A stretch of DNA of 64,000 nt from Halorubrum cibi (lineage in GTDB: Archaea; Halobacteriota; Halobacteria; Halobacteriales; Haloferacaceae): contig NZ_FXTD01000004.1 of NCBI RefSeq assembly GCF_900182635.1, positions 62,001-126,000 on the forward strand. Direction: 5' to 3'. The first letter of the stretch is position 1. Every line of letters begins with the position of its first letter. This document shows, piece by piece, positions 1 through 64,000 of this stretch. The position numbers were made by a program, and so were the translations under genes. The notes under the pieces are model-generated. The model was not told the origin of the DNA. It did not search any database and worked only from the letters and a program-made list of their open reading frames with translations.

Positions 1-1152
1 GGCCGCCCACGGGTGGACGAACGGTTCCCCGGTCTCGGGATCGGCGAAGACGACGCTCCAGAGGAACCCCCGACCGCGAACGGTCTCGACCGCGTCGTGT
101 GTCTCCTCCAACTCCGTCAGGCGGGACTCGAGCACCGGCGCCAGTTCTCGGACGTCGTCGATGAGGTGTGAGTCGTACTCGTCGATCGCGGCGCGGCCGG
201 CAGCACAGGCCACGGGATGTCCGGCGAACGTCTGTCCCAGGTCGTACCCCTCCTCGCGGATGGCCTCGCCGATCCAGTCGGCGGCGATCACGCCGGCAAG
301 CGGAGCGTACGCGCTCGTGACGCCCTTCGCGAACGTGATCAGGTCGGGTTCGACGTCCTCGGTGTCGATGCCGAACCAGTCGCCACAGCGGCCGAACCCC
401 GTTATCACCTCGTCCGCGATCAACAACACGTCGTACTCGTCGCAGATCTCGCGGAGTCGCTCGAAGTAGCCCGGCGGCGCGGGGTAGCCGCCGCTCGACC
501 CGCCGACCGGTTCCATCATGATCGCGGCCACCGAGTCGGCCCCCTCGTTCCGGATCACGAACTCCACGTGGTCCGCGGCCTGCTCGGCCAGATCCTCCGG
601 AGAGTCGGCGTCGAAGGCCGTCGGCAGGGGCGGCAGGAACTTCCCGGATCCGGTCGTCGCGGCGTAGCGGCCGACGGTCGACCGCGTGCTCGGGTCACCG
701 GTGAGCGCGCCCGCGCCGGCGGTCCCGCCGTGGTACGACTGCCACCGCGTCAGCACCTTCGGGGCGTCCTGGACCGTCCGCGCGATCTGGGCGGCCGACT
801 CGTTCGCCTCGCTCCCCGAGATCGAGAAGTACACCTCGGAGAGCGACCCGGGCGCGATCTCCGCCAGATCCGCCGCCAACGCGTCGCGGACGTCGTTCCC
901 CTTCGCCGAGGAGACGTAGGGGATCCGCTCCATCTGTGCGGTCATCGCGTCCGTGATGGCCTCGTTGCTGTGACCCGCGTTCGTACAGTAGAGCTGTGAG
1001 ACGAAATCGAGGTATGCGGTGCCCTCGTCGTCGTACACCGTCGCGTCCTCTCCCTCGACGATGGTCATCCCCTCGCTCTTCGGGTCGTGCCAGTGCGGGA
1101 TCGTCTCTCCGTCCGCTTCGCCGCGGTCGGCGTGAGGTACGTTCTCCTGCAT
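1..1152 (-). CDS. Class III (PLP-dependent) aminotransferase, C-terminus cut by window edge
   Basis: Reading leftward from 1152 gives 384 codons of a fold-type I, class III aminotransferase, a family usually about 450 residues long, so roughly 60 C-terminal residues lie outside the window. Visible signs are SGSEANE in the cofactor-binding region, SYHGG, the IADEVITGFGR stretch that holds the PLP-contacting aspartate, and TFAKGVT with the Schiff-base lysine. The overall pattern resembles omega-amino-acid:pyruvate aminotransferases; the substrate cannot be told. An in-frame ATG also exists at 1173. The AT-rich promoter at about 1179-1194 would place transcription start near 1156-1165, which favours 1152. 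The gene is transcribed divergently from a cupin gene, suggesting shared control. Confidence 0.88.
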   Translation of the reverse strand, partial: MQENVPHADRGEADGETIPHWHDPKSEGMTIVEGEDATVYDDEGTAYLDFVSQLYCTNAGHSNEAITDAMTAQMERIPYVSSAKGNDVRDALAADLAEIAPGSLSEVYFSISGSEANESAAQIARTVQDAPKVLTRWQSYHGGTAGAGALTGDPSTRSTVGRYAATTGSGKFLPPLPTAFDADSPEDLAEQAADHVEFVIRNEGADSVAAIMMEPVGGSSGGYPAPPGYFERLREICDEYDVLLIADEVITGFGRCGDWFGIDTEDVEPDLITFAKGVTSAYAPLAGVIAADWIGEAIREEGYDLGQTFAGHPVACAAGRAAIDEYDSHLIDDVRELAPVLESRLTELEETHDAVETVRGRGFLWSVVFADPETGEPFVHPWAA

Positions 1153-1175
1153 ATGTCCTTCATGATCCTCCATAC

Positions 1176-1218
1176 CACAATAAATCCATTTATACCGGTA
1201 CGGAACGACGAAACCGGT
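1176..1218. promoter_or_regulatory. Divergent promoter between aminotransferase and cupin genes
   Basis: A short AT-rich island (TTTATA at 1189-1194, TAAAT at 1181-1185) is the only such sequence between the two divergent genes. On the + strand the TATA-like centre at about 1191 lies about 27 nt before the cupin ATG at 1219, the spacing of a leaderless haloarchaeal promoter. On the - strand the same island gives a start near the aminotransferase ATG at 1152. One TBP site or two overlapping sites could serve both genes. This is inferred from spacing. Confidence 0.55.
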
Positions 1219-1605
1219 ATGAGTGGGTCCACCCACGACGACGCGGAACCGGTCGTCAAGCGCGCGAGCGAGGTCGCCTACGAGGCCGTCGACGCGGCCG
1301 AGGGGCTCCGGAAGGGCGTCCTCCTCGACGAGTCGGACGGCGCGCCCAACTTCGCGATCCGGCGGTTCGAACTCGCCGCCGGCAGTGAGGTGCCGCGACA
1401 CACCAACGCGGTCGAACACGAACAGCACGTCCTCGCGGGCGAGTACGTCGTCGGCATCGGCGAGGAGGAGTACACCGTGGAGGCGGGCGACTCGCTTCTC
1501 ATCCCCGCGGGCGTCGAACACTGGTACCGCAACGACGGCGACGAGCCCGGCGCGTTCCTCTGTGCGGTCCCGAACGGCGACGACACGATCGAGCTCGTGG
1601 AGTAG
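1219..1605 (+). CDS. Small single-domain cupin protein
   Basis: This 128-residue protein is one cupin barrel. Residues 61-71 carry the first cupin motif (histidines 61, 67 and 70, glutamate 68, in HTNAVEHEQHVL). The second motif follows around residues 90-101 (GDSLLIPAGVEHW, last histidine 101). These are the usual metal ligands, so it probably binds a divalent metal. Single cupins act as dioxygenases, isomerases or ligand sensors, and the sequence does not say which. The start at 1219 is chosen because a TATA element lies about 27 nt upstream. An upstream in-frame ATG at 1087 would overlap the divergent aminotransferase and is rejected. Confidence 0.85.
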   Translation: MSGSTHDDAEPVVKRASEVAYEAVDAAEGLRKGVLLDESDGAPNFAIRRFELAAGSEVPRHTNAVEHEQHVLAGEYVVGIGEEEYTVEAGDSLLIPAGVEHWYRNDGDEPGAFLCAVPNGDDTIELVE

Positions 1606-1650
1606 TACGAACTCGTGGAGCAGTAGTCGGATCCCGCGCGGGCGATCGGA

Positions 1651-2454
1651 CTACTCGATCGCGCCGACTCGCTCTGCGACGTAGCCGAACTGGTCGCGGT
1701 AGCCGTACGCCGACAGCAACACGGGGTAGAAGGGTTCCTCCGCGCGGAGCGGCTCGCCGTCTGCGGTCGCGAACCGGTCGCCGGCCTCCACGCGCTCGAA
1801 GTTACGCGCGAACACCTCGTACTCCTCGGCGGTCGGCTTCGGGATCCGGTCGCGGAGCCGGAAGACGGGCACGTCCTCGCGCCCGCCGGCGTCGATCACG
1901 TCGTCGGAGCCGGGCGCGGGGAGCGCGCCGGTCGCCGCGAGGAACGCGCGGGTGACCCAGTAGGCGTTGTCGGCCGCTTGCTCGCTCCCCTGGAGGCCCG
2001 CCTCGATCTCGATGGTGTGCGGGTGTTCGATCAGCCGGCCCTCGGTGAAGGCGTCGGTCTGGATGACCGCGTCGACCGGGAGGTGCGGCGCGACCGCGCG
2101 GGCGACCTCGTCCATCGAGTCGACGACCGCGAACGGTTCCGCGTACGACTGCGTCGAGTGGATCGCGAGGGTCGTACAGCCGACGAGCTCCGAGCGGAGC
2201 CGGTGGGCGAGCCGCTCCTCGTGTGCGTCGGCGTCGGGGTCGCCCGGGAACGATCGGTTGAGGTCGGCCTCGAGGTAGCGCGCGTCCGCCGCGAGCGCCT
2301 CCTCGTTCGCGACGATCAGCTTCACCGTCCGTTCGACGGCGAGATCCTCGGCGACGAGCCGCTCGACGGCGTGAACCCCGCAGGGCTCGTCGCCGTGGAT
2401 CGCCGCGACGACCGCGACCTCCGCCGGGCCCTCGCCCAGCTCGTAGACGTCCAT
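1651..2454 (-). CDS. Succinylglutamate desuccinylase/aspartoacylase-family zinc hydrolase
   Basis: The 267-residue protein belongs to the M14-like AstE/ASPA family of zinc amidohydrolases, which remove acyl groups from N-acyl amino acids. The first zinc motif is HGDEPCG (histidine 20, glutamate 23). LNRSFPG supplies the substrate-binding Asn-Arg, LAIHST holds the third zinc ligand, and IEIEAG has the likely catalytic glutamate. Length and motif order fit the short archaeal form of the family. The natural acyl-amino acid is unknown. It stands alone, convergent with the cupin gene. Confidence 0.85.
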   Translation of the reverse strand: MDVYELGEGPAEVAVVAAIHGDEPCGVHAVERLVAEDLAVERTVKLIVANEEALAADARYLEADLNRSFPGDPDADAHEERLAHRLRSELVGCTTLAIHSTQSYAEPFAVVDSMDEVARAVAPHLPVDAVIQTDAFTEGRLIEHPHTIEIEAGLQGSEQAADNAYWVTRAFLAATGALPAPGSDDVIDAGGREDVPVFRLRDRIPKPTAEEYEVFARNFERVEAGDRFATADGEPLRAEEPFYPVLLSAYGYRDQFGYVAERVGAIE

Positions 2455-3012
2455 GGCCGGCGTAGGCGGTCGGCGGATAAGTCGCGTTCGGATCGAAATT
2501 CGGCCGTTTCGTCGGACTCGTTCCCTGTAGGCGGCTTCGGTGTGAGACGGTCGTTCTATCTCGAGTGCTTATAGAGCGGGTGTTTCGTGAGTGGTCGAGG
2601 AGAATAGAAGAGGATCGTTGCTGGCGCGGTGAACGTCTCCAAAGCCCCAGTCGCGAGGCGGGCGCACGCTCGCTGCGCTCCTCACTCGATCGTTTGCTTC
2701 GCTCACTCTCTCGTTGCGGTGCTTACGTCGCCTGCGCCCGCCTCGCGACTGCCTCTTTGAGTCCCACCCCAACCGCACCGCACCTCACGCCTCCCCAGCC
2801 TCGCGGCTCCTTTCAGTCGCCGCGTCCCTCGCGGACGGTTCGCGCCCTCCGGGCGCTCACCGGCGCGCCACCGCACAACAGGATCGCTCGCTGCTTCGGC
2901 AGTAGTGAGCATCCGCAAGCGGTGGCCTCCACGCACCGTGATCCGTCCGAGCTACCGGTAGCATCCGTGACCGTCTATCGGCTTTAACCGGATCGCGCAC
3001 GGAGGGGCGTAT
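2455..3012. other. 558-bp intergenic stretch holding a dispersed repeat and the metY promoter
   Basis: No conventional gene is supported here. Most of the region (2561-2916) is one copy of the dispersed repeat described separately. The last ~95 bp carry a TTTAAC element (2984-2989) and a GGAGGGG ribosome-binding-like sequence just before the metY start at 3013. Short frames inside the repeat look like by-products of its GC skew, apart from the WGFGDVHR frame on the minus strand (about 2569-2660). Confidence 0.7.
2561..2916 (+). repeat. Dispersed repeat, copy A (about 356 bp)
   Basis: This stretch matches 25902-26257 end to end and, in opposite orientation, part of 19645-20017. The left edge reads tcgagtgctt followed by gggtgtttcgtgagtg. 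The best-conserved blocks are ggtgaacgtctccaaagccc near 2630 and cacctcacgcctccccagcc near 2782. The right edge is tagtgagcatccgc. The middle part differs between copies and is rich in gcgctc/cttcgctc words. No terminal inverted repeats, target-site duplication or transposase is visible. It may be a non-autonomous mobile element or a recurrent structured element. Confidence 0.75.
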
Positions 3013-4314
3013 ATGCCCAGCGACGAGGATTCCGACCGCGAGTTCCGCACGCGAAGCGTCCACGCCGGATCGAGCCCGGACCCGGCGACGGGGGCGCGCG
3101 CGACCCCGATCTACCAGACGACCGCCTACGAGTTCGACGACGCCGACCACGCCGCGCGGCTGTTCGCGTTAGAGGAGGCCGGAAACGTCTACTCGCGGAT
3201 CATGAACCCGACGAACGCGGCGCTCGAGGAACGCATCGCCTCCCTTGAGAACGGGGTGGCCGCGGTCGCCACCTCCTCCGGGATGGCGGCGCTCGACCTC
3301 GCGACGTTCATGCTGGCCTCGGCCGGCGACAACGTCGTCACCTCCTCGGCGCTGTACGGCGGCACCTACACCTACCTCACCCACTCCGTCGAGCGGCGAG
3401 GCGTCTCGACCCGGTTCGTCGACCCGCTCGACTACGAGGGGTACGCCGAGGCGATCGACGACGACACCGCCTACGTCCACCTCGAGACGATCGGCAACCC
3501 GTCGCTCGTCACGCCGGACATCGAGCGGATCGCCGACATCGCCCACGACCACGGCGTGCCGCTGTTCGTCGACAACACGTTCGCGACGCCGTACCTCTGC
3601 CGGCCGCTCGACCACGGCGCGGACCTCGTCTGGGAGTCGACGACCAAGTGGCTCACCGGCAACGGGACCACGATCGGCGGCGTCCTCGTCGACGGCGGCT
3701 CGTTCCCGTGGGCCGAGTACCCTGAGAAGTTCCCGGAGATAGCGCAGGACAACCCCGCCTACCACGGGATCAACTACGTCGACGCGTTCGGCGACGCGGC
3801 GTTCACCTTCGCGGCCGTCACCCGCGGCCTGCGCGATCTCGGCAATCAGCAGTCCCCCTTCGACGCGTGGAACACGCTCCAGCAGACCGAGTCGCTCCCG
3901 CTGCGGATGGACCGGCACTGCGAGAACGCCGCGGTCGTCGCGGAGTACCTAGAGGAACACGCCGACGTGGCGTGGGTGAACTATCCCGGCTTGGAGAGCC
4001 ACGAGACCCACGAGGAGGCGAGCGAGTACCTCGAGGGGGGCTACGGCGGCATGATCACGTTCGGGCTGGAGGCCGGCTTCGAGGCCGCGAAGGCGACCGT
4101 CGAGAACACGGAGCTCGCCTCGCTGCTCGCGAACGTCGGCGACGCGAAGACGCTCGTCATCCACCCGGCCTCGACGACCCACCAGCAGCTGACGGAGGAG
4201 GAGCAGGAGGCCGCCGGCGTCACCGGCGACATGGTCCGGCTCTCGGTCGGCATCGAGGACCCCGCGGACATCGTCGCCGATCTGGAGGCGGCGATCGAGA
4301 CCGCGACGGAGTAA
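3013..4314 (+). CDS. metY: O-acetylhomoserine sulfhydrylase (cystathionine-gamma-synthase-like PLP enzyme)
   Basis: The 433-residue protein is a full-length Cys/Met-metabolism PLP enzyme. It shows the MetY-type N-terminus (TRSVHAG, then TPIYQTTAYEF), the YSRIMNPTN motif near residue 60, SSGMAAL near 88, VDNTFATPYL near 187, and the Schiff-base lysine 212 in ESTTKW. A long insert before the C-terminus (residues about 235-260) and the C-terminal HPASTTHQQL are typical of O-acetylhomoserine rather than cystathionine enzymes. It would make homocysteine from O-acetylhomoserine and sulfide in methionine synthesis. metX, often its neighbour in haloarchaea, is not adjacent here. A GGAGGGG sequence precedes the ATG. 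Confidence 0.93.
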   Translation: MPSDEDSDREFRTRSVHAGSSPDPATGARATPIYQTTAYEFDDADHAARLFALEEAGNVYSRIMNPTNAALEERIASLENGVAAVATSSGMAALDLATFMLASAGDNVVTSSALYGGTYTYLTHSVERRGVSTRFVDPLDYEGYAEAIDDDTAYVHLETIGNPSLVTPDIERIADIAHDHGVPLFVDNTFATPYLCRPLDHGADLVWESTTKWLTGNGTTIGGVLVDGGSFPWAEYPEKFPEIAQDNPAYHGINYVDAFGDAAFTFAAVTRGLRDLGNQQSPFDAWNTLQQTESLPLRMDRHCENAAVVAEYLEEHADVAWVNYPGLESHETHEEASEYLEGGYGGMITFGLEAGFEAAKATVENTELASLLANVGDAKTLVIHPASTTHQQLTEEEQEAAGVTGDMVRLSVGIEDPADIVADLEAAIETATE

Positions 4315-4344
4315 CTCGGGACCGCCGACGCGCCGCCGACGCCC

Positions 4345-5580
4345 TCACGCCGGCGTCAACCGTGCGATCGGCGCGTCGTCGGCGTCGACCGCGACGTAGA
4401 GGTGGCCCGTGTCGGGGTGCTCGGCGACGGTGCGAATCCGCCACTCGCGGTCCGTCAACAGCCGCTCGATCCCGGTCGCCTCCCGTCCCTCGACCGTCAA
4501 TCGGGCGAGCGCCCGCGAGGCCAGCCCGCCCACGAACAGGTCGCCCTCCCACTCGGGGAACGCGGCCCCGGAACAGAACGTCATCCCGCCCGGCGGGAAG
4601 CCACCGCTCCCGCAGGGCCACGAGTACGCCGGCGCGATCACGTCCTCGCGGTCGTCGTGGGAGACGCCGATCGGCTCGCCCGAGCCGTAGGTACACCCCT
4701 CGTCGGCGACGGGCCAGCCGTAGTTGCCGCCCCGGCGGAGCACGTTGATCTCGTCGCCGTCCTGCTCGCCGTACTCGCTCTCCCACAGGTCGCCGGTGTC
4801 GGGGTGAACGGTCAACCCCTGGGCGTTGCGGTGTCCGTAGCTGAAGATCGCGTCCCGCGCGTCCGGGTCGTCGACGAACGGGTTGTCGGCGGGGACCGAG
4901 CCGTCCGCCTCGAGTCGGAGGGTCTTGCCGAGTTCGACGCCGAGGTCCTGGGCGACGTGGTCCGGCCCGAAGTCCTTGAACTGGCGGTCGCCGACGGTCA
5001 CGTACAGCCGCTCGTCCGCGTCGAAAGCGATCCGCGAGCCGTAGTGGCCCGTCGAGTCGACGAAGGGTCCGGCGGCGTGGAGGCGTTCGAACCCCTCCAG
5101 TCGAGCGCCGTCCGGGTCGAACCGCCCGCGGCCGACGTGGGTCGCCGTGTCGCCGGCGGCGTTCGCCGCCGAGTATGTGAGGTATACCCAGTCCGGGTCC
5201 GAAGCGGTCGGTCCGAGCGCGACGTCGAGGAGCCCGCCCTGCCCGCGGGCGTCGACCTCGGGGGTCCCGTCGACCGGCCGGACCTCGCCGGATTCCGGGT
5301 CGATGACGTTCAGCGTGCCGGCGCGTTCCGTGACGAGGAGGTCCCCGGCGGGGAGGAAATCGATCGCCCACGGGTTCGAGAAGCCCGACGTGACGGTCTC
5401 GACCGCGAACGTCACGTCCGGATCGTCGCCGGCGGATCCGTCGACGCCGTTGCCCTCGGCGGATCCTTCGTTGTCCACGTCGTCGCCGGTGCCACCGAAG
5501 CCACCGCCGTTTCCAACACAGCCGGCGAACGCGCCGGTCCCGGCGAGACCGGCGATCGAGAGGAGTCGGCGTCGGTTCAT
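4345..5580 (-). CDS. Exported PQQ-dependent sugar dehydrogenase-like lipoprotein
   Basis: 411 residues. The N-terminus is a Tat-like lipoprotein signal (NRRRLL, then FAGC with the lipobox cysteine at residue 21), followed by a Gly/Asp linker to about residue 50. The remainder is a six-bladed beta-propeller of the soluble glucose/aldose sugar dehydrogenase family, with SNPWAIDFLP, GGLLDVALGP, FSYGHRNAQGL and ESEYGEQDGDEINVL motifs. These enzymes oxidise aldoses with pyrroloquinoline quinone and pass electrons on; here the enzyme would sit on the outer face of the membrane. Cofactor and substrate are family-based inferences. It converges on metY with a 30-bp gap. Confidence 0.88.
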   Translation of the reverse strand: MNRRRLLSIAGLAGTGAFAGCVGNGGGFGGTGDDVDNEGSAEGNGVDGSAGDDPDVTFAVETVTSGFSNPWAIDFLPAGDLLVTERAGTLNVIDPESGEVRPVDGTPEVDARGQGGLLDVALGPTASDPDWVYLTYSAANAAGDTATHVGRGRFDPDGARLEGFERLHAAGPFVDSTGHYGSRIAFDADERLYVTVGDRQFKDFGPDHVAQDLGVELGKTLRLEADGSVPADNPFVDDPDARDAIFSYGHRNAQGLTVHPDTGDLWESEYGEQDGDEINVLRRGGNYGWPVADEGCTYGSGEPIGVSHDDREDVIAPAYSWPCGSGGFPPGGMTFCSGAAFPEWEGDLFVGGLASRALARLTVEGREATGIERLLTDREWRIRTVAEHPDTGHLYVAVDADDAPIARLTPA

Positions 5581-5664
5581 CGTGTCGACGATGGGGCTCT
5601 CCGGGCATCAAGGGCGCGGTGGACGAGGAGAGACGTGACGCGGAGAAACCCACGAACGGCGACC

Positions 5665-6480
5665 TCAGAGGTCGTCGCGGTCGAACTTCAACAGTCCCGC
5701 GAGCGGCGGCGCGAGCGTCCAGAAGACTAACATCGCGACCGCGGACACCTGCTGGTTGAGCGAGTCGCCGGCGAACAGCTGGTCGCCCAGGAAGGCGTTG
5801 GCGAGGAGTTCGATACCGCTTGTCGGATTCGCGGCGTCGAGGAAGGTTCGGATCTGCGTCATGGAGACGGGAAGGGCCTCGATCGGCCCGGAGAACGCGC
5901 CGACCACGCGACCCGTGAACAGCCCCCACAGGAGTACGAAGAGGGCGTAGACGCCGATCCCGGCGATGAGCGCGCGCTGGCGGGTCGCGACCGCCGCCGA
6001 GCAGCCGACCGCGATGGCGACGAACACCACGCCGAGCGCCGCGGCGAAGACGGTGTACCCGAGGAACGAGCCCGCGTTGAACGTCACCGGGGTGACGATC
6101 AACACGAGCGCGGGCAGGAGGAATCCGGCGAACGTCGCGAGCGCCATCGCCGCACCTCGTCCGACCACCTTCCCGAAGACGACGTCGGCTCGCGAGTGAG
6201 GGAGAGAGAGGAGCAGCTTCAGCGAGCCGGACTCGCGTTCGCCGCTCACCGCGTTGTAGCCGACGACGACGCCCACGAGCGGGACCAGCCCTGTCACGAG
6301 CACCGGCCCGACGAACGCGCTCAAGAGGAGTTCCGTCGCGAACTGGTCGGCCTGTCCCTGCGGGCGAACGACGTACGCGAAGACGGCGACGAGAAGCGAG
6401 AACAGCGCGACGAGAAGCGCCATCCCGCGCGACCGGACCGTGTCCTGGAAGTCCTTGTTCGCGACCGCGAGCAGGCTCAT
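5665..6480 (-). CDS. ABC-2 type transporter permease
   Basis: 271 residues with about six hydrophobic membrane segments and a conserved cytoplasmic stretch after the second (GYNAVSGERESGSLKLLLS), the signature of the ABC-2/NosY-like exporter permeases. It overlaps the ATPase gene upstream by 4 bp (ATGA at 6477-6480), indicating translational coupling. Together they make an exporter or membrane-remodelling ABC system of unknown substrate. The start is the overlapping ATG. Confidence 0.88.
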   Translation of the reverse strand: MSLLAVANKDFQDTVRSRGMALLVALFSLLVAVFAYVVRPQGQADQFATELLLSAFVGPVLVTGLVPLVGVVVGYNAVSGERESGSLKLLLSLPHSRADVVFGKVVGRGAAMALATFAGFLLPALVLIVTPVTFNAGSFLGYTVFAAALGVVFVAIAVGCSAAVATRQRALIAGIGVYALFVLLWGLFTGRVVGAFSGPIEALPVSMTQIRTFLDAANPTSGIELLANAFLGDQLFAGDSLNQQVSAVAMLVFWTLAPPLAGLLKFDRDDL

Positions 6481-7466
6481 CGCTCCACCTCCTCGGATCC
6501 GGCGGGGTCCGGGTCGTCCCCGCTCCCGTTCGCCGACGACGCGTCCCCGCTTCTGCCGGGCGCCTCGCCCTCCGTGTACGCCAGGAAGAGGTCCTCCAGT
6601 GACGCCTCCTCCGTGTGGAAGTCGTCGACGACGGCCCCGGCGTCCTCGGCCGCGGCGATGACCCGCGTCTTCACGCCGGGGTCACAGCTCACGAGGAGCG
6701 CGTCGCCGTCGCGGTCGACCCGCGACACCCCGTCGACCGCGCGGACCGCGTCGACGACCGCGTCGGTCGCGTCGTCGACGGTCACCTCCAGCGTCTCGCC
6801 GTCACCGACGGCGTCGCGGAGGCCCTCGATGGAGTCCTCGGCGACGAGCTCGCCCGCTCGCAGGATGCCGACGCGGTCGCAGACGGCCTCGACCTGCGCG
6901 AGCACGTGCGAGGAGAAGAAGACGGTCGCACCGCGGTCGGCCTCCGCGGAGACGATCTCGCGCATGTCCTTCACGCCGGCGGGGTCGAGCCCGGAGGAGG
7001 GTTCGTCGAGGATCAACAGGTCGGGCTCGCCGACAAGCGCCATCGCGAGCGCGAGCCGCTGGCGCATTCCCTTCGAGTAGCCGCCCGCCTTTCGGTCCGC
7101 GTCCTCGAGGAGCCCGACCCGTTCGAGGACGGACTCGGGCTCGACGTTGGCCTCCTTCGACTCGATCGCGAACTCGACGTGTCTCCGACCGGAGAGCCGC
7201 TCGTACACGGAGAACCCGTCGGGGAGGACGCCGGTTCGTTTCCGGATCTCGACGCTGTCGGCGGTGGCGTCGCGGCCGAGCACCGTCACCGTCCCCTCGG
7301 TCGGTCGAACCAGGTCGAGCACCATGTCGATGGTCGTCGACTTGCCGGCCCCGTTGGGGCCGAGGAAGCCGTACACCTCGCCCTCCTCGACCGTGAGGTC
7401 GAGGTCGGACACGGCCGTGACGCCCGGGAACTCCTTCGTCACGCCGCGCAGCTCGATGGCGGTCAT
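6477..7466 (-). CDS. ABC transporter ATP-binding protein (ABC-2 type partner)
   Basis: 329 residues. Walker A GPNGAGKS lies at residues 36-43, the signature sequence is YSKGMRQ, Walker B is LLILDEPSSGLDP, and the switch histidine is in SSHVL. After about residue 215 there is a DrrA/CcmA-like C-terminal extension, as in drug or polysaccharide exporters. The start at 7466 is preferred over an in-frame ATG at 7485-7487 because GGAGGGG lies just before it. It is the first gene of a two-gene operon with the permease downstream. Confidence 0.9.
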   Translation of the reverse strand: MTAIELRGVTKEFPGVTAVSDLDLTVEEGEVYGFLGPNGAGKSTTIDMVLDLVRPTEGTVTVLGRDATADSVEIRKRTGVLPDGFSVYERLSGRRHVEFAIESKEANVEPESVLERVGLLEDADRKAGGYSKGMRQRLALAMALVGEPDLLILDEPSSGLDPAGVKDMREIVSAEADRGATVFFSSHVLAQVEAVCDRVGILRAGELVAEDSIEGLRDAVGDGETLEVTVDDATDAVVDAVRAVDGVSRVDRDGDALLVSCDPGVKTRVIAAAEDAGAVVDDFHTEEASLEDLFLAYTEGEAPGRSGDASSANGSGDDPDPAGSEEVER

Positions 7467-7539
7467 ACCCCTCCGTTTCCGCGGCATTTGATAAAGGGTT
7501 GCGGCTCGCTGCGATGCCGAGGTCGAACGACCCGCGACG

Positions 7540-11538
<3,999 letters not shown>

Positions 11539-11587
11539 GTCGCGGACGCCGCTCGATTTACGTCGGTTCGCTCACGAGGAGTCGACA

Positions 11588-12514
11588 ATGAGTCGGATTC
11601 GGGTTTTGAGCTACAACGTCCGCTACGACAACCGACACGACGGCCACGACGCCTGGCACGCCCGAAGGGACGGCGTCGCCGACGCGGTTCGGTTTCACCG
11701 TCCCGACGTCGTCGCGTTTCAGGAGCCGCTGCCCGGCCAGCGGGCGGACCTCCGCGAGCGTCTCCCCGAGTACGACCTCCTCGGGAGGGGACGGAAGGAC
11801 GACGGCGGTGAGGGGTGTCCGATCGGCGTGCGCACCGATCGCTGGCGGGTCGTCGACCACGGGACGTTCTGGCTCTCGAAGACGCCGGCGGACCCCTCGA
11901 CCGACTGGGACGCCGCGCATCCGCGGATCGCCACCTGGGTGCGGATCCGACCCCGAGACCGGGTCGGGGGACCGACCGCGCCCGCCGACTCGTCGCTGCT
12001 CGTCGTCAACACGCACTTCGATCACGTGAGCGCGCGCGCACGCCGCGAGTCCGCCCGACTGCTCCGCGAGCGGATCCCAGAACTCGCCGCGGTGAGCGAG
12101 CAGGGGAGAAGTGCGGACGCCGTCGGCGGTTCGCCCGGGGAGTCGATCCACGGAGCCGAACGGCTCCCGCGAGTGCTCGTCGGCGATCTCAACTGTACGC
12201 CCGGATCGGACCCACACCGGATCCTCACCGGAAACCCCCCGAAAGCGGACGACGGCCCCGGTGATGAAACGAGCGGTGGATCGGATCACGATACGAAGGA
12301 CGCTCTCCGGGACGCGGCCGCGACCGCCGACGTACGACACGGGCCGCGGACGAGCCTCACCGACTTCTCGCGGCTGATCGACAACCGGCGAATAGACCAC
12401 GTGTTCGTCTCGTCGGACGTCGAAACAGAGGCGTTCGCGACGCTCGCGGACCGCGACGACCGGGGACGGTACCCCTCCGATCACCTGCCGGTGTTCGCCC
12501 GACTGCGGCTGTGA
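11588..12514 (+). CDS. Endonuclease/exonuclease/phosphatase (EEP) family hydrolase
   Basis: 308 residues with the EEP (DNase I-like) fold. LSYNVRYDN supplies the metal-binding Asn near residue 9, VAFQE the metal-binding Glu, VVNTHFDH the catalytic His, GDLNCTPGSDP the Asp/Asn pair, IDHVF the next Asp and DHLPVFA the final Asp-His pair. All key residues are present, so it should be an active Mg-dependent phosphoesterase. Its substrate (phosphoinositide-like, nucleic acid or sphingolipid-like) cannot be told. No signal peptide is seen. The region from about residue 205 to 235 is low-complexity and rich in Gly/Asp, probably a loop. Confidence 0.85.
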   Translation: MSRIRVLSYNVRYDNRHDGHDAWHARRDGVADAVRFHRPDVVAFQEPLPGQRADLRERLPEYDLLGRGRKDDGGEGCPIGVRTDRWRVVDHGTFWLSKTPADPSTDWDAAHPRIATWVRIRPRDRVGGPTAPADSSLLVVNTHFDHVSARARRESARLLRERIPELAAVSEQGRSADAVGGSPGESIHGAERLPRVLVGDLNCTPGSDPHRILTGNPPKADDGPGDETSGGSDHDTKDALRDAAATADVRHGPRTSLTDFSRLIDNRRIDHVFVSSDVETEAFATLADRDDRGRYPSDHLPVFARLRL

Positions 12515-12545
12515 CGCTCGGTCGAGAGCGGGCGGCGCCGGGTCG

Positions 12546-13232
12546 TCACTCGTCGTCCGCGTACCGTGCCATCGCGTCCTCGTAGCCGCGAACCGCGGTC
12601 TCGAACGTCTCCCGGAGGTCGGCGATCGGCGTCTCGGTGGCGTCGACGCGGAGGTCGGCGTGGGACGGATCGAGCCGCTCCGTCTCCTCGGTGGTCTCCA
12701 CCCGAACCGCCGCCGACTGGACCGTCAAGTCCTCGCGCTTGTCGCCACCGGCGTCCTGCCCGGCCGCGAGCGCGTCGATCAGGCGCTCCGCGAGCGGGTC
12801 CTCGCCGTGTGCGGTCGACTCGTAGGCGGCCGCGGCGTCCTCGAGGACCGCGGAACCCGCGAGGAGGTTGCCGGCGACGGTGAAGTTCTGTCCGACGCGG
12901 TGGCCGCACCACTCCCCGCACTCGTCTCCGGTGAACGCGAAGATCCCGTCGGCGTCGACGCCGTGGAGCTGTCGGCGGTTACGTCCCTCGTCGGCCGCCA
13001 GCAGCGCGTCGAGCGCGTCCTCGACCGCGAGGCCGTCGGCGAAGTACGCGAGCCCCTTTCGGCCGAGTTCGACGTTGGTGTGCGACTGCGTCGCCACCGC
13101 GCCGTGCTCCGAGGCGAACGGGCACAGCGCGCCGACGCCCGGCAGCCGCGTCGTGACCGCCACGCCGAACCGGACCTGGCCGTCGCCCGTGTCGTCGGTG
13201 TACCGCTCGCGAACGCAGATGCTGAACGTCAC
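12546..13232 (-). CDS. DUF1028 (Ntn-hydrolase-like) protein
   Basis: 228 residues matching the DUF1028 family: N-terminal MTFSICVRE, RFGVAVTTRLPGVGALCPFA, then GAVATQSHTN, the RQLHGVDADG stretch, FTVAGNLLAG and a C-terminal helical part. The family folds like Ntn hydrolases (proteasome/penicillin acylase group) and appears in amino-acid or peptide catabolism clusters; no activity is settled. It converges on the EEP gene and stands ahead of the hydrolase/VOC pair with a 44-bp gap, so co-transcription is possible. Confidence 0.82.
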   Translation of the reverse strand: MTFSICVRERYTDDTGDGQVRFGVAVTTRLPGVGALCPFASEHGAVATQSHTNVELGRKGLAYFADGLAVEDALDALLAADEGRNRRQLHGVDADGIFAFTGDECGEWCGHRVGQNFTVAGNLLAGSAVLEDAAAAYESTAHGEDPLAERLIDALAAGQDAGGDKREDLTVQSAAVRVETTEETERLDPSHADLRVDATETPIADLRETFETAVRGYEDAMARYADDE

Positions 13233-13276
13233 GTCTCGTGATCGAGGTCGCCGGCGAGAAAACGGTGTGGGGACGG

Positions 13277-13990
13277 CTACGACAGGGCCGCGACCATCGC
13301 CGAGACGTACTCCGTCTCGTCCGCGTTGATCCCGTGTCCCATCCCCTCGTAGATCCGGATCTCGACGTCGGCACCGAGCGCCTCCAACACCTCGGCCGTC
13401 TCGTGAACTCGCTCCTCGGGGATGTGCGGGTCGACGTCGCTACAGCCGAGGAAGGCCGGCGTCCCGGCGAGCGCGTCCGTGGAACCGGCGGCGTCGCTCT
13501 CGCCGTCGGGATCCGCGGCGCCGGCGACGTAGTCGTCGACGTCGATCGACTCGCCGATCAGCCCGCCGCTCAGGGCGGCGAGGCCCCCGTATTCGCGGGG
13601 GGTCCGCGCGACGAACTCGCTCGCGAGACACGCGCCCTGTGAGAACCCGGCCACGAGGACGCGCTCGGGAGGAACCCCGGCGTCGGTCGCGGTCTCGACG
13701 GCGCCGGCGACCGCCCGGAGTCCCGAACTCCGTCCCGGCTCGTTCTCCTCGACGGGGGCGAGAAACGAGTTCGGATACCAGGTGTTCGCGGCCGCCTGTG
13801 GGGCTAAGAGCGCGACCGAACCGTTGGGAGACGACACCTCCTCGCCGAAGCCGACGATGCTCCGGGCGGTCGCGCCTCGGCCGTGGACGAGAACGACCGC
13901 GGCGTCGGCTTCCGCCACGGGCGTCCCGGCCGCGACCAACTCCTCGTCGCCGTGGGGGTCGTCGCCCGCGTGTGGACTCCGCCGGCTCAT
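13277..13990 (-). CDS. Phospholipase/carboxylesterase-type alpha/beta hydrolase
   Basis: 237 residues. The oxyanion-hole region is VLVHGRGATA, the nucleophile elbow GFSQGACLA provides the serine, LGCSDVDPHIP holds the acid, and GMGHGI the histidine, so a full Ser-Asp-His triad is present. It resembles the small carboxylesterase/YpfH family. It overlaps the upstream VOC gene by 4 bp (ATGA at 13987-13990). In haloarchaea such hydrolase/VOC pairs are common, which suggests a shared small-molecule pathway, perhaps handling of aromatic or reactive compounds. Confidence 0.87.
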   Translation of the reverse strand: MSRRSPHAGDDPHGDEELVAAGTPVAEADAAVVLVHGRGATARSIVGFGEEVSSPNGSVALLAPQAAANTWYPNSFLAPVEENEPGRSSGLRAVAGAVETATDAGVPPERVLVAGFSQGACLASEFVARTPREYGGLAALSGGLIGESIDVDDYVAGAADPDGESDAAGSTDALAGTPAFLGCSDVDPHIPEERVHETAEVLEALGADVEIRIYEGMGHGINADETEYVSAMVAALS

Positions 13991-14601
13991 ACGCCCACGC
14001 CGGAGTCCGCCTCGGGGAGGTCGTACTTCTTCACGGGAAGTCCCAGTTCCTCTAAGGCGCCCTCCATGTGGCGGTCCTGTGCGAAGTCCGCGTCGTCCTC
14101 CTCGCGGAGCCGCTGGGCGGTCGCGAGGACCTCGCCCTTGCGGTCGTCGGGGATCTCGTACTTGTCCGAGGAGAGCTCGATCACGAGCCCGTTGTTGTCC
14201 TGGGTGTAAATGGAGTGGAAGATCCCCCGGTCGAAGACGTTGTACCCCTTTCCGGCGTCCTCGAGCGCACGCATGATGTCCTCGTACTCGTCGGGATCGA
14301 CGCTGAAACAGAGGTGGTGGACTGCCCCCGTACCCGGGCGCTGGCCGCGCGCCGAGGGGCGGTCGTCGCTCACGAAGAACGTGAGGATCCGGCCGTCGCC
14401 GGTGTCGAAGAAGAGGTGCGTCTGTGAGGGGTCATCGAGGTTCGGCTGGCGCAGGACGAGCGGCATCCCCAGTAGATCGCGGTAGAACGCGATCGTGTCC
14501 GCCTCGTTGCTCCCCCAGACCGTGACGTGGTCGGTTCCGGTCGTGTGAAACGGCGCGTCAGGTCGCTCCGGCGTCACCGGAGCCTCGTTTTCGTCGTCCA
14601 T
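13987..14601 (-). CDS. VOC-family (glyoxalase/ring-cleavage dioxygenase-like) protein
   Basis: 204 residues. The vicinal-oxygen-chelate fold is seen as TTGTDHVTVWGSN with the first metal histidine, FYRDLLGMPLVLRQPN, HHLCFSVD with the second histidine, and IYTQDNNGLVIELSS with the terminal glutamate. The last ~50 residues form a helical tail (VLATAQRLREEDDADF). Relatives include glyoxalases and extradiol dioxygenases. A TATA element near 14625-14630 lies about 27 nt before the ATG at 14601. It is the first gene of the two-gene unit with the downstream hydrolase. Confidence 0.85.
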   Translation of the reverse strand: MDDENEAPVTPERPDAPFHTTGTDHVTVWGSNEADTIAFYRDLLGMPLVLRQPNLDDPSQTHLFFDTGDGRILTFFVSDDRPSARGQRPGTGAVHHLCFSVDPDEYEDIMRALEDAGKGYNVFDRGIFHSIYTQDNNGLVIELSSDKYEIPDDRKGEVLATAQRLREEDDADFAQDRHMEGALEELGLPVKKYDLPEADSGVGV

Positions 14602-14718
14602 ACCCTCCCTTAGGTATCCACCCGAATAAAGTCGGGAGAGACCGGATCGTGATCGGCTGACGCGGATGTTACCGGATCGAATGGATGGGTTTTAGCGTCG
14701 GCGCGAGGAGGGGTCGAC

Positions 14719-14874
14719 ATGGAGATCCTGTTACACACCGGCCACGAACACCCCGAACTGCTGTGGATCGCCGTCTCGGCCGTCGCCTCCTTCGCGCTCG
14801 GCGTCGGCGTCGGCGCGTACGGACCCGGCATCGGACCCGACCGGGCCGCCGACCCGAGTCCCGAAGAGGAGTGA
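14719..14874 (+). CDS. Small single-pass membrane protein (51 aa)
   Basis: A short frame starting MEILLHTGHEHPELLW, then a hydrophobic segment (residues about 15-35, ending with a Gly-rich GVGVGAYGPGIG) and an acidic tail. A GGAGGGG sequence lies 6 nt before the ATG. The His-rich start and Gly-rich membrane segment give no known family. The codon bias and the ribosome-binding-like site support coding, but the size makes this tentative. Confidence 0.55.
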   Translation: MEILLHTGHEHPELLWIAVSAVASFALGVGVGAYGPGIGPDRAADPSPEEE

Positions 14875-14931
14875 CGCGGCGGTCGGGATCGGACGCGATC
14901 GAACCCTCGATATCGCGATCGAACCGCTCGT

Positions 14932-15138
14932 TCACCGTTTCCACACGTCCGGAGCGACGCCGACGGCGCGAACGAGCGAGGGATAGCCGACGGCGACGAG
15001 GAGGACGACGAGCAGCGACGCCCACAGCGGGACGGCGACGACGACGCGCTCCGCGACGGCGAGCGCGGAAAGCATCGCGACGAACATGACGCCCCAGTGG
15101 GGGGCGAGCTGTCGCACCGTCTCGGCGAGGGAGTTCAT
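14932..15138 (-). CDS. Small membrane protein, two helices (68 aa)
   Basis: From the ATG at 15138 the product has an amphipathic start (NSLAETVRQLAPHWG) and two hydrophobic helices (VMFVAMLSALAVAERVVVA and LWASLLVVLLVAVGYPSLV), ending in a basic tail. A longer reading from 15198 is possible but adds an Arg/Gln-rich leader of doubtful value. No family is recognised. It lies just upstream of nothing obvious and is followed on the same strand after a gap by a larger membrane protein gene. Confidence 0.55.
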   Translation of the reverse strand: MNSLAETVRQLAPHWGVMFVAMLSALAVAERVVVAVPLWASLLVVLLVAVGYPSLVRAVGVAPDVWKR

Positions 15139-15234
15139 GATGCGGCGATCGGTTTGCTGGCGGTAGTGGGTGTCGATCCGGCGGAAACGACGAGACAAAA
15201 CGGCACCGAAAATGCGGGTCGATCGAGGTCCGAT

Positions 15235-16059
15235 TCAGTACCGCGAGGGCATGAACGCCATCGCGAGGAACAGCCCCGACGACAGCAGACTGATTATCAT
15301 CACGCGCCACAGGCCGTCGCTGTTCGTCTCGTGACGGTCGATCGCGGCGTTCTGCGCCTCGAACGAGTCGAAGTCGGTCGAGAGCGTCAGGGAGGACGCA
15401 TCCGGGAAGTGCCCGACGAACTCGGTCCCACCGATCGTCACCCGCGAGTTCTGGGCGATCTCCGTCGAGACCGTCTCCGTCTCCGTCCAGACGACCACGG
15501 CCGCGTCACTCGAGACCGAGTCGACGGTGACCGTCCGGTCCTCGTACTGGATCTCGTCGTCGACCGCGTACGACCGTTCCTCGGGGGCCGGGAAGTACTC
15601 GTCCGCCGGAACGAGCCGCGACTCGTCGTTCTCGGTCACGACGACGTACTCCTCGCCGTCGCGCTCGATCGTCTCGTTGTCGGCGTTCGAGTCGTTCTCG
15701 AGGATCGCGGTTCGGTCGAGCACCTCGACGAGCGTGAACGAGTCGGGGTCCTCACCCGAGATCCGGACGGTCCACTCCCCGCCGTCGAGTTGGACGGTCG
15801 ATCCGTTCGACCACGACTCCGACCGTTCCGCGGTCCGGTTCCGCTCGACCGATCCGACGATCTCGCCGTCGGAGTTCTCGCTGGCCCCCGTGAACGTGTA
15901 CTCCTCGCCCTCCACCTCGAACGTATCACCCGACGACAGGTCGTGGTCCGGGTTCTCGAAGGAGATACCGGGCGTCTGGGCCGTCGTGACGAGCACACCG
16001 GTCGCGCTCCCGACGAGCAAGAAGAACGCGACGTATACGGCTACAGCGCGTCGTTGCAT
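15235..16059 (-). CDS. Extracytoplasmic beta-rich protein with N- and C-terminal membrane anchors
   Basis: 274 residues. It has an N-terminal hydrophobic segment (AVAVYVAFFLLVGSATGVLV), a Thr/Glu/Asp-rich extracellular region of about 210 residues with several N-glycosylation sequons (NRT, NGS, NDS, NET), and a C-terminal helix (VMIISLLSSGLFLAMAFM). The central region repeats short beta-strand phrases such as GEEYTF, GGEWTVRI and GEEYVVV, suggesting repeated small beta domains. The ATG at 16059 is favoured over a GTG at 16077 because a TTATAC element lies about 27 nt upstream. No known family could be named. Confidence 0.75.
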   Translation of the reverse strand: MQRRAVAVYVAFFLLVGSATGVLVTTAQTPGISFENPDHDLSSGDTFEVEGEEYTFTGASENSDGEIVGSVERNRTAERSESWSNGSTVQLDGGEWTVRISGEDPDSFTLVEVLDRTAILENDSNADNETIERDGEEYVVVTENDESRLVPADEYFPAPEERSYAVDDEIQYEDRTVTVDSVSSDAAVVVWTETETVSTEIAQNSRVTIGGTEFVGHFPDASSLTLSTDFDSFEAQNAAIDRHETNSDGLWRVMIISLLSSGLFLAMAFMPSRY

Positions 16060-16226
16060 GGTTCGAGTGTGGGTCACCCGATGTATAACGGTTACTAACC
16101 CGTAGCGACTCGACCCGCGGATCCGTTCCTCGTCATCGCCCGATGCCGAGGACGTCGGCTGGCGGGTCGACGGGCGTCCCGATCCCCACCGGAAGGTTCA
16201 ATCCCTCGTCGGATCGGGATCGGGGC

Positions 16227-16673
16227 GTGAACCGAGCCCTCCTCCCCGCGGTCGCCGCGGCCGTCGCCGCGGGAACGACCTCCGTGACGCGTCGGATCGC
16301 CCCGATCCTGCTCGAGTCGCCGATCGACCTTCCGGCCACGAGCGTCCTCTCCCTGTACGTCGCCGGCGGCCGTTTCGTCTCGTTCGCGCTCGCGTACGGC
16401 CTCCTCCTCGGCGTCGCCTACCGGGTCGGTCGAACGGGGGACGGCTCCCCCGACGGCGGGAGCGTCGCGCTCGCGACCGGTCTCGTCGCCGCGGTCGCGT
16501 ACCTCGTCGCGACTGCCGGGACGCTCCTCTGGCTCGGTCCCCAGCAGGGGGCGGTCACGGCGGTCCTCGCGGTCGGATCGAGCGTCGGCGTCGGCGTCCA
16601 GCTGGCGGTCGTCGCGTTCGCGGGGGTGGCGCTGGGTCAGTCCCGACGCCGGGACGACCCCGAAGACGCGTAA
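16227..16673 (+). CDS. Hypothetical multi-pass membrane protein
   Basis: 148 residues with about four hydrophobic segments (LLPAVAAAVAAG, FVSFALAYGLLLGVAY, LATGLVAAVAYLVATAGTLLWL, VLAVGSSVGVGVQLAVVAFAGVAL) and a charged end (SRRRDDPEDA). The GTG at 16227 is chosen because a TTCAAT element about 26 nt upstream fits a leaderless promoter. An ATG at 16143 would add 28 residues of low-complexity sequence. It may be a haloarchaeal membrane protein of the Halobacterium-type small-transporter class, but no function is supported. Confidence 0.6.
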   Translation: MNRALLPAVAAAVAAGTTSVTRRIAPILLESPIDLPATSVLSLYVAGGRFVSFALAYGLLLGVAYRVGRTGDGSPDGGSVALATGLVAAVAYLVATAGTLLWLGPQQGAVTAVLAVGSSVGVGVQLAVVAFAGVALGQSRRRDDPEDA

Positions 16674-16928
16674 GGCGGGACGGACCCGCGGGCGCGTCGC
16701 CGCTTGAGCGCACGAACCTGCACGTCGTCGCCGAGGAACTCGAGGGAGCGAGCCGCGGGCGAGCTCCGATCGGGTCGGAACGGCTCCGATGAGCGGCTCG
16801 AACACTCCGCGATCACCCCCGATCCGAGAACGGCCCGTAGAGCCGGCTTAACCCGATTTAAATCCGAATTGATCGGGCTTAACGGAGTTTCCCTCTTATG
16901 TGGGGCCGGCCGCACGACCCGACTGGAC
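16674..16928. promoter_or_regulatory. Intergenic region with AT-rich palindrome, upstream of Asp-rich secreted protein
   Basis: The 255-bp gap contains an unusually AT-rich island at about 16848-16883 in otherwise GC-rich DNA. It includes an ATTTAAAT palindrome and an imperfect inverted repeat with ttaacccgat on one side and atcgggcttaa on the other. This may be the promoter/operator of the following gene, whose ATG is about 50 nt further on. The pairing is read by eye. Confidence 0.4.
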
Positions 16929-18134
16929 ATGAGCCAACGCACGATAGGCCTGCTGTTGATCGCGGTCGTCGCGGTCGGCGCGGTGACCGGCGTCGCGGCC
17001 GCCGAGGAGAGCCTCGGCGTGACGGTCGAGGACGCCGACGGCGAACCGACGGTCGAGGTGACCGAGAACGACACCGCGGTCGAGAACGCCACGGTGGTCG
17101 TGAGCGTCGCGGACGACGAGGCGAACGCCTCGTACGCGGGGACGGGCGAGTACACGACCGACGAGAACGGAACCGTCGAGTTGCCTGCTCCCGAGGAGGA
17201 CGTTGGGATCGAAGTGACCGCCTCGACCGAGAACCGGACCGGGTCGACGTTCGCTCACCTCGAGGCGCCGGACGGACTCGAGGTCGACGTGGATGAAACC
17301 GACGACGAGCCGGTCGTCACGGTGACCGACGACGACTCCACGGTCGCGAACGCCTCGGTGAACGTCACGACCGTGGACTGGGAGAACACGACCGACGAGA
17401 ACGACACGACCAACGCCACCTACGTCGGCGAAGGGAACTACTCGACCGACGAGAACGGGACCGTCGAGCTTCCCGCTCCCGAGGAGAACGTCACCGTCGA
17501 GGTGACTGCGACGTTCGAGAACGAGACCGCCTCGACGACCGTCGACCTGACCGTCGGCGACGACGATTCCGACGAGCGGCCGTTCGGACAGGTGCTCCGC
17601 GACTTCATCGAGAACATCGAGAACCGCGACGGCGGCATCGGCGGCGCGGTCTCGGACTTCGTGACCGAGAACAACCCCGGCAACGCGCCGGACCACGCGG
17701 GAGGCCCCGACGGTCCGGATGACGACGTTAACTCCGACAACGACGCCGAAAACGAGACCGACGCGCCCGGAAACGCCCCCGACCACGCCGGAGACGGGAA
17801 CGATGATGAGCGCAGCCCGCCGGACCACGCCGACGACTCGGATGATGACGATGCGGACGAGAACGACTCGGACGATGACGACGCGGATGGAGATGACGCG
17901 AACGAGGACGAGACTGAGGAGGACGACACGGACGATGACGATTCGGACGGTGACGACGCGGACGAAGACGAAACGGAGGCGGACGAAGCCGACGAGGAAG
18001 ACGACGATTCCGAGGAAGACGAGTCGGATGAGGACGACGACGCGGACGATGGCGACGAGGACGACGCCGGAAACGGCAACGGTCCCGGGAACGGCAACGG
18101 TCCCGGGAACGGCAACGGCAACGGCCCGCCGTAG
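16929..18134 (+). CDS. Secreted glycoprotein-like protein with two repeats and a very acidic C-terminal tail
   Basis: 401 residues. A Sec signal peptide (TIGLLLIAVVAVGAVTGVAAA) is followed by two related beta-rich repeats (about residues 26-110 and 115-215), each ending in a YSTDENGTVELPAPEE-like phrase and carrying many N-x-T sequons. Next is FGQVLRDFIENIENRDGG, then NAPDHAG/PPDHA phrases and about 90 residues that are almost only Asp, Glu and Ala. The C-terminus is a Gly-Asn-Pro repeat (GNGNGPGNGNGP). It is probably exported to the cell surface or medium. The related NAPDHAGG phrases occur in other haloarchaeal secreted proteins; function is unknown. Confidence 0.75.
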   Translation: MSQRTIGLLLIAVVAVGAVTGVAAAEESLGVTVEDADGEPTVEVTENDTAVENATVVVSVADDEANASYAGTGEYTTDENGTVELPAPEEDVGIEVTASTENRTGSTFAHLEAPDGLEVDVDETDDEPVVTVTDDDSTVANASVNVTTVDWENTTDENDTTNATYVGEGNYSTDENGTVELPAPEENVTVEVTATFENETASTTVDLTVGDDDSDERPFGQVLRDFIENIENRDGGIGGAVSDFVTENNPGNAPDHAGGPDGPDDDVNSDNDAENETDAPGNAPDHAGDGNDDERSPPDHADDSDDDDADENDSDDDDADGDDANEDETEEDDTDDDDSDGDDADEDETEADEADEEDDDSEEDESDEDDDADDGDEDDAGNGNGPGNGNGPGNGNGNGPP

Positions 18135-18210
18135 CTGAGAGCGCACGGCTTCGACCGTGACGGACGCCGATCGTCGACGGAGTCCGGTTCGTCGACGCTC
18201 GAAGCATCGC

Positions 18211-18231
18211 TTTTCCGGTTTCGATTCTTTT
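18211..18231 (+). terminator. T-rich stretch, probable terminator of the Asp-rich protein gene
   Basis: Two TTTT runs (18211-18214 and 18228-18231) lie about 80-95 nt after the stop codon in the only T-rich part of the gap, as expected for intrinsic termination in haloarchaea. No strong hairpin is required or seen. Confidence 0.35.
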
Positions 18232-18285
18232 GACGCACGCGTCGGTGTCGGCAGGGTTTAGTGCGACGTGAGCGAATCGAGAGCC

Positions 18286-19575
18286 ATGAGCGAGAGCACG
18301 TATCCGCCGGTCACGGAGCACCTGTCGGACCCCGAGACGGCTCGCGAGGAGGGACGCCGCAAGATGGACTGGGCGCTCCAGCACATGCCGATCCTGAACG
18401 CGCTCCGCGAGGAGTTCCAGACGGAACGACCCCTCGAGGGCGAGACGATCGCGATGGCGATGCACGTCGAGGCGAAGACGGCGAACCTCGTCGAGCTGCT
18501 GGCCGACGGCGGCGCGGAGGTCGCCATCACCGGCTGTAACCCGCTGTCGACGCACGACGACGTCTCCACGGCGTTGAACGACCACGAGTCGATCACCTCC
18601 TACGCGGTCCGCGGCGTCGACGACGAGGGGTACTACGACGCGATGCACGCGTGTCTCGCCCACGAGCCGACGATCACCGTCGACGACGGGATGGACATGG
18701 TGAAACTCGTCCACGAGGAGTACCCCGACCTCATCGACTCGATCCTCGGCGGCGCGGAGGAGACCACCACGGGAGTCCACCGCCTGCGCGCGATGGACGA
18801 CGACGGCGAGCTCCACTACCCCGTCTTCGCCGTCAACGACACGCCGATGAAGCGGCTCTTCGACAACGTCCACGGCACCGGCGAGTCCTCGCTCGCGACC
18901 ATCGCGATGACGACGAACCTCTCGTTCGCGGGCAAGGACGTCGTCGTCGGCGGGTTCGGCTACTGCGGGAAGGGCGTCGCGAAGAAGGCGGCCGGCCAGA
19001 ACGCCAACGTGATCGTCTGTGAGGTCGACCCGCGCAAGGCGCTCGAGGCCCACATGGAGGGGTACGAGGTGCTTCCCATGCGCGAGGCCGCGAAGAAGGG
19101 CGACGTGTTCGTCACGACGACGGGCAACCGCGACGTGATCACCCGCGAGCACTTCGAGGTCATGAACGACGGCGTGCTGCTGGCGAACGCCGGCCACTTC
19201 GACGTGGAGATCAACCTCGAGGAGCTCGACGACCTCGCGGTCGACCGCTTCGAGGCCCGCGACGGCGTCGAGGGGTACGAGATGGCGGACGGGCGCGTGC
19301 TCAACGTGCTCGCCGAGGGGCGGCTCGTCAACCTCGCCGCACCCATCGCCTTGGGCCACCCGGTCGAGGTCATGGACCAGAGCTTCGGCGTTCAGGCAGT
19401 CGTCGTCCGCGAACTCGCGGCGAACGCCGACGCCTACGAGCCCGGCGTCCACGACGTCCCGGACGATCTGGACCGCGAGGTCGCCGAGATCAAACTCGCC
19501 GCCGAGGGCGTCGACCACGACTCGCTCTCCGAGGAACAGCGCGAGTACATGGGAAGCTGGGAGCACGGGACATAG
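18286..19575 (+). CDS. ahcY: Adenosylhomocysteinase
   Basis: 429 residues, the shorter archaeal form lacking the bacterial insert of about 40 residues. Substrate-site motifs near the N-terminus include AMHVEAKTANL and ITGCNPLSTHDDV; the NAD-binding core has VVVGGFGYCGKG, followed by VCEVDPRKALEA and VFVTTTGNRDVI. The C-terminal MDQSFGVQAV fits the family. It hydrolyses S-adenosylhomocysteine to adenosine and homocysteine, removing the inhibitor of methyltransferases and feeding methionine re-synthesis. A gggttta element at about 18254-18260 is 26 nt before the ATG, matching a leaderless mRNA. Confidence 0.95.
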   Translation: MSESTYPPVTEHLSDPETAREEGRRKMDWALQHMPILNALREEFQTERPLEGETIAMAMHVEAKTANLVELLADGGAEVAITGCNPLSTHDDVSTALNDHESITSYAVRGVDDEGYYDAMHACLAHEPTITVDDGMDMVKLVHEEYPDLIDSILGGAEETTTGVHRLRAMDDDGELHYPVFAVNDTPMKRLFDNVHGTGESSLATIAMTTNLSFAGKDVVVGGFGYCGKGVAKKAAGQNANVIVCEVDPRKALEAHMEGYEVLPMREAAKKGDVFVTTTGNRDVITREHFEVMNDGVLLANAGHFDVEINLEELDDLAVDRFEARDGVEGYEMADGRVLNVLAEGRLVNLAAPIALGHPVEVMDQSFGVQAVVVRELAANADAYEPGVHDVPDDLDREVAEIKLAAEGVDHDSLSEEQREYMGSWEHGT

Positions 19576-19644
19576 ACGGCCACACCACGTTCGATTCCGG
19601 TTCTCGATGGCTATCGACCGCGACGATCAGTACCGTCTAATCAC

Positions 19645-20017
19645 GGTGGCGCGCCTCCGAGCGGCCGGAGGCCGCGAGGAGCCCGCGAGGGACGCGGCGA
19701 ACGAAGTGAGCCGCGAGGCTGGGGAGGCGTGAGGTGCGGGGCTGTGCGGGGCGGGGTGGGACACAAAGGGGCAACCGCGAGGACGACGGCGGCCGACGAA
19801 AGGACCGCAAGGAATGAGCGAAGCGAGTGACTGAGGACCGTGGTTCGAGAGAGCAAAGCTCTCTCGTCATCGCCAGAAATCTCTGATTTCTGGCTAGCAG
19901 TCAGAACGCGTCGCGTTCTGACGACATCACGAAAGGCGCGGAGCGCCTTTCGAACGACAGCGAGGCCCCCGAATCCTCGCGGTTGGGGCTTTGGCGATGT
20001 TCACCGCGTCAGCAACT
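19645..20017 (-). repeat. Dispersed repeat, copy B (reverse orientation, interrupted)
   Basis: Read on the minus strand this contains the same blocks as copies A and C: the gatgttcaccgcg/ccaaagcccc block at about 19985-20008 and the block around cacctcacgcctccccagcc at about 19717-19736, ending ggcgcgccac at 19645-19654. Relative to A and C it carries extra DNA between the blocks, including the four-hairpin run at 19846-19952. It is therefore the most divergent of the three copies. Its position between ahcY and nucS leaves both genes intact. Confidence 0.7.
19846..19952. repeat. Run of four perfect short hairpins
   Basis: Four consecutive inverted repeats: 19846-19866 (cgagagagc/gctctctcg, loop aaa), 19872-19894 (gccagaaatc/gatttctggc, loop tct), 19900-19922 (gtcagaacgc/gcgttctgac, loop gtc) and 19930-19952 (cgaaaggcgc/gcgcctttcg, loop gga). 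Stems are 9-10 bp with no mismatch, loops are 3 nt and gaps are 5-7 nt. The stems are unrelated in sequence, so structure rather than sequence is repeated. This could be a structured RNA, a protein-binding array or a recombination substrate. Confidence 0.8.
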
Positions 20018-20104
20018 GCGTAGATCCGAGCGACTGGGGCTTTGGACGGCTTCAGCGCGCCAGCAACGACCTCTGGCCGATCGACTGGGGCTACGGCGAT
20101 CTCG
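19981..20104 (+). repeat. Three degenerate units with a 51-bp period
   Basis: The word tggggct starts at 19984, 20035 and 20086, exactly 51 bp apart. The first two units extend through an agcaac block (gatgttcaccgcgtcagcaac and cggcttcagcgcgccagcaac); the third breaks off after ggcgat. Because 51 is 17 codons, one frame reads WGFGDVHRVSN, WGFGRLQRASN and WGYGDL in turn. The same peptide is encoded once in copies A and C of the dispersed repeat on their minus strands. Confidence 0.7.
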
Positions 20105-20217
20105 TCTCTGACGACGGTCCCTTCGCGCTCTCACCCGGATCTCGCTTCGCAAACACCCACGTTCGTATCCACGTCGTCCTCGCGCCCTTTTTGAACGCCA
20201 CCGACCAACACGTAGCA

Positions 20218-20970
20218 GTGACAGTCACCAGCCTCCACGACCCGACCCACCGAGAGGCGCTGTGGGAGCTGGAGGACGCCTTCGAGCGCGGCGATCTGAT
20301 AAGCATCTTCGGGCGCTGTACGGTCTCCTACGAGGGCCGGGCGGCCTCCGACCTCGGCACCGGCGACCGCCTCCTCCTCCTGAAGCCCGACGGGGCCGCC
20401 TTAGTCCACACCGACGAGGGCCGCCAGCCGGTCAACTGGCAGCCGCCGGGATCGGAACACCGCGCCGCGGTCCGGGAGGGACGGCTCCGCGTGGTCTCCA
20501 CCAGAACCAACCCCGCAGAGACCCTCACCGTCCGCTTCTCCGACATCCACCAGCTGTCGGCGATGCCGGTCACCGGCGGCCGCGACCTCGACCTCCACGG
20601 CAGCGAGGAGGACCTCCGGACCCGGATCCTGGAACGCCCGGATCTCGTTGAACCCGACTTCGAACCGAGAGAGACCGAGCGTCCCTCCAGCGCCGGTCCG
20701 ATGGACGTGTTCGGCGTCGACGCCGACGGCAACCCGGTCGTCGTGGAGCTGAAACGCCGGCGGGTCGGCCCCGACGCGGTCGGCCAACTCGCCAGGTACG
20801 TGCGCGCGCTCCGCGAGGAGTTGGGGATCGAAGAGGACCGCGCCGACGCCGACGCCACGGTCGAAGTCCGCGGCGTGCTCGTCGCGCCCTCGGTCACCGA
20901 CCGGGCGGCGGAGCGGCTGGCGGACCGCGGATTCGACCACGTCGCGCTCGAGCCGACGCCGGAGGAGTGA
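20218..20970 (+). CDS. nucS: Endonuclease NucS/EndoMS
   Basis: 250 residues from the GTG at 20218. The N-terminal dimerisation/DNA-binding half is followed by a RecB-like nuclease domain: [21 protein letters not shown] holds the catalytic Asp and the E-x-K motif, and [11 protein letters not shown] is the following helix. NucS cuts both strands at mismatches and acts in non-canonical mismatch repair in archaea and actinobacteria. No clear PCNA-binding motif is seen at the C-terminus. A ccctttttg element is 27 nt before the GTG, so the mRNA is probably leaderless. A longer in-frame ORF from 19840 is rejected. Confidence 0.92.
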
Positions 20971-21083
20971 GGACGCCCTCGGCGAGAACGACTCCGTCCC
21001 CTCACGCACGCGACTCCCCGACGGCTCCGTCGCGGTATCGAAGGCTTTATCGACGCAGCGGGGGCTACATCGGACAAGTAACC

Positions 21084-21614
21084 ATGTCCGACAAACCCGC
21101 CTCTATGTACCGGACGATCGACAAGCCGTCGTACACCCGCCGCGAGTACATCACGGGCATCCCCGGCTCGAAGATCGCCCAGCACAACATGGGCGACCTC
21201 TCCACGGAGCCCGAGGACTACCCCGTCGAGATCAGCCTCCGCGTCGAGGAGGAGCTCCAGATCCGCCACGGCTCGCTCGAGAGCGCGCGCCTCTCGGCGA
21301 ACCGCCACCTCATCAAGGAGCTCGGCGAGGGCAACTACAAGATGACGCTCCGCAAGTTCCCCCACCAGGTCATCCGCGAGAACAAGCAGGCGACCGGCGC
21401 GGGCGCGGACCGCGTCTCCGACGGGATGCGCCAGGCGTTCGGAAAGCCCGTCGGGACGGCGGCCCGGCTCAACGCCGACGACGTGGTCTTCACGGCGTAC
21501 TGTACCGTCGACCAGGCCCCCGTCGTGAAGGAGGCGTTCCGTCGCGCGTACAACAAGCTCTCGCCGCCGTGCCGGATCACGGTCGAACGCGGCGAGGAGC
21601 TGCTCGTCGCGTAG
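21084..21614 (+). CDS. rpl10e: Large-subunit ribosomal protein L10e (uL16 family)
   Basis: 176 residues. The N-terminal [45 protein letters not shown] and the conserved [16 protein letters not shown] region match archaeal L10e (the archaeal/eukaryotic counterpart of bacterial L16). The protein sits near the peptidyl transferase centre and the 5S rRNA. A gctttatcg element at 21041-21049 would give a leader of about 12 nt. Stands alone between nucS and a helicase gene on the same strand. Confidence 0.96.
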
Positions 21615-21759
21615 ACGACACCTTCCTCTCCTTCGATTTCGGTCTTCGCCCCCGATTCAGCTGTCTCGTCCGATTCCGTGTTCCCTCCGACTCCGACCGC
21701 CGAGAGCCGCGGCTCTCGAGACGAATCGCTGAAATACCCGCCTCGCGTATGCTCGGGCA

Positions 21760-23814
21760 GTGTCAAAGCAGTTGGCCGAGGTCGAGACGCTGTTCCTCCA
21801 CGAGGCGCGGAGCGACTACACCGTGGTCGCGAACCGGGACGGCAACCGAGTGCTTCGCGGACGCCTCGAGCTCAAAGAGACGTCCGCAGGCCCCCGTCCC
21901 GGCAAGTTCCGCGTCATCAAAGACGGCGAGGACCATCCCCGATCCCCGGACGAGTTCGTCGACCTCGCTCGCGCGGCCACCCGCATCCGGATCTCCGAAC
22001 AGACCTCTCCCGAACGTCGCGAGCGCCTCCACGAGATGCTCGACGGCTACCAGCTGGAGGCGATGGCGGTCCGGACCTGTCGGCGCTGTGCGAACGACGG
22101 ACGCTACGGCCCGATCACGGCCGACACCGCGATCGAGCACAACGGCGAACGGATCTGCCGGGACTGCGCCCGCCGCGAGCTCGAGCGCGAGCTGTCGTAC
22201 AAGGGCGATTTCACGGGCGCGGCGGAGGAGCGACTCGAGGAGCTGTTGTACGACTCGAAGGACCTCGACCGGATCGTCAATCTGCTTCAGGGAGGACTCG
22301 ATCCCGACCTCACCAAGTACGACGAGGTGTCGGCCACCGTCGAGGACGTCTCGCCGGTGCGAACCGACGAGCTCGACCTCCACCCCGACCTGGCAGCCCG
22401 CGTTCAGGGCCGCTTCGAGGAGCTGTTGCCCGTCCAGAGCCTCTCCGTTCGAAACGGGCTCCTCGACGGCGACGACCAGCTCGTCGTGAGCGCGACCGCG
22501 ACGGGCAAGACCCTCGTCGGCGAGCTGGCGGGGATCGACCGGGCGCTGAACGGCGACGGAAAGCTACTGTTTCTCGTCCCGCTCGTCGCCCTCGCCAACC
22601 AGAAGCACGAGGACTTCGAGGACCGCTACGGCGACCTGCTGGACGTCTCCATCCGCGTGGGCTCCTCGCGGATCGCCGACGACGGCAATCGCTTCGACCC
22701 GAACGCCGACGTGATCGTCGGGACCTACGAGGGAATCGACCACGCGCTCCGGACGGGGAAGGACCTGGGCGACGTGGGGACCGTCGTCATCGACGAGGTC
22801 CACACCCTGAAGGAGGGGGAACGCGGCCACCGGCTCGACGGCCTGATCTCCCGGCTGAAGTACTACAGCGAGGAGCGGATGGAGCGCCACGAAGGGTACG
22901 ACGGCACCCAGTTCGTCTACCTCTCGGCGACCGTCGGCAACCCGGAGTGGCTCGCCGAGCGGCTGCGGGCGACGCTGATCGAGTTCGAGGAGCGCCCCGT
23001 CCCCATCGAGCGCCACGTCACTTTCGCGGACGGCCGCGAGAAGGCCGACATCGCCGACAAGCTCGTGAAACGCGAGTTCGACACGAAGTCCTCGAAGGGG
23101 TACCGCGGGCAGACGATAATCTTCACGAACTCCCGGCGACGCTGCCACGAGATCAGCCGAAAGCTGCGGTACGACTCCGCGCCGTACCACGCCGGGCTCG
23201 ATTACGGCCGCCGCAAGAAGGTCGAGCGCATGTTCGGGAACCAGGACCTGTCGGCGGTCGTCACCACGGCGGCGCTGGCCGCCGGCGTCGACTTCCCGGC
23301 CTCGCAGGTGATCTTCGACACGCTCGCGATGGGGATCGAGTGGCTCTCCGTCCAGGAGTTCTCCCAGATGCTCGGCCGGGCCGGCCGGCCCGATTACCAC
23401 GACCGCGGCCGGGTTTACCTCCTCGTCGAGCCGGACGCCGTCTACCACAACTCGATGGACCGGACCGAAGACGAGGTCGCGTTCACCCTGCTCAAAGGCG
23501 AAATGGAGGACGTCGCCACTCACTACGACGAGACGGCCGCCGTCGAGGAGACGCTCGCGAACGTCGTCGTCGCGGGAAAGCGGGCGAAGCGGCTCAACGA
23601 CCGGATGATCGGCGACGTGCCGACGAAGCACGCGGTCGGGAAGCTGCTGGAGTGGGAGTTCATCAACGGCTTCTCGCCGACACCGCTCGGGCGGGCGATC
23701 TGTCGACACTTCCTCGCGCCCGACGAGGCGTTCCGGATCCTCGATGCGGTCCGGAAGGGGACGGACCCATACGACCTCGTCGCGGACCTCGAGCTGTACG
23801 ACGAGGAGGAGTGA
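21760..23814 (+). CDS. Ski2-like superfamily 2 helicase with zinc ribbon insert
   Basis: 684 residues from a GTG. Residues about 108-140 hold a four-cysteine zinc-binding insert (CRRC ... CRDC). The helicase core has Walker A SATATGKT near 247, DEVH box in VVIDEVHTL, YLSATVGNP as motif III, and the second RecA domain with IIFTNSRRRCHEI, VVTTAALAAGVDFPA and MLGRAGRP. A C-terminal helical part resembles the winged-helix/ratchet region of Hel308/Ski2 proteins. It is a conserved archaeal helicase of unknown role, likely in RNA or DNA metabolism. Confidence 0.9.
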   Translation: MSKQLAEVETLFLHEARSDYTVVANRDGNRVLRGRLELKETSAGPRPGKFRVIKDGEDHPRSPDEFVDLARAATRIRISEQTSPERRERLHEMLDGYQLEAMAVRTCRRCANDGRYGPITADTAIEHNGERICRDCARRELERELSYKGDFTGAAEERLEELLYDSKDLDRIVNLLQGGLDPDLTKYDEVSATVEDVSPVRTDELDLHPDLAARVQGRFEELLPVQSLSVRNGLLDGDDQLVVSATATGKTLVGELAGIDRALNGDGKLLFLVPLVALANQKHEDFEDRYGDLLDVSIRVGSSRIADDGNRFDPNADVIVGTYEGIDHALRTGKDLGDVGTVVIDEVHTLKEGERGHRLDGLISRLKYYSEERMERHEGYDGTQFVYLSATVGNPEWLAERLRATLIEFEERPVPIERHVTFADGREKADIADKLVKREFDTKSSKGYRGQTIIFTNSRRRCHEISRKLRYDSAPYHAGLDYGRRKKVERMFGNQDLSAVVTTAALAAGVDFPASQVIFDTLAMGIEWLSVQEFSQMLGRAGRPDYHDRGRVYLLVEPDAVYHNSMDRTEDEVAFTLLKGEMEDVATHYDETAAVEETLANVVVAGKRAKRLNDRMIGDVPTKHAVGKLLEWEFINGFSPTPLGRAICRHFLAPDEAFRILDAVRKGTDPYDLVADLELYDEEE

Positions 23815-23834
23815 GGCGGGACCGACGAACGAAA

Positions 23835-23845
23835 CGCTTTAGCGG
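23835..23845 (+). promoter_or_regulatory. Promoter element of tRNA-Pro
   Basis: The cgctttagcgg element is centred about 27-29 nt before the first tRNA base (23869). This is the usual spacing for a haloarchaeal TATA element. Confidence 0.5.
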
Positions 23846-23868
23846 CTCATCCGGGTAATGGAGAACAC

Positions 23869-23939
23869 GGGACCATGGGTTAGTGGTATACTTCGAGCCT
23901 TGGGTGCTCGTGACCCCGGTTCGAATCCGGGTGGTCCCA
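23869..23939 (+). tRNA. tRNA-Pro (anticodon UGG)
   Basis: 71 nt including the discriminator A. The 7-bp acceptor pairs gggacca with tggtccc, the anticodon stem is cgagc/gctcg with loop cttgggt, giving anticodon TGG (codon CCA), and the T arm is ccccg-ttcgaat-ccggg-like with a normal GTTCGAATC. No intron. TTTT at 23941-23944 follows directly. The gene is 54 bp after the helicase stop. Confidence 0.95.
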
Positions 23940-23940
23940 C

Positions 23941-23944
23941 TTTT
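23941..23944 (+). terminator. Terminator T-run after tRNA-Pro
   Basis: TTTT starts one base after the discriminator and the following C, the usual position for tRNA transcription termination in archaea. Confidence 0.4.
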
Positions 23945-23991
23945 AACGCGCGAGCAACTCACGAGCGTCGCCGTCGCGATCGAGACGCCTG

Positions 23992-24144
23992 CTACCGCCG
24001 GTTTCGCTTGAGTTCTCGCATCCCCGCGTATCCGCGGAAGATGTCGGCGATCCATCGGCCCGCGGCGACGACCGCCTCGATCGGCCGACGCCACCACGGC
24101 CCGAGCTCCTCCTCGGCGTCGTCGTCGGTCTCGTTCGGTGCCAT
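23992..24144 (-). CDS. Small hypothetical protein (50 aa)
   Basis: The product starts MAPNETDDDAEEELGPWW and continues with an amphipathic/hydrophobic helix (PIEAVVAAGRWIADIFRGY), ending in a basic tail (MRELKRNRR). Its acidic start and tryptophan pair are typical of small haloarchaeal proteins. An AACTATG element is about 30 nt upstream. An ATG at 24174 would add ten residues. No family is recognised and, between two tRNA genes, this call stays tentative. Confidence 0.5.
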   Translation of the reverse strand: MAPNETDDDAEEELGPWWRRPIEAVVAAGRWIADIFRGYAGMRELKRNRR

Positions 24145-24353
24145 CGATCCGAGTGGTTCGGTACCGAGACACATAGTTGTTCGTTCGACCGGCGGCTCCG
24201 CCGCGTTTCGGTGCTGACGAAGTCGGTATCCACGCAGCATGCCGTCATCGCTCTTCGAATCGACATTCGTGTCGAAGCGGCGCGTCCTCGAGTCGGGGCG
24301 ACCGCCGTCTTTCGAAATCCTTTTGTCTCGATTCGGCCTTGGTCGAAACGCGA

Positions 24354-24427
24354 GCCGCCTTAGCTCAGACTGGGAGAGCACTCGACTGAAGATCGAGCTG
24401 TCCCCCGTTCAAATCGGGGAGGCGGCA
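24354..24427 (+). tRNA. tRNA-Phe (anticodon GAA)
   Basis: 74 nt with discriminator A. Acceptor gccgcct pairs with aggcggc, D arm gctcagactgggagagc is normal, the anticodon stem and loop ctcga-ctgaaga-tcgag give anticodon GAA, and the T arm is ccccg-ttcaaat-cgggg. A TTTT run begins at 24428. The last 20 nt of this tRNA recur three times downstream. Confidence 0.95.
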
Positions 24428-24490
24428 TTTTCCTGCGAACTCGTGAGGGAGCGGAGCGACCGAACCGTGAGCAGTGAAAATGCTCCCGAC

Positions 24491-24568
24491 CCGATTTGAG
24501 CAGACGAGTCGGGAGCCCGAGCGCAGCGAGGGCGAGCGTCTCGGCGAGTTCAAATCGGGGAGGCGGCA
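24491..24568 (+). repeat. 78-nt module with inverted tRNA-end copies, first occurrence
   Basis: Begins ccgatttgagcagacgag and ends with the tRNA-Phe 3' sequence, so the outer parts are inverted copies of each other (ccgatttga against ttcaaatcgg). It is 74/78 identical to 24760-24837. The central part has gagcccgagcg/cgagcgtctcg words that can also pair. The module could fold into a long imperfect hairpin closed by T-arm sequence. Confidence 0.75.
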
Positions 24569-24759
24569 TCCTGATTCTACACGATTTCCATTCGAAGAGA
24601 TTTCGCTCCGTGTCATAGCCCGAGCTGTCTCCCGTCCCCACGAGTGGAGCGAGCGGGGAACAGTGAGACTCCCTCCGGTCGTCTCACGCGTTTCAAATCG
24701 GGGAAGCGGCATATTCTGAACCCATGAGCGGAGCGAGCGGGTGAATAACCGACGTCGAG

Positions 24760-24837
24760 CCGATTTGAGCAGACGAGTCGCGAGCCCGAGCGGAGCGAGG
24801 CCGAGCGTCTCGGCGAATTCAAATCGGGGAGGCGGCA
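24760..24837 (+). repeat. 78-nt module with inverted tRNA-end copies, second occurrence
   Basis: Same module as at 24491-24568, differing at four positions. It closes the array next to the DUF502 gene. Confidence 0.75.
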
Positions 24838-24845
24838 GTCCAATT

Positions 24846-25709
24846 CTACTGCGTCTTCTCGTCGTTCGGGTCCTCGTCCTCCGCGTTCTCGTCGTCGGTC
24901 CTGATCGCGTCTTGGAGGCGGTCGATGTCGGTGACCTTCTCTAAGTCGCCCATGGTGACGGGCGTCTTCTCGTTGGCGCGCTCGCCGGTGGCGACGCCGC
25001 TCGTGAGGATGCTTCGGACGCCCTCCTCGATGGACATGTCCACGTCCATGACGCGGTCTCGGGGGACGTGCGTCAGGAATCCGCCCGTGACGGGATTCGG
25101 TGCGAGCGGGATGAACAGCGTGACCATCTCGTCGTGACCGGCTGCCTCGGCGACCGTCTCCGGCGACGTGCTCGTCTCGAAGCCGATGACGTGGACGTCC
25201 TCGCCGAAACACTGGACGAGTTTTATCTCCTGGAAGTTCTCGGCCTCGTTGTCGAGCATCACGTCGCCCATCCGGCGGAAGCTCTTGTAGACGGTCCCGA
25301 TTCCGGGAATCGACGCCAGCGCGAGGTCGATGACGTCTATCGCCTGCTCGCCGTATCGGTGACGACCGATCGAGCCGACGACGACGACGATCCCCAACAG
25401 GATGCCGACGGCGATGATCTCGGTGAAGAAGTCGATGACGTAGCCGTAGACGTGTAACTCGATCAGTACGGAGACGAGGTCGGTCTCCCTGAACCACGCG
25501 ATGACGCCGAACCATCTGAGCACTCGGATGAAGGGAGTCAGCGCGCCCGTGATGAAATCGAGGGCGATCGTCAGAACGTACAGCGTGATCACGAAGGGGA
25601 CGATGATCGCGATCCCCGTCATCAACACGTCGAGCGTCCCGCCGTAGAGCGATTCTACCGTGTCACGCGCCGGCCGTGACGAGTCGTCGGAGGAGTCTGG
25701 AACCGCCAT
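24846..25709 (-). CDS. DUF502 membrane protein
   Basis: 287 residues. Two to three hydrophobic regions occupy the N-terminal half (VLMTGIAIIVPFVITLYVLTI; IIAVGILLGIVVVVGSIG). The soluble part has the DUF502 core: IPGIGTVYKSFRRMGDVML, then GEDVHVIGFETSTSPETV, FIPLAPNPVTGGFLTHVPRDRVMDVDMSIEEG. Family members are inner-membrane proteins of unknown role found in bacteria, archaea and plants. The ATG at 25709 starts the family homology; longer in-frame readings run into repeat DNA. The C-terminus is acidic. Confidence 0.85.
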   Translation of the reverse strand: MAVPDSSDDSSRPARDTVESLYGGTLDVLMTGIAIIVPFVITLYVLTIALDFITGALTPFIRVLRWFGVIAWFRETDLVSVLIELHVYGYVIDFFTEIIAVGILLGIVVVVGSIGRHRYGEQAIDVIDLALASIPGIGTVYKSFRRMGDVMLDNEAENFQEIKLVQCFGEDVHVIGFETSTSPETVAEAAGHDEMVTLFIPLAPNPVTGGFLTHVPRDRVMDVDMSIEEGVRSILTSGVATGERANEKTPVTMGDLEKVTDIDRLQDAIRTDDENAEDEDPNDEKTQ

Positions 25710-25836
25710 CGTTGTTCTCACGAAAACCACTGTGAAAGCAGTGTCGTTCCTCCGAGACGCGGTCCTCGCTTCCGATCGAAGGAACATCCCGAGTCGACGC
25801 CGCGGAACGACCTCGTCGGATCTCGAAGTGACGGAA

Positions 25837-25873
25837 CCGTCGGTGTACTTCCGTCGGTGTACTTCCGTCGGTG
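25837..25873 (+). repeat. Short tandem repeat, 14-bp unit
   Basis: The unit ccgtcggtgtactt occurs at 25837-25850 and 25851-25864 and is followed by the partial unit ccgtcggtg. It lies about 30 bp before the edge of dispersed repeat copy C and is probably a slippage product. Confidence 0.7.
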
Positions 25874-25901
25874 GGCTGCGGACGGAACCGCCCGTCCTGA
25901 T

Positions 25902-26257
25902 TCGAGTGCTTGTGGTACGGGTGTTTCGTGAGTGATCGGAGCGATGAGAACGGGACCGTTGCTGTTGCGGTGAACGTCTCCAAAGCCCCAGCCGGCTCCG
26001 GTCGAGGGCCTCGCTGTGGTCCTCGTCGCTCACTGCGTTCGCTCCTGCGGTCCTTGCGTCGGCCGTCTTCCCGGACCGGCTGCCCCTTTGAGTCCCGCCC
26101 AACCGCCCCGAAACCGCACCTCACGCCTCCCCAGCCTCGCGGCTCCTTTCAGTCGCCGCGTCCCTCGCGGTCGGGTTCGCGGGTGCTGTCGCACCCGCTC
26201 ACCGGCGCGCCACCGCCCAGAGGATCGCTCTCTGCTTCGGCTGTAGTGAGCATCCGC
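25902..26257 (+). repeat. Dispersed repeat, copy C (about 356 bp)
   Basis: Same edges and order of blocks as copy A: tcgagtgctt at the left, gggtgtttcgtgagtg, ggtgaacgtctccaaagccc, cacctcacgcctccccagcc, ggctcctttcagtcgccgcg, then tagtgagcatccgc at the right. Length equals copy A. Sequence between the blocks differs, so the copies are not recent duplicates. It lies between two convergent/unrelated genes and does not interrupt either. Confidence 0.75.
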
Positions 26258-26421
26258 GAGGAATCGAGCGGTTCACCGACGGAGCCGTCGGAGACGGCGG
26301 AGTCGGCTTTTTCCCTCCCGGTTTTCGAGGAGTGGTTCCCGAAGCGAACGCAGTGAGCGAGGGCACCCGACGACGAAAAAGGTGGCTGTGTTGACCGACT
26401 ATGACCGCTCCTCTCTGCGAG

Positions 26422-27255
26422 TCACTCCCCGGTGACGCGTCCCGCGAACTCACGAAGCTCCCGGTCGAACCGCGCCGGGGCCTCGATGAACGGTGAGTGG
26501 CCGACTCCCTCGAAGATCGAGACTTCGCCGTCGGGAACGAGGTCGGCGTGTCGTTCGGCGGCCTTCGGGAGGACGACCCGGTCGGCCGATCCGTGAACGA
26601 ACAGCGCGGGGACGTCCAGACCGCGCAGCGTCTCGGCGTTCGCGCCGCTTCGCGCCTGGAGCGCCTCCCGAACCCGCGGGGGACACCGCGCGTTGTATCC
26701 GAGCATGTGGTGGTACTCCCGCGGCGGGACCGGTTCGGCCGTACAGATGTCGAGGAATTCCTCGAGCGCGTCCACGCTGGCCTCGGCGTCGCGGGTCTCG
26801 AGGTCCTCGAGCATGTCGGCGAACTCCTCGCCGGCGATCTCGCCGGCCGCGTCGGTTCCTTTCTCCGTGATCGCCCCCACGAAGACGGCTCCGGCCACGT
26901 CCTCGGTTCCGTCGACGGCGAGGTAGTCGGCGACGACGAGTCCCCCGTACGACCACCCGACGAGGACCGGGTCGTCGGTCGCCAGCTCGTCGATCACGGC
27001 GCGCAGGTCCGCGGCCCACAGCGCCGGGTCGCGGTACGGGCCGTCGCCCGCGGGCTTCTCGGAGTCGCCGTGACCCCGGAGATCGGGCGCGAGCAGGCGG
27101 AACTCCTCGATCAGCGAGCCGTCGAACTGTTCGTACCAACAGAGCCGCGACTGCGAGTAGCCGTGAACGAGCAGGATCGTCGGGGCGTCCGGCGGTCCCG
27201 CGTCGTCGACGCGTAGCTCCGTCCCCTCGCCGCCGACGACCGTGTGTGACTCCAT
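26422..27255 (-). CDS. Alpha/beta hydrolase
   Basis: 277 residues. The oxyanion region LLVHGYSQSRLCW, DLRGHGDSEKP, the nucleophile elbow GWSYGGLV (serine near residue 99) and the C-terminal GVGHSPFIEAP with the catalytic histidine match the haloperoxidase/epoxide-hydrolase-like group. The acid is probably in VHGSADRVV. Soluble and intracellular. The substrate is not apparent. A GTATATACC element lies about 27 nt upstream of the ATG, consistent with a leaderless mRNA. Confidence 0.88.
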   Translation of the reverse strand: MESHTVVGGEGTELRVDDAGPPDAPTILLVHGYSQSRLCWYEQFDGSLIEEFRLLAPDLRGHGDSEKPAGDGPYRDPALWAADLRAVIDELATDDPVLVGWSYGGLVVADYLAVDGTEDVAGAVFVGAITEKGTDAAGEIAGEEFADMLEDLETRDAEASVDALEEFLDICTAEPVPPREYHHMLGYNARCPPRVREALQARSGANAETLRGLDVPALFVHGSADRVVLPKAAERHADLVPDGEVSIFEGVGHSPFIEAPARFDRELREFAGRVTGE

Positions 27256-27339
27256 GTCCGGGGATGTGCGTGCGGCGGTATATACGTTGGCGGCCGGCGG
27301 TCGATCGCTGGCGGCGGGCGAACGCCGGCGACCGGTCCG

Positions 27340-27612
27340 CTACTTCCGCCCGGGGGAGTGACCGAACAACAGCGGCGCGACGAGGAGGGCGGTACTGAGG
27401 AGGTGCGCGACGCGACGGCCGAGCCGCGACACGAGGACGACTTCCCTGAATCCGCCGTTGAGAACGGCCAGGACGGCCAGGACCGCCATGAGCGCCAGAC
27501 GGCGAGCGGTCGACGGAGCACTCGACGCCGAACGCCGCCCGGTCGATCCCCGGCTGCTCGTGGGGTTCGCGAACTCATCCGGTTCCGTCTCTCGGGGCGT
27601 CGAAAAAAGCAT
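27340..27612 (-). pseudogene. Possibly truncated small membrane protein
   Basis: A 90-codon frame. After a low-complexity start it reads ARRLALMAVLAVLAVLNGG, then FREVVLVSRLGRRVAHLLS and LLVAPLLFG before a stop. The L-N-G-x-F-R-E-x-x-L-V-x-R-L-G pattern resembles the N-terminal half of a four-helix bacterial membrane-protein family of about 140-160 residues. The second half is absent in any frame downstream. It may be a gene remnant or a genuine short protein; the assignment rests on pattern memory only. Confidence 0.4.
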
Positions 27613-27671
27613 GTCGGGTACGCTTCGGTGTATCGGGATCGGGGAACCCGGTAGGTCGGTACTCGCCCGCG

Positions 27672-28145
27672 TCAGGCCGCCTCGACCGCCTCAAGCAGCG
27701 CGTCGTAGTCGGGCTCGTTCGTCGGGTCGTCGGCGACCCACGCGTACGTCACGGTGCCCTCGTCGTCGAGGACGTACACGGCGCGGTCGGCGACGCCGTA
27801 GAGCCCGAGGTCGGCGAGATCCATCGAGAGCCCGTAGGCCTCGATCGCGTCGCCGTCCATGTCGCTCACGAGGTCGAATGCGAGGTCGTACTCGTCGGCG
27901 AAGGCCCCGAGCGAGAACGCCGAGTCGGCGCTGACCCCGAACAGGGTCGCGCCGGCCGCCTCGAAGTCGTCGTACCGCTCCTGGAGCGCCACCATCTCGT
28001 TGCTACACGGGGGCGTGAACGCGCCGGGGAAGAAGGCGAGGACGACCGGCCCGTCGCCGAGATGCTCCTCGAGATCGAACGTCTCGTGGTCGGACCCCTT
28101 GTACGTCGCCGTGAACGTCGGTGCGGTGTCGCCGGTCGAGACCAT
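27672..28145 (-). CDS. Peroxiredoxin (AhpC/TSA family, 1-Cys type)
   Basis: 157 residues with the thioredoxin fold of the AhpE/BCP-like peroxiredoxins: PGAFTPPCSNEM holds the peroxidatic cysteine near residue 47, with the conserved Thr three residues before. That is the only cysteine in the protein, so it must work as a 1-Cys enzyme with an external reductant. FFPGAF, GVSADSAFSLGAFADEY and YVLDDEGTVTYAW are typical. It reduces peroxides in the cytoplasm. Confidence 0.9.
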   Translation of the reverse strand: MVSTGDTAPTFTATYKGSDHETFDLEEHLGDGPVVLAFFPGAFTPPCSNEMVALQERYDDFEAAGATLFGVSADSAFSLGAFADEYDLAFDLVSDMDGDAIEAYGLSMDLADLGLYGVADRAVYVLDDEGTVTYAWVADDPTNEPDYDALLEAVEAA

Positions 28146-28212
28146 ACACGCGATCCGAGGCCCGTGGCGTCCTAAAAGCTGTCGCGGTCGCGTCGGGTCC
28201 CCGTCTCTCCAC

Positions 28213-29931
28213 CTATCCAGTGGCCGAACAGTCTCGCTCGATCACGATCTGTCGGCCGGGATCGTCGTACTCGCCGTCGATCGGACTCCGCTGGTACACC
28301 TCGTAGACGGTCACCCGATCGACGGGCGCGTCGTGGACCTCCTGGGCTCGTTCACAGACCCAGTCGGCGTAGCCCTCCGCGATGGCGCCATCGGGTCCAG
28401 AGCTGTCGACGGCCGACATGAACTTCCGGTGTCGGAAGTTCGGGTACTCGGCCGCGGGATCCGGCGGCCGGTCGAACGTCAACTCTCCGCCGCCGAACGC
28501 GTTCGACATCGATCCGTTCTCGAAGTACGCCCGCGAGGGGTACCAGCTGTACGACTCCGTCGGATCGGGCGCGTACAGTCCCCACTTCTGTTGATCGAGG
28601 TGCTCGTAGTCGATCTCGTCGGGCACGTCGTGGCCGCTGACGCTGCTCGCGCTGAACACGAGGATCCACACCAGGACGCAAAAGCCCAGCACGGTCAAAA
28701 GCGACTTGCCGTACGCGATCGCGTAGTCGGAGGCCTCCCCGTACCATCCCTCCCGGTCCGGATCGAGGACCCGCCGCTCGATCGGCGGTCGTCCGAGCGG
28801 GCCGAGCGCCGCTTCCACCGCCGAGGACGACGGCAGCCGATCGCTCCACTCCGCCGGCACCCGCCGAGCCAACGTGTCCCAGAAGACGCCGGGAAGGAAC
28901 GGCAGCATGGCCGCCATCAACAGAAGCGGGAACAGCCCGACCGCCATCGTCAACAGCATGCCGACGAACGCGCTCGTGTACGTGAACGCGGCGAGCATCC
29001 GGACGCGTCCGACGGTTCCCAGAAGGAACAGCGCGGACCCCGAAAGCAGCACCACCCAGCCGTAGTTGAGAAGCGTCAGGAGCGCCGGGAACTCGACGAC
29101 GAACTTGCCGAGGGTGGTCGTCATCACCTCGTTGTGCAAAGCGATCGCGAGACCGTCGCCGGCGTACCACTCCTCGCCGGCGTGTTTCAGGATCGCGTTC
29201 GCCGTGAACACCACGACCGGCTGGACGAGCAACGCCGCGGTCCCGAAGCTCGCGACCGCCTTCCGGGCCGACCCGCGCCGGAGCGCGTCGATCGACCAGC
29301 GCTCGCCGAGCGGCGTCACGAGCGCGACGGCCAGCAGGACCCGGAACAGTCGGTCGCCGCCGTTGAGGACGGCGGGGTTCCGCGCCTGAAGCGAGAACAG
29401 GAGCAACAGCGAGACGAAGCCGACCAGCCGCGTTCGGTAGCCGAGGAGGAACGCGACGGCGAACGCCCCGGCGACGGCGAAAAGCAGCCCCTGGAACCAG
29501 AGGTCGCCCGAGAGCGCGTGAAGCGACACGCCGGTGTACTGGCCGTAGGTGGCCTCGTAGGCGGCCACCGGATAGGCGCCCGCGTCGGTGTAGAACAGCG
29601 CGAGGTCCTGCGAGCGGTGGAGCAGATCGAGCAGGATGACGAGGGCGAGCGCGATCCGGACGGCGGCGAGCGACCGGGTGTCGACCTCGAATCGCTTTCG
29701 AACCCGGTCGCGGACCGGCGACAGACGGTTCCACGCCCCCGCGAGTCCGCTTTCGCCGACGGAGGTCTCGTCGCCGTCGGGATCGACGGGGCCGTCGCCG
29801 TCGGGATCGACGGGGCCGTCGGCAGTCAGTTCGGTCTCGTCATCGCCGATGTCGGGCACTCCGGACTCATCGTCGCGGTCGTCGTGGTCATCGTCGGCAT
29901 CGTCGCCGGGTCTTGAATCTCGTGACGGCAT
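28213..29931 (-). CDS. HTTM-domain membrane protein with acidic N-terminus
   Basis: 572 residues. The first ~60 residues are Asp-rich and include a tandem VDPDGDGPVDPDGD duplication. The HTTM domain (about 70-400) has around eight membrane helices with RIALALVILLDLLHR, YPVAAYEATYG, GDRLFRVLLAVALVTPLG and WYAGDGLAIALHNEV. HTTM is the membrane half of vitamin-K gamma-carboxylase. The last ~140 residues form a soluble extracytoplasmic-looking tail with further charged and aromatic patches. Haloarchaeal HTTM proteins are common but their function is unknown; no signal peptide is seen. Confidence 0.82.
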   Translation of the reverse strand: MPSRDSRPGDDADDDHDDRDDESGVPDIGDDETELTADGPVDPDGDGPVDPDGDETSVGESGLAGAWNRLSPVRDRVRKRFEVDTRSLAAVRIALALVILLDLLHRSQDLALFYTDAGAYPVAAYEATYGQYTGVSLHALSGDLWFQGLLFAVAGAFAVAFLLGYRTRLVGFVSLLLLFSLQARNPAVLNGGDRLFRVLLAVALVTPLGERWSIDALRRGSARKAVASFGTAALLVQPVVVFTANAILKHAGEEWYAGDGLAIALHNEVMTTTLGKFVVEFPALLTLLNYGWVVLLSGSALFLLGTVGRVRMLAAFTYTSAFVGMLLTMAVGLFPLLLMAAMLPFLPGVFWDTLARRVPAEWSDRLPSSSAVEAALGPLGRPPIERRVLDPDREGWYGEASDYAIAYGKSLLTVLGFCVLVWILVFSASSVSGHDVPDEIDYEHLDQQKWGLYAPDPTESYSWYPSRAYFENGSMSNAFGGGELTFDRPPDPAAEYPNFRHRKFMSAVDSSGPDGAIAEGYADWVCERAQEVHDAPVDRVTVYEVYQRSPIDGEYDDPGRQIVIERDCSATG

Positions 29932-30112
29932 TCGATGTGCGGTGGCGGACCGGTCGGAACGCTCGCCGCCGGTCCGTCCGACTGGCTGGAGTGTGGCGCA
30001 GACGGTATGTATATTTGTTGGGACCGAGGTCGCGTCGCTCCCGACGCCTCCGGCGATCCGCCCACCTCGCCGCGTCCGAACCCTTTTTCACCGGTCTTCG
30101 CTATCCGTTGGC

Positions 30113-31576
30113 ATGGAACTAGATACGGTGACCGACGCGGTCGAGGATCGGCGCGAGGAGCTCACGGCCCTCGCCCGCGACGTCTGGGAACACCCGCAGA
30201 CGGCCTTCGAGGAGACGTACGCGGCCGACCGGCTGATCGGCGTCCTCGCGGAGCGCGGCTTCGACGTCGAGATCGGCGTCGGCGACGTCGAGACCGCCTT
30301 CGTCGCCCGCTACGGCGAGGAGGATCCGGTCGTCGGCACGATGGGCGAGTTCGACGCGCTCCCCGGTCTCTCACAGCGCGTGAGCGCGACGAAGGAGCCG
30401 ATCGAGGCGGGCGGGAACGGGCACGGCTGCGGCCACAACCTCTTCGGGGTCGGGTCGCTCGGGGCCGCGCTCGCGATCGCGGACGCCATCGACGAGGGCC
30501 TCGAGGGGTCGATCGTCTACGTCGGGACGCCCGCAGAGGAGGCCGGCGCCGGGAAGGTGTACATGGCTCGCGCGGGCGCGTTCGACGACATCGACGCGGT
30601 CGTCTCCTGGCATCCGGGCTGGTACAACGCGCCCACGAAGGGGTCGTGTCTGGCGGTCGACGGCTTCGAGGTGACCGTCCACGGCGAGTCCTCCCACGCC
30701 GCCGCCTCGCCCGAGGCCGGGCGGAGCGCGCTCGACGGGCTCCAACTCCTCAACACCGCCGTCGAGTACATGCGCGAGCACGTCCCCGACCCGGTTCGGC
30801 TCCACTACGTCATCACCGAGGGCGGCGACGCGGCCAACGTCGTCCCGCCGGAGGCGACGGGCGAGTACCTCGTGCGCGCGCCGAGCCGCGACCTCGTCGA
30901 CGAGGTCTCCGCGTGGTTCCGCAGGGCGGCCGAGGGCGCGGCGCTGATGGGGGACGTCGACGTCGAGGTCACCAAGATCAGCGGGATCTACGGCGTCCGA
31001 CCGAACGAGACGCTCGGCGACGCCATCCGCGAGACGATGGGCGACCTCGGCTCGTTCTCGGTCGACGACCCGCTCGCCGCCGACCTCCGCGAGTCGCTCG
31101 GCGACGTGTCGGGACAGCTCGCGGAACTGGAGCCCGAACACCGCGACCGCGCTCGCGACTCGGCGTACTTCGCCGAGCCGATCGACGCGCTCGACGCCGG
31201 CGAGGTCGGGTCGTACTCCACCGACTCCGGCGACGTGAGCCAGATCGTCCCGCTCGGACGGATGACGACGGCGACGTGGCCCGTCGGAACGCCGCCGCAC
31301 TCCTGGCAGGCGGTGGCCGCCAGCGGCTCCACCGGAACGGAGGGAATGCTGTACGCCTCGAAGGCGATCGGCGGGACGCTCCTCCGGTTGCTCACCGACG
31401 AGGACCTCCGCGCCGAGGTCGTCGCCGAGTTCGAGGAGCGCGGCGGCGCGGACGGGTACGAGTCGGCGATGCCCGAGGACGCCGACCCCTACGAACTGCT
31501 CGGCGTCGAACGCCCCGAGTTCGAACCCACCGTCGAGACCGAATCGGAGGCTGCCGGAACCGTCGCGGACGACTGA
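30113..31576 (+). CDS. M20-family amidohydrolase (AbgB-like)
   Basis: 487 residues. N-terminal helix DRREELTALARDVWEHPQTAFEE, metal-site motifs GTMGEFDALPGLS, GNGHGCGHNLFG and GTPAEEAGAGKVYM, then HGESSHAAASPEAGRSALD, typical of the lid domain, and a C-terminal DVSQIVPLGRMTTATWP. It resembles p-aminobenzoyl-glutamate hydrolase subunit B, which cleaves N-acyl amino acids such as folate breakdown products. The acyl donor here is unknown. A cctttttcacc element at 30081-30090 sits 27 nt before the ATG. Confidence 0.88.
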   Translation: MELDTVTDAVEDRREELTALARDVWEHPQTAFEETYAADRLIGVLAERGFDVEIGVGDVETAFVARYGEEDPVVGTMGEFDALPGLSQRVSATKEPIEAGGNGHGCGHNLFGVGSLGAALAIADAIDEGLEGSIVYVGTPAEEAGAGKVYMARAGAFDDIDAVVSWHPGWYNAPTKGSCLAVDGFEVTVHGESSHAAASPEAGRSALDGLQLLNTAVEYMREHVPDPVRLHYVITEGGDAANVVPPEATGEYLVRAPSRDLVDEVSAWFRRAAEGAALMGDVDVEVTKISGIYGVRPNETLGDAIRETMGDLGSFSVDDPLAADLRESLGDVSGQLAELEPEHRDRARDSAYFAEPIDALDAGEVGSYSTDSGDVSQIVPLGRMTTATWPVGTPPHSWQAVAASGSTGTEGMLYASKAIGGTLLRLLTDEDLRAEVVAEFEERGGADGYESAMPEDADPYELLGVERPEFEPTVETESEAAGTVADD

Positions 31577-31801
31577 ACGACGCCTTCGGTCGGAACGATA
31601 CCTTCGGTCGAACGACGCCGCCAGACACCGTCCGACCGCTGACGAGAATCGACGGGTCGGTCGATCAGCGAGTCGAGACCCGACCGTACGGTCACGGATC
31701 GACGAGAACACGTCCGATCCTGAAAACATTCGTCGATCAGAAGTCGTGGTAACTGTACACTCGCAAGTCTTATCCCGTCGACGGGCGTTCGTTTAGACGC
31801 A
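31577..31801. other. 225-bp intergenic region before cspA
   Basis: No gene is seen. The left part has a short imperfect duplication (ccttcggtcg at about 31591 and 31611). The right part has a TCTTATCC element at 31768-31775 that probably starts the cspA transcript with a short leader. Confidence 0.5.
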
Positions 31802-31996
31802 ATGGCGACAGGAAAGGTTGATTTCTTCAACGACACTGGCGGCTACGGTTTCATTTCGACTGAGGACGAGGACGACGACGTGTTCTTCCACATGGAAGAC
31901 GTTGGCGGTCCGGACCTCGAGGAGGGTCAGGAGCTCGAGTTCGACATCGAGTCCTCCCCCAAGGGTCCCCGCGCGACTAACGTCGTTCGGCAGTAA
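31802..31996 (+). CDS. cspA: Cold-shock protein
   Basis: 64 residues, one OB-fold cold-shock domain: ATGKVDFFNDTGGYGFI carries RNP1-like GYGFI, DVFFHMEDV carries RNP2-like VFFH. The acidic composition is typical of haloarchaeal Csp proteins. It should bind single-stranded RNA/DNA and act as an RNA chaperone. Confidence 0.96.
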   Translation: MATGKVDFFNDTGGYGFISTEDEDDDVFFHMEDVGGPDLEEGQELEFDIESSPKGPRATNVVRQ

Positions 31997-32151
31997 ACCG
32001 GATACCGAGGCGGGTCGTCCGGCTGACGCCGAACACGGCTCCGACACGCGAAAACGAGTTTCTTTCCCGCGGTGCGGACTCACGTCCGTCGCGGGCTGTT
32101 ATCGACCGCGTAGCGACGGCGACGAGCGGTCCCGTCGCCGCTTAGACCTCG

Positions 32152-32466
32152 TCACACGTGTTGGCCCCAGAGCCCCCGGCCCTTCGTCACCTCCACGTCG
32201 CCCTCGACGCGGATCTGACACGCGAGCCGAACGTCGTGGCTGGGGTGGTGTGGCGGGAGCCACAGTCGAGCCTTCTCCTTGCGGCCCGGCTCGCTGACCT
32301 CGCCGTCGACTTGAACCGCGCAGGTCCCACACGACCCGGTTCCACGGCAGTTGAACTGCTTTGACCTGCCGTTGTACACCGACAGTCCGGCCTCCTTCAA
32401 CACGTCGCGCAACACGGCGCCCTCCTCGCACTCGATCTCCTCTCCCTGGTAGTACACGGTCGGCAT
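32152..32466 (-). CDS. Plant-type 2Fe-2S ferredoxin
   Basis: 104 residues. The cluster motif is CRGTGSCGTC plus a downstream ACQIRV cysteine, the C-x5-C-x2-C...C arrangement of [2Fe-2S] ferredoxins. The start MPTVYYQGEEIECEEGAVLRD is the usual beta-strand pair. It carries electrons in the cytoplasm; a partner is not obvious from the neighbours. A longer in-frame reading starting at 32592 includes spacer and is rejected. Confidence 0.9.
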   Translation of the reverse strand: MPTVYYQGEEIECEEGAVLRDVLKEAGLSVYNGRSKQFNCRGTGSCGTCAVQVDGEVSEPGRKEKARLWLPPHHPSHDVRLACQIRVEGDVEVTKGRGLWGQHV

Positions 32467-32606
32467 GACGTATGGTACCGTACGTGTCGAGGCCTCAAAG
32501 GTGCTGGTGTGTCTCGAATCGTACCGACGGTCGTCTCGAATCGGTGTGTGCCGGGCGTCGGACGCCGACGGGGCGTTTTTTACCCTCGGCACCGCAGGGT
32601 GGTGTA

Positions 32607-33764
32607 ATGGGAATCAGGTGTCTGCTCGGGCACGACTTCTCGGAGCCCGAAATAGAGCGCGAGCGCGAGGAGGACGGCGAGGAAGTCGTCACGACCGTCA
32701 GGGAGGTGAAGACCTGCGCTCGCTGCGGCGAGACGCAGGTCGTCAGCGAGAACACCGAGGTCACGACCATGGAACAGCTCACCGACCAGGCGACGACCGG
32801 CAACGCCTCGCCGAGCGAACCGACCGATACGGGGGGTTCGGCGACGACGTCCGACGACCGCGGGACACCCACGCCGCCGCCGTCCGACTCCGGCGGTGCG
32901 GACCGGAGCCCCGACATCGACTACGGCGGTGCGGGCGTCGACGTCGCGGACCCCGACGGCGACGACGCGGAGATACTCGACGCCGACCCCGACGGTCACT
33001 CGACCGCTGACGGCAACGCCACCGGCGACGACGACGCGGTCGAGGCACCGGACGTCGAAGGCGGTACGGTGACCGACGCCGAAGGCGGCGCGGTGGCGGA
33101 CGACGAGGGGGCGGAACTGATCGACGAGGGACCGGATGACGGCGTGGTCGACGACTCGACCGCGTCCGGGGCCGCCGATGAGGGACGGGCCGACGACGGT
33201 CCGGCGAGCGGTGACGCCGACGTCAACGCCGACGCCGCCGACGACGGCGTGATCCTCGAGGAGGACGACGCGGATACCGCGGACGATCGGGATCGCGGTG
33301 AGTGGCCGGAGATGGAGGAGGAAGACGACGGTTCGACGTTCGAGGCCTCTCCTTGGCCCGAACAGCGGGGTGACGACGAAGGGTTCGACGCCGAGATCGG
33401 CGATGACGGCGACAGCGGCGTCGAATTCGGTGGCCTCACGCCCGAAACCGCCGAATCGACGGCGGAGTCCGCGAACGCGGAGTACGTCGAACCCGTCGAC
33501 GGTCCGTCGACGGACTCCGCCGCCGGAGGGGCCGCCGTCGACGACTCCGATGCGGCCGCTCCCGACGCGTGGAAGGACGGCCCCGGTTCGGGGATCACCC
33601 GCGAGGACGCCCCCGAGTTCGAGACCATGGATTCGGGAGGGACTCCGACCGAGTACTACTGCCCCGAGTGCGGGATGACGGTCGAATCGACCGGGAGTTC
33701 GATGCGTGCTGGCGACATCTGTCCGGAGTGTAAACGCGGCTACGTCGCGGAGCGGTCGCGGTAG
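32607..33764 (+). CDS. Zinc-ribbon protein with long acidic, disordered centre (DUF7093-like)
   Basis: 385 residues. Residues 1-50 contain a zinc knuckle (TCARCGETQVVSENTEV); the beginning MGIRCLLGHDFSEPEIERERE recurs in haloarchaeal proteins of this type. The middle ~280 residues are Asp/Ala/Gly-rich and probably disordered. The C-terminal 35 residues form another four-cysteine ribbon (YYCPECGM ... ICPECKRGYV). Two ribbons joined by a flexible acidic linker suggest a scaffold or nucleic-acid-associated adaptor. The start at 32607 is chosen over an upstream ATG because family homology starts there. Confidence 0.75.
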   Translation: MGIRCLLGHDFSEPEIEREREEDGEEVVTTVREVKTCARCGETQVVSENTEVTTMEQLTDQATTGNASPSEPTDTGGSATTSDDRGTPTPPPSDSGGADRSPDIDYGGAGVDVADPDGDDAEILDADPDGHSTADGNATGDDDAVEAPDVEGGTVTDAEGGAVADDEGAELIDEGPDDGVVDDSTASGAADEGRADDGPASGDADVNADAADDGVILEEDDADTADDRDRGEWPEMEEEDDGSTFEASPWPEQRGDDEGFDAEIGDDGDSGVEFGGLTPETAESTAESANAEYVEPVDGPSTDSAAGGAAVDDSDAAAPDAWKDGPGSGITREDAPEFETMDSGGTPTEYYCPECGMTVESTGSSMRAGDICPECKRGYVAERSR

Positions 33765-33784
33765 TCGAGTCGACCCCTGCTCCG

Positions 33785-33789
33785 TTTTT
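33785..33789 (+). terminator. T-run after the zinc-ribbon gene
   Basis: TTTTT lies 21 nt after the stop codon and is a plausible terminator. It is followed by the promoter of the DUF5611 gene. Confidence 0.35.
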
Positions 33790-33888
33790 CTCGTCCCCTT
33801 CGTCGGCGGTTCGAGCCTTGAACCCTCCGTTTGAAGCCGATTCTCCGTGACGAAACTGGTTTACGCGACCCTGTCGAACGGTCGCAGC

Positions 33889-34272
33889 ATGAAGCAGTAC
33901 AAGATGCGCCGCGGCGAGCATCTCGACGAGCGCATGCCGGATCTCGAAGCCTCCATCGAGGAGTACTTCGGTGAAGTCACCGGAACCGAGGAGTACGACG
34001 GCCACGAACTGTACGTGGTCGAAGACCCCGACAATCCCGTCTTCGAGCGGATCGTCGCCGGCGCGGCCGAGTACAGCGGCAAGAAGGACAAGCTCGCGGT
34101 CCACTTCGAGGAGCGTCCGGCCGAGGACGTCATCGCCGAAGGAAACGCGGACGCCGCCGCCGACGCGGTCGACGCGAAGAACTCCTTCCTGCTCGAGGCC
34201 ACCGGTCGCGACGCCAAGTCCCGACGCGACTCGCTGAAACGCGAGGTCGAGGACGACGCCCCCGACTACTGA
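33889..34272 (+). CDS. DUF5611-like conserved archaeal protein
   Basis: 127 residues, MKQYKMRRGEHLDERMPDL at the start and a compact alpha/beta body with EEYFGEVTGTEEYDGHELYV, continuing in an acidic-helical C-terminus. It matches the conserved haloarchaeal DUF5611 group, which has no experimentally known role. A gtttacg element is centred 26 nt before the ATG at 33889. An ATG at 33847 is in frame but lies upstream of that element. Confidence 0.75.
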   Translation: MKQYKMRRGEHLDERMPDLEASIEEYFGEVTGTEEYDGHELYVVEDPDNPVFERIVAGAAEYSGKKDKLAVHFEERPAEDVIAEGNADAAADAVDAKNSFLLEATGRDAKSRRDSLKREVEDDAPDY

Positions 34273-34476
34273 CGCGACCGACCGCCGCCTCCTCTTCTCG
34301 TTCACGCCGTCGATCGTCCGTCCTCCAGCGACGCGGCCGCCGCGGTGCGTCTTCCCGCCCGGATCGATTTCTCTCGCCCTCGAAGCCGCTCGCGCTCGCT
34401 CCACACATCATGAACATTAATTCGATACTGAGTTAAAAATCAGCAGTTTTAAACACTCCGGGTGCGAACGGGAGGT
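34273..34476. promoter_or_regulatory. 204-bp intergenic region; AT-rich promoter of the UspA gene
   Basis: From about 34407 the DNA becomes markedly AT-rich (attaattcgata, gttaaaaatc) and ends with cagttttaaac at 34444-34454, whose centre is about 27 nt before the UspA ATG. A GGAGGT sits directly in front of the ATG at 34471-34476, but a leaderless transcript would exclude it. The earlier part contains no gene. Confidence 0.5.
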
Positions 34477-34959
34477 ATGAGCATCGAGACGATACTGTTA
34501 GCGGTCGGAACCGAGGACGAGAAGCGAACCGAGCGGCTCGCCGCGGAGGCGGCGAGCGTCGCGAAGCCCACCGGGGCCACGGTCGTCCTCGCGCACGTGT
34601 TCGACGACGACGAGTTCGCCGAGGTCCGGTCGAACCTCGGCGTCGACGTCGAGAGCGAGGAATCGACTCCGGACGCGGTCGCGAAGCGTCACACCACCAC
34701 GAGAGCCATCTCGAAGGCGCTCTCGGAGGCGGGCGTGGACCACACGGTCCGCGGTGCGGTCGGCGACCACGCCGACGAGATCGTCGCGCTGGCCGAGGGG
34801 ACCGACGCCGACCGCGTCGTCGTCGGCGGTCGACACCGTTCGCCGACCGGCAAGGCGGTCTTCGGCAGCGTCGCACAGGAAGTGATCCTCTCCGCGCCGT
34901 GCCCCGCGACGTTCGTGCGCGAGGAGCCGGTGGAGTCGACGCGACGCGTCGCGCCCTGA
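34477..34959 (+). CDS. Universal stress protein (UspA family)
   Basis: 160 residues with the Usp alpha/beta fold: ETILLAVGTEDEK at the start, AKPTGATVVLAHVFDDDEF, and the ATP-binding tail VVVGGRHRSPTGKAVFGSVAQEVIL (G-x2-x9-G-S). Haloarchaea carry many such proteins, often regulated by stress or anoxia. The AT-rich upstream region may allow strong or regulated transcription. No partner gene is adjacent. Confidence 0.9.
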   Translation: MSIETILLAVGTEDEKRTERLAAEAASVAKPTGATVVLAHVFDDDEFAEVRSNLGVDVESEESTPDAVAKRHTTTRAISKALSEAGVDHTVRGAVGDHADEIVALAEGTDADRVVVGGRHRSPTGKAVFGSVAQEVILSAPCPATFVREEPVESTRRVAP

Positions 34960-35070
34960 TATCGGTCTCAGTACTCCCCTTTTCACCTCTCGCGACGCGG
35001 AGCGTCCGCGAGCGACACGACACCGACGGAACCGTCCCGATTAAGTGGTAACGGAGACCTCTTTCCGCCG

Positions 35071-36051
35071 ATGGCTTACTACGTGGGCGTCGACCTCGGC
35101 GCGACGAACGTCCGCGCGGTCGTCGGCGACGAGACGGCGACCGTGCTCGGATCCGACGCGCGCGGGACCCCCCGCGGTCCGACCGGCATCGCCGTCACCG
35201 AGGCGGTGTTGAGCGTCGTCCGAAACGCGTGCGCGGAGGCGGACATCGACCCGAGCGAGGCCGTCGCCGCCGGGATCGGCTCCATCGGGCCGCTCGACCT
35301 CGCGGCCGGGGTCGTGTTGAACCCGGCGAACCTCCCGGACACCGTCGAGCGGATCCCGCTCGTCGGTCCGGTCTCGCGGCTGCTCGACACCGAGGAGGTC
35401 CACCTCCACAACGACACCAACGCGGGCGTGATCGGCGAGCGGTTCCACTCCGAGCGCAACCCCGACGACATGGTGTATCTCACCGTCTCCTCGGGGATCG
35501 GCGCGGGCGTGGCCGTCGACGGAAACGTCCTCTCCGGGTGGGACGGCAACGCGGGCGAAGTCGGGCACATGACCGTCGATCCGCACGGGTTCATGACCTG
35601 CGGGTGCGGCCTCGACGGCCACTGGGAGGGGTACTGCTCGGGCAACAACATCCCGAAGTACGCCCGCGAGCTCCACGAGGAGGATCCCATCGAGACCGCC
35701 CTCCCGATCGAGGACCCCGACTTCTCCGCGATCGACGTCTTCGAGGCCGCCGGAGAGGACACCTTCGCCGACCACGTGATAGACCAGCTCGCCCACTGGA
35801 ACGCGATGGGGATCGCGAACGTGATCCACGCGTACGCGCCCCTCGTCGTCAGCGTCGGCGGCGCGGTCGCGCTCAACAACCCCGATCGCGTCCTCGACCC
35901 GGTCCGCGAGAAGCTCGCGGACATGGTGTTCATCAACGTCCCCGAGATCCGGCTCACCGAACTCGGCGACGACGTCGTCGTCAAGGGCGCGCTCGCGAGC
36001 GCGCTCACCGGCGGTACCGGCGACCGCTCACGGGTCGACTCGCCGCCGTAG
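35071..36051 (+). CDS. ROK-family sugar kinase (glucokinase-like)
   Basis: 326 residues. Phosphate-1 motif YVGVDLGATNVRAVV at the N-terminus, catalytic HNDTNAGVIGERF with the DTNA aspartate, the ROK zinc region GHMTVDPHGFMTCGCGLDGHWEGY, then VVSVGGAVALNN. In classical ROK kinases the zinc motif is CxCGxxGCxE; here the third cysteine is His, as in several archaeal relatives. Likely an ATP-dependent hexokinase/glucokinase, substrate inferred. A ttaagtg element is 26-28 nt upstream. Confidence 0.87.
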   Translation: MAYYVGVDLGATNVRAVVGDETATVLGSDARGTPRGPTGIAVTEAVLSVVRNACAEADIDPSEAVAAGIGSIGPLDLAAGVVLNPANLPDTVERIPLVGPVSRLLDTEEVHLHNDTNAGVIGERFHSERNPDDMVYLTVSSGIGAGVAVDGNVLSGWDGNAGEVGHMTVDPHGFMTCGCGLDGHWEGYCSGNNIPKYARELHEEDPIETALPIEDPDFSAIDVFEAAGEDTFADHVIDQLAHWNAMGIANVIHAYAPLVVSVGGAVALNNPDRVLDPVREKLADMVFINVPEIRLTELGDDVVVKGALASALTGGTGDRSRVDSPP

Positions 36052-36080
36052 TCGGACCGCCACCGTAGTCAACCGGTCGG

Positions 36081-37118
36081 CTACTCCTCGAACTCGTCGC
36101 GCTCGGGAGTCGCCTCCGGACCGCGTCCGTCGCCCGTCGCACCGCTCGTCCTCTCATCGCGCGTCTCGAGGTACACGTCCCGATACCGCCATATCTTCCG
36201 GAGGAGGACGTAGCCGAACGCGCCCTGGAAGACGACGACGAACCCGAACAGCGCGAGGACCTGCGGGAGGCCGAACAGCCCCGAGGCGATCGCCGTCACC
36301 GGCCCCACGAGCGTGTTGTACAGCGCGTGGATCGTCGCCGCGATCACGAGCCCCTTGATCACTATCGGTCCGCGGTTCTCGGGGTTGAACTTCGCGAGCC
36401 CGAGGTAGTACCCCGCGAACGCCGAGTAGACGACGTGGCCGGGACCGGCGAGCGCGCGCAACGCGGCGATCCCGTCTCCGGCCCCGAGCGCCGCGAGGCC
36501 GAGCGAGAGCTCCGTGATGTCGACCGTTCGCGCGATGTACAGCAGGTTCTCGATCACGGCGAAGCCGAGTCCGGCGATCGCGCCGTACACCGCGCCGTCG
36601 ATCACGGCGTCGAACCGCTCGTCGGTGTACGCGTACAGCCGCACCGCGAGCAGCTTCACCGTCTCCTCTATCGGACCGACGATGACGAAGAAGAAGAGGA
36701 CGGTCCCGAGGAAACCGAGCGGTTCGAAGAGCGGGCGGGCCGCGCCGTTGAGGACCGCCGCGAACGTCGCGGTCAGTACGGACAGAAGGAACGTCGCGAC
36801 CAGAAGCGAGAGGGGCTCGCCGGTCGTGACGTCTGAGACGTACACGTACGCTGCGAGGCCGAACGCGGGGACTGCGGACAGCGCGAGAAGCGCCGCCATC
36901 GTCAGGTCGAAGAGGAGTCCCGCACCGAAGGAGGCGAAGATGCTGAGGAGGATGATCCCGGCCAGGAGTACGACGAGCGCCTTCGCAGAGCGGGTGAGAA
37001 GCCAGTACAGCGCGACCGAGAGCCCGTCGAGGGAGGTCCGCTCCTCCCACGTGGCGACGTCGTAGAGGTCGCGGTCCTCGTCGTCGCCCCGCTCCACGGG
37101 ATCCGACCGTGAGTCCAT
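36081..37118 (-). CDS. PrsW-family intramembrane metalloprotease
   Basis: 345 residues with about nine membrane helices. The family motifs are present: GPIEETVKLLAVRL (E-E-x-x-K), IAGLGFAVIENLLYI (E-N), GPGHVVYSAFAGYYLG (H-x6-G) and AATIHALYN. PrsW in Bacillus starts cleavage of anti-sigma factor RsiW; archaeal members have unknown targets. N- and C-termini are charged and cytosolic. A cttaagtc element is 27 nt upstream of the ATG at 37118. It diverges from the FAU-1 gene. Confidence 0.87.
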   Translation of the reverse strand: MDSRSDPVERGDDEDRDLYDVATWEERTSLDGLSVALYWLLTRSAKALVVLLAGIILLSIFASFGAGLLFDLTMAALLALSAVPAFGLAAYVYVSDVTTGEPLSLLVATFLLSVLTATFAAVLNGAARPLFEPLGFLGTVLFFFVIVGPIEETVKLLAVRLYAYTDERFDAVIDGAVYGAIAGLGFAVIENLLYIARTVDITELSLGLAALGAGDGIAALRALAGPGHVVYSAFAGYYLGLAKFNPENRGPIVIKGLVIAATIHALYNTLVGPVTAIASGLFGLPQVLALFGFVVVFQGAFGYVLLRKIWRYRDVYLETRDERTSGATGDGRGPEATPERDEFEE

Positions 37119-37270
37119 GCGGGCGGATTGGCCCCGTTCCGACTTAAGCGGTCGCCGTGGCGGTCAGTGTTGTCGCGACGACGGGTTCCGTCGTTCGCGC
37201 TCGCGTCGCCGCGGTCGTCCGACTCGCCGAACACCGGAGGTTCAAGCGATCGCGGCCGAAACGCTTCGGC

Positions 37271-37336
37271 ATGGACGTCGATGGAGGACGCGGGAGCGGA
37301 GGCGAGATGCGATCGAACCGAGGTGTGGCGCCGTGA
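37271..37336 (+). CDS. Short upstream ORF overlapping the FAU-1 start
   Basis: A 21-codon ATG frame reading MDVDGGRGSGGEMRSNRGVA then P. Its TGA (37334-37336) overlaps the GTG start of the following gene at 37333 (GTGA). A TTCAAG element centred near 37244 is about 26 nt upstream, so a leaderless mRNA would begin at this ATG and the FAU-1 protein would be reached by termination-reinitiation. Could simply be chance, as the peptide itself is unremarkable. Confidence 0.35.
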   Translation: MDVDGGRGSGGEMRSNRGVAP

Positions 37337-38853
37337 ACGTGCGCGTCCGCGGGATCTACACCACCGCGCTGACGAGGCTCCTGCTCGAGGCCGACCACGA
37401 CGTCGTCGACGCCTCGCCGCCGATCCGCCGACGCTTCGACGCGACGTTCCCCGCCGCCCCGCCGGACGTGACCGTCTCCACTACCGACGACCGCCAGGGC
37501 GTCGGCGTCGCAGGCGACCTCGACGCGGTCGAGACGCTTCGAGACCTGCTCGCCGACGTCGGGATCGACACCCTCGCGTGGACCGACCCGACGCCGGTCG
37601 GCGCCGTCCTCGACGGCGAGGTCACCGAAACGCTCGGCGGCGGCGCGGTCCTGGATCTCGCGGTCGATCCCGACGATCCCGACGCCGCGGGCGGCCGGAC
37701 CGCCCCGAGCGACTCCGCCGAGGGATACCTTCCGTACGCGAACGTCGACGCCCGGATCGAGCCGGGCGACCGCGTGCGAGCGCAGGTGGTGAACTCCGCC
37801 GCGCCCTGGGTATCACACCGGCCGGAACTGGACACGGAACTACGGGTCGGGAACGGCCTCGTCACGCTGGAACCCGGATCGGGGACTCGCGTCGACGTCC
37901 GGGACGACGAGGCGGCCCGCGAGTTGGCGGGGATGACCGACCTCCTCGGGATCGAGCCGCCGGAGGGGTGGCGCGCGGTCTGGGGACCCGCCGCGCTCGA
38001 TGCCGACATGGACGCGCTCGAGACGGGACTGGAACGGGCCGTCGCCGACGCCGAGCGACTCACGGGGTCGGACGGATCAGACGACGATGACGACGATCCC
38101 GCCTCCGCCGACGGTCTCGATACCGACGGACTCGGCCTTCTCGCGGACTCCTCCGCGATGCGAACCGCGCCGACGGCTCGCCCGAAGACCGGCGCGTGGG
38201 TCTGGTTCGGCCGCGAGTCGCGCTTCGCGCTCGACGCGATCCGCCGGGAAGTCACCTCGACGATGCCGGGCCACCACCGGATCAAGGCCGGTTCCGCGTC
38301 GGCGTCCGCGGGCGTCGACTTCGCGGAGGCGCTCTGCGATCCGGCCCCCGACGCCGACTTCCCCCTCGCCGCCGTTCGCGGCTCCTTCGGCCCCGCCGAG
38401 GGCGACCGACTCCGACTCGAACACGGAAAGCCCGACGGTCGGCTGATCACCCTCGGCGAGGGAACGGTGACCGCCGTCGACGACGACGGGTCGCTGACCG
38501 TCGAGCGGGAGATGACGCCGGGCGGGGACTACGACGGGCTCGGTACCCGCCGGGAGGCCGGCGACGTCGCGGCGACGAGCCTCAAGGAGGGTCGATGGTG
38601 GTACCCCACCACCTACCGCGGGTCCGACGGGACGGTGAAGGGGACCTACGTCAACGTCTGTACTCCCGTCGAGGTCTTCCCGGACGCCGCCCGGTACGTC
38701 GACCTCCACGTCGACGTGATCAAGCACCCCGACGGGACGATCGAGCGCGTCGACGACGACGTCCTCGACCGGTCCGTCGCGGCCGGCGACGCGCCCGAGG
38801 AACTCGCCGAGAAGGCCCGGAGCGTGGCCTCGGCGCTGGAGAACGCGCTGTAG
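37333..38853 (+). CDS. FAU-1-type ribonuclease/RNA-binding protein
   Basis: 506 residues from a GTG. The N-terminal region (MNVRVRGIYTTALTRLLLE) and the RNase E/G-like S1-containing half resemble FAU-1, the archaeal AU-rich RNA-binding protein reported to cleave RNA. A disordered Asp stretch (about residues 245-275) joins it to the C-terminal DUF402 domain, with LITLGEGTVTAVD, KEGRWWYPTTY, YVNVCTPVEVFP, YVDLHVDVIKHPDGTIERVD. DUF402 is also found in nucleoside diphosphatases. It probably takes part in rRNA or mRNA processing. Confidence 0.85.
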   Translation: MNVRVRGIYTTALTRLLLEADHDVVDASPPIRRRFDATFPAAPPDVTVSTTDDRQGVGVAGDLDAVETLRDLLADVGIDTLAWTDPTPVGAVLDGEVTETLGGGAVLDLAVDPDDPDAAGGRTAPSDSAEGYLPYANVDARIEPGDRVRAQVVNSAAPWVSHRPELDTELRVGNGLVTLEPGSGTRVDVRDDEAARELAGMTDLLGIEPPEGWRAVWGPAALDADMDALETGLERAVADAERLTGSDGSDDDDDDPASADGLDTDGLGLLADSSAMRTAPTARPKTGAWVWFGRESRFALDAIRREVTSTMPGHHRIKAGSASASAGVDFAEALCDPAPDADFPLAAVRGSFGPAEGDRLRLEHGKPDGRLITLGEGTVTAVDDDGSLTVEREMTPGGDYDGLGTRREAGDVAATSLKEGRWWYPTTYRGSDGTVKGTYVNVCTPVEVFPDAARYVDLHVDVIKHPDGTIERVDDDVLDRSVAAGDAPEELAEKARSVASALENAL

Positions 38854-38897
38854 CGGGAGACGACCGGCTGCTCGGCCTCGGAGCGGGTCCGTCGCGC

Positions 38898-39224
38898 TCA
38901 GAAGTGGTTCGAGGCGTCCGTCTCGTGGCGAAGCTCCCCGCCGCGGCCCCCTTCGACGGTCGAGGCTCCCTGGTCGCCGGAGGAGGGGACGCGAACCGTG
39001 ACGTCGGTCACTTCCTCGAAGTCGGTGATGAGGTCCCGCCGGATGTTCTCGGCGGTGACGTTCGAGACGCCACAGCCCGCACAGCCGCCGCCGAGTTCGA
39101 CGACGACCTCGCCGGTCTCCGGGTCGGCCTCGCGCACGACGCTCGTCCCGCCGTGCATCTGGATGATCGGCATCTGGCCGACCATCCACGTCTCGATCCG
39201 GTCCGCGAGGCTCTCGTCGCTCAT
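38898..39224 (-). CDS. NifU-type iron-sulfur cluster scaffold domain protein
   Basis: 108 residues. It has a NifU C-terminal domain: [22 protein letters not shown], then the cluster cysteines in [17 protein letters not shown], and DVTVRVPS. C-terminal tail is low-complexity. Nfu proteins carry Fe-S clusters to target proteins. A-type carrier ErpA/IscA and two ferredoxins lie nearby in this region, which suggests coordinated Fe-S assembly. Confidence 0.9.
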
Positions 39225-39342
39225 TACCTCCCCTTCGCGCCCGAACCTTTGGAAGGTTGCGGTTTGAGAGTCGATCGCACCGTCGAAACCAACTACGTCA
39301 CCGTCGATGACCGGAGACTCGCGTGGAGTCCTCTTCTCGGCG

Positions 39343-39741
39343 TCACTCGTCTCGGCTCGTCGCCGGAGGGACTTCCTCGTCGTCGGTTTCGCCGGCTTCG
39401 TCGCCGGCGCCCGTCCGCGCGGCCTCCCCCTCGGCCGACGGGGACCCGTCCGCCGCCGCGCTCGGAAGCCGCGTCGGGTCCGGGTCGTCGTCGCCGTGAA
39501 GCGAGTCGTCGCGCTCGAGGAGGTACAAGAGCGGCCCCAACGCGACCACCACCAGGACGCCCGGGATGGGCGCGTCGGGGACGAGAAGCGCCGTGGCCGC
39601 TCCCGTTCCCCCGGTGAACAGGACGAGACCGGCCCACAGCGCCGGCGTTCCCGTCTCGACGCCGATCCGCCTCGCGTCTCGACGGACGACCGCGGCCGCG
39701 AGCGCGAGGAGGATCCCGCCGGCGGCGGCTGCCAGTGACAT
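39343..39741 (-). CDS. Hypothetical membrane protein with acidic tail
   Basis: 132 residues from the ATG at 39741. Two to three hydrophobic segments ([56 protein letters not shown]) are followed by about 50 charged, Asp/Ala/Glu-rich residues. No family is recognised. It lies just after the ferredoxin gene start region on the same strand, with an 80-bp gap, and may be co-transcribed with the membrane-anchored ferredoxin. Confidence 0.6.
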
Positions 39742-39821
39742 GGAGCGAGTATGGCGGAGACGGAAAAAAGGATGTCGCGAGCGGGTCGTCGCCGGGGGAG
39801 GTCGGGGATCGTCGCCGGGAG

Positions 39822-40403
39822 TCAGGGGGCCTCGCCGGTCTCGATGGTGAAGGAGTCTCGGGGGTACGCGACGCAGGTGAGCGTGTAGCCGTCCCCGAGC
39901 TCGTTCTCGTCGAGCATCTGTTGGTTGTCGTGTTCGACGAAGTCCTCGGAGGGACCGTCCGTGATGTGCCCGGCACACGAGACGCACTGTCCCTGCCGGC
40001 AGGCGTACGGGAGGTCCCACCCCTGCTCTTCGCCCTGGTCGAGGATCGGCTCGTTGTTCGCGAGTTCGACCGTCTCGCCCTGCTTCGCGAACTCGACCTC
40101 GAAGTACTCGATTTCGTCTTCGGGGATGTCGCCGGGTCCGGCGCTCGCCGAGCCGCCCTCCTCGAGTTCGCCCTCGCCGCCCTCGCCGCCCGCCGGGATC
40201 GCGCCGCCGCCACCGCCGCCCGCGCCGATCGCGCGGTTGCCGGGCTCGGGGAAGCCGGGATCCGGGAGGGAGCTGGCGCGCCGTTCGACGATCTCGTCGG
40301 AGACGTCCTCCGTGGGCTCCCACCCCGTTCCCTTCACCGTACTGACGAGAACGACCGTCAGCGTCGCGATCGCTGCGAGCGCGATCGGCAGTGGGTCAAG
40401 CAT
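39822..40403 (-). CDS. Membrane-anchored 2Fe-2S ferredoxin
   Basis: 193 residues. An N-terminal hydrophobic helix (PLPIALAAIATLTVVLVS), a Gly/Glu-rich linker to about residue 95, then a plant-type ferredoxin domain with PYACRQGQCVSCAG (C-x4-C-x2-C) and LTCVAYP for the fourth cysteine. The membrane anchor may tether the cluster to a membrane redox complex. The gene ends before the hypothetical membrane protein. The start is the ATG at 40403. Confidence 0.88.
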   Translation of the reverse strand: MLDPLPIALAAIATLTVVLVSTVKGTGWEPTEDVSDEIVERRASSLPDPGFPEPGNRAIGAGGGGGGAIPAGGEGGEGELEEGGSASAGPGDIPEDEIEYFEVEFAKQGETVELANNEPILDQGEEQGWDLPYACRQGQCVSCAGHITDGPSEDFVEHDNQQMLDENELGDGYTLTCVAYPRDSFTIETGEAP

Positions 40404-40551
40404 ACCGACGACTATGGAGAGGTGGTTTAATACCGTTTTGATCGGGCCAACGCTCCGGGAATTCACCCCGCGAACCGGCGCTCGGCGTCGACGTCGTCGA
40501 CCCGGAACGCGGAACGGGTCCTTTATCGCCCGCCCGCCCGATCGGACGGGC

Positions 40552-41034
40552 ATGCAGGTGAAATCCCGCCACCACCTCCGGAGCGACGACATCACGGCGA
40601 TCCGCGAGGCGGTCGCCGACCACCTCGGCGTCGACATCGACGGCGAGACGTTCGAGTTCGTCGAGTTCGTCGACGCGAACTACGAGTTGGTGCTCGTCGA
40701 CGGCGACCCGGCGGTCTTCTACGTCGACGACGACGAGCCGTTCCTCACCGTCCGGGGCGCGAACGACTACGAACCGGAGACGGGCGTCGTCACCGTCGAC
40801 GCGGGCGCGATCTCGTTCGTCTCCGACGGCGCGGACGTGATGCGGCCGGGGATCGTCGAGGCGGACGCGGCGATCCGCGAGGGCGACCTCGTCGTGATCG
40901 CGGAGGAGACCCACGGGAAGGTGCTCGCGGTCGGCCGCGCGATGGTCGACGGCGACGAGATGGCCGGTGAAAGCGGGAAGGTCGTCTCCTCGATCCACCA
41001 CGTCGGCGACGAGCTGTACGAGTTCTCGGCTTAG
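40552..41034 (+). CDS. PUA-domain RNA-binding protein
   Basis: 160 residues. Two parts: an N-terminal alpha/beta domain ([18 protein letters not shown] ... [13 protein letters not shown]) and a C-terminal PUA domain ([43 protein letters not shown]). It is related to archaeal MCT-1/tRNA-guanine-transglycosylase-type PUA proteins. Likely binds tRNA or rRNA. The ctttatcg element is 26-27 nt before the ATG. It overlaps the dodecin gene tail-to-tail by 4 bp. Confidence 0.85.
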
Positions 41035-41231
41035 TCCTCGAGTTCGAAGGCCACCTCGACTTCGGCCTGGTACTCCCGGCTCGGCGCGTTCTTGATCTCC
41101 ACGCCGAACTCCTTCACCTCGGCCCAGTAGACGTTCTCGAGGGTGTCCTCGGCCCGGTCGATCGCCTCGTCGGCGGCGGCGTCGAAGCTCTCCTCGCTCG
41201 TTCCGATCAGCGTGATCTTCTTGAACACCAT
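41031..41231 (-). CDS. Dodecin
   Basis: 66 residues: [40 protein letters not shown] matches dodecin, which forms a hollow dodecamer storing flavins (riboflavin/lumichrome in haloarchaea). The binding tryptophan in VYWAEV is present. The gene converges on the PUA gene and shares 4 bp at the 3' ends. Confidence 0.95.
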
Positions 41232-41305
41232 GCGTGCTGATTGATCGCACGGCGTTATAAAACCGCCCGCGGATCGCGGGTCGATCGCCCGACCGCCGGC
41301 TCCGT

Positions 41306-41644
41306 TCAGGGGCTCCCCGGTGCGCCCTCCATCACGGAGAAGTCGTCGCCGTCGGGGTCGACGCCGATCACCGCCCAGTCGTAAGGGGGCTTCAGCGACG
41401 TGAGCCGCTCCTGGAGGTCGTCGGCGTTCCTCCGCCACGTGACGAAACAACGGAGCCGCGGCGTCTCCCCACCGTCCGCGAGATACGGACCCAGATCGTC
41501 GTCCTCCATACACAGCGCCGTGACGAGGACGCGTCGCCACTTCCGCTCCGCGACGAACTCGCGTCCGCCCTCGGAGACGCTGTATCCGAGCTCACGAAAG
41601 ACGTCTCTGGCCTCCGTCGTCGGTGGAATGCTCGCAGTGGCCAT
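41306..41644 (-). CDS. Conserved haloarchaeal hypothetical protein
   Basis: 112 residues with an alpha/beta character: [20 protein letters not shown], then [32 protein letters not shown] and [17 protein letters not shown]. Similar sequences are found across haloarchaea (DUF7116-like), with no function known. Coding is supported by codon bias and acidic composition. It stands between dodecin and the zinc-ribbon protein gene on the same strand. Confidence 0.75.
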
Positions 41645-41741
41645 CTACTCGACCGTTGATCGGGATCCGTGATAAACTTTCTCACGGATCTCGAGATCGT
41701 ACACCGCCGCGTTCGACCCGCACACGCCGGCTCCCCGCGAC

Positions 41742-41987
41742 TCACTCGTGAGCGGCGTCCCACTCGTCGGGCTTGCGGAGGTTGCCGCAGTCGGTACACT
41801 GGATCCGCCCCATCGTGTCCATCGCGGTGTCGAGCGAGCCGCAGTTCCCGCACGCGAAGCCCCACCGGTCGGCGGCGTCCGCGTCCGCGTAGACGAAGTA
41901 GAAGGGTCCCTCGGCCCCGCGTTCGGCGCGCGCTCGATCGATGTACACCCGCTCGCCGTCCGCGGTCGTCGACGCGTCGAGTTCCAT
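41742..41987 (-). CDS. Small zinc-ribbon protein (DUF5816-like)
   Basis: 81 residues: ERVYIDRARAERGAEGPFYFVYAD at the N-terminus, then a four-cysteine ribbon (FACGNCGSL ... QCTDCGNL). Conserved small haloarchaeal protein with a GNAT-like name in some annotations but too short for an enzyme. Likely binds zinc and possibly nucleic acid or another protein. Convergent and operon relations are unclear. Confidence 0.8.
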   Translation of the reverse strand: MELDASTTADGERVYIDRARAERGAEGPFYFVYADADAADRWGFACGNCGSLDTAMDTMGRIQCTDCGNLRKPDEWDAAHE

Positions 41988-42047
41988 ACCGCACGGTACT
42001 CGGTCGAGCGACTTAAGAAGCGAGACACGGCTCGGGACCGCCGAAAC

Positions 42048-42416
42048 TCAGGTCCGGAACGACTCCCCGCAGCCGCACTCGGAGACGACGTTCGGGTTCT
42101 CCACGTGGAAGCCGGCCGCCTGGAGGCCGCTCTCGTAGTCGAGTTTGCTCCCGCCGATGTAGTTCCGGCTGGCGGGGTCGACGAACACCCGCAGCCCGTG
42201 GTGCTCGACCACGAGGTCGTCCGGCTCCGGCTCGGTGTCGAAGCGCATTCCGTAGGAGAGCCCCGCACAGCCGCCCTGCTGAACGAACAGTCGGAGCCCC
42301 GCCTCGTCGGTGTCGAGCTCTTCGCCCTCCAGTAGCGAGAGCGCCTCCTCGGCGGCCTCCGGCGTCACCTCTATGGCCGGGTCGTTACCGCCTCCCTGAA
42401 CCGATTCGGTGCTCAT
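42048..42416 (-). CDS. A-type Fe-S carrier (IscA/ErpA family)
   Basis: 122 residues. VTPEAAEEALSLLEGE, LFVQQGGCAGLSYGM with the first cluster cysteine, DPASRNYIGGSKLDYES, and the C-terminal pair SECGCGESF are all in place. Carries Fe-S clusters to apoproteins. The start at 42416 begins the homologous region; an upstream extension to 42470 lacks support. Its neighbours include the NifU-type protein 3 kb away. Confidence 0.93.
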   Translation of the reverse strand: MSTESVQGGGNDPAIEVTPEAAEEALSLLEGEELDTDEAGLRLFVQQGGCAGLSYGMRFDTEPEPDDLVVEHHGLRVFVDPASRNYIGGSKLDYESGLQAAGFHVENPNVVSECGCGESFRT

Positions 42417-42536
42417 GTGACGGAGTACCCGTCGCAGGATGAAAACCCTGGCGGTGTGAATCCTTGTCATGATCTCTCGACAGGCACCCGGAGGCAGACG
42501 CGGAGCGGCGACTCGCTGGTCGCGTCGATCCGCCGG

Positions 42537-43562
42537 TCACGCCGATCCCGCGGTCGCGCCGCTCGGATCGTCCCGCAGGGCCGCACGGAGACCGACCTCG
42601 GCGACGTTGACGCCGTACTCGACGGTCCGCGTGATGCTGTCGAGGACCGTCGCGAGCACGTACCCGTCCGCGAGGTCCCGCTCGTACAGCTCCCGGTCGA
42701 CCCGCTTCGCCTCCTCGAGGAGGTCCTCGGCGTCGGCGACCGTCGCGCCGAGCGCTCGCGGGTCGCACTCTCCGATCGCCTCCGAGAACGCCCGCTCGAC
42801 GGCCGCCCGCGCGTCGGTCGCGAGTCGGTCGAGATCAGCTGCGACCGGGCCCGCGGGCGGCTCCGCGATCGCCCCGGCGGCCTCGGCGATCTTCGTCGCG
42901 TGGTCCGCGACCCGCTCCAGCTGCCTGGCGACGGCGTAGTGGTCGAACGGGGTGAGTCCCCCGTCGCCGTCCGCCGGGATCTCGACGAGGGACCGCTGGA
43001 ACTCGCGCGAGAGGAGGCCGAACAGTCGGTCCACGTCGTCGTCCTGGTCGCGCACCCGGCGCCCGTCGTCGCCGTCGCCGGCGAGCGCGGCCGCGACGGC
43101 CTCCTCGTGCATCGTCAGGGTACGGTCCGCCATCCGCTCCAGCGTCCGCGTCGGCGGGAGGTCCGCGACGTCGAGCATCGTCCGCGCGACCACCGCCTCC
43201 GCCGTCTCCGTCGCGATCTCGATCCCGACGAGGCCGGCAACCGCGTCGCGGACGGCCGCCCGCTCCGCGCGATCCGGGGAGCCGTCGACACGGACGACGT
43301 CGGCGCCGGCGACGTACGCGGCGGCGACGAGCCGGCCGATCCCGGCCGGGTCGTGCCGCGCCGCCGACAGCGACACCGTCCGTTCTCCCCTCTCCGTTGA
43401 CGGCGGGGCGAGGAGCAGCCGATCGCCTCTCGGATACAACTGGAGGGTGTCGCCGGTGTCGAGCGAACGGTCGTTCGCCCAGCGCTTCGGGAGCGAGACC
43501 GTGTACGTCGTCCCTCCGGTGAGCTGGATCTTCCGTTCGTACGGCTCGGTTCTACCGGTCAT
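42537..43562 (-). CDS. PhoU-domain regulator with AbrB/SpoVT-like N-terminal domain
   Basis: 341 residues. Residues 1-50 have a swapped-hairpin AbrB-like motif (YERKIQLTGGTTYTVSLPKRWAN), which binds DNA in other proteins. The remainder holds two PhoU helical bundles with HYAVARQLERVADHATKIAE (metal-binding R-x-x-D-H) and a C-terminal ARTVEY-like helix. Haloarchaeal members of this layout are called phosphate uptake regulators and may combine DNA binding and phosphate sensing. The Phn import operon is about 2.2 kb away; linkage is inference. Confidence 0.85.
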   Translation of the reverse strand: MTGRTEPYERKIQLTGGTTYTVSLPKRWANDRSLDTGDTLQLYPRGDRLLLAPPSTERGERTVSLSAARHDPAGIGRLVAAAYVAGADVVRVDGSPDRAERAAVRDAVAGLVGIEIATETAEAVVARTMLDVADLPPTRTLERMADRTLTMHEEAVAAALAGDGDDGRRVRDQDDDVDRLFGLLSREFQRSLVEIPADGDGGLTPFDHYAVARQLERVADHATKIAEAAGAIAEPPAGPVAADLDRLATDARAAVERAFSEAIGECDPRALGATVADAEDLLEEAKRVDRELYERDLADGYVLATVLDSITRTVEYGVNVAEVGLRAALRDDPSGATAGSA

Positions 43563-43792
43563 TCCGAGCCAGCGTCGGTCGCGTTCATCGATCCGCCCTG
43601 CTCTCGACCCCGATCAAGTACGGGTACCATGTCGTGCGGTACCGAACCGACGATCATGTACCCTGCTATGTGTGATACGTACCGGTCCGTATCCCGGTCG
43701 AGCGCTCCCGTGACCTCACAGACGACCGTATCTCTCAATAGCAATATATATTCCCCGGAACCGGACCGATCCGGAGACGGTCGGGAGCGGCG
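43563..43792. promoter_or_regulatory. 230-bp region upstream of the PhoU-like gene with inverted repeats
   Basis: Contains gggtaccatg at 43622-43631 and catgtaccc at 43655-43663, an imperfect inverted repeat, plus further gtacc words (43640, 43685). An AT-rich run (caatagcaatatatattcc, about 43737-43755) lies further away from the start codon. This could be an operator for an autoregulated PhoU-like protein. No gene is seen in the region. Confidence 0.4.
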
Positions 43793-44926
43793 TCAGTCCG
43801 CGTCCTCGCCGTCGGAGACCGGTCCGTCGGCGGTCGCGGGACGGGGCGCGTCGGGACGGGCTACATCGAGGTCGCGGCCGCCACCGATCGTCACGTCGCG
43901 TTTCGGGTACGGGATCTCGATGCCCGCGTCGGAGAGCCCCTTGTACAGCGCGCGGTTGATCTCGTGTTGGGCGCGGCGGCGGCGGGTCGGGCCCTTGACC
44001 CAACAGAGCAGCTCGTACTGGAGCGCCGAGTCGCCGAACGAGCGGAGCCGAGCCCGCGGCTTCGGGGAATCGAGGACCAGCGGCTCCGCCAGGGCGACGT
44101 CGATCGCGAGCGCCTCGAAGGCGTCGACGTCGGTGCCGTAGGCGACGCCGATCGGGACCCGAACGCGGCGGCGGCGCTGCGGCGCGGACTCGTTCGTCAC
44201 CTTCGCCGCGTTGAGCGCGGCGTTGGGAACGGTCACCATCACCTCGTCGCGGGTGAGAAGCGTCGTCGAGCGGACGCCGACCTTGATCACGGTGCCCGCG
44301 GTGCCGTCGTCGAGGACGATGTAGTCGCCGATCTTGTAGGTGTCGTCGAAGTAGAGCGCGATCCCGCCGAAGAAGTTCGCGACGGTGTCCTTCGCGGCGA
44401 ATCCGACGGCGATGCCGGCGACCCCGGCCGCGCCCAGAAGCGGGGTGATCTCGATCCCCCACAGCCACAGCAGCGACCCGACGCTCCCGACGAGGACGGC
44501 GAGGCTCCAGACGTTCGAGAAGACGGGCGCGAAGTCGAATCGGTTCTCCTCCGCGTTGACCGCAGCGACGAGCCGGTTCACGACCGCGTTGGCGGCGTAC
44601 GCCCAGACGAGGATCACGACCGACAGCGACGGCCGGCCGAAGAGATCGTCGAGCAGCCCCGGGTCGACGACGACCGACGCCCGGACCGCGGGCACCTGCG
44701 TGAGCACGTACACGCCGGCCAGCGCGGCGGTGACGACGAGCGGCGCGCGCAGCGAGCCGATGACGATGTCGTCGTACTCGCCGTCCGTGGTCGCGACGTA
44801 CCGGCGGGCGACGCGGAGGACGACGAACTCCATGCCCACGGCGGCGACGACGGAGATCAGGAGCACCGCGACCGTCGCCTCGACCGCCGTGAACCCCTCG
44901 AACGCCCCGGTCAGCGAGGGTATCAT
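43793..44926 (-). CDS. MscS-family mechanosensitive ion channel
   Basis: 377 residues. Three to five N-terminal membrane helices, then the MscS pore helix TM3 (GAAGVAGIAVGFAAKDTVANFFGGIALYFD) and the beta domain (YKIGDYIVLDDGTAGTVIKVGVRSTTL, VPNAALNAAKV). Cytoplasmic C-terminal domain to about residue 320 and an acidic tail. Protects against osmotic downshock. It is a single gene with a 230-bp gap to the PhoU-like gene. Confidence 0.9.
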   Translation of the reverse strand: MIPSLTGAFEGFTAVEATVAVLLISVVAAVGMEFVVLRVARRYVATTDGEYDDIVIGSLRAPLVVTAALAGVYVLTQVPAVRASVVVDPGLLDDLFGRPSLSVVILVWAYAANAVVNRLVAAVNAEENRFDFAPVFSNVWSLAVLVGSVGSLLWLWGIEITPLLGAAGVAGIAVGFAAKDTVANFFGGIALYFDDTYKIGDYIVLDDGTAGTVIKVGVRSTTLLTRDEVMVTVPNAALNAAKVTNESAPQRRRRVRVPIGVAYGTDVDAFEALAIDVALAEPLVLDSPKPRARLRSFGDSALQYELLCWVKGPTRRRRAQHEINRALYKGLSDAGIEIPYPKRDVTIGGGRDLDVARPDAPRPATADGPVSDGEDAD

Positions 44927-44978
44927 GCCTTCGAGACGTCGCTGCGGGGGATAACCGTTTCTGCCGGGGACGCGCTCG

Positions 44979-45710
44979 TTATCGAGTACGTTCGCCGTCC
45001 GCTATCCCGGCGGGCGCGAGGAGGTCGGCGAGCTCGTGGAGGCTCCCGATCTCGGCGGTCGGCTCCACGCCGAGATCCAGCGAGGCGTTGTGCTCGCGCC
45101 GGAGGAAGACGCCCTCGAGACCCGCCCGCTCCGCGGCGACCACGTCGGTGGCGCGGTCGCCGACGTAGAGTCCGCCGGAGGCGTCGAGCGCGTCGAGCGT
45201 CTCGTTCAGGTAGTACGGGTCCGGCTTCCGGCGCTCGAACCCCTCGGGACCGAGGTCGCGGCCGCGGACGTACCCGAACTCGGTCAGCCGGAAGTGGTCG
45301 ACGACGAACTCGACGGTCGGGTGGTAGTTGTTGCTCACCAGCCCGACGGTCGCGCGTTCCGCGATGTCGGAGAGCGCGTCGACGTCGGGACACAGCGTCC
45401 GGACGCCGGCCGCCAGCCGGGAGACCGTCCGCTTCGCGCTGCGCTCCTCGCGCGCGTGGAAGAACTCCGCGGGATCGACGCCGATCCGTCCGCACGCGGC
45501 GCGGAACGCGTCGTCGTACTCGTACGTCGCGAGGGGCCCGCGAAGGTCGTCGTCGACCTCCAGGTCGCGCTCCTCGAGCACGTCGTCGAGGGCGCGGGCG
45601 TGGACCGCCGCCTCGGTCCCCCGTCCGTCGAGGATCACGCCGTCCATGTCGAAGAGGACGACCTCGTCGCTCGTCCGTTCGGTTCGCCGTTTCGGGTCGT
45701 ATGTAGTCAT
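44979..45710 (-). CDS. HAD-superfamily phosphatase
   Basis: 243 residues. Motif I LFDMDGVILDG, motif II GLVSNNYHPTV, K in FERRKPDPYYL, motif IV VGDRATDVVAAERAG. The cap is of the helical type. Substrate is unknown. The gene follows the phnE-like gene by 42 bp on the same strand, so it may be the last member of the phosphonate-import operon, where a phosphatase on a P-containing import product would fit. Confidence 0.87.
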   Translation of the reverse strand: MTTYDPKRRTERTSDEVVLFDMDGVILDGRGTEAAVHARALDDVLEERDLEVDDDLRGPLATYEYDDAFRAACGRIGVDPAEFFHAREERSAKRTVSRLAAGVRTLCPDVDALSDIAERATVGLVSNNYHPTVEFVVDHFRLTEFGYVRGRDLGPEGFERRKPDPYYLNETLDALDASGGLYVGDRATDVVAAERAGLEGVFLRREHNASLDLGVEPTAEIGSLHELADLLAPAGIADGERTR

Positions 45711-45752
45711 GTATCGTGTGTCTCCGGTCCCGGATCGTTCGTTTCGAACCTC

Positions 45753-46547
45753 TCAGCGCACCTTCCGTCGGGCGTACGCCGACACGCCTTCGCTGACGAG
45801 CACGACGCCGAGGATGGCGACGAGGAGCGCCGACACCGTCTGCCACGCGAACGAGTTGATCGCCTCGAACAGCTGGACGCCGATCCCGCCGGCCCCGACG
45901 AATCCGAGGATCGTCGCCGCCCGCACGTTGATGTCCCAGCGGTACACGGAGAGCCCCACCAGCGCCGGCTTGATCTGCGGGACGATCCCGTAGATCAGTA
46001 GCTGGGCGGGGCTCGCGCCGGTCGCACGGACCCCTTCCATCTGCCCGAAGTCGATCTCCTCGATCTCCTCGCCGAGGAGCTTCGCGAGGAACCCGATCGA
46101 CCGGACCGCGGTCGCGACCGTGCCCGCGAGCGCACCCGGCCCGAACATCACGACGAACAGCAGCGCCCAGACGATCGTGTGGACCGACCGCGAGACGGTG
46201 ACGATGAGCTTCCCGAGCGCGTACGTGGTCCGGTTCGGCGTCGTGTTCTCGGCGCTGATGTAGGCGACGGGGGCGGCCATCAGGACGGCACCGATCGTCC
46301 CGACGACCGCGATCTGTACCGTCTCCGCCAGCGGGCCGACGGCGTTCGGCAGGTACCCCCAGTCGGGTGGGACCATCCGCCCGAAGAGGTCACTGAGATG
46401 CGTCGGAGCCGTGGCTACGTACTGGAGACTGATGTCCAGCCACTCCCACGAGGCGACCACCACCGCGGCGGCGACGACGACGGAACCGATCCGGAAGAGT
46501 CGTTCTCTCGCGTCGAACCGGCTCCACTCGCGCGCGGCCCCCGCCAT
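45753..46547 (-). CDS. phnE: Phosphonate-type ABC transporter permease
   Basis: 264 residues. Four to six hydrophobic helices with the permease loop GATGASPAQLLIYGIVPQ-like phrase (VRATGASPAQLLIYGIVPQI) and YRWDINVRAATILGFVGAGGIG, the EAA-type motif of PhnE. Its ATG overlaps the stop of the upstream permease gene by 1 nt (TGATG at 46545-46549), a sign of tight coupling. It is the second of two different phnE genes. Confidence 0.9.
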   Translation of the reverse strand: MAGAAREWSRFDARERLFRIGSVVVAAAVVVASWEWLDISLQYVATAPTHLSDLFGRMVPPDWGYLPNAVGPLAETVQIAVVGTIGAVLMAAPVAYISAENTTPNRTTYALGKLIVTVSRSVHTIVWALLFVVMFGPGALAGTVATAVRSIGFLAKLLGEEIEEIDFGQMEGVRATGASPAQLLIYGIVPQIKPALVGLSVYRWDINVRAATILGFVGAGGIGVQLFEAINSFAWQTVSALLVAILGVVLVSEGVSAYARRKVR

Positions 46548-47383
46548 CACTGGACCCTCCGTCTGACGACCGCACTCACGAACTCGGCGACCAGCACGAC
46601 GGCGATGATCGCGAGGAGGATCGCCGCCACGTAGTCGTACTCGTACCGTTGGTAGGCCCGCTGGAGGAGGACGCCGATCCCGCCGGCGCCGACGATCCCG
46701 ACGATCGTCGACGACCGGATGTTGATGTCCCACCGGTACACGGCGAGCCCGGCGAAGCGGGGAACGACCTGCGGGACGACTCCGTAGACGAGGCTCTGAA
46801 ACCGGGAGGCGCCGGTGGCCTGGACCGCCTCGACGCCGCCCATGTCGATGTCCTCCAAGTCCTCGGCGAACAGCTTCGAGAAGAAGCCGATCGTCTTGAA
46901 GCTGATCGCGACGATCCCCGCGAGCGGGCCGAATCCGAGCGCGATGACGGCGACGATCGCGACGATCAGTCCGTCGATCGCCCGCGAGGCGCTGATGACA
47001 CCGCGGCTGAGGTAGTAGGTCGGCTTCGGCGAGATGTTCTCGGCCGCCCCGAACGCCACCGGGAGGCTCATCGCGATCCCGGCGACGGTGGCGACCATCG
47101 CCATCGCGATCGTTTCGATCATGCGGTCCGCCAGCCGAAGGAGGTTCTCCTGGCCGGTCTCCGGCGGCAGCATCGAGTCGATCAGCTCGTAGCCGTACCC
47201 GATCCCGGAGAGGAAGCGGCCGGGCGTGATCCGGAGGCTCGCGACCGACCACGCGACCAGCGCGAGCACGACGCCGTACACCAGCCATTTGACCCGACGG
47301 CTCCGGAACGCGGTCGGACGCCGCCACGTCCGCCGGTCCGCCGCGTCCGCCGACCCGACCGACGAGGACGACTCGGTCGCCAC
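46547..47383 (-). CDS. phnE: Phosphonate-type ABC transporter permease
   Basis: 278 residues with the same permease core as its neighbour (VQATGASRFQSLVYGVVPQV, YRWDINIRSSTIVGIVGAGGIG) but distinct in sequence, so the importer is probably a PhnE heterodimer. The N-terminus carries a 30-residue Ser/Asp/Arg-rich cytosolic extension. Spacing to phnC is 3 bp. Confidence 0.9.
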   Translation of the reverse strand: MATESSSSVGSADAADRRTWRRPTAFRSRRVKWLVYGVVLALVAWSVASLRITPGRFLSGIGYGYELIDSMLPPETGQENLLRLADRMIETIAMAMVATVAGIAMSLPVAFGAAENISPKPTYYLSRGVISASRAIDGLIVAIVAVIALGFGPLAGIVAISFKTIGFFSKLFAEDLEDIDMGGVEAVQATGASRFQSLVYGVVPQVVPRFAGLAVYRWDINIRSSTIVGIVGAGGIGVLLQRAYQRYEYDYVAAILLAIIAVVLVAEFVSAVVRRRVQ

Positions 47384-47386
47384 GGG

Positions 47387-48235
47387 TCAGTCCTCCGCGG
47401 GCAGGCGGTCGGAGCCGGCGTTCTGCCCGTTCCGCAAGTTCGACTCGTCGTCCGCTCCCGACAGCCAGTCCGGGTCGGTCGCGGCCGACTCCGGCGGCTC
47501 CTCGCCGCGGTAGATGACGCCTTTCGACTCCTCTGTGAGGTCGCTCGCCGGCCCGTCGAAGACGAGCTCGCCGGCGTGGAGGCCGAGGATTCGGTCCGCG
47601 TACGCCTCCGCGAGGTCGACCTCGTGGATGTTGATCAGCACGGGGACGTCGCGGTCCTCGGCGATGTCGGTGAGCAGCTCCATCACGTCGCGGGAGGTCT
47701 CGGGGTCGAGACTCGAGGTCGGCTCGTCGGCAAGCAGGATCTTCGGCTCCTGGACGACCGCCCTCGCGATCCCGACGCGCTGGCGCTGCCCGCCCGAGAG
47801 CTCGTCGACCCGCTTGTCCTCCATGCCGTCGAGCCCGACGAGGTCCAACAGCTCGTAGGCGCGCTCGACGTCGTCCGGCGGGAAGTTCCGCCGGAGCGCC
47901 GCCCAGTTCGAGACGTAGCCAAGCCGCCCGGAGAGCACGTTCTCCATCACGGTGAGCCGTTCGACGAGGTTGTACTCCTGGAACACCATGCCGATGTTCC
48001 GGCGCGCGTTCCGCAGCCCGTCGTCGTCCAGCGCCGTCAGCTCCGTGTCGTCGAGGCGAATGCTTCCCGTCGTCGGCTCGACCAGCCGGTTGACACATCG
48101 GACGAACGTGCTCTTGCCGGCCCCGCTCGGGCCGATCATCGCCACGACCTCGCGGCCGTCGATCCGCACGGAGACGTCGCTGAGCGCCTCGTCGCCGGTC
48201 GGGTACGTCTTTCCGAGCTTCTCCGTTTCGAGCAT
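47387..48235 (-). CDS. phnC: Phosphonate-type ABC transporter ATP-binding protein
   Basis: 282 residues. Walker [10 protein letters not shown] at about residues 35-43, signature [14 protein letters not shown], Walker [14 protein letters not shown], and [16 protein letters not shown] as the H-loop region. Sequence and gene order identify PhnC. C-terminal 40 residues are low-complexity. Two bases separate it from phnD. Confidence 0.93.
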
Positions 48236-48237
48236 CG

Positions 48238-49485
48238 TTACAGGTTCCCGCTCTCGTACTCGACGCCGTTGTACCGCTGGATGATCAGGATGTCGTTGAA
48301 CACCTTCTTGTAGTCGATTTCGACGTACTCGGCCTCACCGGTGTTTTCGGCGTACTCGGTGTCCGTCCAGTCGGTCCCGATGGTCGCCTCCTTGATCCCT
48401 TCGACGATGTCCGGGTGAAGGTCGTATCGGTGGACCATCGGACCCGGCGGGAACGGGTTGCTCGCCCAGACCACTTTGAAGTCGTCGTAGTCGATGTCCT
48501 CCGTCGACTGGACGAGGTCGTCGACGCAGGTGCTACAGATCGGCCCGGCGTCGTAGTCGCCGGCCGCGATGCCGCGGGCGGTCTGGTCGTGGCCGCCCGA
48601 GAACTCCCTCTCGTAGTCCTCTCCGGCCGTCACGTCGAAGAACTGGTCGAACAGCGCCGACGGCGCCTGGTTGCCGGAGTTCGACGCCGGCTCGGAGTGC
48701 GTGACTGTGACATTGTCACGCGCGAAGTCGTTGACGGACTGGATGTCGTGCTCGTCGTCGCGGGTGATCGCCAGCAGCCGGTAGCCGAACTGTCCGGAGG
48801 GACTTATCGGGACCGCGAACGGAACGATGCCGCCGAGGTTGACCCCGAAGGCGGATGTTCCGGTCGAGATATCGCCCAAATGTCCGCGCCCCGCCCGGAA
48901 CGATTCGACCGTCGCCGCGTTGGAGTCGACGGGCTGCCACTCGACCGTCCGTCCCGTCGTCTCCTCGAGCCGGTCCAGCAGCGGCTGGATGGTATCCTGG
49001 TACTGCGTCTGGCCGGACTCGCCGGGCTTGTCCACGAAAATGAGCGGGTCGGGGTCGACCCACTCGCTCTCGTCGTCGGGCAGCTCCCGTGGCGGGTTGC
49101 CGTGAGCTATCTTCTCGACGTCCTGGTTCCGCATGTTCTCCAGGTCCGTCTGGCTCCCCTGGAAGTAGTCGTTCTCCGAGACCGCCGTCATCAGGTAGTT
49201 GTTCTCCTCCCAGTTGGGCTCGGCGGGATCGAACTCCGAGGCCTCCGCGAGCATCGGGTCGCTCGACCCGCCGTCGCTTCCGTCGCCGCCACTGCCGCCG
49301 TCGCCGCCGTCGCCGCCACCGCCGCCGTCCCCGCCGCTCGATTCGAGGCCGGCCCCGGCCTCGCCGTCGCCGCCGTCGCTCCCGCCGGCACAGCCGGCCA
49401 GCCCGGCCAGCCCCAGGGCCCCGCCGGTCAGGATGAATCGCCGTCTCGAACTCGGTCCAGTCCGTCCACCGGTATCTTCCACCAT
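48238..49485 (-). CDS. phnD: Phosphonate/phosphite-type ABC substrate-binding lipoprotein
   Basis: 415 residues. A Tat lipoprotein signal has [11 protein letters not shown] and the lipobox LAGC (cysteine 32), then a Gly/Ser/Asp linker to about residue 75. The binding-protein domain includes [11 protein letters not shown]-like sequence, [42 protein letters not shown] and [16 protein letters not shown]. The signature matches the PhnD/PtxB-type solute receptors, for phosphonate, phosphite or phosphate esters. A TTCTTACG element is about 27 nt upstream. It opens the operon phnD-phnC-phnE-phnE. Confidence 0.9.
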
Positions 49486-49702
49486 TACACTCTGAAACCC
49501 TCTCATTCGGCGTAAGAAGGCTGCTATGACCCGTACGTTCCGGATTCGAGTGCTCACGTACGCTCCGGAGACCGCCGAGGCGCCCGGACGTGATCCGAGC
49601 CCCCCCGTGAGAAACGTACTCGTGGGGAGCGATCGCCGGTCGAACCTACTGTCCGTCCGAGCACGGCAAACTTGATGCCGCGGCGGCCGGAACCCCGTGT
49701 GA

Positions 49703-50599
49703 ATGCGTCTCCCCACGGCGAGCGCGATCAGGCGACCCGCACACACCGGCGAGAACCGCTGTTGGCCGTGTACGACGGTCAACGTGGCTATCGTCGCGAT
49801 CGCCGCCGCGGCGCTCACGGCCGTCGGCTCGCCGGCGATCGGGGGGACCGTCGCCCTCGCCGGCCTCGCGCTCGTCTGGCTCCGGGGATACGTCGTCCCG
49901 GGGACGCCGCGGTTCGCGCCGCGACTGGTCGCCCCGATCCCCGGCAGCGAGGCGGTGTTTCACGGGGTCGGCACGAGCGGCGGAATGGAGGCGGCCGGCG
50001 GACCGGACGCGCCCGGCGAAACGGACGCGGCCGGCGGGATGGGGGGACCTCCCGACGGCGAGGCCGGGTCGCTCCGCCCGACGGCCGTCGACCCCGCCGT
50101 CCTCCTCGACCGCCTCGTCTCGGCGGACGTCCTCGCGGTCGACGGCGACACGGTGGCTCCCACCGCCGCGTACGACGAGCGCTGGGGCGCGGAGATGGAC
50201 CGGCTTCGCGACCGCGACACCGAGTCGCTCGCCGAGATCGCGCGGGAGATCTCGCCCGCGACCACCTCGCGCGTGATCCGAGAGGACCGCGAGTGGATCG
50301 CGCTCGCGTCGGAGGACGCGACGGTCATGGAGGAGACGTGGATCGACCGGCCGACCGCGATCGCGGAGATAGCCGGCTACCGCGCGGCCGAGCCGTTCCT
50401 CGACGACGACTCGGTCCGCCTCGCGGCTGCGCGGACGAATCGGATGTTCCTCGACCGCTGCCCGGACTGCGAGACGGAACTCGAACGGGGCGTCGACATG
50501 CCCTGTTGTGGCGGCTACAGCGGGCCGGGCGAGGAGCCGGCCGAGACGCTCGTCTGTCCCGCCTGCGAGGTCCGGCTGTACACGTTCGAGCCCGCGTAG
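49703..50599 (+). CDS. Membrane-anchored hypothetical with C-terminal zinc ribbon
   Basis: 298 residues. Two N-terminal helices (VAIVAIAAAALTAVGSPAIG and TVALAGLALVWLRGYVV), a Gly/Ala/Asp linker at residues about 95-125, an alpha/beta region, and a C-terminal four- to six-cysteine zinc region (RCPDCETELE ... PCCGGY ... VCPACEVRL). Only the membrane plus ribbon organisation can be seen; no function. An internal sequence pattern found in other haloarchaea supports coding. Stands alone on the + strand before the divergent hisD. Confidence 0.75.
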   Translation: MRLPTASAIRRPAHTGENRCWPCTTVNVAIVAIAAAALTAVGSPAIGGTVALAGLALVWLRGYVVPGTPRFAPRLVAPIPGSEAVFHGVGTSGGMEAAGGPDAPGETDAAGGMGGPPDGEAGSLRPTAVDPAVLLDRLVSADVLAVDGDTVAPTAAYDERWGAEMDRLRDRDTESLAEIAREISPATTSRVIREDREWIALASEDATVMEETWIDRPTAIAEIAGYRAAEPFLDDDSVRLAAARTNRMFLDRCPDCETELERGVDMPCCGGYSGPGEEPAETLVCPACEVRLYTFEPA

Positions 50600-50683
50600 T
50601 CCGTTCTACGCGACCGCGTTTCCGACCGCGGACACCCTAACCGTCCTACGCGACCGTTCCCGTCCGCGAACGCTCCGACCGTC

Positions 50684-51961
50684 CTACTCGAATCGCTTCC
50701 GGACGCTCTCGGCGTGCGCCTCCAGCCCCTCCGCCTCCGCCAGCGTCGTCACGACGTCGGCGATCCCCGAGAGCGCCTCGCGGTCGAGCCGCTGGACGGT
50801 CGAGGAGCGCAGGAACGTGTCCACCGAGAGCCCGCCGTACCGCTTCGCGCCGCCGTTCGTCGGGAGGACGTGGTTCGGGCCGGCCGCGTAGTCGCCCGCG
50901 GCGACCGGCGAGTGGGAGCCGAGGAAGACGGATCCCGCGTTCGAGATACGGTCGAGCAGCCCCTCGTCGTCGTCGGCCATGATCGAGAGGTGTTCGGCCG
51001 CGTACTCCTCGGCGAACAGCACCGCCTCCGACATCGACCGCGCGTGGAGAACGCCGGAGGCGTCGTTCTCGAGGGCGGTCCGGATCGTCTCCGCGCGCTC
51101 GCGCTCGTCGATGCCCGTCTCGACCGCCTCGGCGACCGCGTCCGCGAGGTCGGCGTCGTCGGTCACCGCGACGACGGAGGCGTTCGGGTCGTGTTCGGCC
51201 TGTGCGAGCAGCTCGGCGGCGACGTACTCGGGATCGGCCGTGTCGTCCGCGAGTACCAACACCTCGCTCGGTCCCGCGAGGAAGTCGATCTCGACGTCAC
51301 CCTGGACGATCGCCTTGGCGGCGGTCACCCACTTGTTGCCGGGGCCGACCACCTTCTCGACGGTCGTCACCGTCTCCGTCCCGTACGCGAGCGCGGCGAT
51401 CGCCTGTGCCCCGCCGACCTGGTACACCGCGTCCGCGCCCGCCTCGTGGATCGCCGCGAGGGTGACGGGGTTCGGGTCGTCCGCGGGCGGCGTCGCGACG
51501 GAGACGTGGTCGACGCCCGCCACGACCGCCGGGATCACGCCCATCAGCGCGCTGGAGGGGTACGCCGCCGCGCCGCCGGGGACGTAGACGCCCGCCCGGT
51601 CGATCGGCCGGAACCGGCGGCCCAGCTCGCGTCCCTCGAACGACTCGCGCCAGTCCTCGGGTCGCTGTCGCTCGTGGAACGCCCGGACGTTGTCGGCGGC
51701 CTCGCGGACCGCCTCGAGGACCGGGTCGTCCGCGTCCTCGAGTTCGGCGTGCGCGCGCGCAGCCTCGTCGGTGATGTCGAGGTTGCCGACCGCTACTCCG
51801 TCGAACTCCTCTGCGAACTCGCGGACGGCCACGTCGCCCTCGGTGCGCACCCGGTCGACGATCTCCTCTACGTCTCCGCGGACCGCCTCGATCCCTGCGT
51901 CGCGCTCGAAGAAAGCACGCCGCTCCGCGGGCGAGAGGTCGGCGACGGCTCGTACGTTCAT
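50684..51961 (-). CDS. hisD: Histidinol dehydrogenase
   Basis: 425 residues. The family signature is present: EKVVGPGNKWVTAAKAIVQGDVEIDFLAGPSEVLVLAD (as successive motifs), AQAEHDPNA, and the zinc-binding regions near NHVLPTNGG. Catalyses the final two steps of histidine synthesis, histidinol to histidine, with NAD+. No other his gene is next to it. The ATG at 51961 begins the conserved N-terminus; an upstream extension is rejected. Confidence 0.95.
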   Translation of the reverse strand: MNVRAVADLSPAERRAFFERDAGIEAVRGDVEEIVDRVRTEGDVAVREFAEEFDGVAVGNLDITDEAARAHAELEDADDPVLEAVREAADNVRAFHERQRPEDWRESFEGRELGRRFRPIDRAGVYVPGGAAAYPSSALMGVIPAVVAGVDHVSVATPPADDPNPVTLAAIHEAGADAVYQVGGAQAIAALAYGTETVTTVEKVVGPGNKWVTAAKAIVQGDVEIDFLAGPSEVLVLADDTADPEYVAAELLAQAEHDPNASVVAVTDDADLADAVAEAVETGIDERERAETIRTALENDASGVLHARSMSEAVLFAEEYAAEHLSIMADDDEGLLDRISNAGSVFLGSHSPVAAGDYAAGPNHVLPTNGGAKRYGGLSVDTFLRSSTVQRLDREALSGIADVVTTLAEAEGLEAHAESVRKRFE

Positions 51962-52023
51962 GGACCCCCTCCGAGGCGACGGGAAAAGGGCGTTCCGGCT
52001 CGCGGCGATACGCCGTCGCGTCC

Positions 52024-52233
52024 TCACTCCACCGGCCGAATCCCCGTCACGTCCAGCGCCGCCACCATCACCAGCCCGGCGAGGATCGCGGCGGCGGCGA
52101 AAAGCAGCGGCGCGGAGAGCGCGACGGCGACCCCGTAGGGCGCGAGAAGCCGGGTCGTCCCGCGGACGACGAAGGCGGCGATACCGAGCGCGAACGCGAG
52201 GAACGCGAGTCGAACGAATCGTGCCCGGTCCAT
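52024..52233 (-). CDS. Small membrane protein (69 aa)
   Basis: Two helices (RLAFLAFALGIAAFVVRG and VALSAPLLFAAAAILAGLVMVAAL) with basic start. No family recognised. It lies between hisD and crtB on the same strand, 62 bp from hisD's start and 14 bp after the crtB stop, so it may be in an operon with crtB. Confidence 0.6.
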   Translation of the reverse strand: MDRARFVRLAFLAFALGIAAFVVRGTTRLLAPYGVAVALSAPLLFAAAAILAGLVMVAALDVTGIRPVE

Positions 52234-52247
52234 CGGCTACCGACGGG

Positions 52248-53213
52248 TCAGTCGGTCCGGAGGACCGTGTGGTCGCGTCGGCCGTGACCGTGCCGACCGC
52301 GGTCGCGGTCGAAGCCGTGGCTCATCTCGTAGAAGACCGCCTCCGGATCCGGGTTCCATTGCCACTTCCAGCGGGTCCGGGCGAGGAGCGAGAGCTTCCG
52401 GGTAAAGGAGAGATCCGGCGTCGTCGAGACGGTGTCGTACCCGAGGTTCCTGATCAGGCGGTGGTGGTCGGCGTACAGCACCGCCGCCAGCAACACCGCC
52501 AACTGACAGTCCTCCGGGAGGTGTTTGATCCCGGCGACGCCCTCCTCGTAGAGCCGCTCGGTCCGGACGAGCTCCTCGCGGATCGCGGCGGCCACGTCGT
52601 CGTCGAACTCCAGGTTCAAGATCCGGCCCTCGCTCACGCCGTGTCGGTGCAGGGTCTCGAGCGGGAGGTAGACCCGGTCGCGCTCGACGACGTCCTCGCG
52701 GACGTCCCGCAGGAAGTTCGTCATCTGGAACGCCTCGCCGAGCCGGGTGGCGTGCGGCAGCGCCGTCTCCTCGACCGCCGGATCGAGGTCCATGATCGCG
52801 GTCATCATCCGCCCGACTGCGGACGCGGAGCCGTCCATGTACGTCTCGAGTTCGTCGTACGTCTCGTAGCGGTCGGTGTCGATGTCGCTCTCCATCGCGT
52901 CGATGAAGGCGTTCACGTCCGCGTCCGCGATGCCTCGTTCCTCGCGGACCGACGAGAACGCCGACAACACCGGGTCGTTCGTCGATTCCTCGCCGAGGGC
53001 GGCCCGGCGGAGCCGCTCGAGCTCGGCGCGCTGTTCGGCCGGCGGCGCGGTCTCCTCGGCGTCGACGATCTCGTCGGCGACGCGGAAGAACCCGTACAAC
53101 ACGTACGTGGGGTGGCGGATCTCCTCGGGCAGCAGGCGGGTGGCGACGTGGAACGTCTTCCCGGTGCGGCGCTGGATCCGCTTCCCACGGGCAACCTGAC
53201 GTTTCTCTACCAT
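52248..53213 (-). CDS. crtB: Phytoene synthase
   Basis: 321 residues. The two Asp-rich prenyl-binding motifs are VADEIVDAEE and NFLRDVREDVVERDRVYLP; other typical phrases are YVLYGFFRVAD and GEAFQMTNF. Joins two geranylgeranyl diphosphates to phytoene, the first step to bacterioruberin, the pink pigment of haloarchaea. The C-terminus is a His/Arg/Asp-rich tail. No carotenoid gene is adjacent in this window. Confidence 0.93.
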   Translation of the reverse strand: MVEKRQVARGKRIQRRTGKTFHVATRLLPEEIRHPTYVLYGFFRVADEIVDAEETAPPAEQRAELERLRRAALGEESTNDPVLSAFSSVREERGIADADVNAFIDAMESDIDTDRYETYDELETYMDGSASAVGRMMTAIMDLDPAVEETALPHATRLGEAFQMTNFLRDVREDVVERDRVYLPLETLHRHGVSEGRILNLEFDDDVAAAIREELVRTERLYEEGVAGIKHLPEDCQLAVLLAAVLYADHHRLIRNLGYDTVSTTPDLSFTRKLSLLARTRWKWQWNPDPEAVFYEMSHGFDRDRGRHGHGRRDHTVLRTD

Positions 53214-53401
53214 GGTACCCTCTGCGGCGTGCCGGGGAGGGTCGAGAGCGGGTCGCCCATCATGTACAACGGGTCGGGCCGCAGAAGTATAACAGTTCCC
53301 ACGGATATCGCCCCCACGCCCGGATTATTTTCTCATCGTATCGCTTCGATTATTCCCCAGCGGCGACCCGTTCCTCGGGGCGCGGACCGCCCGTCGATCC
53401 C

Positions 53402-53575
53402 CTAATAGAACGTGTCGCTACAGTCGTAGACGACCCCGTGGATCGGACAGACGTACTTGCAGTGTCTGTGGACCATCGCCTCCCCGCAGCGGGGACACGG
53501 TCGTCCACCGTGGTCCTCTCCGCGACCGGTGTCGCCTCCGCGGTCGCGGCCGGACCGCTCGGTCGGGTCGCTCAC
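53402..53575 (-). CDS. Small zinc-finger protein with two CxxC motifs
   Basis: 57 residues from a GTG at 53575. N-terminus is charged, then PCPRCGEAMVHRHCKYVCP and HGVVYDCSDTFY. CPRC and the following Cys/His residues likely bind zinc. Similar small haloarchaeal proteins (HVO_2523-like) are conserved. The GTG is chosen because a TTTATTATC element lies about 26 nt upstream; a longer reading to 53704 runs into the next gene's region. Confidence 0.7.
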   Translation of the reverse strand: MSDPTERSGRDRGGDTGRGEDHGGRPCPRCGEAMVHRHCKYVCPIHGVVYDCSDTFY

Positions 53576-53625
53576 GCTCGCCTCGACGGCCGCCGAGATA
53601 ATAAACGACTCTCCTCCCGCCGACG

Positions 53626-54249
53626 TCACTCCGCCGCCAGCGACGTGTACACCGACTCCGCGGTCTCCGCCGACTCGAACGGCAGCGTCAACACGCCGTT
53701 CCACTCCGGATCCGTGAGCGCCGTCACGGTGGAGTCGTCGAGGTCGACGCGGCGAACCTCCTCGCCGTCGAGGGTCATCGACACCGCGAACGGCTCCGGG
53801 TCGTCGACCGCGCCCGACGCCTCGAGCCGCTCGCGGAACGATTCCTCGCCGTCCGCCGATAGCGAGATCCCCACGAGGTGTTCGCCGTCATCCTCGGTGA
53901 CTCCCTGAACGTAGTCGAGGTCCCCGGCGTCGAAGAGGCGGTCGCCGGAGTCGTCTCCCGACCCGCCGCCCGATCCACTGTCCGACCCGTCCTCGCGCAG
54001 GAGCCGCGCCTCGAACGGCGCGTCCGGATCGACGGCGACCGACGTCGCGGTCGACGCCTCCGAGTCGCCGTCGGAGCCGCCGCCGCTCGAGCCGTCGCCG
54101 ACGGCGTCGTCCGCACCGGTCGCCGCGTCGTCCGAATCGCTTCCGTCGCCGCCCTCGTCGCCCACCGAAGCCGCTCCGACGAAGCCGACGGCTCCGACCG
54201 CACACGCGGCCCCGAGCCCGCCGAGCACGCCGCGTCGAGAGAGTTCCAT
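53626..54249 (-). CDS. Tat-exported hypothetical, resembles the SecD extracytoplasmic domain
   Basis: 207 residues. Twin-arginine signal (ELSRRGVLGGLGAACAVGAV) without lipobox, an Asp/Gly/Ser linker to about residue 70, then a beta/alpha domain: FEARLLRED, YVQGVTEDDGEHLVGISLSADG, FAVSMTLDGEEVRRVDL and GVLTLPFESAETAESV. The last region recalls the periplasmic P1-like part of haloarchaeal SecD, though no SecD membrane core is present. The function is open. Confidence 0.7.
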   Translation of the reverse strand: MELSRRGVLGGLGAACAVGAVGFVGAASVGDEGGDGSDSDDAATGADDAVGDGSSGGGSDGDSEASTATSVAVDPDAPFEARLLREDGSDSGSGGGSGDDSGDRLFDAGDLDYVQGVTEDDGEHLVGISLSADGEESFRERLEASGAVDDPEPFAVSMTLDGEEVRRVDLDDSTVTALTDPEWNGVLTLPFESAETAESVYTSLAAE

Positions 54250-54339
54250 ACCCCTCGCTCCCGGTCGGGGCTCAAAAGGGTTACACGCCGATTGACGCGG
54301 CTGATAATCGCCGCATCAGGTCGGATCGCCCGCCGCGAC

Positions 54340-54918
54340 TCACGCGTCTTCGAAGGCAACCTCCTCCAGCGTCGCCGTCTCGCCGAACAGCCAGTCGGCG
54401 TGGTCGACGGCGTACTCGCGGTGGTCGGCGGTGATGTAGCCGAGCGCGTCCTCGACGACGACGGGGCGGTAGTCCCGCAGCCCGGCGCTGCCGGCGGTGT
54501 GAAGCACGCAGACGTTCGCGAGCGTCCCGCAGATCAGCAGGTCGTCGATCCCGTGGGCGTCGAGGTACCCCTCGAGGTCCGTCCGGTAGAAGGCGTCGTA
54601 GGTGTGCTTTTCGACGACGTGGTCCGTCTCACGGACGTCGAGGTCGTCGACGAGTTCGGCGTCCCACGACCCCTCGACGACGTGTTCGCCCCAGCGGTCG
54701 AACTCGTCGTAGTAGTGGGTGTCCTCGAACTGCTCTGGCGGGTGGACGTCGCGGGTGTAGACGACGCGCGCGCCGGCCTCTCTGGCGCGCGCGACGAGAT
54801 CGGTCACGGGTCCGATCGCCGCCTCGCTCGGTTCGGCGTGGAGGCTCCCGTCTGGGTGACAGAACCCGTTTTGCATGTCGACGACGACCACCGCGGTGTC
54901 GGCCGGATCGTACGGCAT
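54340..54918 (-). CDS. pncA: Nicotinamidase/isochorismatase-family cysteine hydrolase
   Basis: 192 residues. The catalytic aspartate is in VVVDMQNGF, the lysine in VVEKHTYDAFY, the nucleophile in LICGTLANVCVLHTA; TRDVHPPEQF contains the metal-binding Asp and His. The composition and order fit nicotinamidase, which makes nicotinate from nicotinamide. A nicotinate phosphoribosyltransferase lies 2 kb away in the opposite direction, supporting NAD salvage. The start at 54918 begins the homology. Confidence 0.85.
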   Translation of the reverse strand: MPYDPADTAVVVVDMQNGFCHPDGSLHAEPSEAAIGPVTDLVARAREAGARVVYTRDVHPPEQFEDTHYYDEFDRWGEHVVEGSWDAELVDDLDVRETDHVVEKHTYDAFYRTDLEGYLDAHGIDDLLICGTLANVCVLHTAGSAGLRDYRPVVVEDALGYITADHREYAVDHADWLFGETATLEEVAFEDA

Positions 54919-55037
54919 GGTCGACCCTTGGGCGTCCGGACACAAAAGACCGGACTCGCGAGCCGCCGCCGGACGGCAGGGGCGCTCGGGGGGATCGGAC
55001 GGACAAACTACTTACCCGGTCCCCCGTAATCGACCGT

Positions 55038-56810
55038 ATGCGACGGGCTCTCCCCCTCGCGGCGACGTTCGCCCTGTTCGTTCTCCTCGTCGCGGGGACG
55101 GGCGGCGCCGCCGCGGCGGACGCGGCGGTCGCGGAGACCGCCGCCGACTGTCAGACCCCCGCCGACAACGACCTGGTCGGCTGCTGGAACGGGACGTACC
55201 ACGCGGAGGAACTGGGATTCGACCAGGAGGACGGCCTGACGGCCGATCAGCTCGAGACCCTGACCCACCGGAGCATGGCGCGCGTCGAGCACCTCCGGGA
55301 ACGTCCCTTCGAGACGGGCGTCCCCGTCGAGACGGTCACGCGCGAGGAGTTCCGGTCGAACGGGACGGGCGGCGACGGGACGGACGCGACGGTCGGGACC
55401 GAGTTCGACCGCTGGAACGACCAGGTGTGGAAGGCGCTGTTCGTCGTCGGCGAGGACGAGTCGACCGCGGAGGCGATCGACGCGGTGTTCGGCGGCTCCG
55501 TCTCGGGGTTCTACTCGCCGGCCGACGACCGGATCGTCCTCGTGGTCGCGGAGGGCGAGGAGCTTCAGGTGAGCGAGTCGACGCTGGTCCACGAGCTGAC
55601 CCACGCGATGCAGGACCAGTACCACGACCTCGCCGCGCCACGGTTCGTCGGCGCGACCCAGGACGCGGACCTCGCGGTCGACGGGATCGTCGAGGGAGAG
55701 GCGGTCTACATCGAGGAGCGGTACGCCGACCGCTGTGAGGCGAACTGGAGCTGTCTCGCCCCGCCCGACTCGAGCGGATCCGGCGGCGGATCGACGGTCG
55801 ACTACAACGTCGGGATCCTCCAGACGGTCCTCCACCCGTACTCCGACGGGCCGTTCTACGTCGAGGAGCTGATCGACGACGGCGGCTGGAGCGCGGTCAA
55901 CGAGACGATGAACGACCCGCCGAACGCGACGGCGGAGGTCATCCACCGCGACCCCGACTACGAGACCCGCGAGATCGACTTCGAGGACGGCGCGGAGGAC
56001 GGCTGGGAGACGTACACCGACCAGGGTGCGAACGGATCCGAGACCGCCGGCGAGGCGTCGATGTTCGTGATGTTCTGGTACCAGAGCTGGGAGTACGACC
56101 ACCCCGTCCTCGAGCCGACGCGGGACGTCCGCGAGAACGTCGAGATTCACACCGCCACGAGCGACCGGCTCGACACGCGGTCGACGTACAACTACGCGGA
56201 CTCCGCGACGACGGGCTGGGTCGACGACGAGCTGTACCCCTACCGGAACGACGCCGGCGACGCCGAGCGCGACGGCTACGTCTGGGTGACCGAGTGGCGG
56301 ACGCCGACGGACGCCGCGGAGTTCCACGCCACCTACCGCACGATGCTGGATGAACACGGCGCGGACCGGCTCGACGAGGGCGTCCGCGAGATATCGACCG
56401 GCGACTTCCGCGGGTCCTACGGGATCGAGCGCGACGGGACCAGGGTGACGATAGTCCACGCGCCCGACCCGCCGGACGTCTTCGAACTCCGCCCCGACAT
56501 CGACCTCGCGGAACCCCGTGAGGCGACGGACGACGGGACGGTCGACGACGATTCAATCGACGACGGGACGGTCGACGACGGAACGGATTCGTCGAGCGGG
56601 GCGGACGGCGGGGACGACGAACAGGCGTCGGACGGCGGCTCGGCGTCGGACGGCGGCTCGGCGTCGGACGGCGACCCGGACGGAACCGACGCGGGATCGC
56701 CTCCCGCGGACGGGTCCACGGAGGAAGGGGTGCCCGGACTGGGCGTCGTCGCCGCGCTCGTCGCCCTGCTCTCCGCGACCGCGCTCCTCCGGCGTCGCTC
56801 GCGGCGGTAG
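55038..56810 (+). CDS. Surface protein with HELTH metalloprotease motif (Hvo_1808-like)
   Basis: 590 residues. A signal peptide (ALPLAATFALFVLLVAGTGG) leads to a large extracellular domain with GFYSPADDRIVLV and STLVHELTHAMQDQYHDLA, the HExxH zinc-protease motif near residue 190, then GIVEGEAVYIEERYA. Asp/Ser/Gly-rich linker after residue 500, then VPGLGVVAALVALLSATALLRRRSRR, a PGF-CTERM-like sorting tail with PGLG. Matches the Hvo_1808 surface protein family. An acttacc element lies 26 nt before the ATG. Confidence 0.85.
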   Translation: MRRALPLAATFALFVLLVAGTGGAAAADAAVAETAADCQTPADNDLVGCWNGTYHAEELGFDQEDGLTADQLETLTHRSMARVEHLRERPFETGVPVETVTREEFRSNGTGGDGTDATVGTEFDRWNDQVWKALFVVGEDESTAEAIDAVFGGSVSGFYSPADDRIVLVVAEGEELQVSESTLVHELTHAMQDQYHDLAAPRFVGATQDADLAVDGIVEGEAVYIEERYADRCEANWSCLAPPDSSGSGGGSTVDYNVGILQTVLHPYSDGPFYVEELIDDGGWSAVNETMNDPPNATAEVIHRDPDYETREIDFEDGAEDGWETYTDQGANGSETAGEASMFVMFWYQSWEYDHPVLEPTRDVRENVEIHTATSDRLDTRSTYNYADSATTGWVDDELYPYRNDAGDAERDGYVWVTEWRTPTDAAEFHATYRTMLDEHGADRLDEGVREISTGDFRGSYGIERDGTRVTIVHAPDPPDVFELRPDIDLAEPREATDDGTVDDDSIDDGTVDDGTDSSSGADGGDDEQASDGGSASDGGSASDGDPDGTDAGSPPADGSTEEGVPGLGVVAALVALLSATALLRRRSRR

Positions 56811-56923
56811 CCGGTCGCGACGCGGGAACCGCCGGCACCGTCCGCGCCCGTACCCCTCGTTCCGACACCAGCCGTGCGGACGACACGGATGACTTTTCGT
56901 CCCCGCCGACCGAACGCCCGATC

Positions 56924-58081
56924 ATGAGCGAGTTCGACATCGTCGACGCCGAGGCGGTCCGGAGCGGGCGGGCCACCGACGCCTACTTCGACCGCACGGC
57001 GACCGCCCTCGAGGGCGCGGGACGGAACCCCCGGGTCGTCGCCGAGGTGACCGCGGACCAGTTTCCGACTGGGGAGTTCGAGCTGCTGGCCGGGCTGAAG
57101 GACGCGGTCGCGCTGCTTTCGGGCCGCGACGTCGACGTCCACGCGATCCCCGAAGGCCGGCTGTTCGACGGCGGCCCGGTGATGCGGATCGAGGGAAACT
57201 ATCTCGAGTTCGCGCGACTGGAGACGTCGCTTCTGGGCTTCCTCTCGCACGCCTCCGCCATCGCGACCGCCGCGCTCGACTGCCGGGTGGCCGCGCCTGA
57301 CTCGCAGGTGCTCTCCTTCGGCGCGCGTCACGTCCACCCCGCGATGACGGCCGCCGTGGAGCGCTCGGCGCTCGTCGCCGGGCTCGACGGCTTCTCACAC
57401 GTCGCCGCCGGCGACCTGATCGGGCGCGAGGCGTCGGGGACGATGCCGCACGCGCTCTCGATCTGTTTCGGGCGCGGCGAGCAGGAGGCGGCCTGGCGCG
57501 CCTTCGACGAGGCGGTCGACGAGTCGGTCCCGCGGATCGCGCTCTGTGACACCTACTCCGACGAGGTCGACGAGGTCCTGCGCGCGGTCGACGCGCTCGG
57601 CGACCGGCTCGACGGGGTCAGACTCGACACCACCGGCTCGCGACGGGGCGATTTTAGACACATCGTGCGAGAGGTGAACTGGGAGCTCGACGCCCGCGGC
57701 CACGGCGACGTCGACGTGTACGTCTCGGGCGGACTCGGCCCGGCCGACCTCCGGCGGCTCCGCGACGTCGTCGACGGCTTCGGCGTCGGCGGCTACGTCT
57801 CCAACGCCGACCCGGTCGACTTCGCGCTCGACATCGTCGCGGTCGAGGGCGAGCCCGCCGCCAAGCGCGGGAAGCTCTCGGGTGCGAAGGCGGTTTACCG
57901 CACCGCCGAGGGCGACCACGCGGTCGGGCTCGCCGCTCGCGACGGGCCGGCGGACGCGGAGCCGCTCATGGAGCCCGTGATCCGCGGCGGCGAGGTGGTC
58001 GCCGACGATGCGTTCGACCTCGACGCGGCGACGGAGCGAGCGCTCGCGGACGCGGAGCGCGTCGGGTACGGGTCGGAGTAA
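56924..58081 (+). CDS. Nicotinate phosphoribosyltransferase
   Basis: 385 residues, the archaeal/quinolinate-type II length. Phrases FDRTATALEGAG, MRIEGNYLEFARLETSLLGFLSHASAIATAA, SFGARHVHPAMTAAVERSALVAG (active-site His), DTYSDEVDEVLRAVDAL and YVSGGLGPADLRRL support it. Makes nicotinate mononucleotide from nicotinate and PRPP for NAD salvage, consistent with the nicotinamidase on the other side of the surface protein gene. A gacttttcg element is about 27 nt before the ATG. Confidence 0.9.
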   Translation: MSEFDIVDAEAVRSGRATDAYFDRTATALEGAGRNPRVVAEVTADQFPTGEFELLAGLKDAVALLSGRDVDVHAIPEGRLFDGGPVMRIEGNYLEFARLETSLLGFLSHASAIATAALDCRVAAPDSQVLSFGARHVHPAMTAAVERSALVAGLDGFSHVAAGDLIGREASGTMPHALSICFGRGEQEAAWRAFDEAVDESVPRIALCDTYSDEVDEVLRAVDALGDRLDGVRLDTTGSRRGDFRHIVREVNWELDARGHGDVDVYVSGGLGPADLRRLRDVVDGFGVGGYVSNADPVDFALDIVAVEGEPAAKRGKLSGAKAVYRTAEGDHAVGLAARDGPADAEPLMEPVIRGGEVVADDAFDLDAATERALADAERVGYGSE

Positions 58082-58149
58082 CGGGTGTAGATCGAACGGG
58101 GTGAGAGAACGAACCGAGGCGAGGGAGTTTCGGCGTTCCGTCGGTCGGA

Positions 58150-58752
58150 CTACAGCTCCTCGACCGCGCCGCCGTCCGCGCGCTCTCGGAACACTTGGCC
58201 CTCGATGAGCGTTACCATGGTGTCGTCGTCCTGCCAGGCGGTCGGCGAGAGCTTCGCCTTGCGGCAGGCCCGCGAGAGAAACTCCGCGCCCGACCAGCCG
58301 TTCTCGACGGGGACCGTCGGGTAGAGCCAGCCGTGGGCGTTGCCGCCGTCGACGGCGACGCCGTGGGTACCGATCTCGAGGTCCTCGAGCGGGTCGTTCG
58401 TGAGGACGGTGTTCGAGACGATACAGACGGAGACGGTGATGTTCTCCAGCTCCTTCGGCTCGACCTCCGACCCGCAGGAGTCACCGGAGGCGGCCTTGAT
58501 CGCGGCCTCGACGATCGCGTGGCCGAGCTGGTCCGATCCGTCCCACGCGCCCGCACACCCCCGCAGCCGGCCGCGTCCGCGGGTCGATTCCAGTCGAACG
58601 AACGCCCCGGTCCGCGCGTAGAAGGCCTCGCGCATGCTTCCGGGCTGTTCGCGTTGTCCGTGTCGGACGAACGACTCGACCGCCTCGCGTGCGAGTTCGA
58701 CCGCTCGTGCCCCGTCGTCGTACGACAGCCGAACGGTCTGTGCCTCGGACAT
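58150..58752 (-). CDS. AMMECR1-domain protein
   Basis: 200 residues. GRGRLRGCAGAWDG matches the LRGCIG family motif, then EVEPKELENITVSVCIVSN, VAVDGGNAHGWLYPTVPVENGWSGAEFLSRACRKA. The AMMECR1 domain is widespread in archaea and eukaryotes; a role together with radical-SAM and MEMO enzymes has been proposed but the reaction is unknown. The start MSEAQTVRLSYDDG is at 58752. Confidence 0.9.
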   Translation of the reverse strand: MSEAQTVRLSYDDGARAVELAREAVESFVRHGQREQPGSMREAFYARTGAFVRLESTRGRGRLRGCAGAWDGSDQLGHAIVEAAIKAASGDSCGSEVEPKELENITVSVCIVSNTVLTNDPLEDLEIGTHGVAVDGGNAHGWLYPTVPVENGWSGAEFLSRACRKAKLSPTAWQDDDTMVTLIEGQVFRERADGGAVEEL

Positions 58753-58912
58753 ACACACTGTTAGCGGTGCTGACGACTTGAACGCTTCCCTTGATGGTGA
58801 ACGTTCGTGATCGAACGAAAACGACCGCACGGTGCCTCCTACGCACCCACCGAAGCCGATTCGGCGTCTTCCGGCCGCGGACTTCTTTACGGCCGGTCGC
58901 GCCGCTCGGCGT

Positions 58913-59294
58913 GCGAGCGGACTGAGGGGAGTAAGCCCCCTTCGGTTCGTCCCGACATTCGGCTGAGCGTCCGCGCCGTGGCCGGACTACCTATCGGCAC
59001 GGACTTGCACCGGCGAGGATTCGCCGTTCCATCCGTTCCCGCCCGTCTGTAACGTGGCCCCGTCGCCTCGGGGCGGCAGCGCCACGCGCCCTCATCGGGT
59101 TAACTCCCTTCCCTTGCGGGTCGGTTCGCGCGAATCACGGGTCGGGGCGGGGGGTGTCGTTGCTGTTCCAGAGCCAGCCGTCTCCGACTCCGGGCGTGTG
59201 CCCGGTCGCCCGTCCGGCCGGTGGGGGGACTTTCCTCATGCCAGAGGCACGGGAGTCGGGCTCCCTCTGTCCGCCGGTTCCTACCCCCGCTCGC
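58913..59294 (-). ncRNA. rnpB: RNase P RNA (archaeal type A)
   Basis: On the minus strand the sequence contains catgaggaaagtccccccac (CR-I/P4 5' side, about 59227-59246), acagaa-like catalytic regions and the 3' part gaaccgaagggggcttactc. GCGAGCGG at 59287-59294 and CCGCTCGC at 58913-58920 can form an 8-bp P1 helix. Length of about 380 nt suits haloarchaeal RNase P RNA. It processes tRNA 5' ends with protein partners. Exact ends are uncertain by about 20 nt. Confidence 0.88.
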
Positions 59295-59327
59295 GAAATA
59301 AGCGATCCGGTCGGGGCGAGGGGTCGA

Positions 59328-60245
59328 TCAGACCGGGAGCAGCGCCGCGCCGCCCTCCGCCATCTCCTGGAGCTCGTCGCTGTAGGTGACGGTGATATAC
59401 AGCAGGGTGAAGATCACCGCGTTGTGGAGGCCGTGGAGCAGCGCCGGGACGACCAGGTTCTCGGTGTACTCGTACACCGCGCCGAAGACCAGACTCGGGA
59501 AGAAGAGGATCGCGACCGTGGTGAGGCGCCCGGAGACCCCGCCCGTCAGCGCCATCACGTGGATGAACGCGAAGATCCCCGAGGCGATGGCGATGGCCGG
59601 GGCCGCCGGCAGCGACTCCCGGAGCCGTCCTTGGACGACGCCGCGGTAAAGGATCTCCTCGCAGGGGCCGACCACGAGGAACATGGCGACGACGAAAAGC
59701 GGGATGATCGCCGGATTCTGGAGGGCGAGCTCGGCGCTCTGGTTCGAGGCCGCCTCCGCGCCGAGCAGCTGGACGATCGAGGAGACGACGATGAGCGTGA
59801 TCACGATCACGACCCAGCCGCCGACGACGAGCCCGACCTCCGTCAGGCTCGGTCGTCGAACGCCGAGATACGAGACGATTCCCGTCCGGTCGAACCCCCG
59901 CCAGGCGAGGTAGCTCACCGCGAGCCCGCCGAACGCGACGTACTGGCCCACGATCAGCGTGAGTATCACGGACACGACGAGCGGCAGCCCGCCGACGGCG
60001 GCGTCGACGAGGAAGATCCCCTGTCCACCGAGCACCGCCAACACCGGCCCGAGCACGCCGAGGCCGACAGCGGCCGCGATCGCCTTCGGGATCGAGCCGC
60101 TACGAGATCCGTCCGTCGCCGCGTCGCCGTCGGTCGAGTTGACCGCGGGAGCGTCGTCGACCGGGTTGGCCGCGGGAGCGTCACCGTCGGACGGCCCCGC
60201 GGCCGCCGCGCGCTCGACCGGGTCGTCGTCGGAGGGAGTCGTCAT
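59328..60245 (-). CDS. CPBP-family intramembrane glutamic protease
   Basis: 305 residues. A 65-residue Asp/Ala/Gly-rich cytosolic N-terminus, then about eight membrane helices. The Abi/CPBP motifs are EEILYRGVVQGRLRE, FAFIHV and LLHGLHNAV with the Glu and His residues typical of Rce1-like proteases. Function in haloarchaea is unknown. A downstream ATG at 60245 is preferred to an in-frame start at 60272. Confidence 0.85.
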   Translation of the reverse strand: MTTPSDDDPVERAAAAGPSDGDAPAANPVDDAPAVNSTDGDAATDGSRSGSIPKAIAAAVGLGVLGPVLAVLGGQGIFLVDAAVGGLPLVVSVILTLIVGQYVAFGGLAVSYLAWRGFDRTGIVSYLGVRRPSLTEVGLVVGGWVVIVITLIVVSSIVQLLGAEAASNQSAELALQNPAIIPLFVVAMFLVVGPCEEILYRGVVQGRLRESLPAAPAIAIASGIFAFIHVMALTGGVSGRLTTVAILFFPSLVFGAVYEYTENLVVPALLHGLHNAVIFTLLYITVTYSDELQEMAEGGAALLPV

Positions 60246-60327
60246 CGTCTCCCGTTGGCGTCCGCCGGACAAAGGGCTTGTCCGTCGGCCGCGGGTCGCC
60301 TCCGGGCCGGCGGCGAACGGGTCGTCG

Positions 60328-60873
60328 TCATCGGTACAACAGCTCGTACCACGTCACGGCGGTCACGGCCCGGCCGTCGCGGAGGTCGTCGTCGACGACG
60401 CTCGCGAGCAGGTCGTCGTACGGGACCGTCTCCACCGCGATCGACTCGTCGCGGTCGAGGTCGCGGTCGGCCGTCGGCTCACACCCGGTCGCGAGGAAGT
60501 GGTGGTGGACCGCGTTCGTCACGCCGTTGGCCGGCTCGACCGTCGTGAGGTGCTCGAAGGCCGCGGCCTCGTATCCGGTCTCCTCGGCGAGCTCGCGGGC
60601 GGCCGCCCGCTCGAGGTCGTCGCGGTCCTCGGGCTCGACCGTGCCCGCCGGCAGCCCGCGGTTGGTCCGGCCGACGGCCTGCCGCCACTCGTCGATGACG
60701 ACGACGTCGCCGTCGGGGGTCACCGGCAGCACGACCACCGCCGGCGGCTCGTCGACGTAGTGGTACTCCCCCTCGCCGTCGTCGGGGAACCGCACCTCGT
60801 CGCGGCGCACGTCGAACCCCGGACAGCGGTAGTCGATCTCGGTGTCGGTCGTCTCCCACGCGAGGTCGCTCAT
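60328..60873 (-). CDS. Nudix hydrolase (ADP-ribose pyrophosphatase-like)
   Basis: 181 residues. The Nudix box G-x5-E-x7-R-E-L-x-E-E-x-G is in GTVEPEDRDDLERAAARELA followed by EETGYEA. The preceding DGDVVVIDEWRQAVGR and following FEHLTTVEPANGVTNAV are as in ADP-ribose pyrophosphatases. It may remove ADP-ribose from NAD turnover, in the same region as the NAD salvage genes. The start ATG at 60873 begins the conserved N-terminus. Confidence 0.9.
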   Translation of the reverse strand: MSDLAWETTDTEIDYRCPGFDVRRDEVRFPDDGEGEYHYVDEPPAVVVLPVTPDGDVVVIDEWRQAVGRTNRGLPAGTVEPEDRDDLERAAARELAEETGYEAAAFEHLTTVEPANGVTNAVHHHFLATGCEPTADRDLDRDESIAVETVPYDDLLASVVDDDLRDGRAVTAVTWYELLYR

Positions 60874-60947
60874 ACCCCCGACTCGGCGCTCCGCGAGGTA
60901 AACCCTCGGCATCGGGCGGGCGGCTCACGCGTTCGGACGCAGACGCC

Positions 60948-61409
60948 TCACTCCCCTTCCGTCGTCGACCGCCGGTCCCGGACGACCGCGGCCACGCGCG
61001 CGGCGACCGTCCCGCCGATCCACGCGAGCGTTCCCAACACGAGCGCCTGGACGCCGAGATAGACGAGCCCGTCCACGCCGAGGAGCGCGGCGATCCGCTC
61101 GACGACCGGTCGGCCGGGGAGCCCGAGCAGGTAGTGGTCGGCGCTGTACCCGAGCAGCGCCGCGTAGACGACGACCCACGCGACCGCCAGCCCGTCGCCG
61201 CGGTAGGCGAGGATGGCGGCGACGAGGACGCCCGCGACCGCCGCGTCCCACGGGAGGAACACGACGCCGCCGAGGACCTCGAAGACGCCGACCGCGTAGC
61301 CGACGAAGACGCCGAGGAAACAGAGCGGCGGGGCGACGAGCCGCGGATCGGGTCGGGGTCGGTCCTCCCGGTTCGAGCCGAGGAGGATCGCGCGGAGGGA
61401 CGAGACCAT
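60948..61409 (-). CDS. Hypothetical membrane protein
   Basis: 153 residues with about four helices (PPLCFLGVFVGYAVGVFEVL, AVAGVLVAAILAYRG, LAVAWVVVYAALLGYSADHYLL, GLVYLGVQALVLGTLAWIGG). Cytosolic tail basic. No family recognised. A gttttagg element about 30 nt upstream supports the ATG at 61409. Confidence 0.7.
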   Translation of the reverse strand: MVSSLRAILLGSNREDRPRPDPRLVAPPLCFLGVFVGYAVGVFEVLGGVVFLPWDAAVAGVLVAAILAYRGDGLAVAWVVVYAALLGYSADHYLLGLPGRPVVERIAALLGVDGLVYLGVQALVLGTLAWIGGTVAARVAAVVRDRRSTTEGE

Positions 61410-61467
61410 GTCCGTACTCCCTCGCGGCCGACTCCTAAAACTACCCCACCGATCCCCGTCCGCCGTC

Positions 61468-62907
61468 TCACGACCAGTCGCCGAGCGACGCCTGCCCGTC
61501 GCCGGTCCGCCGGTCGGGCGCGTCGTCCGCCTCGGTGGCCGCGTCGTCGTCGCCGGACGCCGATCCGTCGGGTCCCCCGCCGACCCAGTCGGTGAGCTTC
61601 CCGCCGGCTCCCTCCCGCTCGCCGCGGCCGCCGGACCCCTCCAGACCGTCGTCTCCACGGTCGCGGCCGGTCCCCTCGAACCCCCCCAGGGTCGCCTGGT
61701 CGCTGTCGGCGAAGTCCAGCTTGGACACGCGCACGCCGAGCTTTCGGACCTCGTCGTCGTCGAACTCGGAGAGCAGCTCCAGCGCCACCGACTCGACCAG
61801 GTCGGGGTCGTCGACGGGACCGGGAAGGCTGTGCGCGCGGGTGTTGACGTCGAACGGCGGCAGGACCGCCTTGATCCCGATCGTGCGGTACAGGCAGCCG
61901 CGCTCGCGGGCGCGCCGGGCCACGTCGGCCGCGAGCGCGGAGACGGTCTCCCGTTTGCGCTCCTCGTCGACCGTCCGCGGCAGCGACGACTCCCGAGAGA
62001 GGCTCTTGGGGAGTCCGCGCGGGGTGACCTCGCGGTCGTCCTCGCCGCGGGCGCGCCGGACTAACTCTCGACCGCGGTCGCCGAACTCATCGGCCAGCGC
62101 GTCCGGGTCGGCGTCCGCCACGTCGCCCGCGGTCTCGATCCCGCGCTCCGCGAGCGCCCGCTCGGTCACCGGCCCGACCCCGTGGAGCGCCGCCGTCGGC
62201 AGCGGCGCGAGGAACTCCGCGACGGAGCCGGGCGGCACGACGACGAGCCCGTCCGGCTTGTCCGCGTCGCTCGCGACCTTCGCCGCCGACATGTTCGGCG
62301 CGACGCCGACACTCGCCGGCACGCCGGCCTCCCGCTCGATGCGCTGTTTGACGTGTCTCGCGTACCCTTCCGCGAGCGTCCGGACCTCGCTTGGGCCCGC
62401 CGCGGCGCTGGGTGCCGGCCCGTCGCCGCCCGCGCCCCCGGCCGCGTCCCACGCGGTACGGTCGGTGACGTCGAGGTACGCCTCGTCGACGCTCACCTCG
62501 CGCAGCACGTCGGCGCAGTCTCTGAGGACCGCCTTCACGTCGGCGGCGACCTCCTCGTAGTACGCCATGTCGACGGGGAGGTAGCGGCCGGTCTCCTCGG
62601 GGTCGGGCGCGGCCGGATCGTCGGGATCCGCGTCGACGCGTCGCGGCAGGCGGTCGAGCGCCTCGGAGACGGGCGTCGCGCTCTCGACGCCGAACGCGCG
62701 AGCCTCGTAGCTCGCGGTCGCGACCGCGCCGACCGTCTCGCCGGGCTCGTACCCCATCCCCACCACGACGGGCTCGCCGCGGAGGTCGGGGTGACGCAGG
62801 CGCTCACAGGAGGCGTAAAAACAGTCCATGTCGACGTGAAAGACGACGCGACTCCGCTCGCTCGCGTCGTCGTCCGCGTCGGATCCGGGGAGCGTCCCGC
62901 CGTCCAT
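61468..62907 (-). CDS. dinB: DNA polymerase IV (Y family)
   Basis: 479 residues. Catalytic motifs VVFHVDMDCFYASCE (Asp 26/28) and EVSVDEAYLDVTD, then VGVAPNMSAAKVASD with KPDG. After the thumb comes the little-finger domain and a long Gly/Asp-rich tail (residues about 400-465). The protein ends GQASLGDWS, which fits a PCNA-interacting motif QxxLxxW. Bypasses DNA lesions. It may need PCNA, as other archaeal Y-polymerases do. Confidence 0.93.
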   Translation of the reverse strand: MDGGTLPGSDADDDASERSRVVFHVDMDCFYASCERLRHPDLRGEPVVVGMGYEPGETVGAVATASYEARAFGVESATPVSEALDRLPRRVDADPDDPAAPDPEETGRYLPVDMAYYEEVAADVKAVLRDCADVLREVSVDEAYLDVTDRTAWDAAGGAGGDGPAPSAAAGPSEVRTLAEGYARHVKQRIEREAGVPASVGVAPNMSAAKVASDADKPDGLVVVPPGSVAEFLAPLPTAALHGVGPVTERALAERGIETAGDVADADPDALADEFGDRGRELVRRARGEDDREVTPRGLPKSLSRESSLPRTVDEERKRETVSALAADVARRARERGCLYRTIGIKAVLPPFDVNTRAHSLPGPVDDPDLVESVALELLSEFDDDEVRKLGVRVSKLDFADSDQATLGGFEGTGRDRGDDGLEGSGGRGEREGAGGKLTDWVGGGPDGSASGDDDAATEADDAPDRRTGDGQASLGDWS

Positions 62908-63051
62908 CGTCCGTGCGTCGGCCCCGCGTCGACTTAAGCGCCGGCCACGCGCAGCGGAGGTGAAACCCGGCGTTCGCGACCGACCCGACTCCGCCCCCGT
63001 TCTCGATACCGGAGCCGATACGCGTTTATCCCCGGATCCGCTTGATCGACC

Positions 63052-64000
63052 ATGACGGAACGGATCGACGTGTTACACGTCGACGACGATCCCTCGGTGC
63101 TCGACCTCACCGAGGCGTATCTCGACCGCGAGCTGGCGTCGGCGTCGGTGACGAGCGTGACGGGGCCGGAGGCCGGTCTCGAGCGGCTCGACGAGGAGTC
63201 GTTCGACTGCGTCGTCAGCGACTACGACATGCCCGGGATGGACGGATTGGCGTTCTTCGAGACGCTGCGGGAGGACGACCCGCACGTCCCGTTCGTGTTG
63301 TACACGGGCAAGGGATCCGAGGAGATCGCGAGTCGGGCGCTCAACGCGGGCGTCACGGGCTACTTCCAGAAGGGCGGACCCGAACAGCTCCAGCGGCTCG
63401 CGAACCGGGTCGACCAGGCGGTCGAGGAGCATCGGACCAGGGCGGTCGCGGACCGCTACTCGACGGTCATCGACGCGCTCGGCTACCCGGTGTACGTCGT
63501 CGACGAGACGGGAGCGTTCACCTTCGTCAACGAGCCCTTCGCCGAGTTGACCGGGTACGACCGCGAGGAGATCCTCGGCAGTACGCCCGACCTGATCAAG
63601 GGCGACGAGGCGGTCGCCGAGGCGGAAGACCGGCTCGGGTCGATCCTCTCGAGCGACGGTCCGGGCATCCAGCGGTTCCGCGTCGACATCGATCCCAAGG
63701 AGGGCGATCCCATTCCCTGTCGCGACCACATGGCGGTCCTCCCCTACGAGGGCGAGGAGTTCGACGGCAGCGTGGGGATCCTCCGGGACGTCTCCGAGGA
63801 GGCGGCTCGCCGCGAGGAGCTGGAGACGAAACGCCGGGCGCTCGATGAGGCCCCCGTCGGGATCACCATCACCGACCCGAGCCTGCCGGACAACCCGATG
63901 GTGTACGTCAACGACGAGTTCGTCGAGATGACCGGCTACGACCGCGAGGACGCGGTCGGGGTCAACTGCCGGTTCCTACAGGGCGAGGAGACCGACGAGG
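63052..64000 (+). CDS. REC-PAS-LOV signalling protein, cut by right window edge
   Basis: At least 316 residues are present. Receiver domain residues 1-120: DVLHVDDDP with the acidic pair, [13 protein letters not shown] with the phosphoacceptor Asp, LYTGKGS. Then a PAS domain ([37 protein letters not shown]). A second PAS begins at about residue 265 and ends in [11 protein letters not shown], the LOV flavin-binding signature whose cysteine forms the light adduct. It may be a blue-light or redox sensor; a histidine kinase or other output domain would follow outside the window. A gtttatcc element lies 26 nt upstream. Confidence 0.88.

Follow-up and report, generated by a model that had tools for sequence, protein, structure and literature searches.

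The closest described systems to which the locus reported here may be compared are integron cassette arrays and CALINs, the attC hairpins of which are recombined by IntI, archaeal cases having been reported as well (PMC9668308). Two haloarchaeal phenomena also come near, i.e. the SNJ2-type elements integrating at tRNA 3' ends and the partial tRNA remnants; for Haloquadratum, deletions between short repeats, partial tRNA copies included, are documented (PMC3119063). The window analysed here—a stretch of 64,000 nucleotides from Halorubrum cibi—contains a tRNA-Phe gene trailed by three short units, each of them closed by a copy of the 3' end of that tRNA.

The last 20 nt of the tRNA-Phe gene, TTCAAATCGGGGAGGCGGCA, from this point onwards termed R, recur at 24549-24568 (0 mismatches), 24692-24711 (1 mismatch) and 24818-24837 (0 mismatches), with start-to-start spacings of 141, 143 and 126 bp; a perfect 20-mer seen twice again inside 410 bp is far above chance. 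The three extra copies listed in the initial annotation are real, ending at 24568, 24711 and 24837, and its coordinates were accurate to a base or two; of the two changes it counted in the second copy, just one falls within the 20 nt, the other being a flanking base. The features of the locus are the following:

24354-24427, + strand: tRNA-Phe(GAA), called by ARAGORN and matched by Rfam RF00005 at 61.3 bits
24408-24427, + strand: R0, the last 20 nt of tRNA-Phe and the first att-like copy, from the ARAGORN tRNA call
24428-24486, + strand: left hairpin module of unit 1 (type A), TTTTCCTGCG...GAAAATGCTCCC, with 84-95% identity over 58 nt in other haloarchaeal genera and family f3
24487-24501, + strand: R' of unit 1, a degenerate inverted copy of T loop and T stem, CGACCCGATTTGAGC, agreeing in 12/15 positions with the reverse complement of the tRNA T-loop region
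24502-24548, + strand: inner hairpin hp2 of unit 1, tip GAGCGCAGCGAG, from the DNA fold and covariance model R1
24549-24568, + strand: R1, a perfect tRNA 3'-end copy, from sequence comparison with tRNA-Phe
24569-24691, + strand: unit 2 (type B), from sequence comparison with relatives
24692-24711, + strand: R2, a tRNA 3'-end copy with one change, GGGGAAGCGG, from sequence comparison with tRNA-Phe
24712-24755, + strand: left hairpin module of unit 3 (type A'), TATTCTGAACCCATGAGCGGAGCGAGCGGGT, of a family present in many congeners
24756-24770, + strand: R' of unit 3, CGAGCCGATTTGAGC, from model R1
24756-24817, + strand: R' and inner hairpin of unit 3, matched by model R1 at 49.4 bits (G000:C4:86756-86831)
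24818-24837, + strand: R3, a perfect tRNA 3'-end copy, at most 10 bp before the end of the DUF502 gene
24846-25709, - strand: DUF502 protein gene, the downstream flank (PF04367, 78.5 bits)

Beyond what the initial annotation noticed, units 1 and 3 resemble each other (90% over 94 nt), whereas unit 2 is different, and an inverted T-arm copy and a hairpin are present in each. Covariance model R1 matches unit 1 at 51.4 bits (G000:C4:86487-86562), and the segment from its R' through R1 (24487-24568) has a DNA-fold z of -3.3. Unit 2 starts with a left end, TCCTGATTCTACACGATTTCCATTCG, resembling the left ends of integrative elements, and holds a piece of the tRNA-Phe 3' half (CGAGCTGTCTCCCGT, 24621-24635), the T loop of which is broken by an insert of two hairpins (24636-24691); the second of these hairpins has its loop inverted with regard to relatives. 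The Rfam scan of 23800-26500 at E<1 matched two tRNAs and nothing else. Concerning the DUF502 gene, used as the downstream flank for comparing the locus in the nearest relatives, it adjoins the array in three other loci too (L052, L074 and L075), and its product shares 93% identity with the Halorubrum halodurans Cb34 counterpart.

The search for the locus covered 53 genomes of Halorubrum, and the tRNA-Phe locus was compared in 51 congeners, which carry from 0 to 4 extra copies of R, nearly always 112-143 bp apart; the array is therefore not one shared unchanged by all relatives. The discrete gain and loss anticipated in the initial annotation is borne out, since among the pairs alignable in both flanks the array differs in 38 and agrees in 6, which means gain or loss of whole units. 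Examples are L059 (B-A) versus L081 (none), with flanks at 91% and 90%, and L038 (A-B-A) versus L044 (A), with flanks at 91% and 93%. The units at tRNA-Phe belong to two families, A and B, in variable order, the array types being A (16 loci), none (9), B-A (7), A-B (6), A-B-A (4) and B (4), with A-A-A-B and B-B among the rarer ones. Three identical units stand in tandem in L076, and identical tandem units are present also in L038. The B units contain a longer tRNA 3' half, the T loop of which is split by the two-hairpin insert; a hairpin with its loop reads GTGAGAC-TCCCTCCGGTC-GTCTCAC in unit 2 of the window and, with the loop inverted, GTGAGAC-GACCGGAGGGA-GTCTCAC in others. At the element end in L072, a hairpin loop is likewise inverted with the short stems unchanged, as if the loops flip. 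The exact unit spacing at tRNA-Phe was found in 54 of 394 haloarchaeal genomes, representing 13 of 86 genera.

A phenomenon confined to the Phe locus was rejected by a census of tRNA loci, in which a copy of the own 3' end (T loop to 3' end) was sought downstream of each tRNA, within 1.4 kb in its own genome. Such a copy follows 8 of 41 tRNAs in the genome of the window, 17 of 41 in another Halorubrum (G021) and 18 of 44 in a member of another family (G303); a few of these matches are tandem tRNA genes, excluded from later counts, and more than half of the tRNAs are without a unit in each of the three genomes. The longest arrays stand at Glu-TTC, with five units, and at Lys-TTT, with four or five, the Glu-TTC array of G303 exhibiting the tandem pattern XYXYX. 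Model R1 places 10 of its 11 matches in the window's genome (E<0.1) directly behind tRNAs; in three other, complete genomes, 67 of 80 full-length matches follow a tRNA of the same strand at a distance of at most 700 bp, and several of the exceptions belong to tRNAs that the screen had overlooked or stand on the far side of integrated elements. In a scan across the phylum, run with stricter filters, the model matched 51 of 53 haloarchaea versus 0 of 242 other archaea.

It should be pointed out that the units, covering 24 tRNA kinds (62 units from three genomes of two families), share one architecture, the order being R, a left hairpin starting from the tRNA end, R' (inverted T loop and T stem), hp2 and R, with an inner hairpin tip of hp2 that is GAGCGNAGCGAG-like. 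The spacers, which the initial annotation read as scars of repeated insertion, are not random scars but form one family of structured hairpins behind many tRNAs across haloarchaea. Units stand ~90-185 bp apart, up to five in a row, with spacers of ~70-165 nt that contain no gene and leave no room for that of an integrase. A perfect stem of at least 7 bp is found in the left hairpin of 42% of units, as against 2% in shuffles. R' tracks its own tRNA, the summed match being 719 versus 612 ± 12.6 (maximum 646) when the tRNA identities are permuted, as exemplified by Lys-TTT (R' GAGAGGGAGTTGAAC versus R GTTCAACTCCCTCTC). Thymine makes up 54% of the first 6 nt after the tRNA end, and the bases following R are mostly TTT, CTT or TGA; CCA occurs in no unit, for which reason tRNA-primed reverse transcription, with R' resembling a primer-binding site, was rejected.

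Modules are shared beyond single tRNAs and single genera. The left hairpins of the Ser-GGA and Asp-GTC units are 89% identical, and hp2 behind different tRNAs reaches 93%, while at Val-TAC of two species the left hairpin is kept (90%) and hp2 differs (65%). The 58-nt left module of unit 1 retains 84-95% identity in other genera and in family f3, as compared with 74-80% for the conserved neighbouring helicase gene in those checked among the genomes sharing the module; this higher conservation, together with the patchy presence, suggests that the left module has spread laterally, strong constraint being the alternative.

Several further observations concern the hairpins and their occurrence elsewhere. 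A GNA loop with tandem G-A pairs is a pattern of very stable DNA mini-hairpins; the tips in all units read GAGC-GNA-GCGAG, and in the tip variants GAACGNAGTGAG the loop-adjacent G-C is replaced by A-T. At L265 (G043:C1:1213800-1214400, ~240-400), the same arrangement is met at the apparent 3' end of a protein gene, GTTCGATCCGGCGTAAGCCGGATC standing on both sides of an hp2-like hairpin, so that R need not be a tRNA end. An intergenic repeat of the window, CCAAAGCCCCAGCCG ... GGCTGCCCCTTTGAGTCCCGCCC ... CCTCACGCCTCCCCAGCCTCG (25965-26400), is dispersed in many copies, with 47 matches in its own genome; in G043, repeats related to it include the inner hairpin of the tRNA units in bare form. Dense clusters of additional tRNA genes are present in haloarchaeal genomes of family f3 (G303:C2:76238-79645 and G054:C1:2635124-2637763), probably within mobile elements.

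Folding was assessed on an alignment of 35 units (A1). The covariation of R'/R plus the inner helix amounts to 0.370, compared with 0.150 ± 0.011 in shuffled and at most 0.125 in slid alignments, the cells changed on both sides numbering 106 versus 41; the inner helix is 94% paired, with 6 of its 7 pairs changed on both sides. Covariation was seen again in 93 distinct sequences, this second alignment having been fitted to the model, and the DNA folds of six units gave z-scores of -3.6 to -7.5. In the inner helix, G-T (11 cells) is no commoner than A-C (10 cells), versus ~770 Watson-Crick cells, which suggests DNA rather than RNA folding; in the outer helix, G-T exceeds A-C, mainly in one column. 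Within the inner helix, 32 of 35 sequences retain a T-T mismatch between covarying pairs, so that the mismatch is not erased. Together with the inverted loops, these features suggest that the hairpins are important, or active, at the DNA level. A known structured RNA was rejected, there being no Rfam match and the inner-helix mismatches being strand-symmetric, with no preference for G-T.

The att-like behaviour that the initial annotation ascribed to the copies finds support in four tyrosine-recombinase elements of relatives, sitting between a tRNA and an R-bounded unit. Two of them, of 7.2 kb (L053) and 9.9 kb (L075), lie between tRNA-Phe and the array, their tyrosine recombinases—recognized by Pfam and NCBIfam, respectively—adjoining the far R copy. 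The other two, of 18 kb and 11 kb, come from another family and are placed at tRNA-Tyr and tRNA-Thr (L260 and L262), before an R-bounded unit and with the tyrosine recombinase at the far end. The integrase of the 9.9-kb element is 46% identical to that of the SNJ2 virus. R thus serves SNJ2-type elements as an att site, and the units and the integrative elements are stacked together there. The integrases found, all in these separate elements, score far below the XerA/integron-integrase cut-off.

Unit 2 of the window and unit 2 of L041 start like the left ends of the integrase-bearing elements in L053, L075 and L084; the idea of a larger element since deleted, also put forward in the initial annotation, may hold for the former. 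The attR sites of L053 and L072 share the T-loop insert of the B units. In L053, in L072 and in the B units found in many Halorubrum, it is precisely the T loop of the displaced tRNA-Phe 3' fragment (attR) that the insert interrupts; the related 9.9-kb element of L075 has an intact attR, and the two-hairpin insert possibly blocks excision.

As regards the viruses, those of SNJ2 type that have been sequenced possess an attP that repeats 13-15 bp of the tRNA acceptor end and has no such hairpin; neither R' nor hp2 was found in the attP flanks of Halfgib1, Humcor2 and Harhisp1, and no hairpin was found in the integrase-side flanks of SNJ2, HHPV4 and HRPV9. Model R1 gave no convincing match in the genomes of six viruses, the best one (E 0.037) lying elsewhere than at attP. 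Since these attP and integrase-side flanks are without the hairpin, an origin of the A units as decayed ends of SNJ2-type viruses was rejected; for the B units it is kept open. The search of phage, plasmid and viral collections that the initial annotation had suggested yielded no match to the spacers: blastn of the array against phages and plasmids returned unrelated tRNAs only, and there were 0 matches to exact R in IMG/VR and 0 to two hp2 patterns.

Tentatively, and at somewhat less than even probability, the array may be regarded as hairpin cassettes stacked in tandem, non-autonomous and att-bounded, for which recombination in trans at R is probable. In favour of this stand the observed architecture, the covariation, the linkage to tRNAs, the spread across the class, the turnover in whole units and the integrase-bearing elements at the same R. 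Each cassette (~90-160 bp, gene-free) would consist of the left hairpin, R', hp2 and R, the last being common to the tRNA and every neighbouring cassette and serving as the recombination core. A tyrosine recombinase acting in trans, e.g. from the SNJ2-type elements that use the same R, would join or remove whole cassettes, and the tRNA would be restored at each event, its 3' end being supplied by R. When the DNA is single-stranded or forms a cruciform, the pairing of R' with R would rebuild a double-stranded tRNA core at the foot of the hairpin, as in integron attC; the need for the folded strand to present such a core would keep R' complementary to the R of each tRNA. The movement in trans that the initial annotation supposed for the spacers, if mobile, would then proceed by site-specific recombination rather than slippage, with the folded strand as its presumed substrate and the SNJ2-type integrase as a candidate enzyme. 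Neither an excised circle nor a dedicated recombinase was seen, which speaks against cassettes, as do the lack of matches in the phage, plasmid and viral collections, the viral attP sites without the hairpin, the documented deletion at short repeats in haloarchaea (PMC3119063) and the misfit of R with the integron core GTTRRRY; the XYXYX pattern at Glu-TTC of G303 as well as the identical units of L076 can be produced by ordinary homologous recombination between repeats. The broader proposal of a class-wide haloarchaeal system, in which a tyrosine recombinase moves gene-free cassettes on folded single-stranded DNA, with an arm matched to the tRNA and with tRNA genes taking the role of attI, appears doubtful at present.

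The main rival to mobile cassettes is an origin as passive scars, in which decayed integrative elements left tRNA ends behind, homologous recombination or slippage duplicated and deleted units, and template switching mended the hairpins (quasipalindrome correction), with no recombination specific to cassettes. It is favoured by unit 2 of both the window and L041 beginning like integrase-bearing elements, by the B-unit T-loop insert in the attR of L053 and L072, and by the identical tandem units in L076, L038 and G303; template switching would account for the inverted loops of window unit 2 and of the L072 element, short-repeat deletion is known from Haloquadratum (PMC3119063), and partial tRNAs beside full ones are described in Haloferax gibbonsii (PMC7921747). 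Decay does not, however, predict one architecture behind at least 24 tRNA kinds, nor the T-T mismatch retained across the class, nor the resemblance of modules that follow different tRNAs, nor a conservation between families that is higher in non-coding modules than in the neighbouring gene. In the six viruses examined, moreover, no hp2 was found at attP. Passive scars appear rather unlikely.

A host feature—a structure for transcription stop or 3' processing, or a spare attB decoying viruses, with the variation reflecting turnover of a loosely constrained structure—is unlikely. The T-rich start of the units directly after the tRNA end, their position on the sense strand downstream of tRNAs and their presence in 51 of 53 haloarchaea would suit it, as would the elements at tRNA-Phe, Tyr and Thr sitting between the tRNA and older R copies. 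The units are, however, dispensable, since more than half of the tRNAs are without them and near relatives lack them at the same tRNA; moreover, the inner helix, unlike an RNA helix, does not prefer G-T over A-C, and up to five units are more than a terminator requires. Finally, that ordinary hairpin-containing intergenic repeats of haloarchaea stand behind tRNAs by happenstance is highly improbable, given that the great majority of full-length T-arm matches (67 of 80 in three genomes) stand behind tRNAs and that each R' tracks its particular tRNA, although the bare inner hairpin does occur without T-arm copies away from tRNAs (8 core-only matches in G043 and 1 in the genome of the window).

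If the units prove to be mobile cassettes, they would represent a hidden gene-free array system at tRNA genes in nearly every haloarchaeal genome and an archaeal counterpart of integron-type folded-DNA recombination, with tRNA genes as landing sites. Even if passive, they would be an abundant family of DNA structures that shapes the integration sites of viruses and plasmids and records integration history, and they would confuse the annotation of tRNAs and islands.

With integron cassette arrays and CALINs, the units share the tandem arrangement of short cassettes beside one anchor, variable in order and number; a hairpin foot formed by a conserved core, the inner edge of which reads ...AAC / GTT..., and conserved unpaired bases; and the occurrence of at least two hairpin sites in tandem within 4 kb. 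They differ in being anchored at a tRNA gene rather than at attI and in having gene-free cassettes and a tRNA-specific core (GTTCAAA); in the units compared, R begins GTTCRAA, its C at the first R position departing from the attC GTTRRRY/RYYYAAC; no intI was seen beside the array loci compared. The SNJ2-type (betapleolipovirus) elements use the same tRNA 3' end as the att site and stack there in tandem, and each unit is, like them, bounded at both ends by direct tRNA 3'-end repeats; those elements, however, are 7-20 kb long and carry an integrase, whereas the units have no genes, and the viral attP is a 13-15 bp acceptor-end copy without the unit hairpin. The partial tRNA remnants of Haloferax gibbonsii (PMC7921747) and Haloquadratum (PMC3119063) are likewise partial 3' copies, some of them beside a full tRNA; the passages concerned make no mention of hairpins, an inverted arm tracking the tRNA, a tandem array or a class-wide family.

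As to REPINs, PATEs and MITEs, these are similarly short, non-coding, palindromic, apparently non-autonomous and moved in trans, but the arms of the units are matched to the target tRNA, not to a fixed sequence bound by a transposase. In contrast to MITEs and insertion sequences, the units do not have fixed terminal inverted repeats, their ends varying by family and tRNA and their boundary being the tRNA-specific R; from tRNA-primed retroelements they are set apart by copied 3' ends without CCA. No description of the hairpin-unit architecture was found in Rfam and the open-licence literature, and a prior account could exist in subscription papers, which lie outside that coverage. As the units lack defining features of each known family, they look like a new class of tiny tRNA-linked DNA element, probably a mobile one.

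Follow-up and report, generated by a model that had tools for sequence, protein, structure and literature searches.

The tRNA-Phe array in the window

The window, by which we mean the whole 64-kb stretch of Halorubrum cibi DNA that was analysed, holds one intact tRNA-Phe gene followed by three copies of its 3' end at 24548, 24691 and 24817 (locus L034), with 0, 2 and 1 mismatches in 21 positions, respectively. The copies close three consecutive units. In the following list, bit scores and E values of the hairpins refer to R1, a covariance model built from 26 hairpins B with 12 outer pairs.

24354-24427 (+): tRNA-Phe(GAA), the anchor gene, called by ARAGORN and matched by Rfam RF00005 with 61.3 bits
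24407-24427 (+): the copied core, tRNA-Phe positions 53-73, with the sequence GTTCAAATCGGGGAGGCGGCA
24428-24568 (+): unit 1, type I, 141 bp, made of hairpin A, inverted T-arm, hairpin B and core copy; whole-unit fold z -4.1
24428-24490 (+): hairpin A and spacer of unit 1
24491-24558 (+): hairpin B of unit 1, from the inverted T-arm (24491-24501) to the T-arm (24548-24558); R1 50.1 bits, E 2.9e-11, a score that is not independent because R1 was built partly from this hairpin
24548-24568 (+): core copy 1 (tRNA positions 53-73), 0 mismatches
24569-24711 (+): unit 2, type II, 143 bp, without inverted T-arm; whole-unit fold unremarkable, z 0.5
24712-24837 (+): unit 3, type I, 126 bp; whole-unit fold z -1.05
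24712-24759 (+): hairpin A of unit 3
24760-24827 (+): hairpin B of unit 3; R1 41.3 bits, E 6.6e-9
24817-24837 (+): core copy 3 of unit 3

In type-I units, hairpin A lies right behind the tRNA end and is followed by the inverted T-arm CCGATTTGA, the inner hairpin, the T-arm and the acceptor strand. Unit 2 is laid out differently: a 26-nt start, which looks like the left end of integrative elements that occupy tRNA-Phe in relatives, is followed by a tRNA-Phe remnant, two hairpins and core copy 2 at 24691-24711.

The first-pass annotation had described a 78-nt module present twice, at 24491-24568 and 24760-24837. The identity of 74/78 between the two was confirmed, as was the presence of the T-arm in both orientations: both 78-mers begin with CCGATTTGAGCAG and finish with TTCAAATCGGGGAGGCGGCA, their last 20-21 nt are the tRNA-Phe 3' end, and with inverted T-arm, hairpin, T-arm and acceptor strand they form the 3' parts of units 1 and 3. 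The borders had to be corrected. A unit consists of two hairpins plus the 21-nt core and mostly spans about 90-220 bp, and the type-I units of the window exceed 78 nt (141 and 126) because they also include a first hairpin, located between the tRNA end and the inverted T-arm. The folding expected for the 78-mers was found in copy 1, which forms the T-arm hairpin (z -3.3) and folds strongly when 15 nt upstream are included (z -4.6), but not in copy 2, whose fold is weak and different (z -0.9).

An Rfam search of 23800-25000 returned tRNA matches only and no other structured-RNA family. Among the ORFs checked, no recombinase gene adjoins the array, the neighbours being a helicase and a DUF502 gene. 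Spurious ORFs run through the array itself, for instance at 24360-24641 (-) and 24474-24719 (+).

Distribution of the units

In the genome to which the window belongs, 10 of the 44 tRNA genes (9 if a tandem tRNA-Asp gene is excluded) are followed within 450 nt by a copy of their core with at most 4 mismatches in 21 positions, and 34 are not. When cores were swapped between tRNAs, 0 copies were obtained in each of 20 shuffles (9-17 usable pairs each). The genome-wide count of copies with other tRNA ends, proposed as a check by the first-pass annotation, was made with R1 and gave 12 matches, all directly 3' of a tRNA gene and on the same strand: Ser-TGA, Leu-TAA (two), Ser-GGA, Val-TAC, Lys-TTT, Phe (two), Gly-TCC, Leu-CAA, Gly-GCC and His. 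Since R1 was built partly from hairpins of this genome, the scores of these matches are not independent, but their exclusive location is. The word GAGCGNAGCGAG was discarded as a defining feature, as it occurs 58 times genome-wide versus 42 for the reversed pattern and is therefore not specific by itself. At G000:C1:187977-188259, two tandem tRNA-Asp genes precede a decayed unit that has no core copy and is 83% identical to the tRNA-Ser(GGA) unit.

Across genomes, 199 distinct units were collected behind 29 tRNA types (at most 5 core mismatches, L161 excluded), and 167 units behind 27 tRNA types under a stricter threshold of at most 4 mismatches; the loci were partly chosen by motif, and hence these counts are not prevalence figures. 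The number of tRNA types rules out a feature restricted to tRNA-Phe. Units were searched up to 240-260 bp, and most measure 67-202 bp without the core. No genes were found within these cassettes, which sets them outside the definition of an integron cassette.

The inverted T-arm is present with at most 2 mismatches in 11 positions in 138 of the 167 units, and in none of the 167 when the arm was reversed without complementing it; as the swapped-core control also gives 0, a chance repeat is ruled out. In the 105 units whose arm was located by an anchor word, tRNA position 57 (A or G) is complementary to its left-arm partner (T or C) in 100 cases. The outer stem of a 26-sequence alignment is paired in 94.9% of cells, a figure inflated by the preselection of the arms, and contains 22 double changes versus a shuffle mean of 9.4. 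The T-arm stem of the units covaries with the tRNA. In a test of how well arms track their tRNA, T-stem positions 62-65 gave 0.60 with the own and 0.42 with a swapped tRNA, and the acceptor gave 0.33 versus 0.30, which is no clear tracking; the test is partly circular, because arms had been selected by core similarity, and its informative parts are the T-stem and the acceptor. In L234, ARAGORN calls a tRNA-Ser(CGA) at 1450-1543, likely false, directly behind a tRNA-Leu unit.

Matches to R1 were obtained in 86 of 96 genomes of the order Halobacteriales, with a maximum of 42 per genome, counts that may be low since 55 candidates per genome were scored and the filters were stricter. G071, G055 and G117 are among the genomes rich in units. 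The ten order genomes that gave no match are G090, G043, G094, G048, G061, G063 and the small genomes G035, G051, G065 and G074 (family f2); some of them are nearly complete, so that the system can be lost or absent. In a draw of 120 genomes from the phylum, 17 matched R1 and all 17 belong to Halobacteriales, the non-matching ones comprising, among those listed, two order members (G090, G094) and 18 genomes from outside the order, plus 83 further genomes without match. With its tRNA-end variants behind 29 tRNA types and its spread through the order, the module is, as had been supposed, a unit of its own, neither limited to two copies nor devoid of a conserved fold.

A strict exact motif was found in 49 stretches among 84,980 species genomes, 48 of them haloarchaeal and one from an Armatimonadetes MAG. 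Within the order it gave 24 matches in 20 of 98 genomes and 0 in the control. A tRNA lies within 300 nt upstream of all 24 order matches and of 43 of the 49 matches in the collection-wide loci, and among those with a tRNA upstream, a matching core copy was present in 23/24 and 40/43, respectively. The six matches without a tRNA at this distance are in L132, L136, L150 (twice), L158 and L159. The Armatimonadetes stretch (L161) lies behind a predicted tRNA-Val, and its loop has no GAGCG words.

No copy of the unit was found on the plasmids, phages or haloarchaeal viral contigs searched. A viral or plasmid carrier was rejected, as these searches yielded only six T-arm palindromes of a different design on viral contigs (L249-L254). 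These contigs look bacterial and carry a near-perfect palindrome of the tRNA T-arm and acceptor end; in L252 it occupies 13876-13933, about 60 bp from an ORF (12980-13819, -) of 279 aa that reads like a tyrosine recombinase. The palindromes share with the haloarchaeal units the order of inverted T-arm, loop, T-arm and tRNA acceptor end, and differ from them in their near-perfect arms of more than 20 bp, in occurring singly and in belonging to bacterial-looking prophages. They are probably independent of the units and possibly an independent fold-back attachment site.

Filled and empty sites, module exchange and folding

At tRNA-Ser(GGA), 50 loci of the genus were compared (one genome is included twice, as L194 and L199): 29 are filled, 20 empty and one unclear. 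When the flanks of this tRNA gene in G000 were joined at the core, they were 94-95% identical over aligned columns to the empty sites L171, L172 and L173, and 87-89% identical to L200 and L201. Filled and empty orthologous sites thus differ by one unit plus core. Behind tRNA-Phe, 27 of 34 genomes of the genus (G010 left out) have one to four extra core copies, and seven have none.

Regular expressions could not assign a hairpin-B type to 105 of 172 units, so hairpins were clustered instead, and 153 units fell into 89 A clusters and 37 B clusters. B cluster 0 occurs with 13 tRNA types and 25 A clusters, and B cluster 1 with 15 tRNA types and 27 A clusters; hairpins A and B combine freely. Hairpin B has one orientation in 150 of the 153 units and is inverted between the T-arms in three (L086, L118, L137). 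In G071 and G045, two species of another genus whose array loci were selected from model matches, arrays of up to five units share modules in different orders. Behind tRNA-Phe of L062 (G020) stand three identical 122-bp units in tandem and then a type-II unit; the tandem is a recent amplification.

Compared with shuffled sequences, the mean z was -2.0 for hairpin A (n=137), -1.1 for inner hairpin B (n=137) and -0.5 for the flank control (n=138). The sense strand folds better than its complement in 130/158 hairpins A and 129/157 hairpins B; in 172 units the motif GCGNAGC occurs 172 times in sense and 9 times in antisense, and hairpins of the form 2bp-GA-2bp-GNA-2bp-GA-2bp number 100 in sense and 5 in antisense, these strand counts not being independent because the units share ancestry. 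The N of GCGNAGC is free (A63 G50 C36 T23), and over the whole window the motif is found 50 versus 41 times on the two strands. Wobble pairs of the outer stem number 53 G.T versus 29 A.C in the raw count, but after collapsing (31 versus 26) they show no clear preference for one strand. The strand bias indicates that one strand is likely folded, which is compatible with DNA or RNA. GNA loops closed by G-C pairs are described as extraordinarily stable DNA mini-hairpins (PMC4686876), and the GNA triloops of the units would lean towards DNA rather than RNA.

A proposed interpretation as tRNA-anchored cassettes

A recombinase that works on the T-arm, probably via a folded single strand, may well move the units; we give this reading even chances. 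They would be non-autonomous cassettes that have no genes and use tRNA genes as anchors, the type-I form comprising hairpin A, hairpin B and a copy of tRNA positions 53-73. A cassette would insert at the T-arm/acceptor part of the tRNA, its own 3'-end copy would restore the tRNA, and the displaced tRNA 3' end would mark its far border. Repeated insertions would lead to head-to-tail stacks behind one tRNA, and events between arrays would bring one hairpin A together with different hairpins B. The agent would be a site-specific recombinase, most likely of the tyrosine type, supplied in trans and using the T-arm in direct and inverted orientation as its site, and the folded sense strand may participate, as attC hairpins do in integrons. 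A trans-acting enzyme may be compatible with the absence of a recombinase gene beside the window array.

The fold-back substrate for a recombinase, put forward in the first-pass annotation, is the best-supported reading, although neither a recombinase nor a free form was tied to the units. Also against it, no recombinase is linked to type-I hairpins, integrative elements share tRNA ends of other lengths, the plasmids, phages and haloarchaeal viral contigs searched yielded no copy, inversions are found in only 3/153 units, and the strand bias fits an RNA role equally well. Homologous recombination between the 21-nt direct repeats alone could explain losses and changes in copy number, and what sets the mechanism apart from site-specific integration is something that we infer. 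More tentatively, most haloarchaea may possess a gene-less integron-like system with tRNA genes as anchors, in which a recombinase would insert, exchange and now and then invert cassettes at the T-arm, their recombination sites being folded single-stranded DNA hairpins with GNA tips and tandem G.A pairs; such a complete picture is possible and still rather doubtful.

Integrases do act at some of these places. In L100, L101 and L104, tRNA-Phe is separated from further units by elements of about 7.2, 9.9 and 9.7 kb, respectively, and tyrosine recombinases (Pfam PF00589) are encoded near the far border in L100 and L101. In G071, a 54.8-kb element (G071:C1:1166560-1221330; L237, L267, L268) separates tRNA-Arg(TCG) from the unit of this tRNA; the element has an integrase-like ORF of 371 aa at its end and shares about 13 nt of acceptor end with the unit, and the G071 region without tRNA, L237, lies behind it. 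None of the integrases seen in L100, L101 and G071 uses the 53-73 core, the shared tRNA end in L101 being longer (about 33 nt). In the ten PF00589 loci of the own genome, no type-I hairpin was detected at E<=0.01. An integrase travelling with the hairpins was likewise rejected, since apart from the units already known in L100 and L102 none was found; weak hairpin matches at integrase loci were seen in L222 (E 0.014) and L227 (E 0.099). No relatives of the tRNA-Phe integrase were found on viral contigs.

These elements lend some weight to an alternative that we hold to be unlikely, though not negligible: the units would be passive leftovers of integrative elements (viruses, plasmids) that lost their middles, and their att-site remnants would have been copied and shuffled by homologous recombination, with no mobility of their own. 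The start of unit 2, a unit that also has a tRNA-Phe remnant, resembles the left end of integrase elements of 7-10 kb in relatives, L102 joins such a left end to a type-I right end, and integrase elements are located inside arrays. However, random deletion would not leave one two-hairpin design in one orientation (150/153) behind 29 tRNA types with a strand-specific fold, and the ends of the integrase elements in L101 and L104 are without the two-hairpin design.

The units could also form a structured 3' trailer of the tRNA transcript, serving in processing, termination, regulation or as a decoy, with selection keeping the sense fold. The better folding of the sense strand in both hairpins, the excess of sense GCGNAGC, the fixed orientation and the covariation of the T-arm stem with the tRNA would all suit such an RNA element. 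It fits poorly with the patchy presence of the units (34 of the 44 own tRNAs are without core copy, and no unit is present at 20 of the 50 Ser-GGA loci), with the lack of a clear strand preference among collapsed wobble pairs and with the lack of an Rfam family, and an inverted T-arm might make the tRNA transcript misfold; we regard it as improbable. Single-strand transposition of a fold-back element in the manner of IS200/IS605, with tRNA ends as target, is very improbable: a short element without genes that has strand-specific hairpins at either end recalls the Haloquadratum PATEs, described as IS605-derived fold-back elements (PMC3119063), but each unit is bordered by 21-nt direct copies of its target, a duplication that IS605-type elements and PATEs do not cause (PMC3119063), and the model matches of the own genome are all at tRNA ends.

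The cassette reading invites comparison with integrons, in which attC hairpin sites stand at the 3' end of each cassette, one strand folds better, and the stem sequence varies while the fold is kept. The haloarchaeal units resemble integron cassettes in their head-to-tail order, 3'-end hairpin site, strand preference and conservation of fold over a varying stem. They differ in lacking genes, in having the tRNA T-arm as end arm and a tRNA gene as anchor, and in that no integron integrase is linked to them and none with an attI stands beside the window array.

Elements that integrate at tRNA genes by means of tyrosine integrases, SNJ2-like and others, have been described (PMC8371274, PMC3119063), as has a prophage end with a 22-nt tRNA-Ala duplication (PMC3119063). 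In the units, too, the tRNA is restored and its 3' end is found again as a direct repeat marking the far border; in contrast, the units measure about 90-220 bp, too short for an integrase, and have an inverted T-arm and two hairpins. The Haloquadratum SMRs are reported as very short, transposase-free mobile repeats whose mobilisation is called enigmatic, SMR-A targeting PATEs and IS605-type elements with no target duplication (PMC3119063). Our units are also very short and without transposase, but they target tRNA ends and bear a 21-nt copy of the target. G090, which gave no R1 match, may tentatively be a Haloquadratum genome. MITEs and SMRs have terminal inverted repeats; in our units, inverted T-arms bound hairpin B (138/167) but not the unit as a whole. 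SINEs and MITEs are likewise short, dispersed and non-autonomous, with tRNA sequence or inverted repeats, whereas the units of the own genome occur only at tRNA 3' ends and match the host tRNA. The SINE side of the analogy drawn in the first-pass annotation fails, because type-I units carry tRNA positions 53-73 only, and neither a whole tRNA nor its 5' promoter part.

No description of such units was found in the open-access literature searched, which is weak evidence of novelty; a repeated DNA structure matched in 86/96 sampled genomes of the order appears undescribed there. Spurious ORFs and a tRNA call that is likely false, both located behind tRNA genes of haloarchaea, are explained by the units, which also offer a fast-evolving strain marker. 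The polymorphism between filled and empty sites makes the mechanism testable in genetically tractable haloarchaea. If driven by a recombinase, the units would constitute an archaeal system of cassette arrays whose logic is similar to that of integrons, and would bear on the old question of why tRNA ends are hot spots of recombination.
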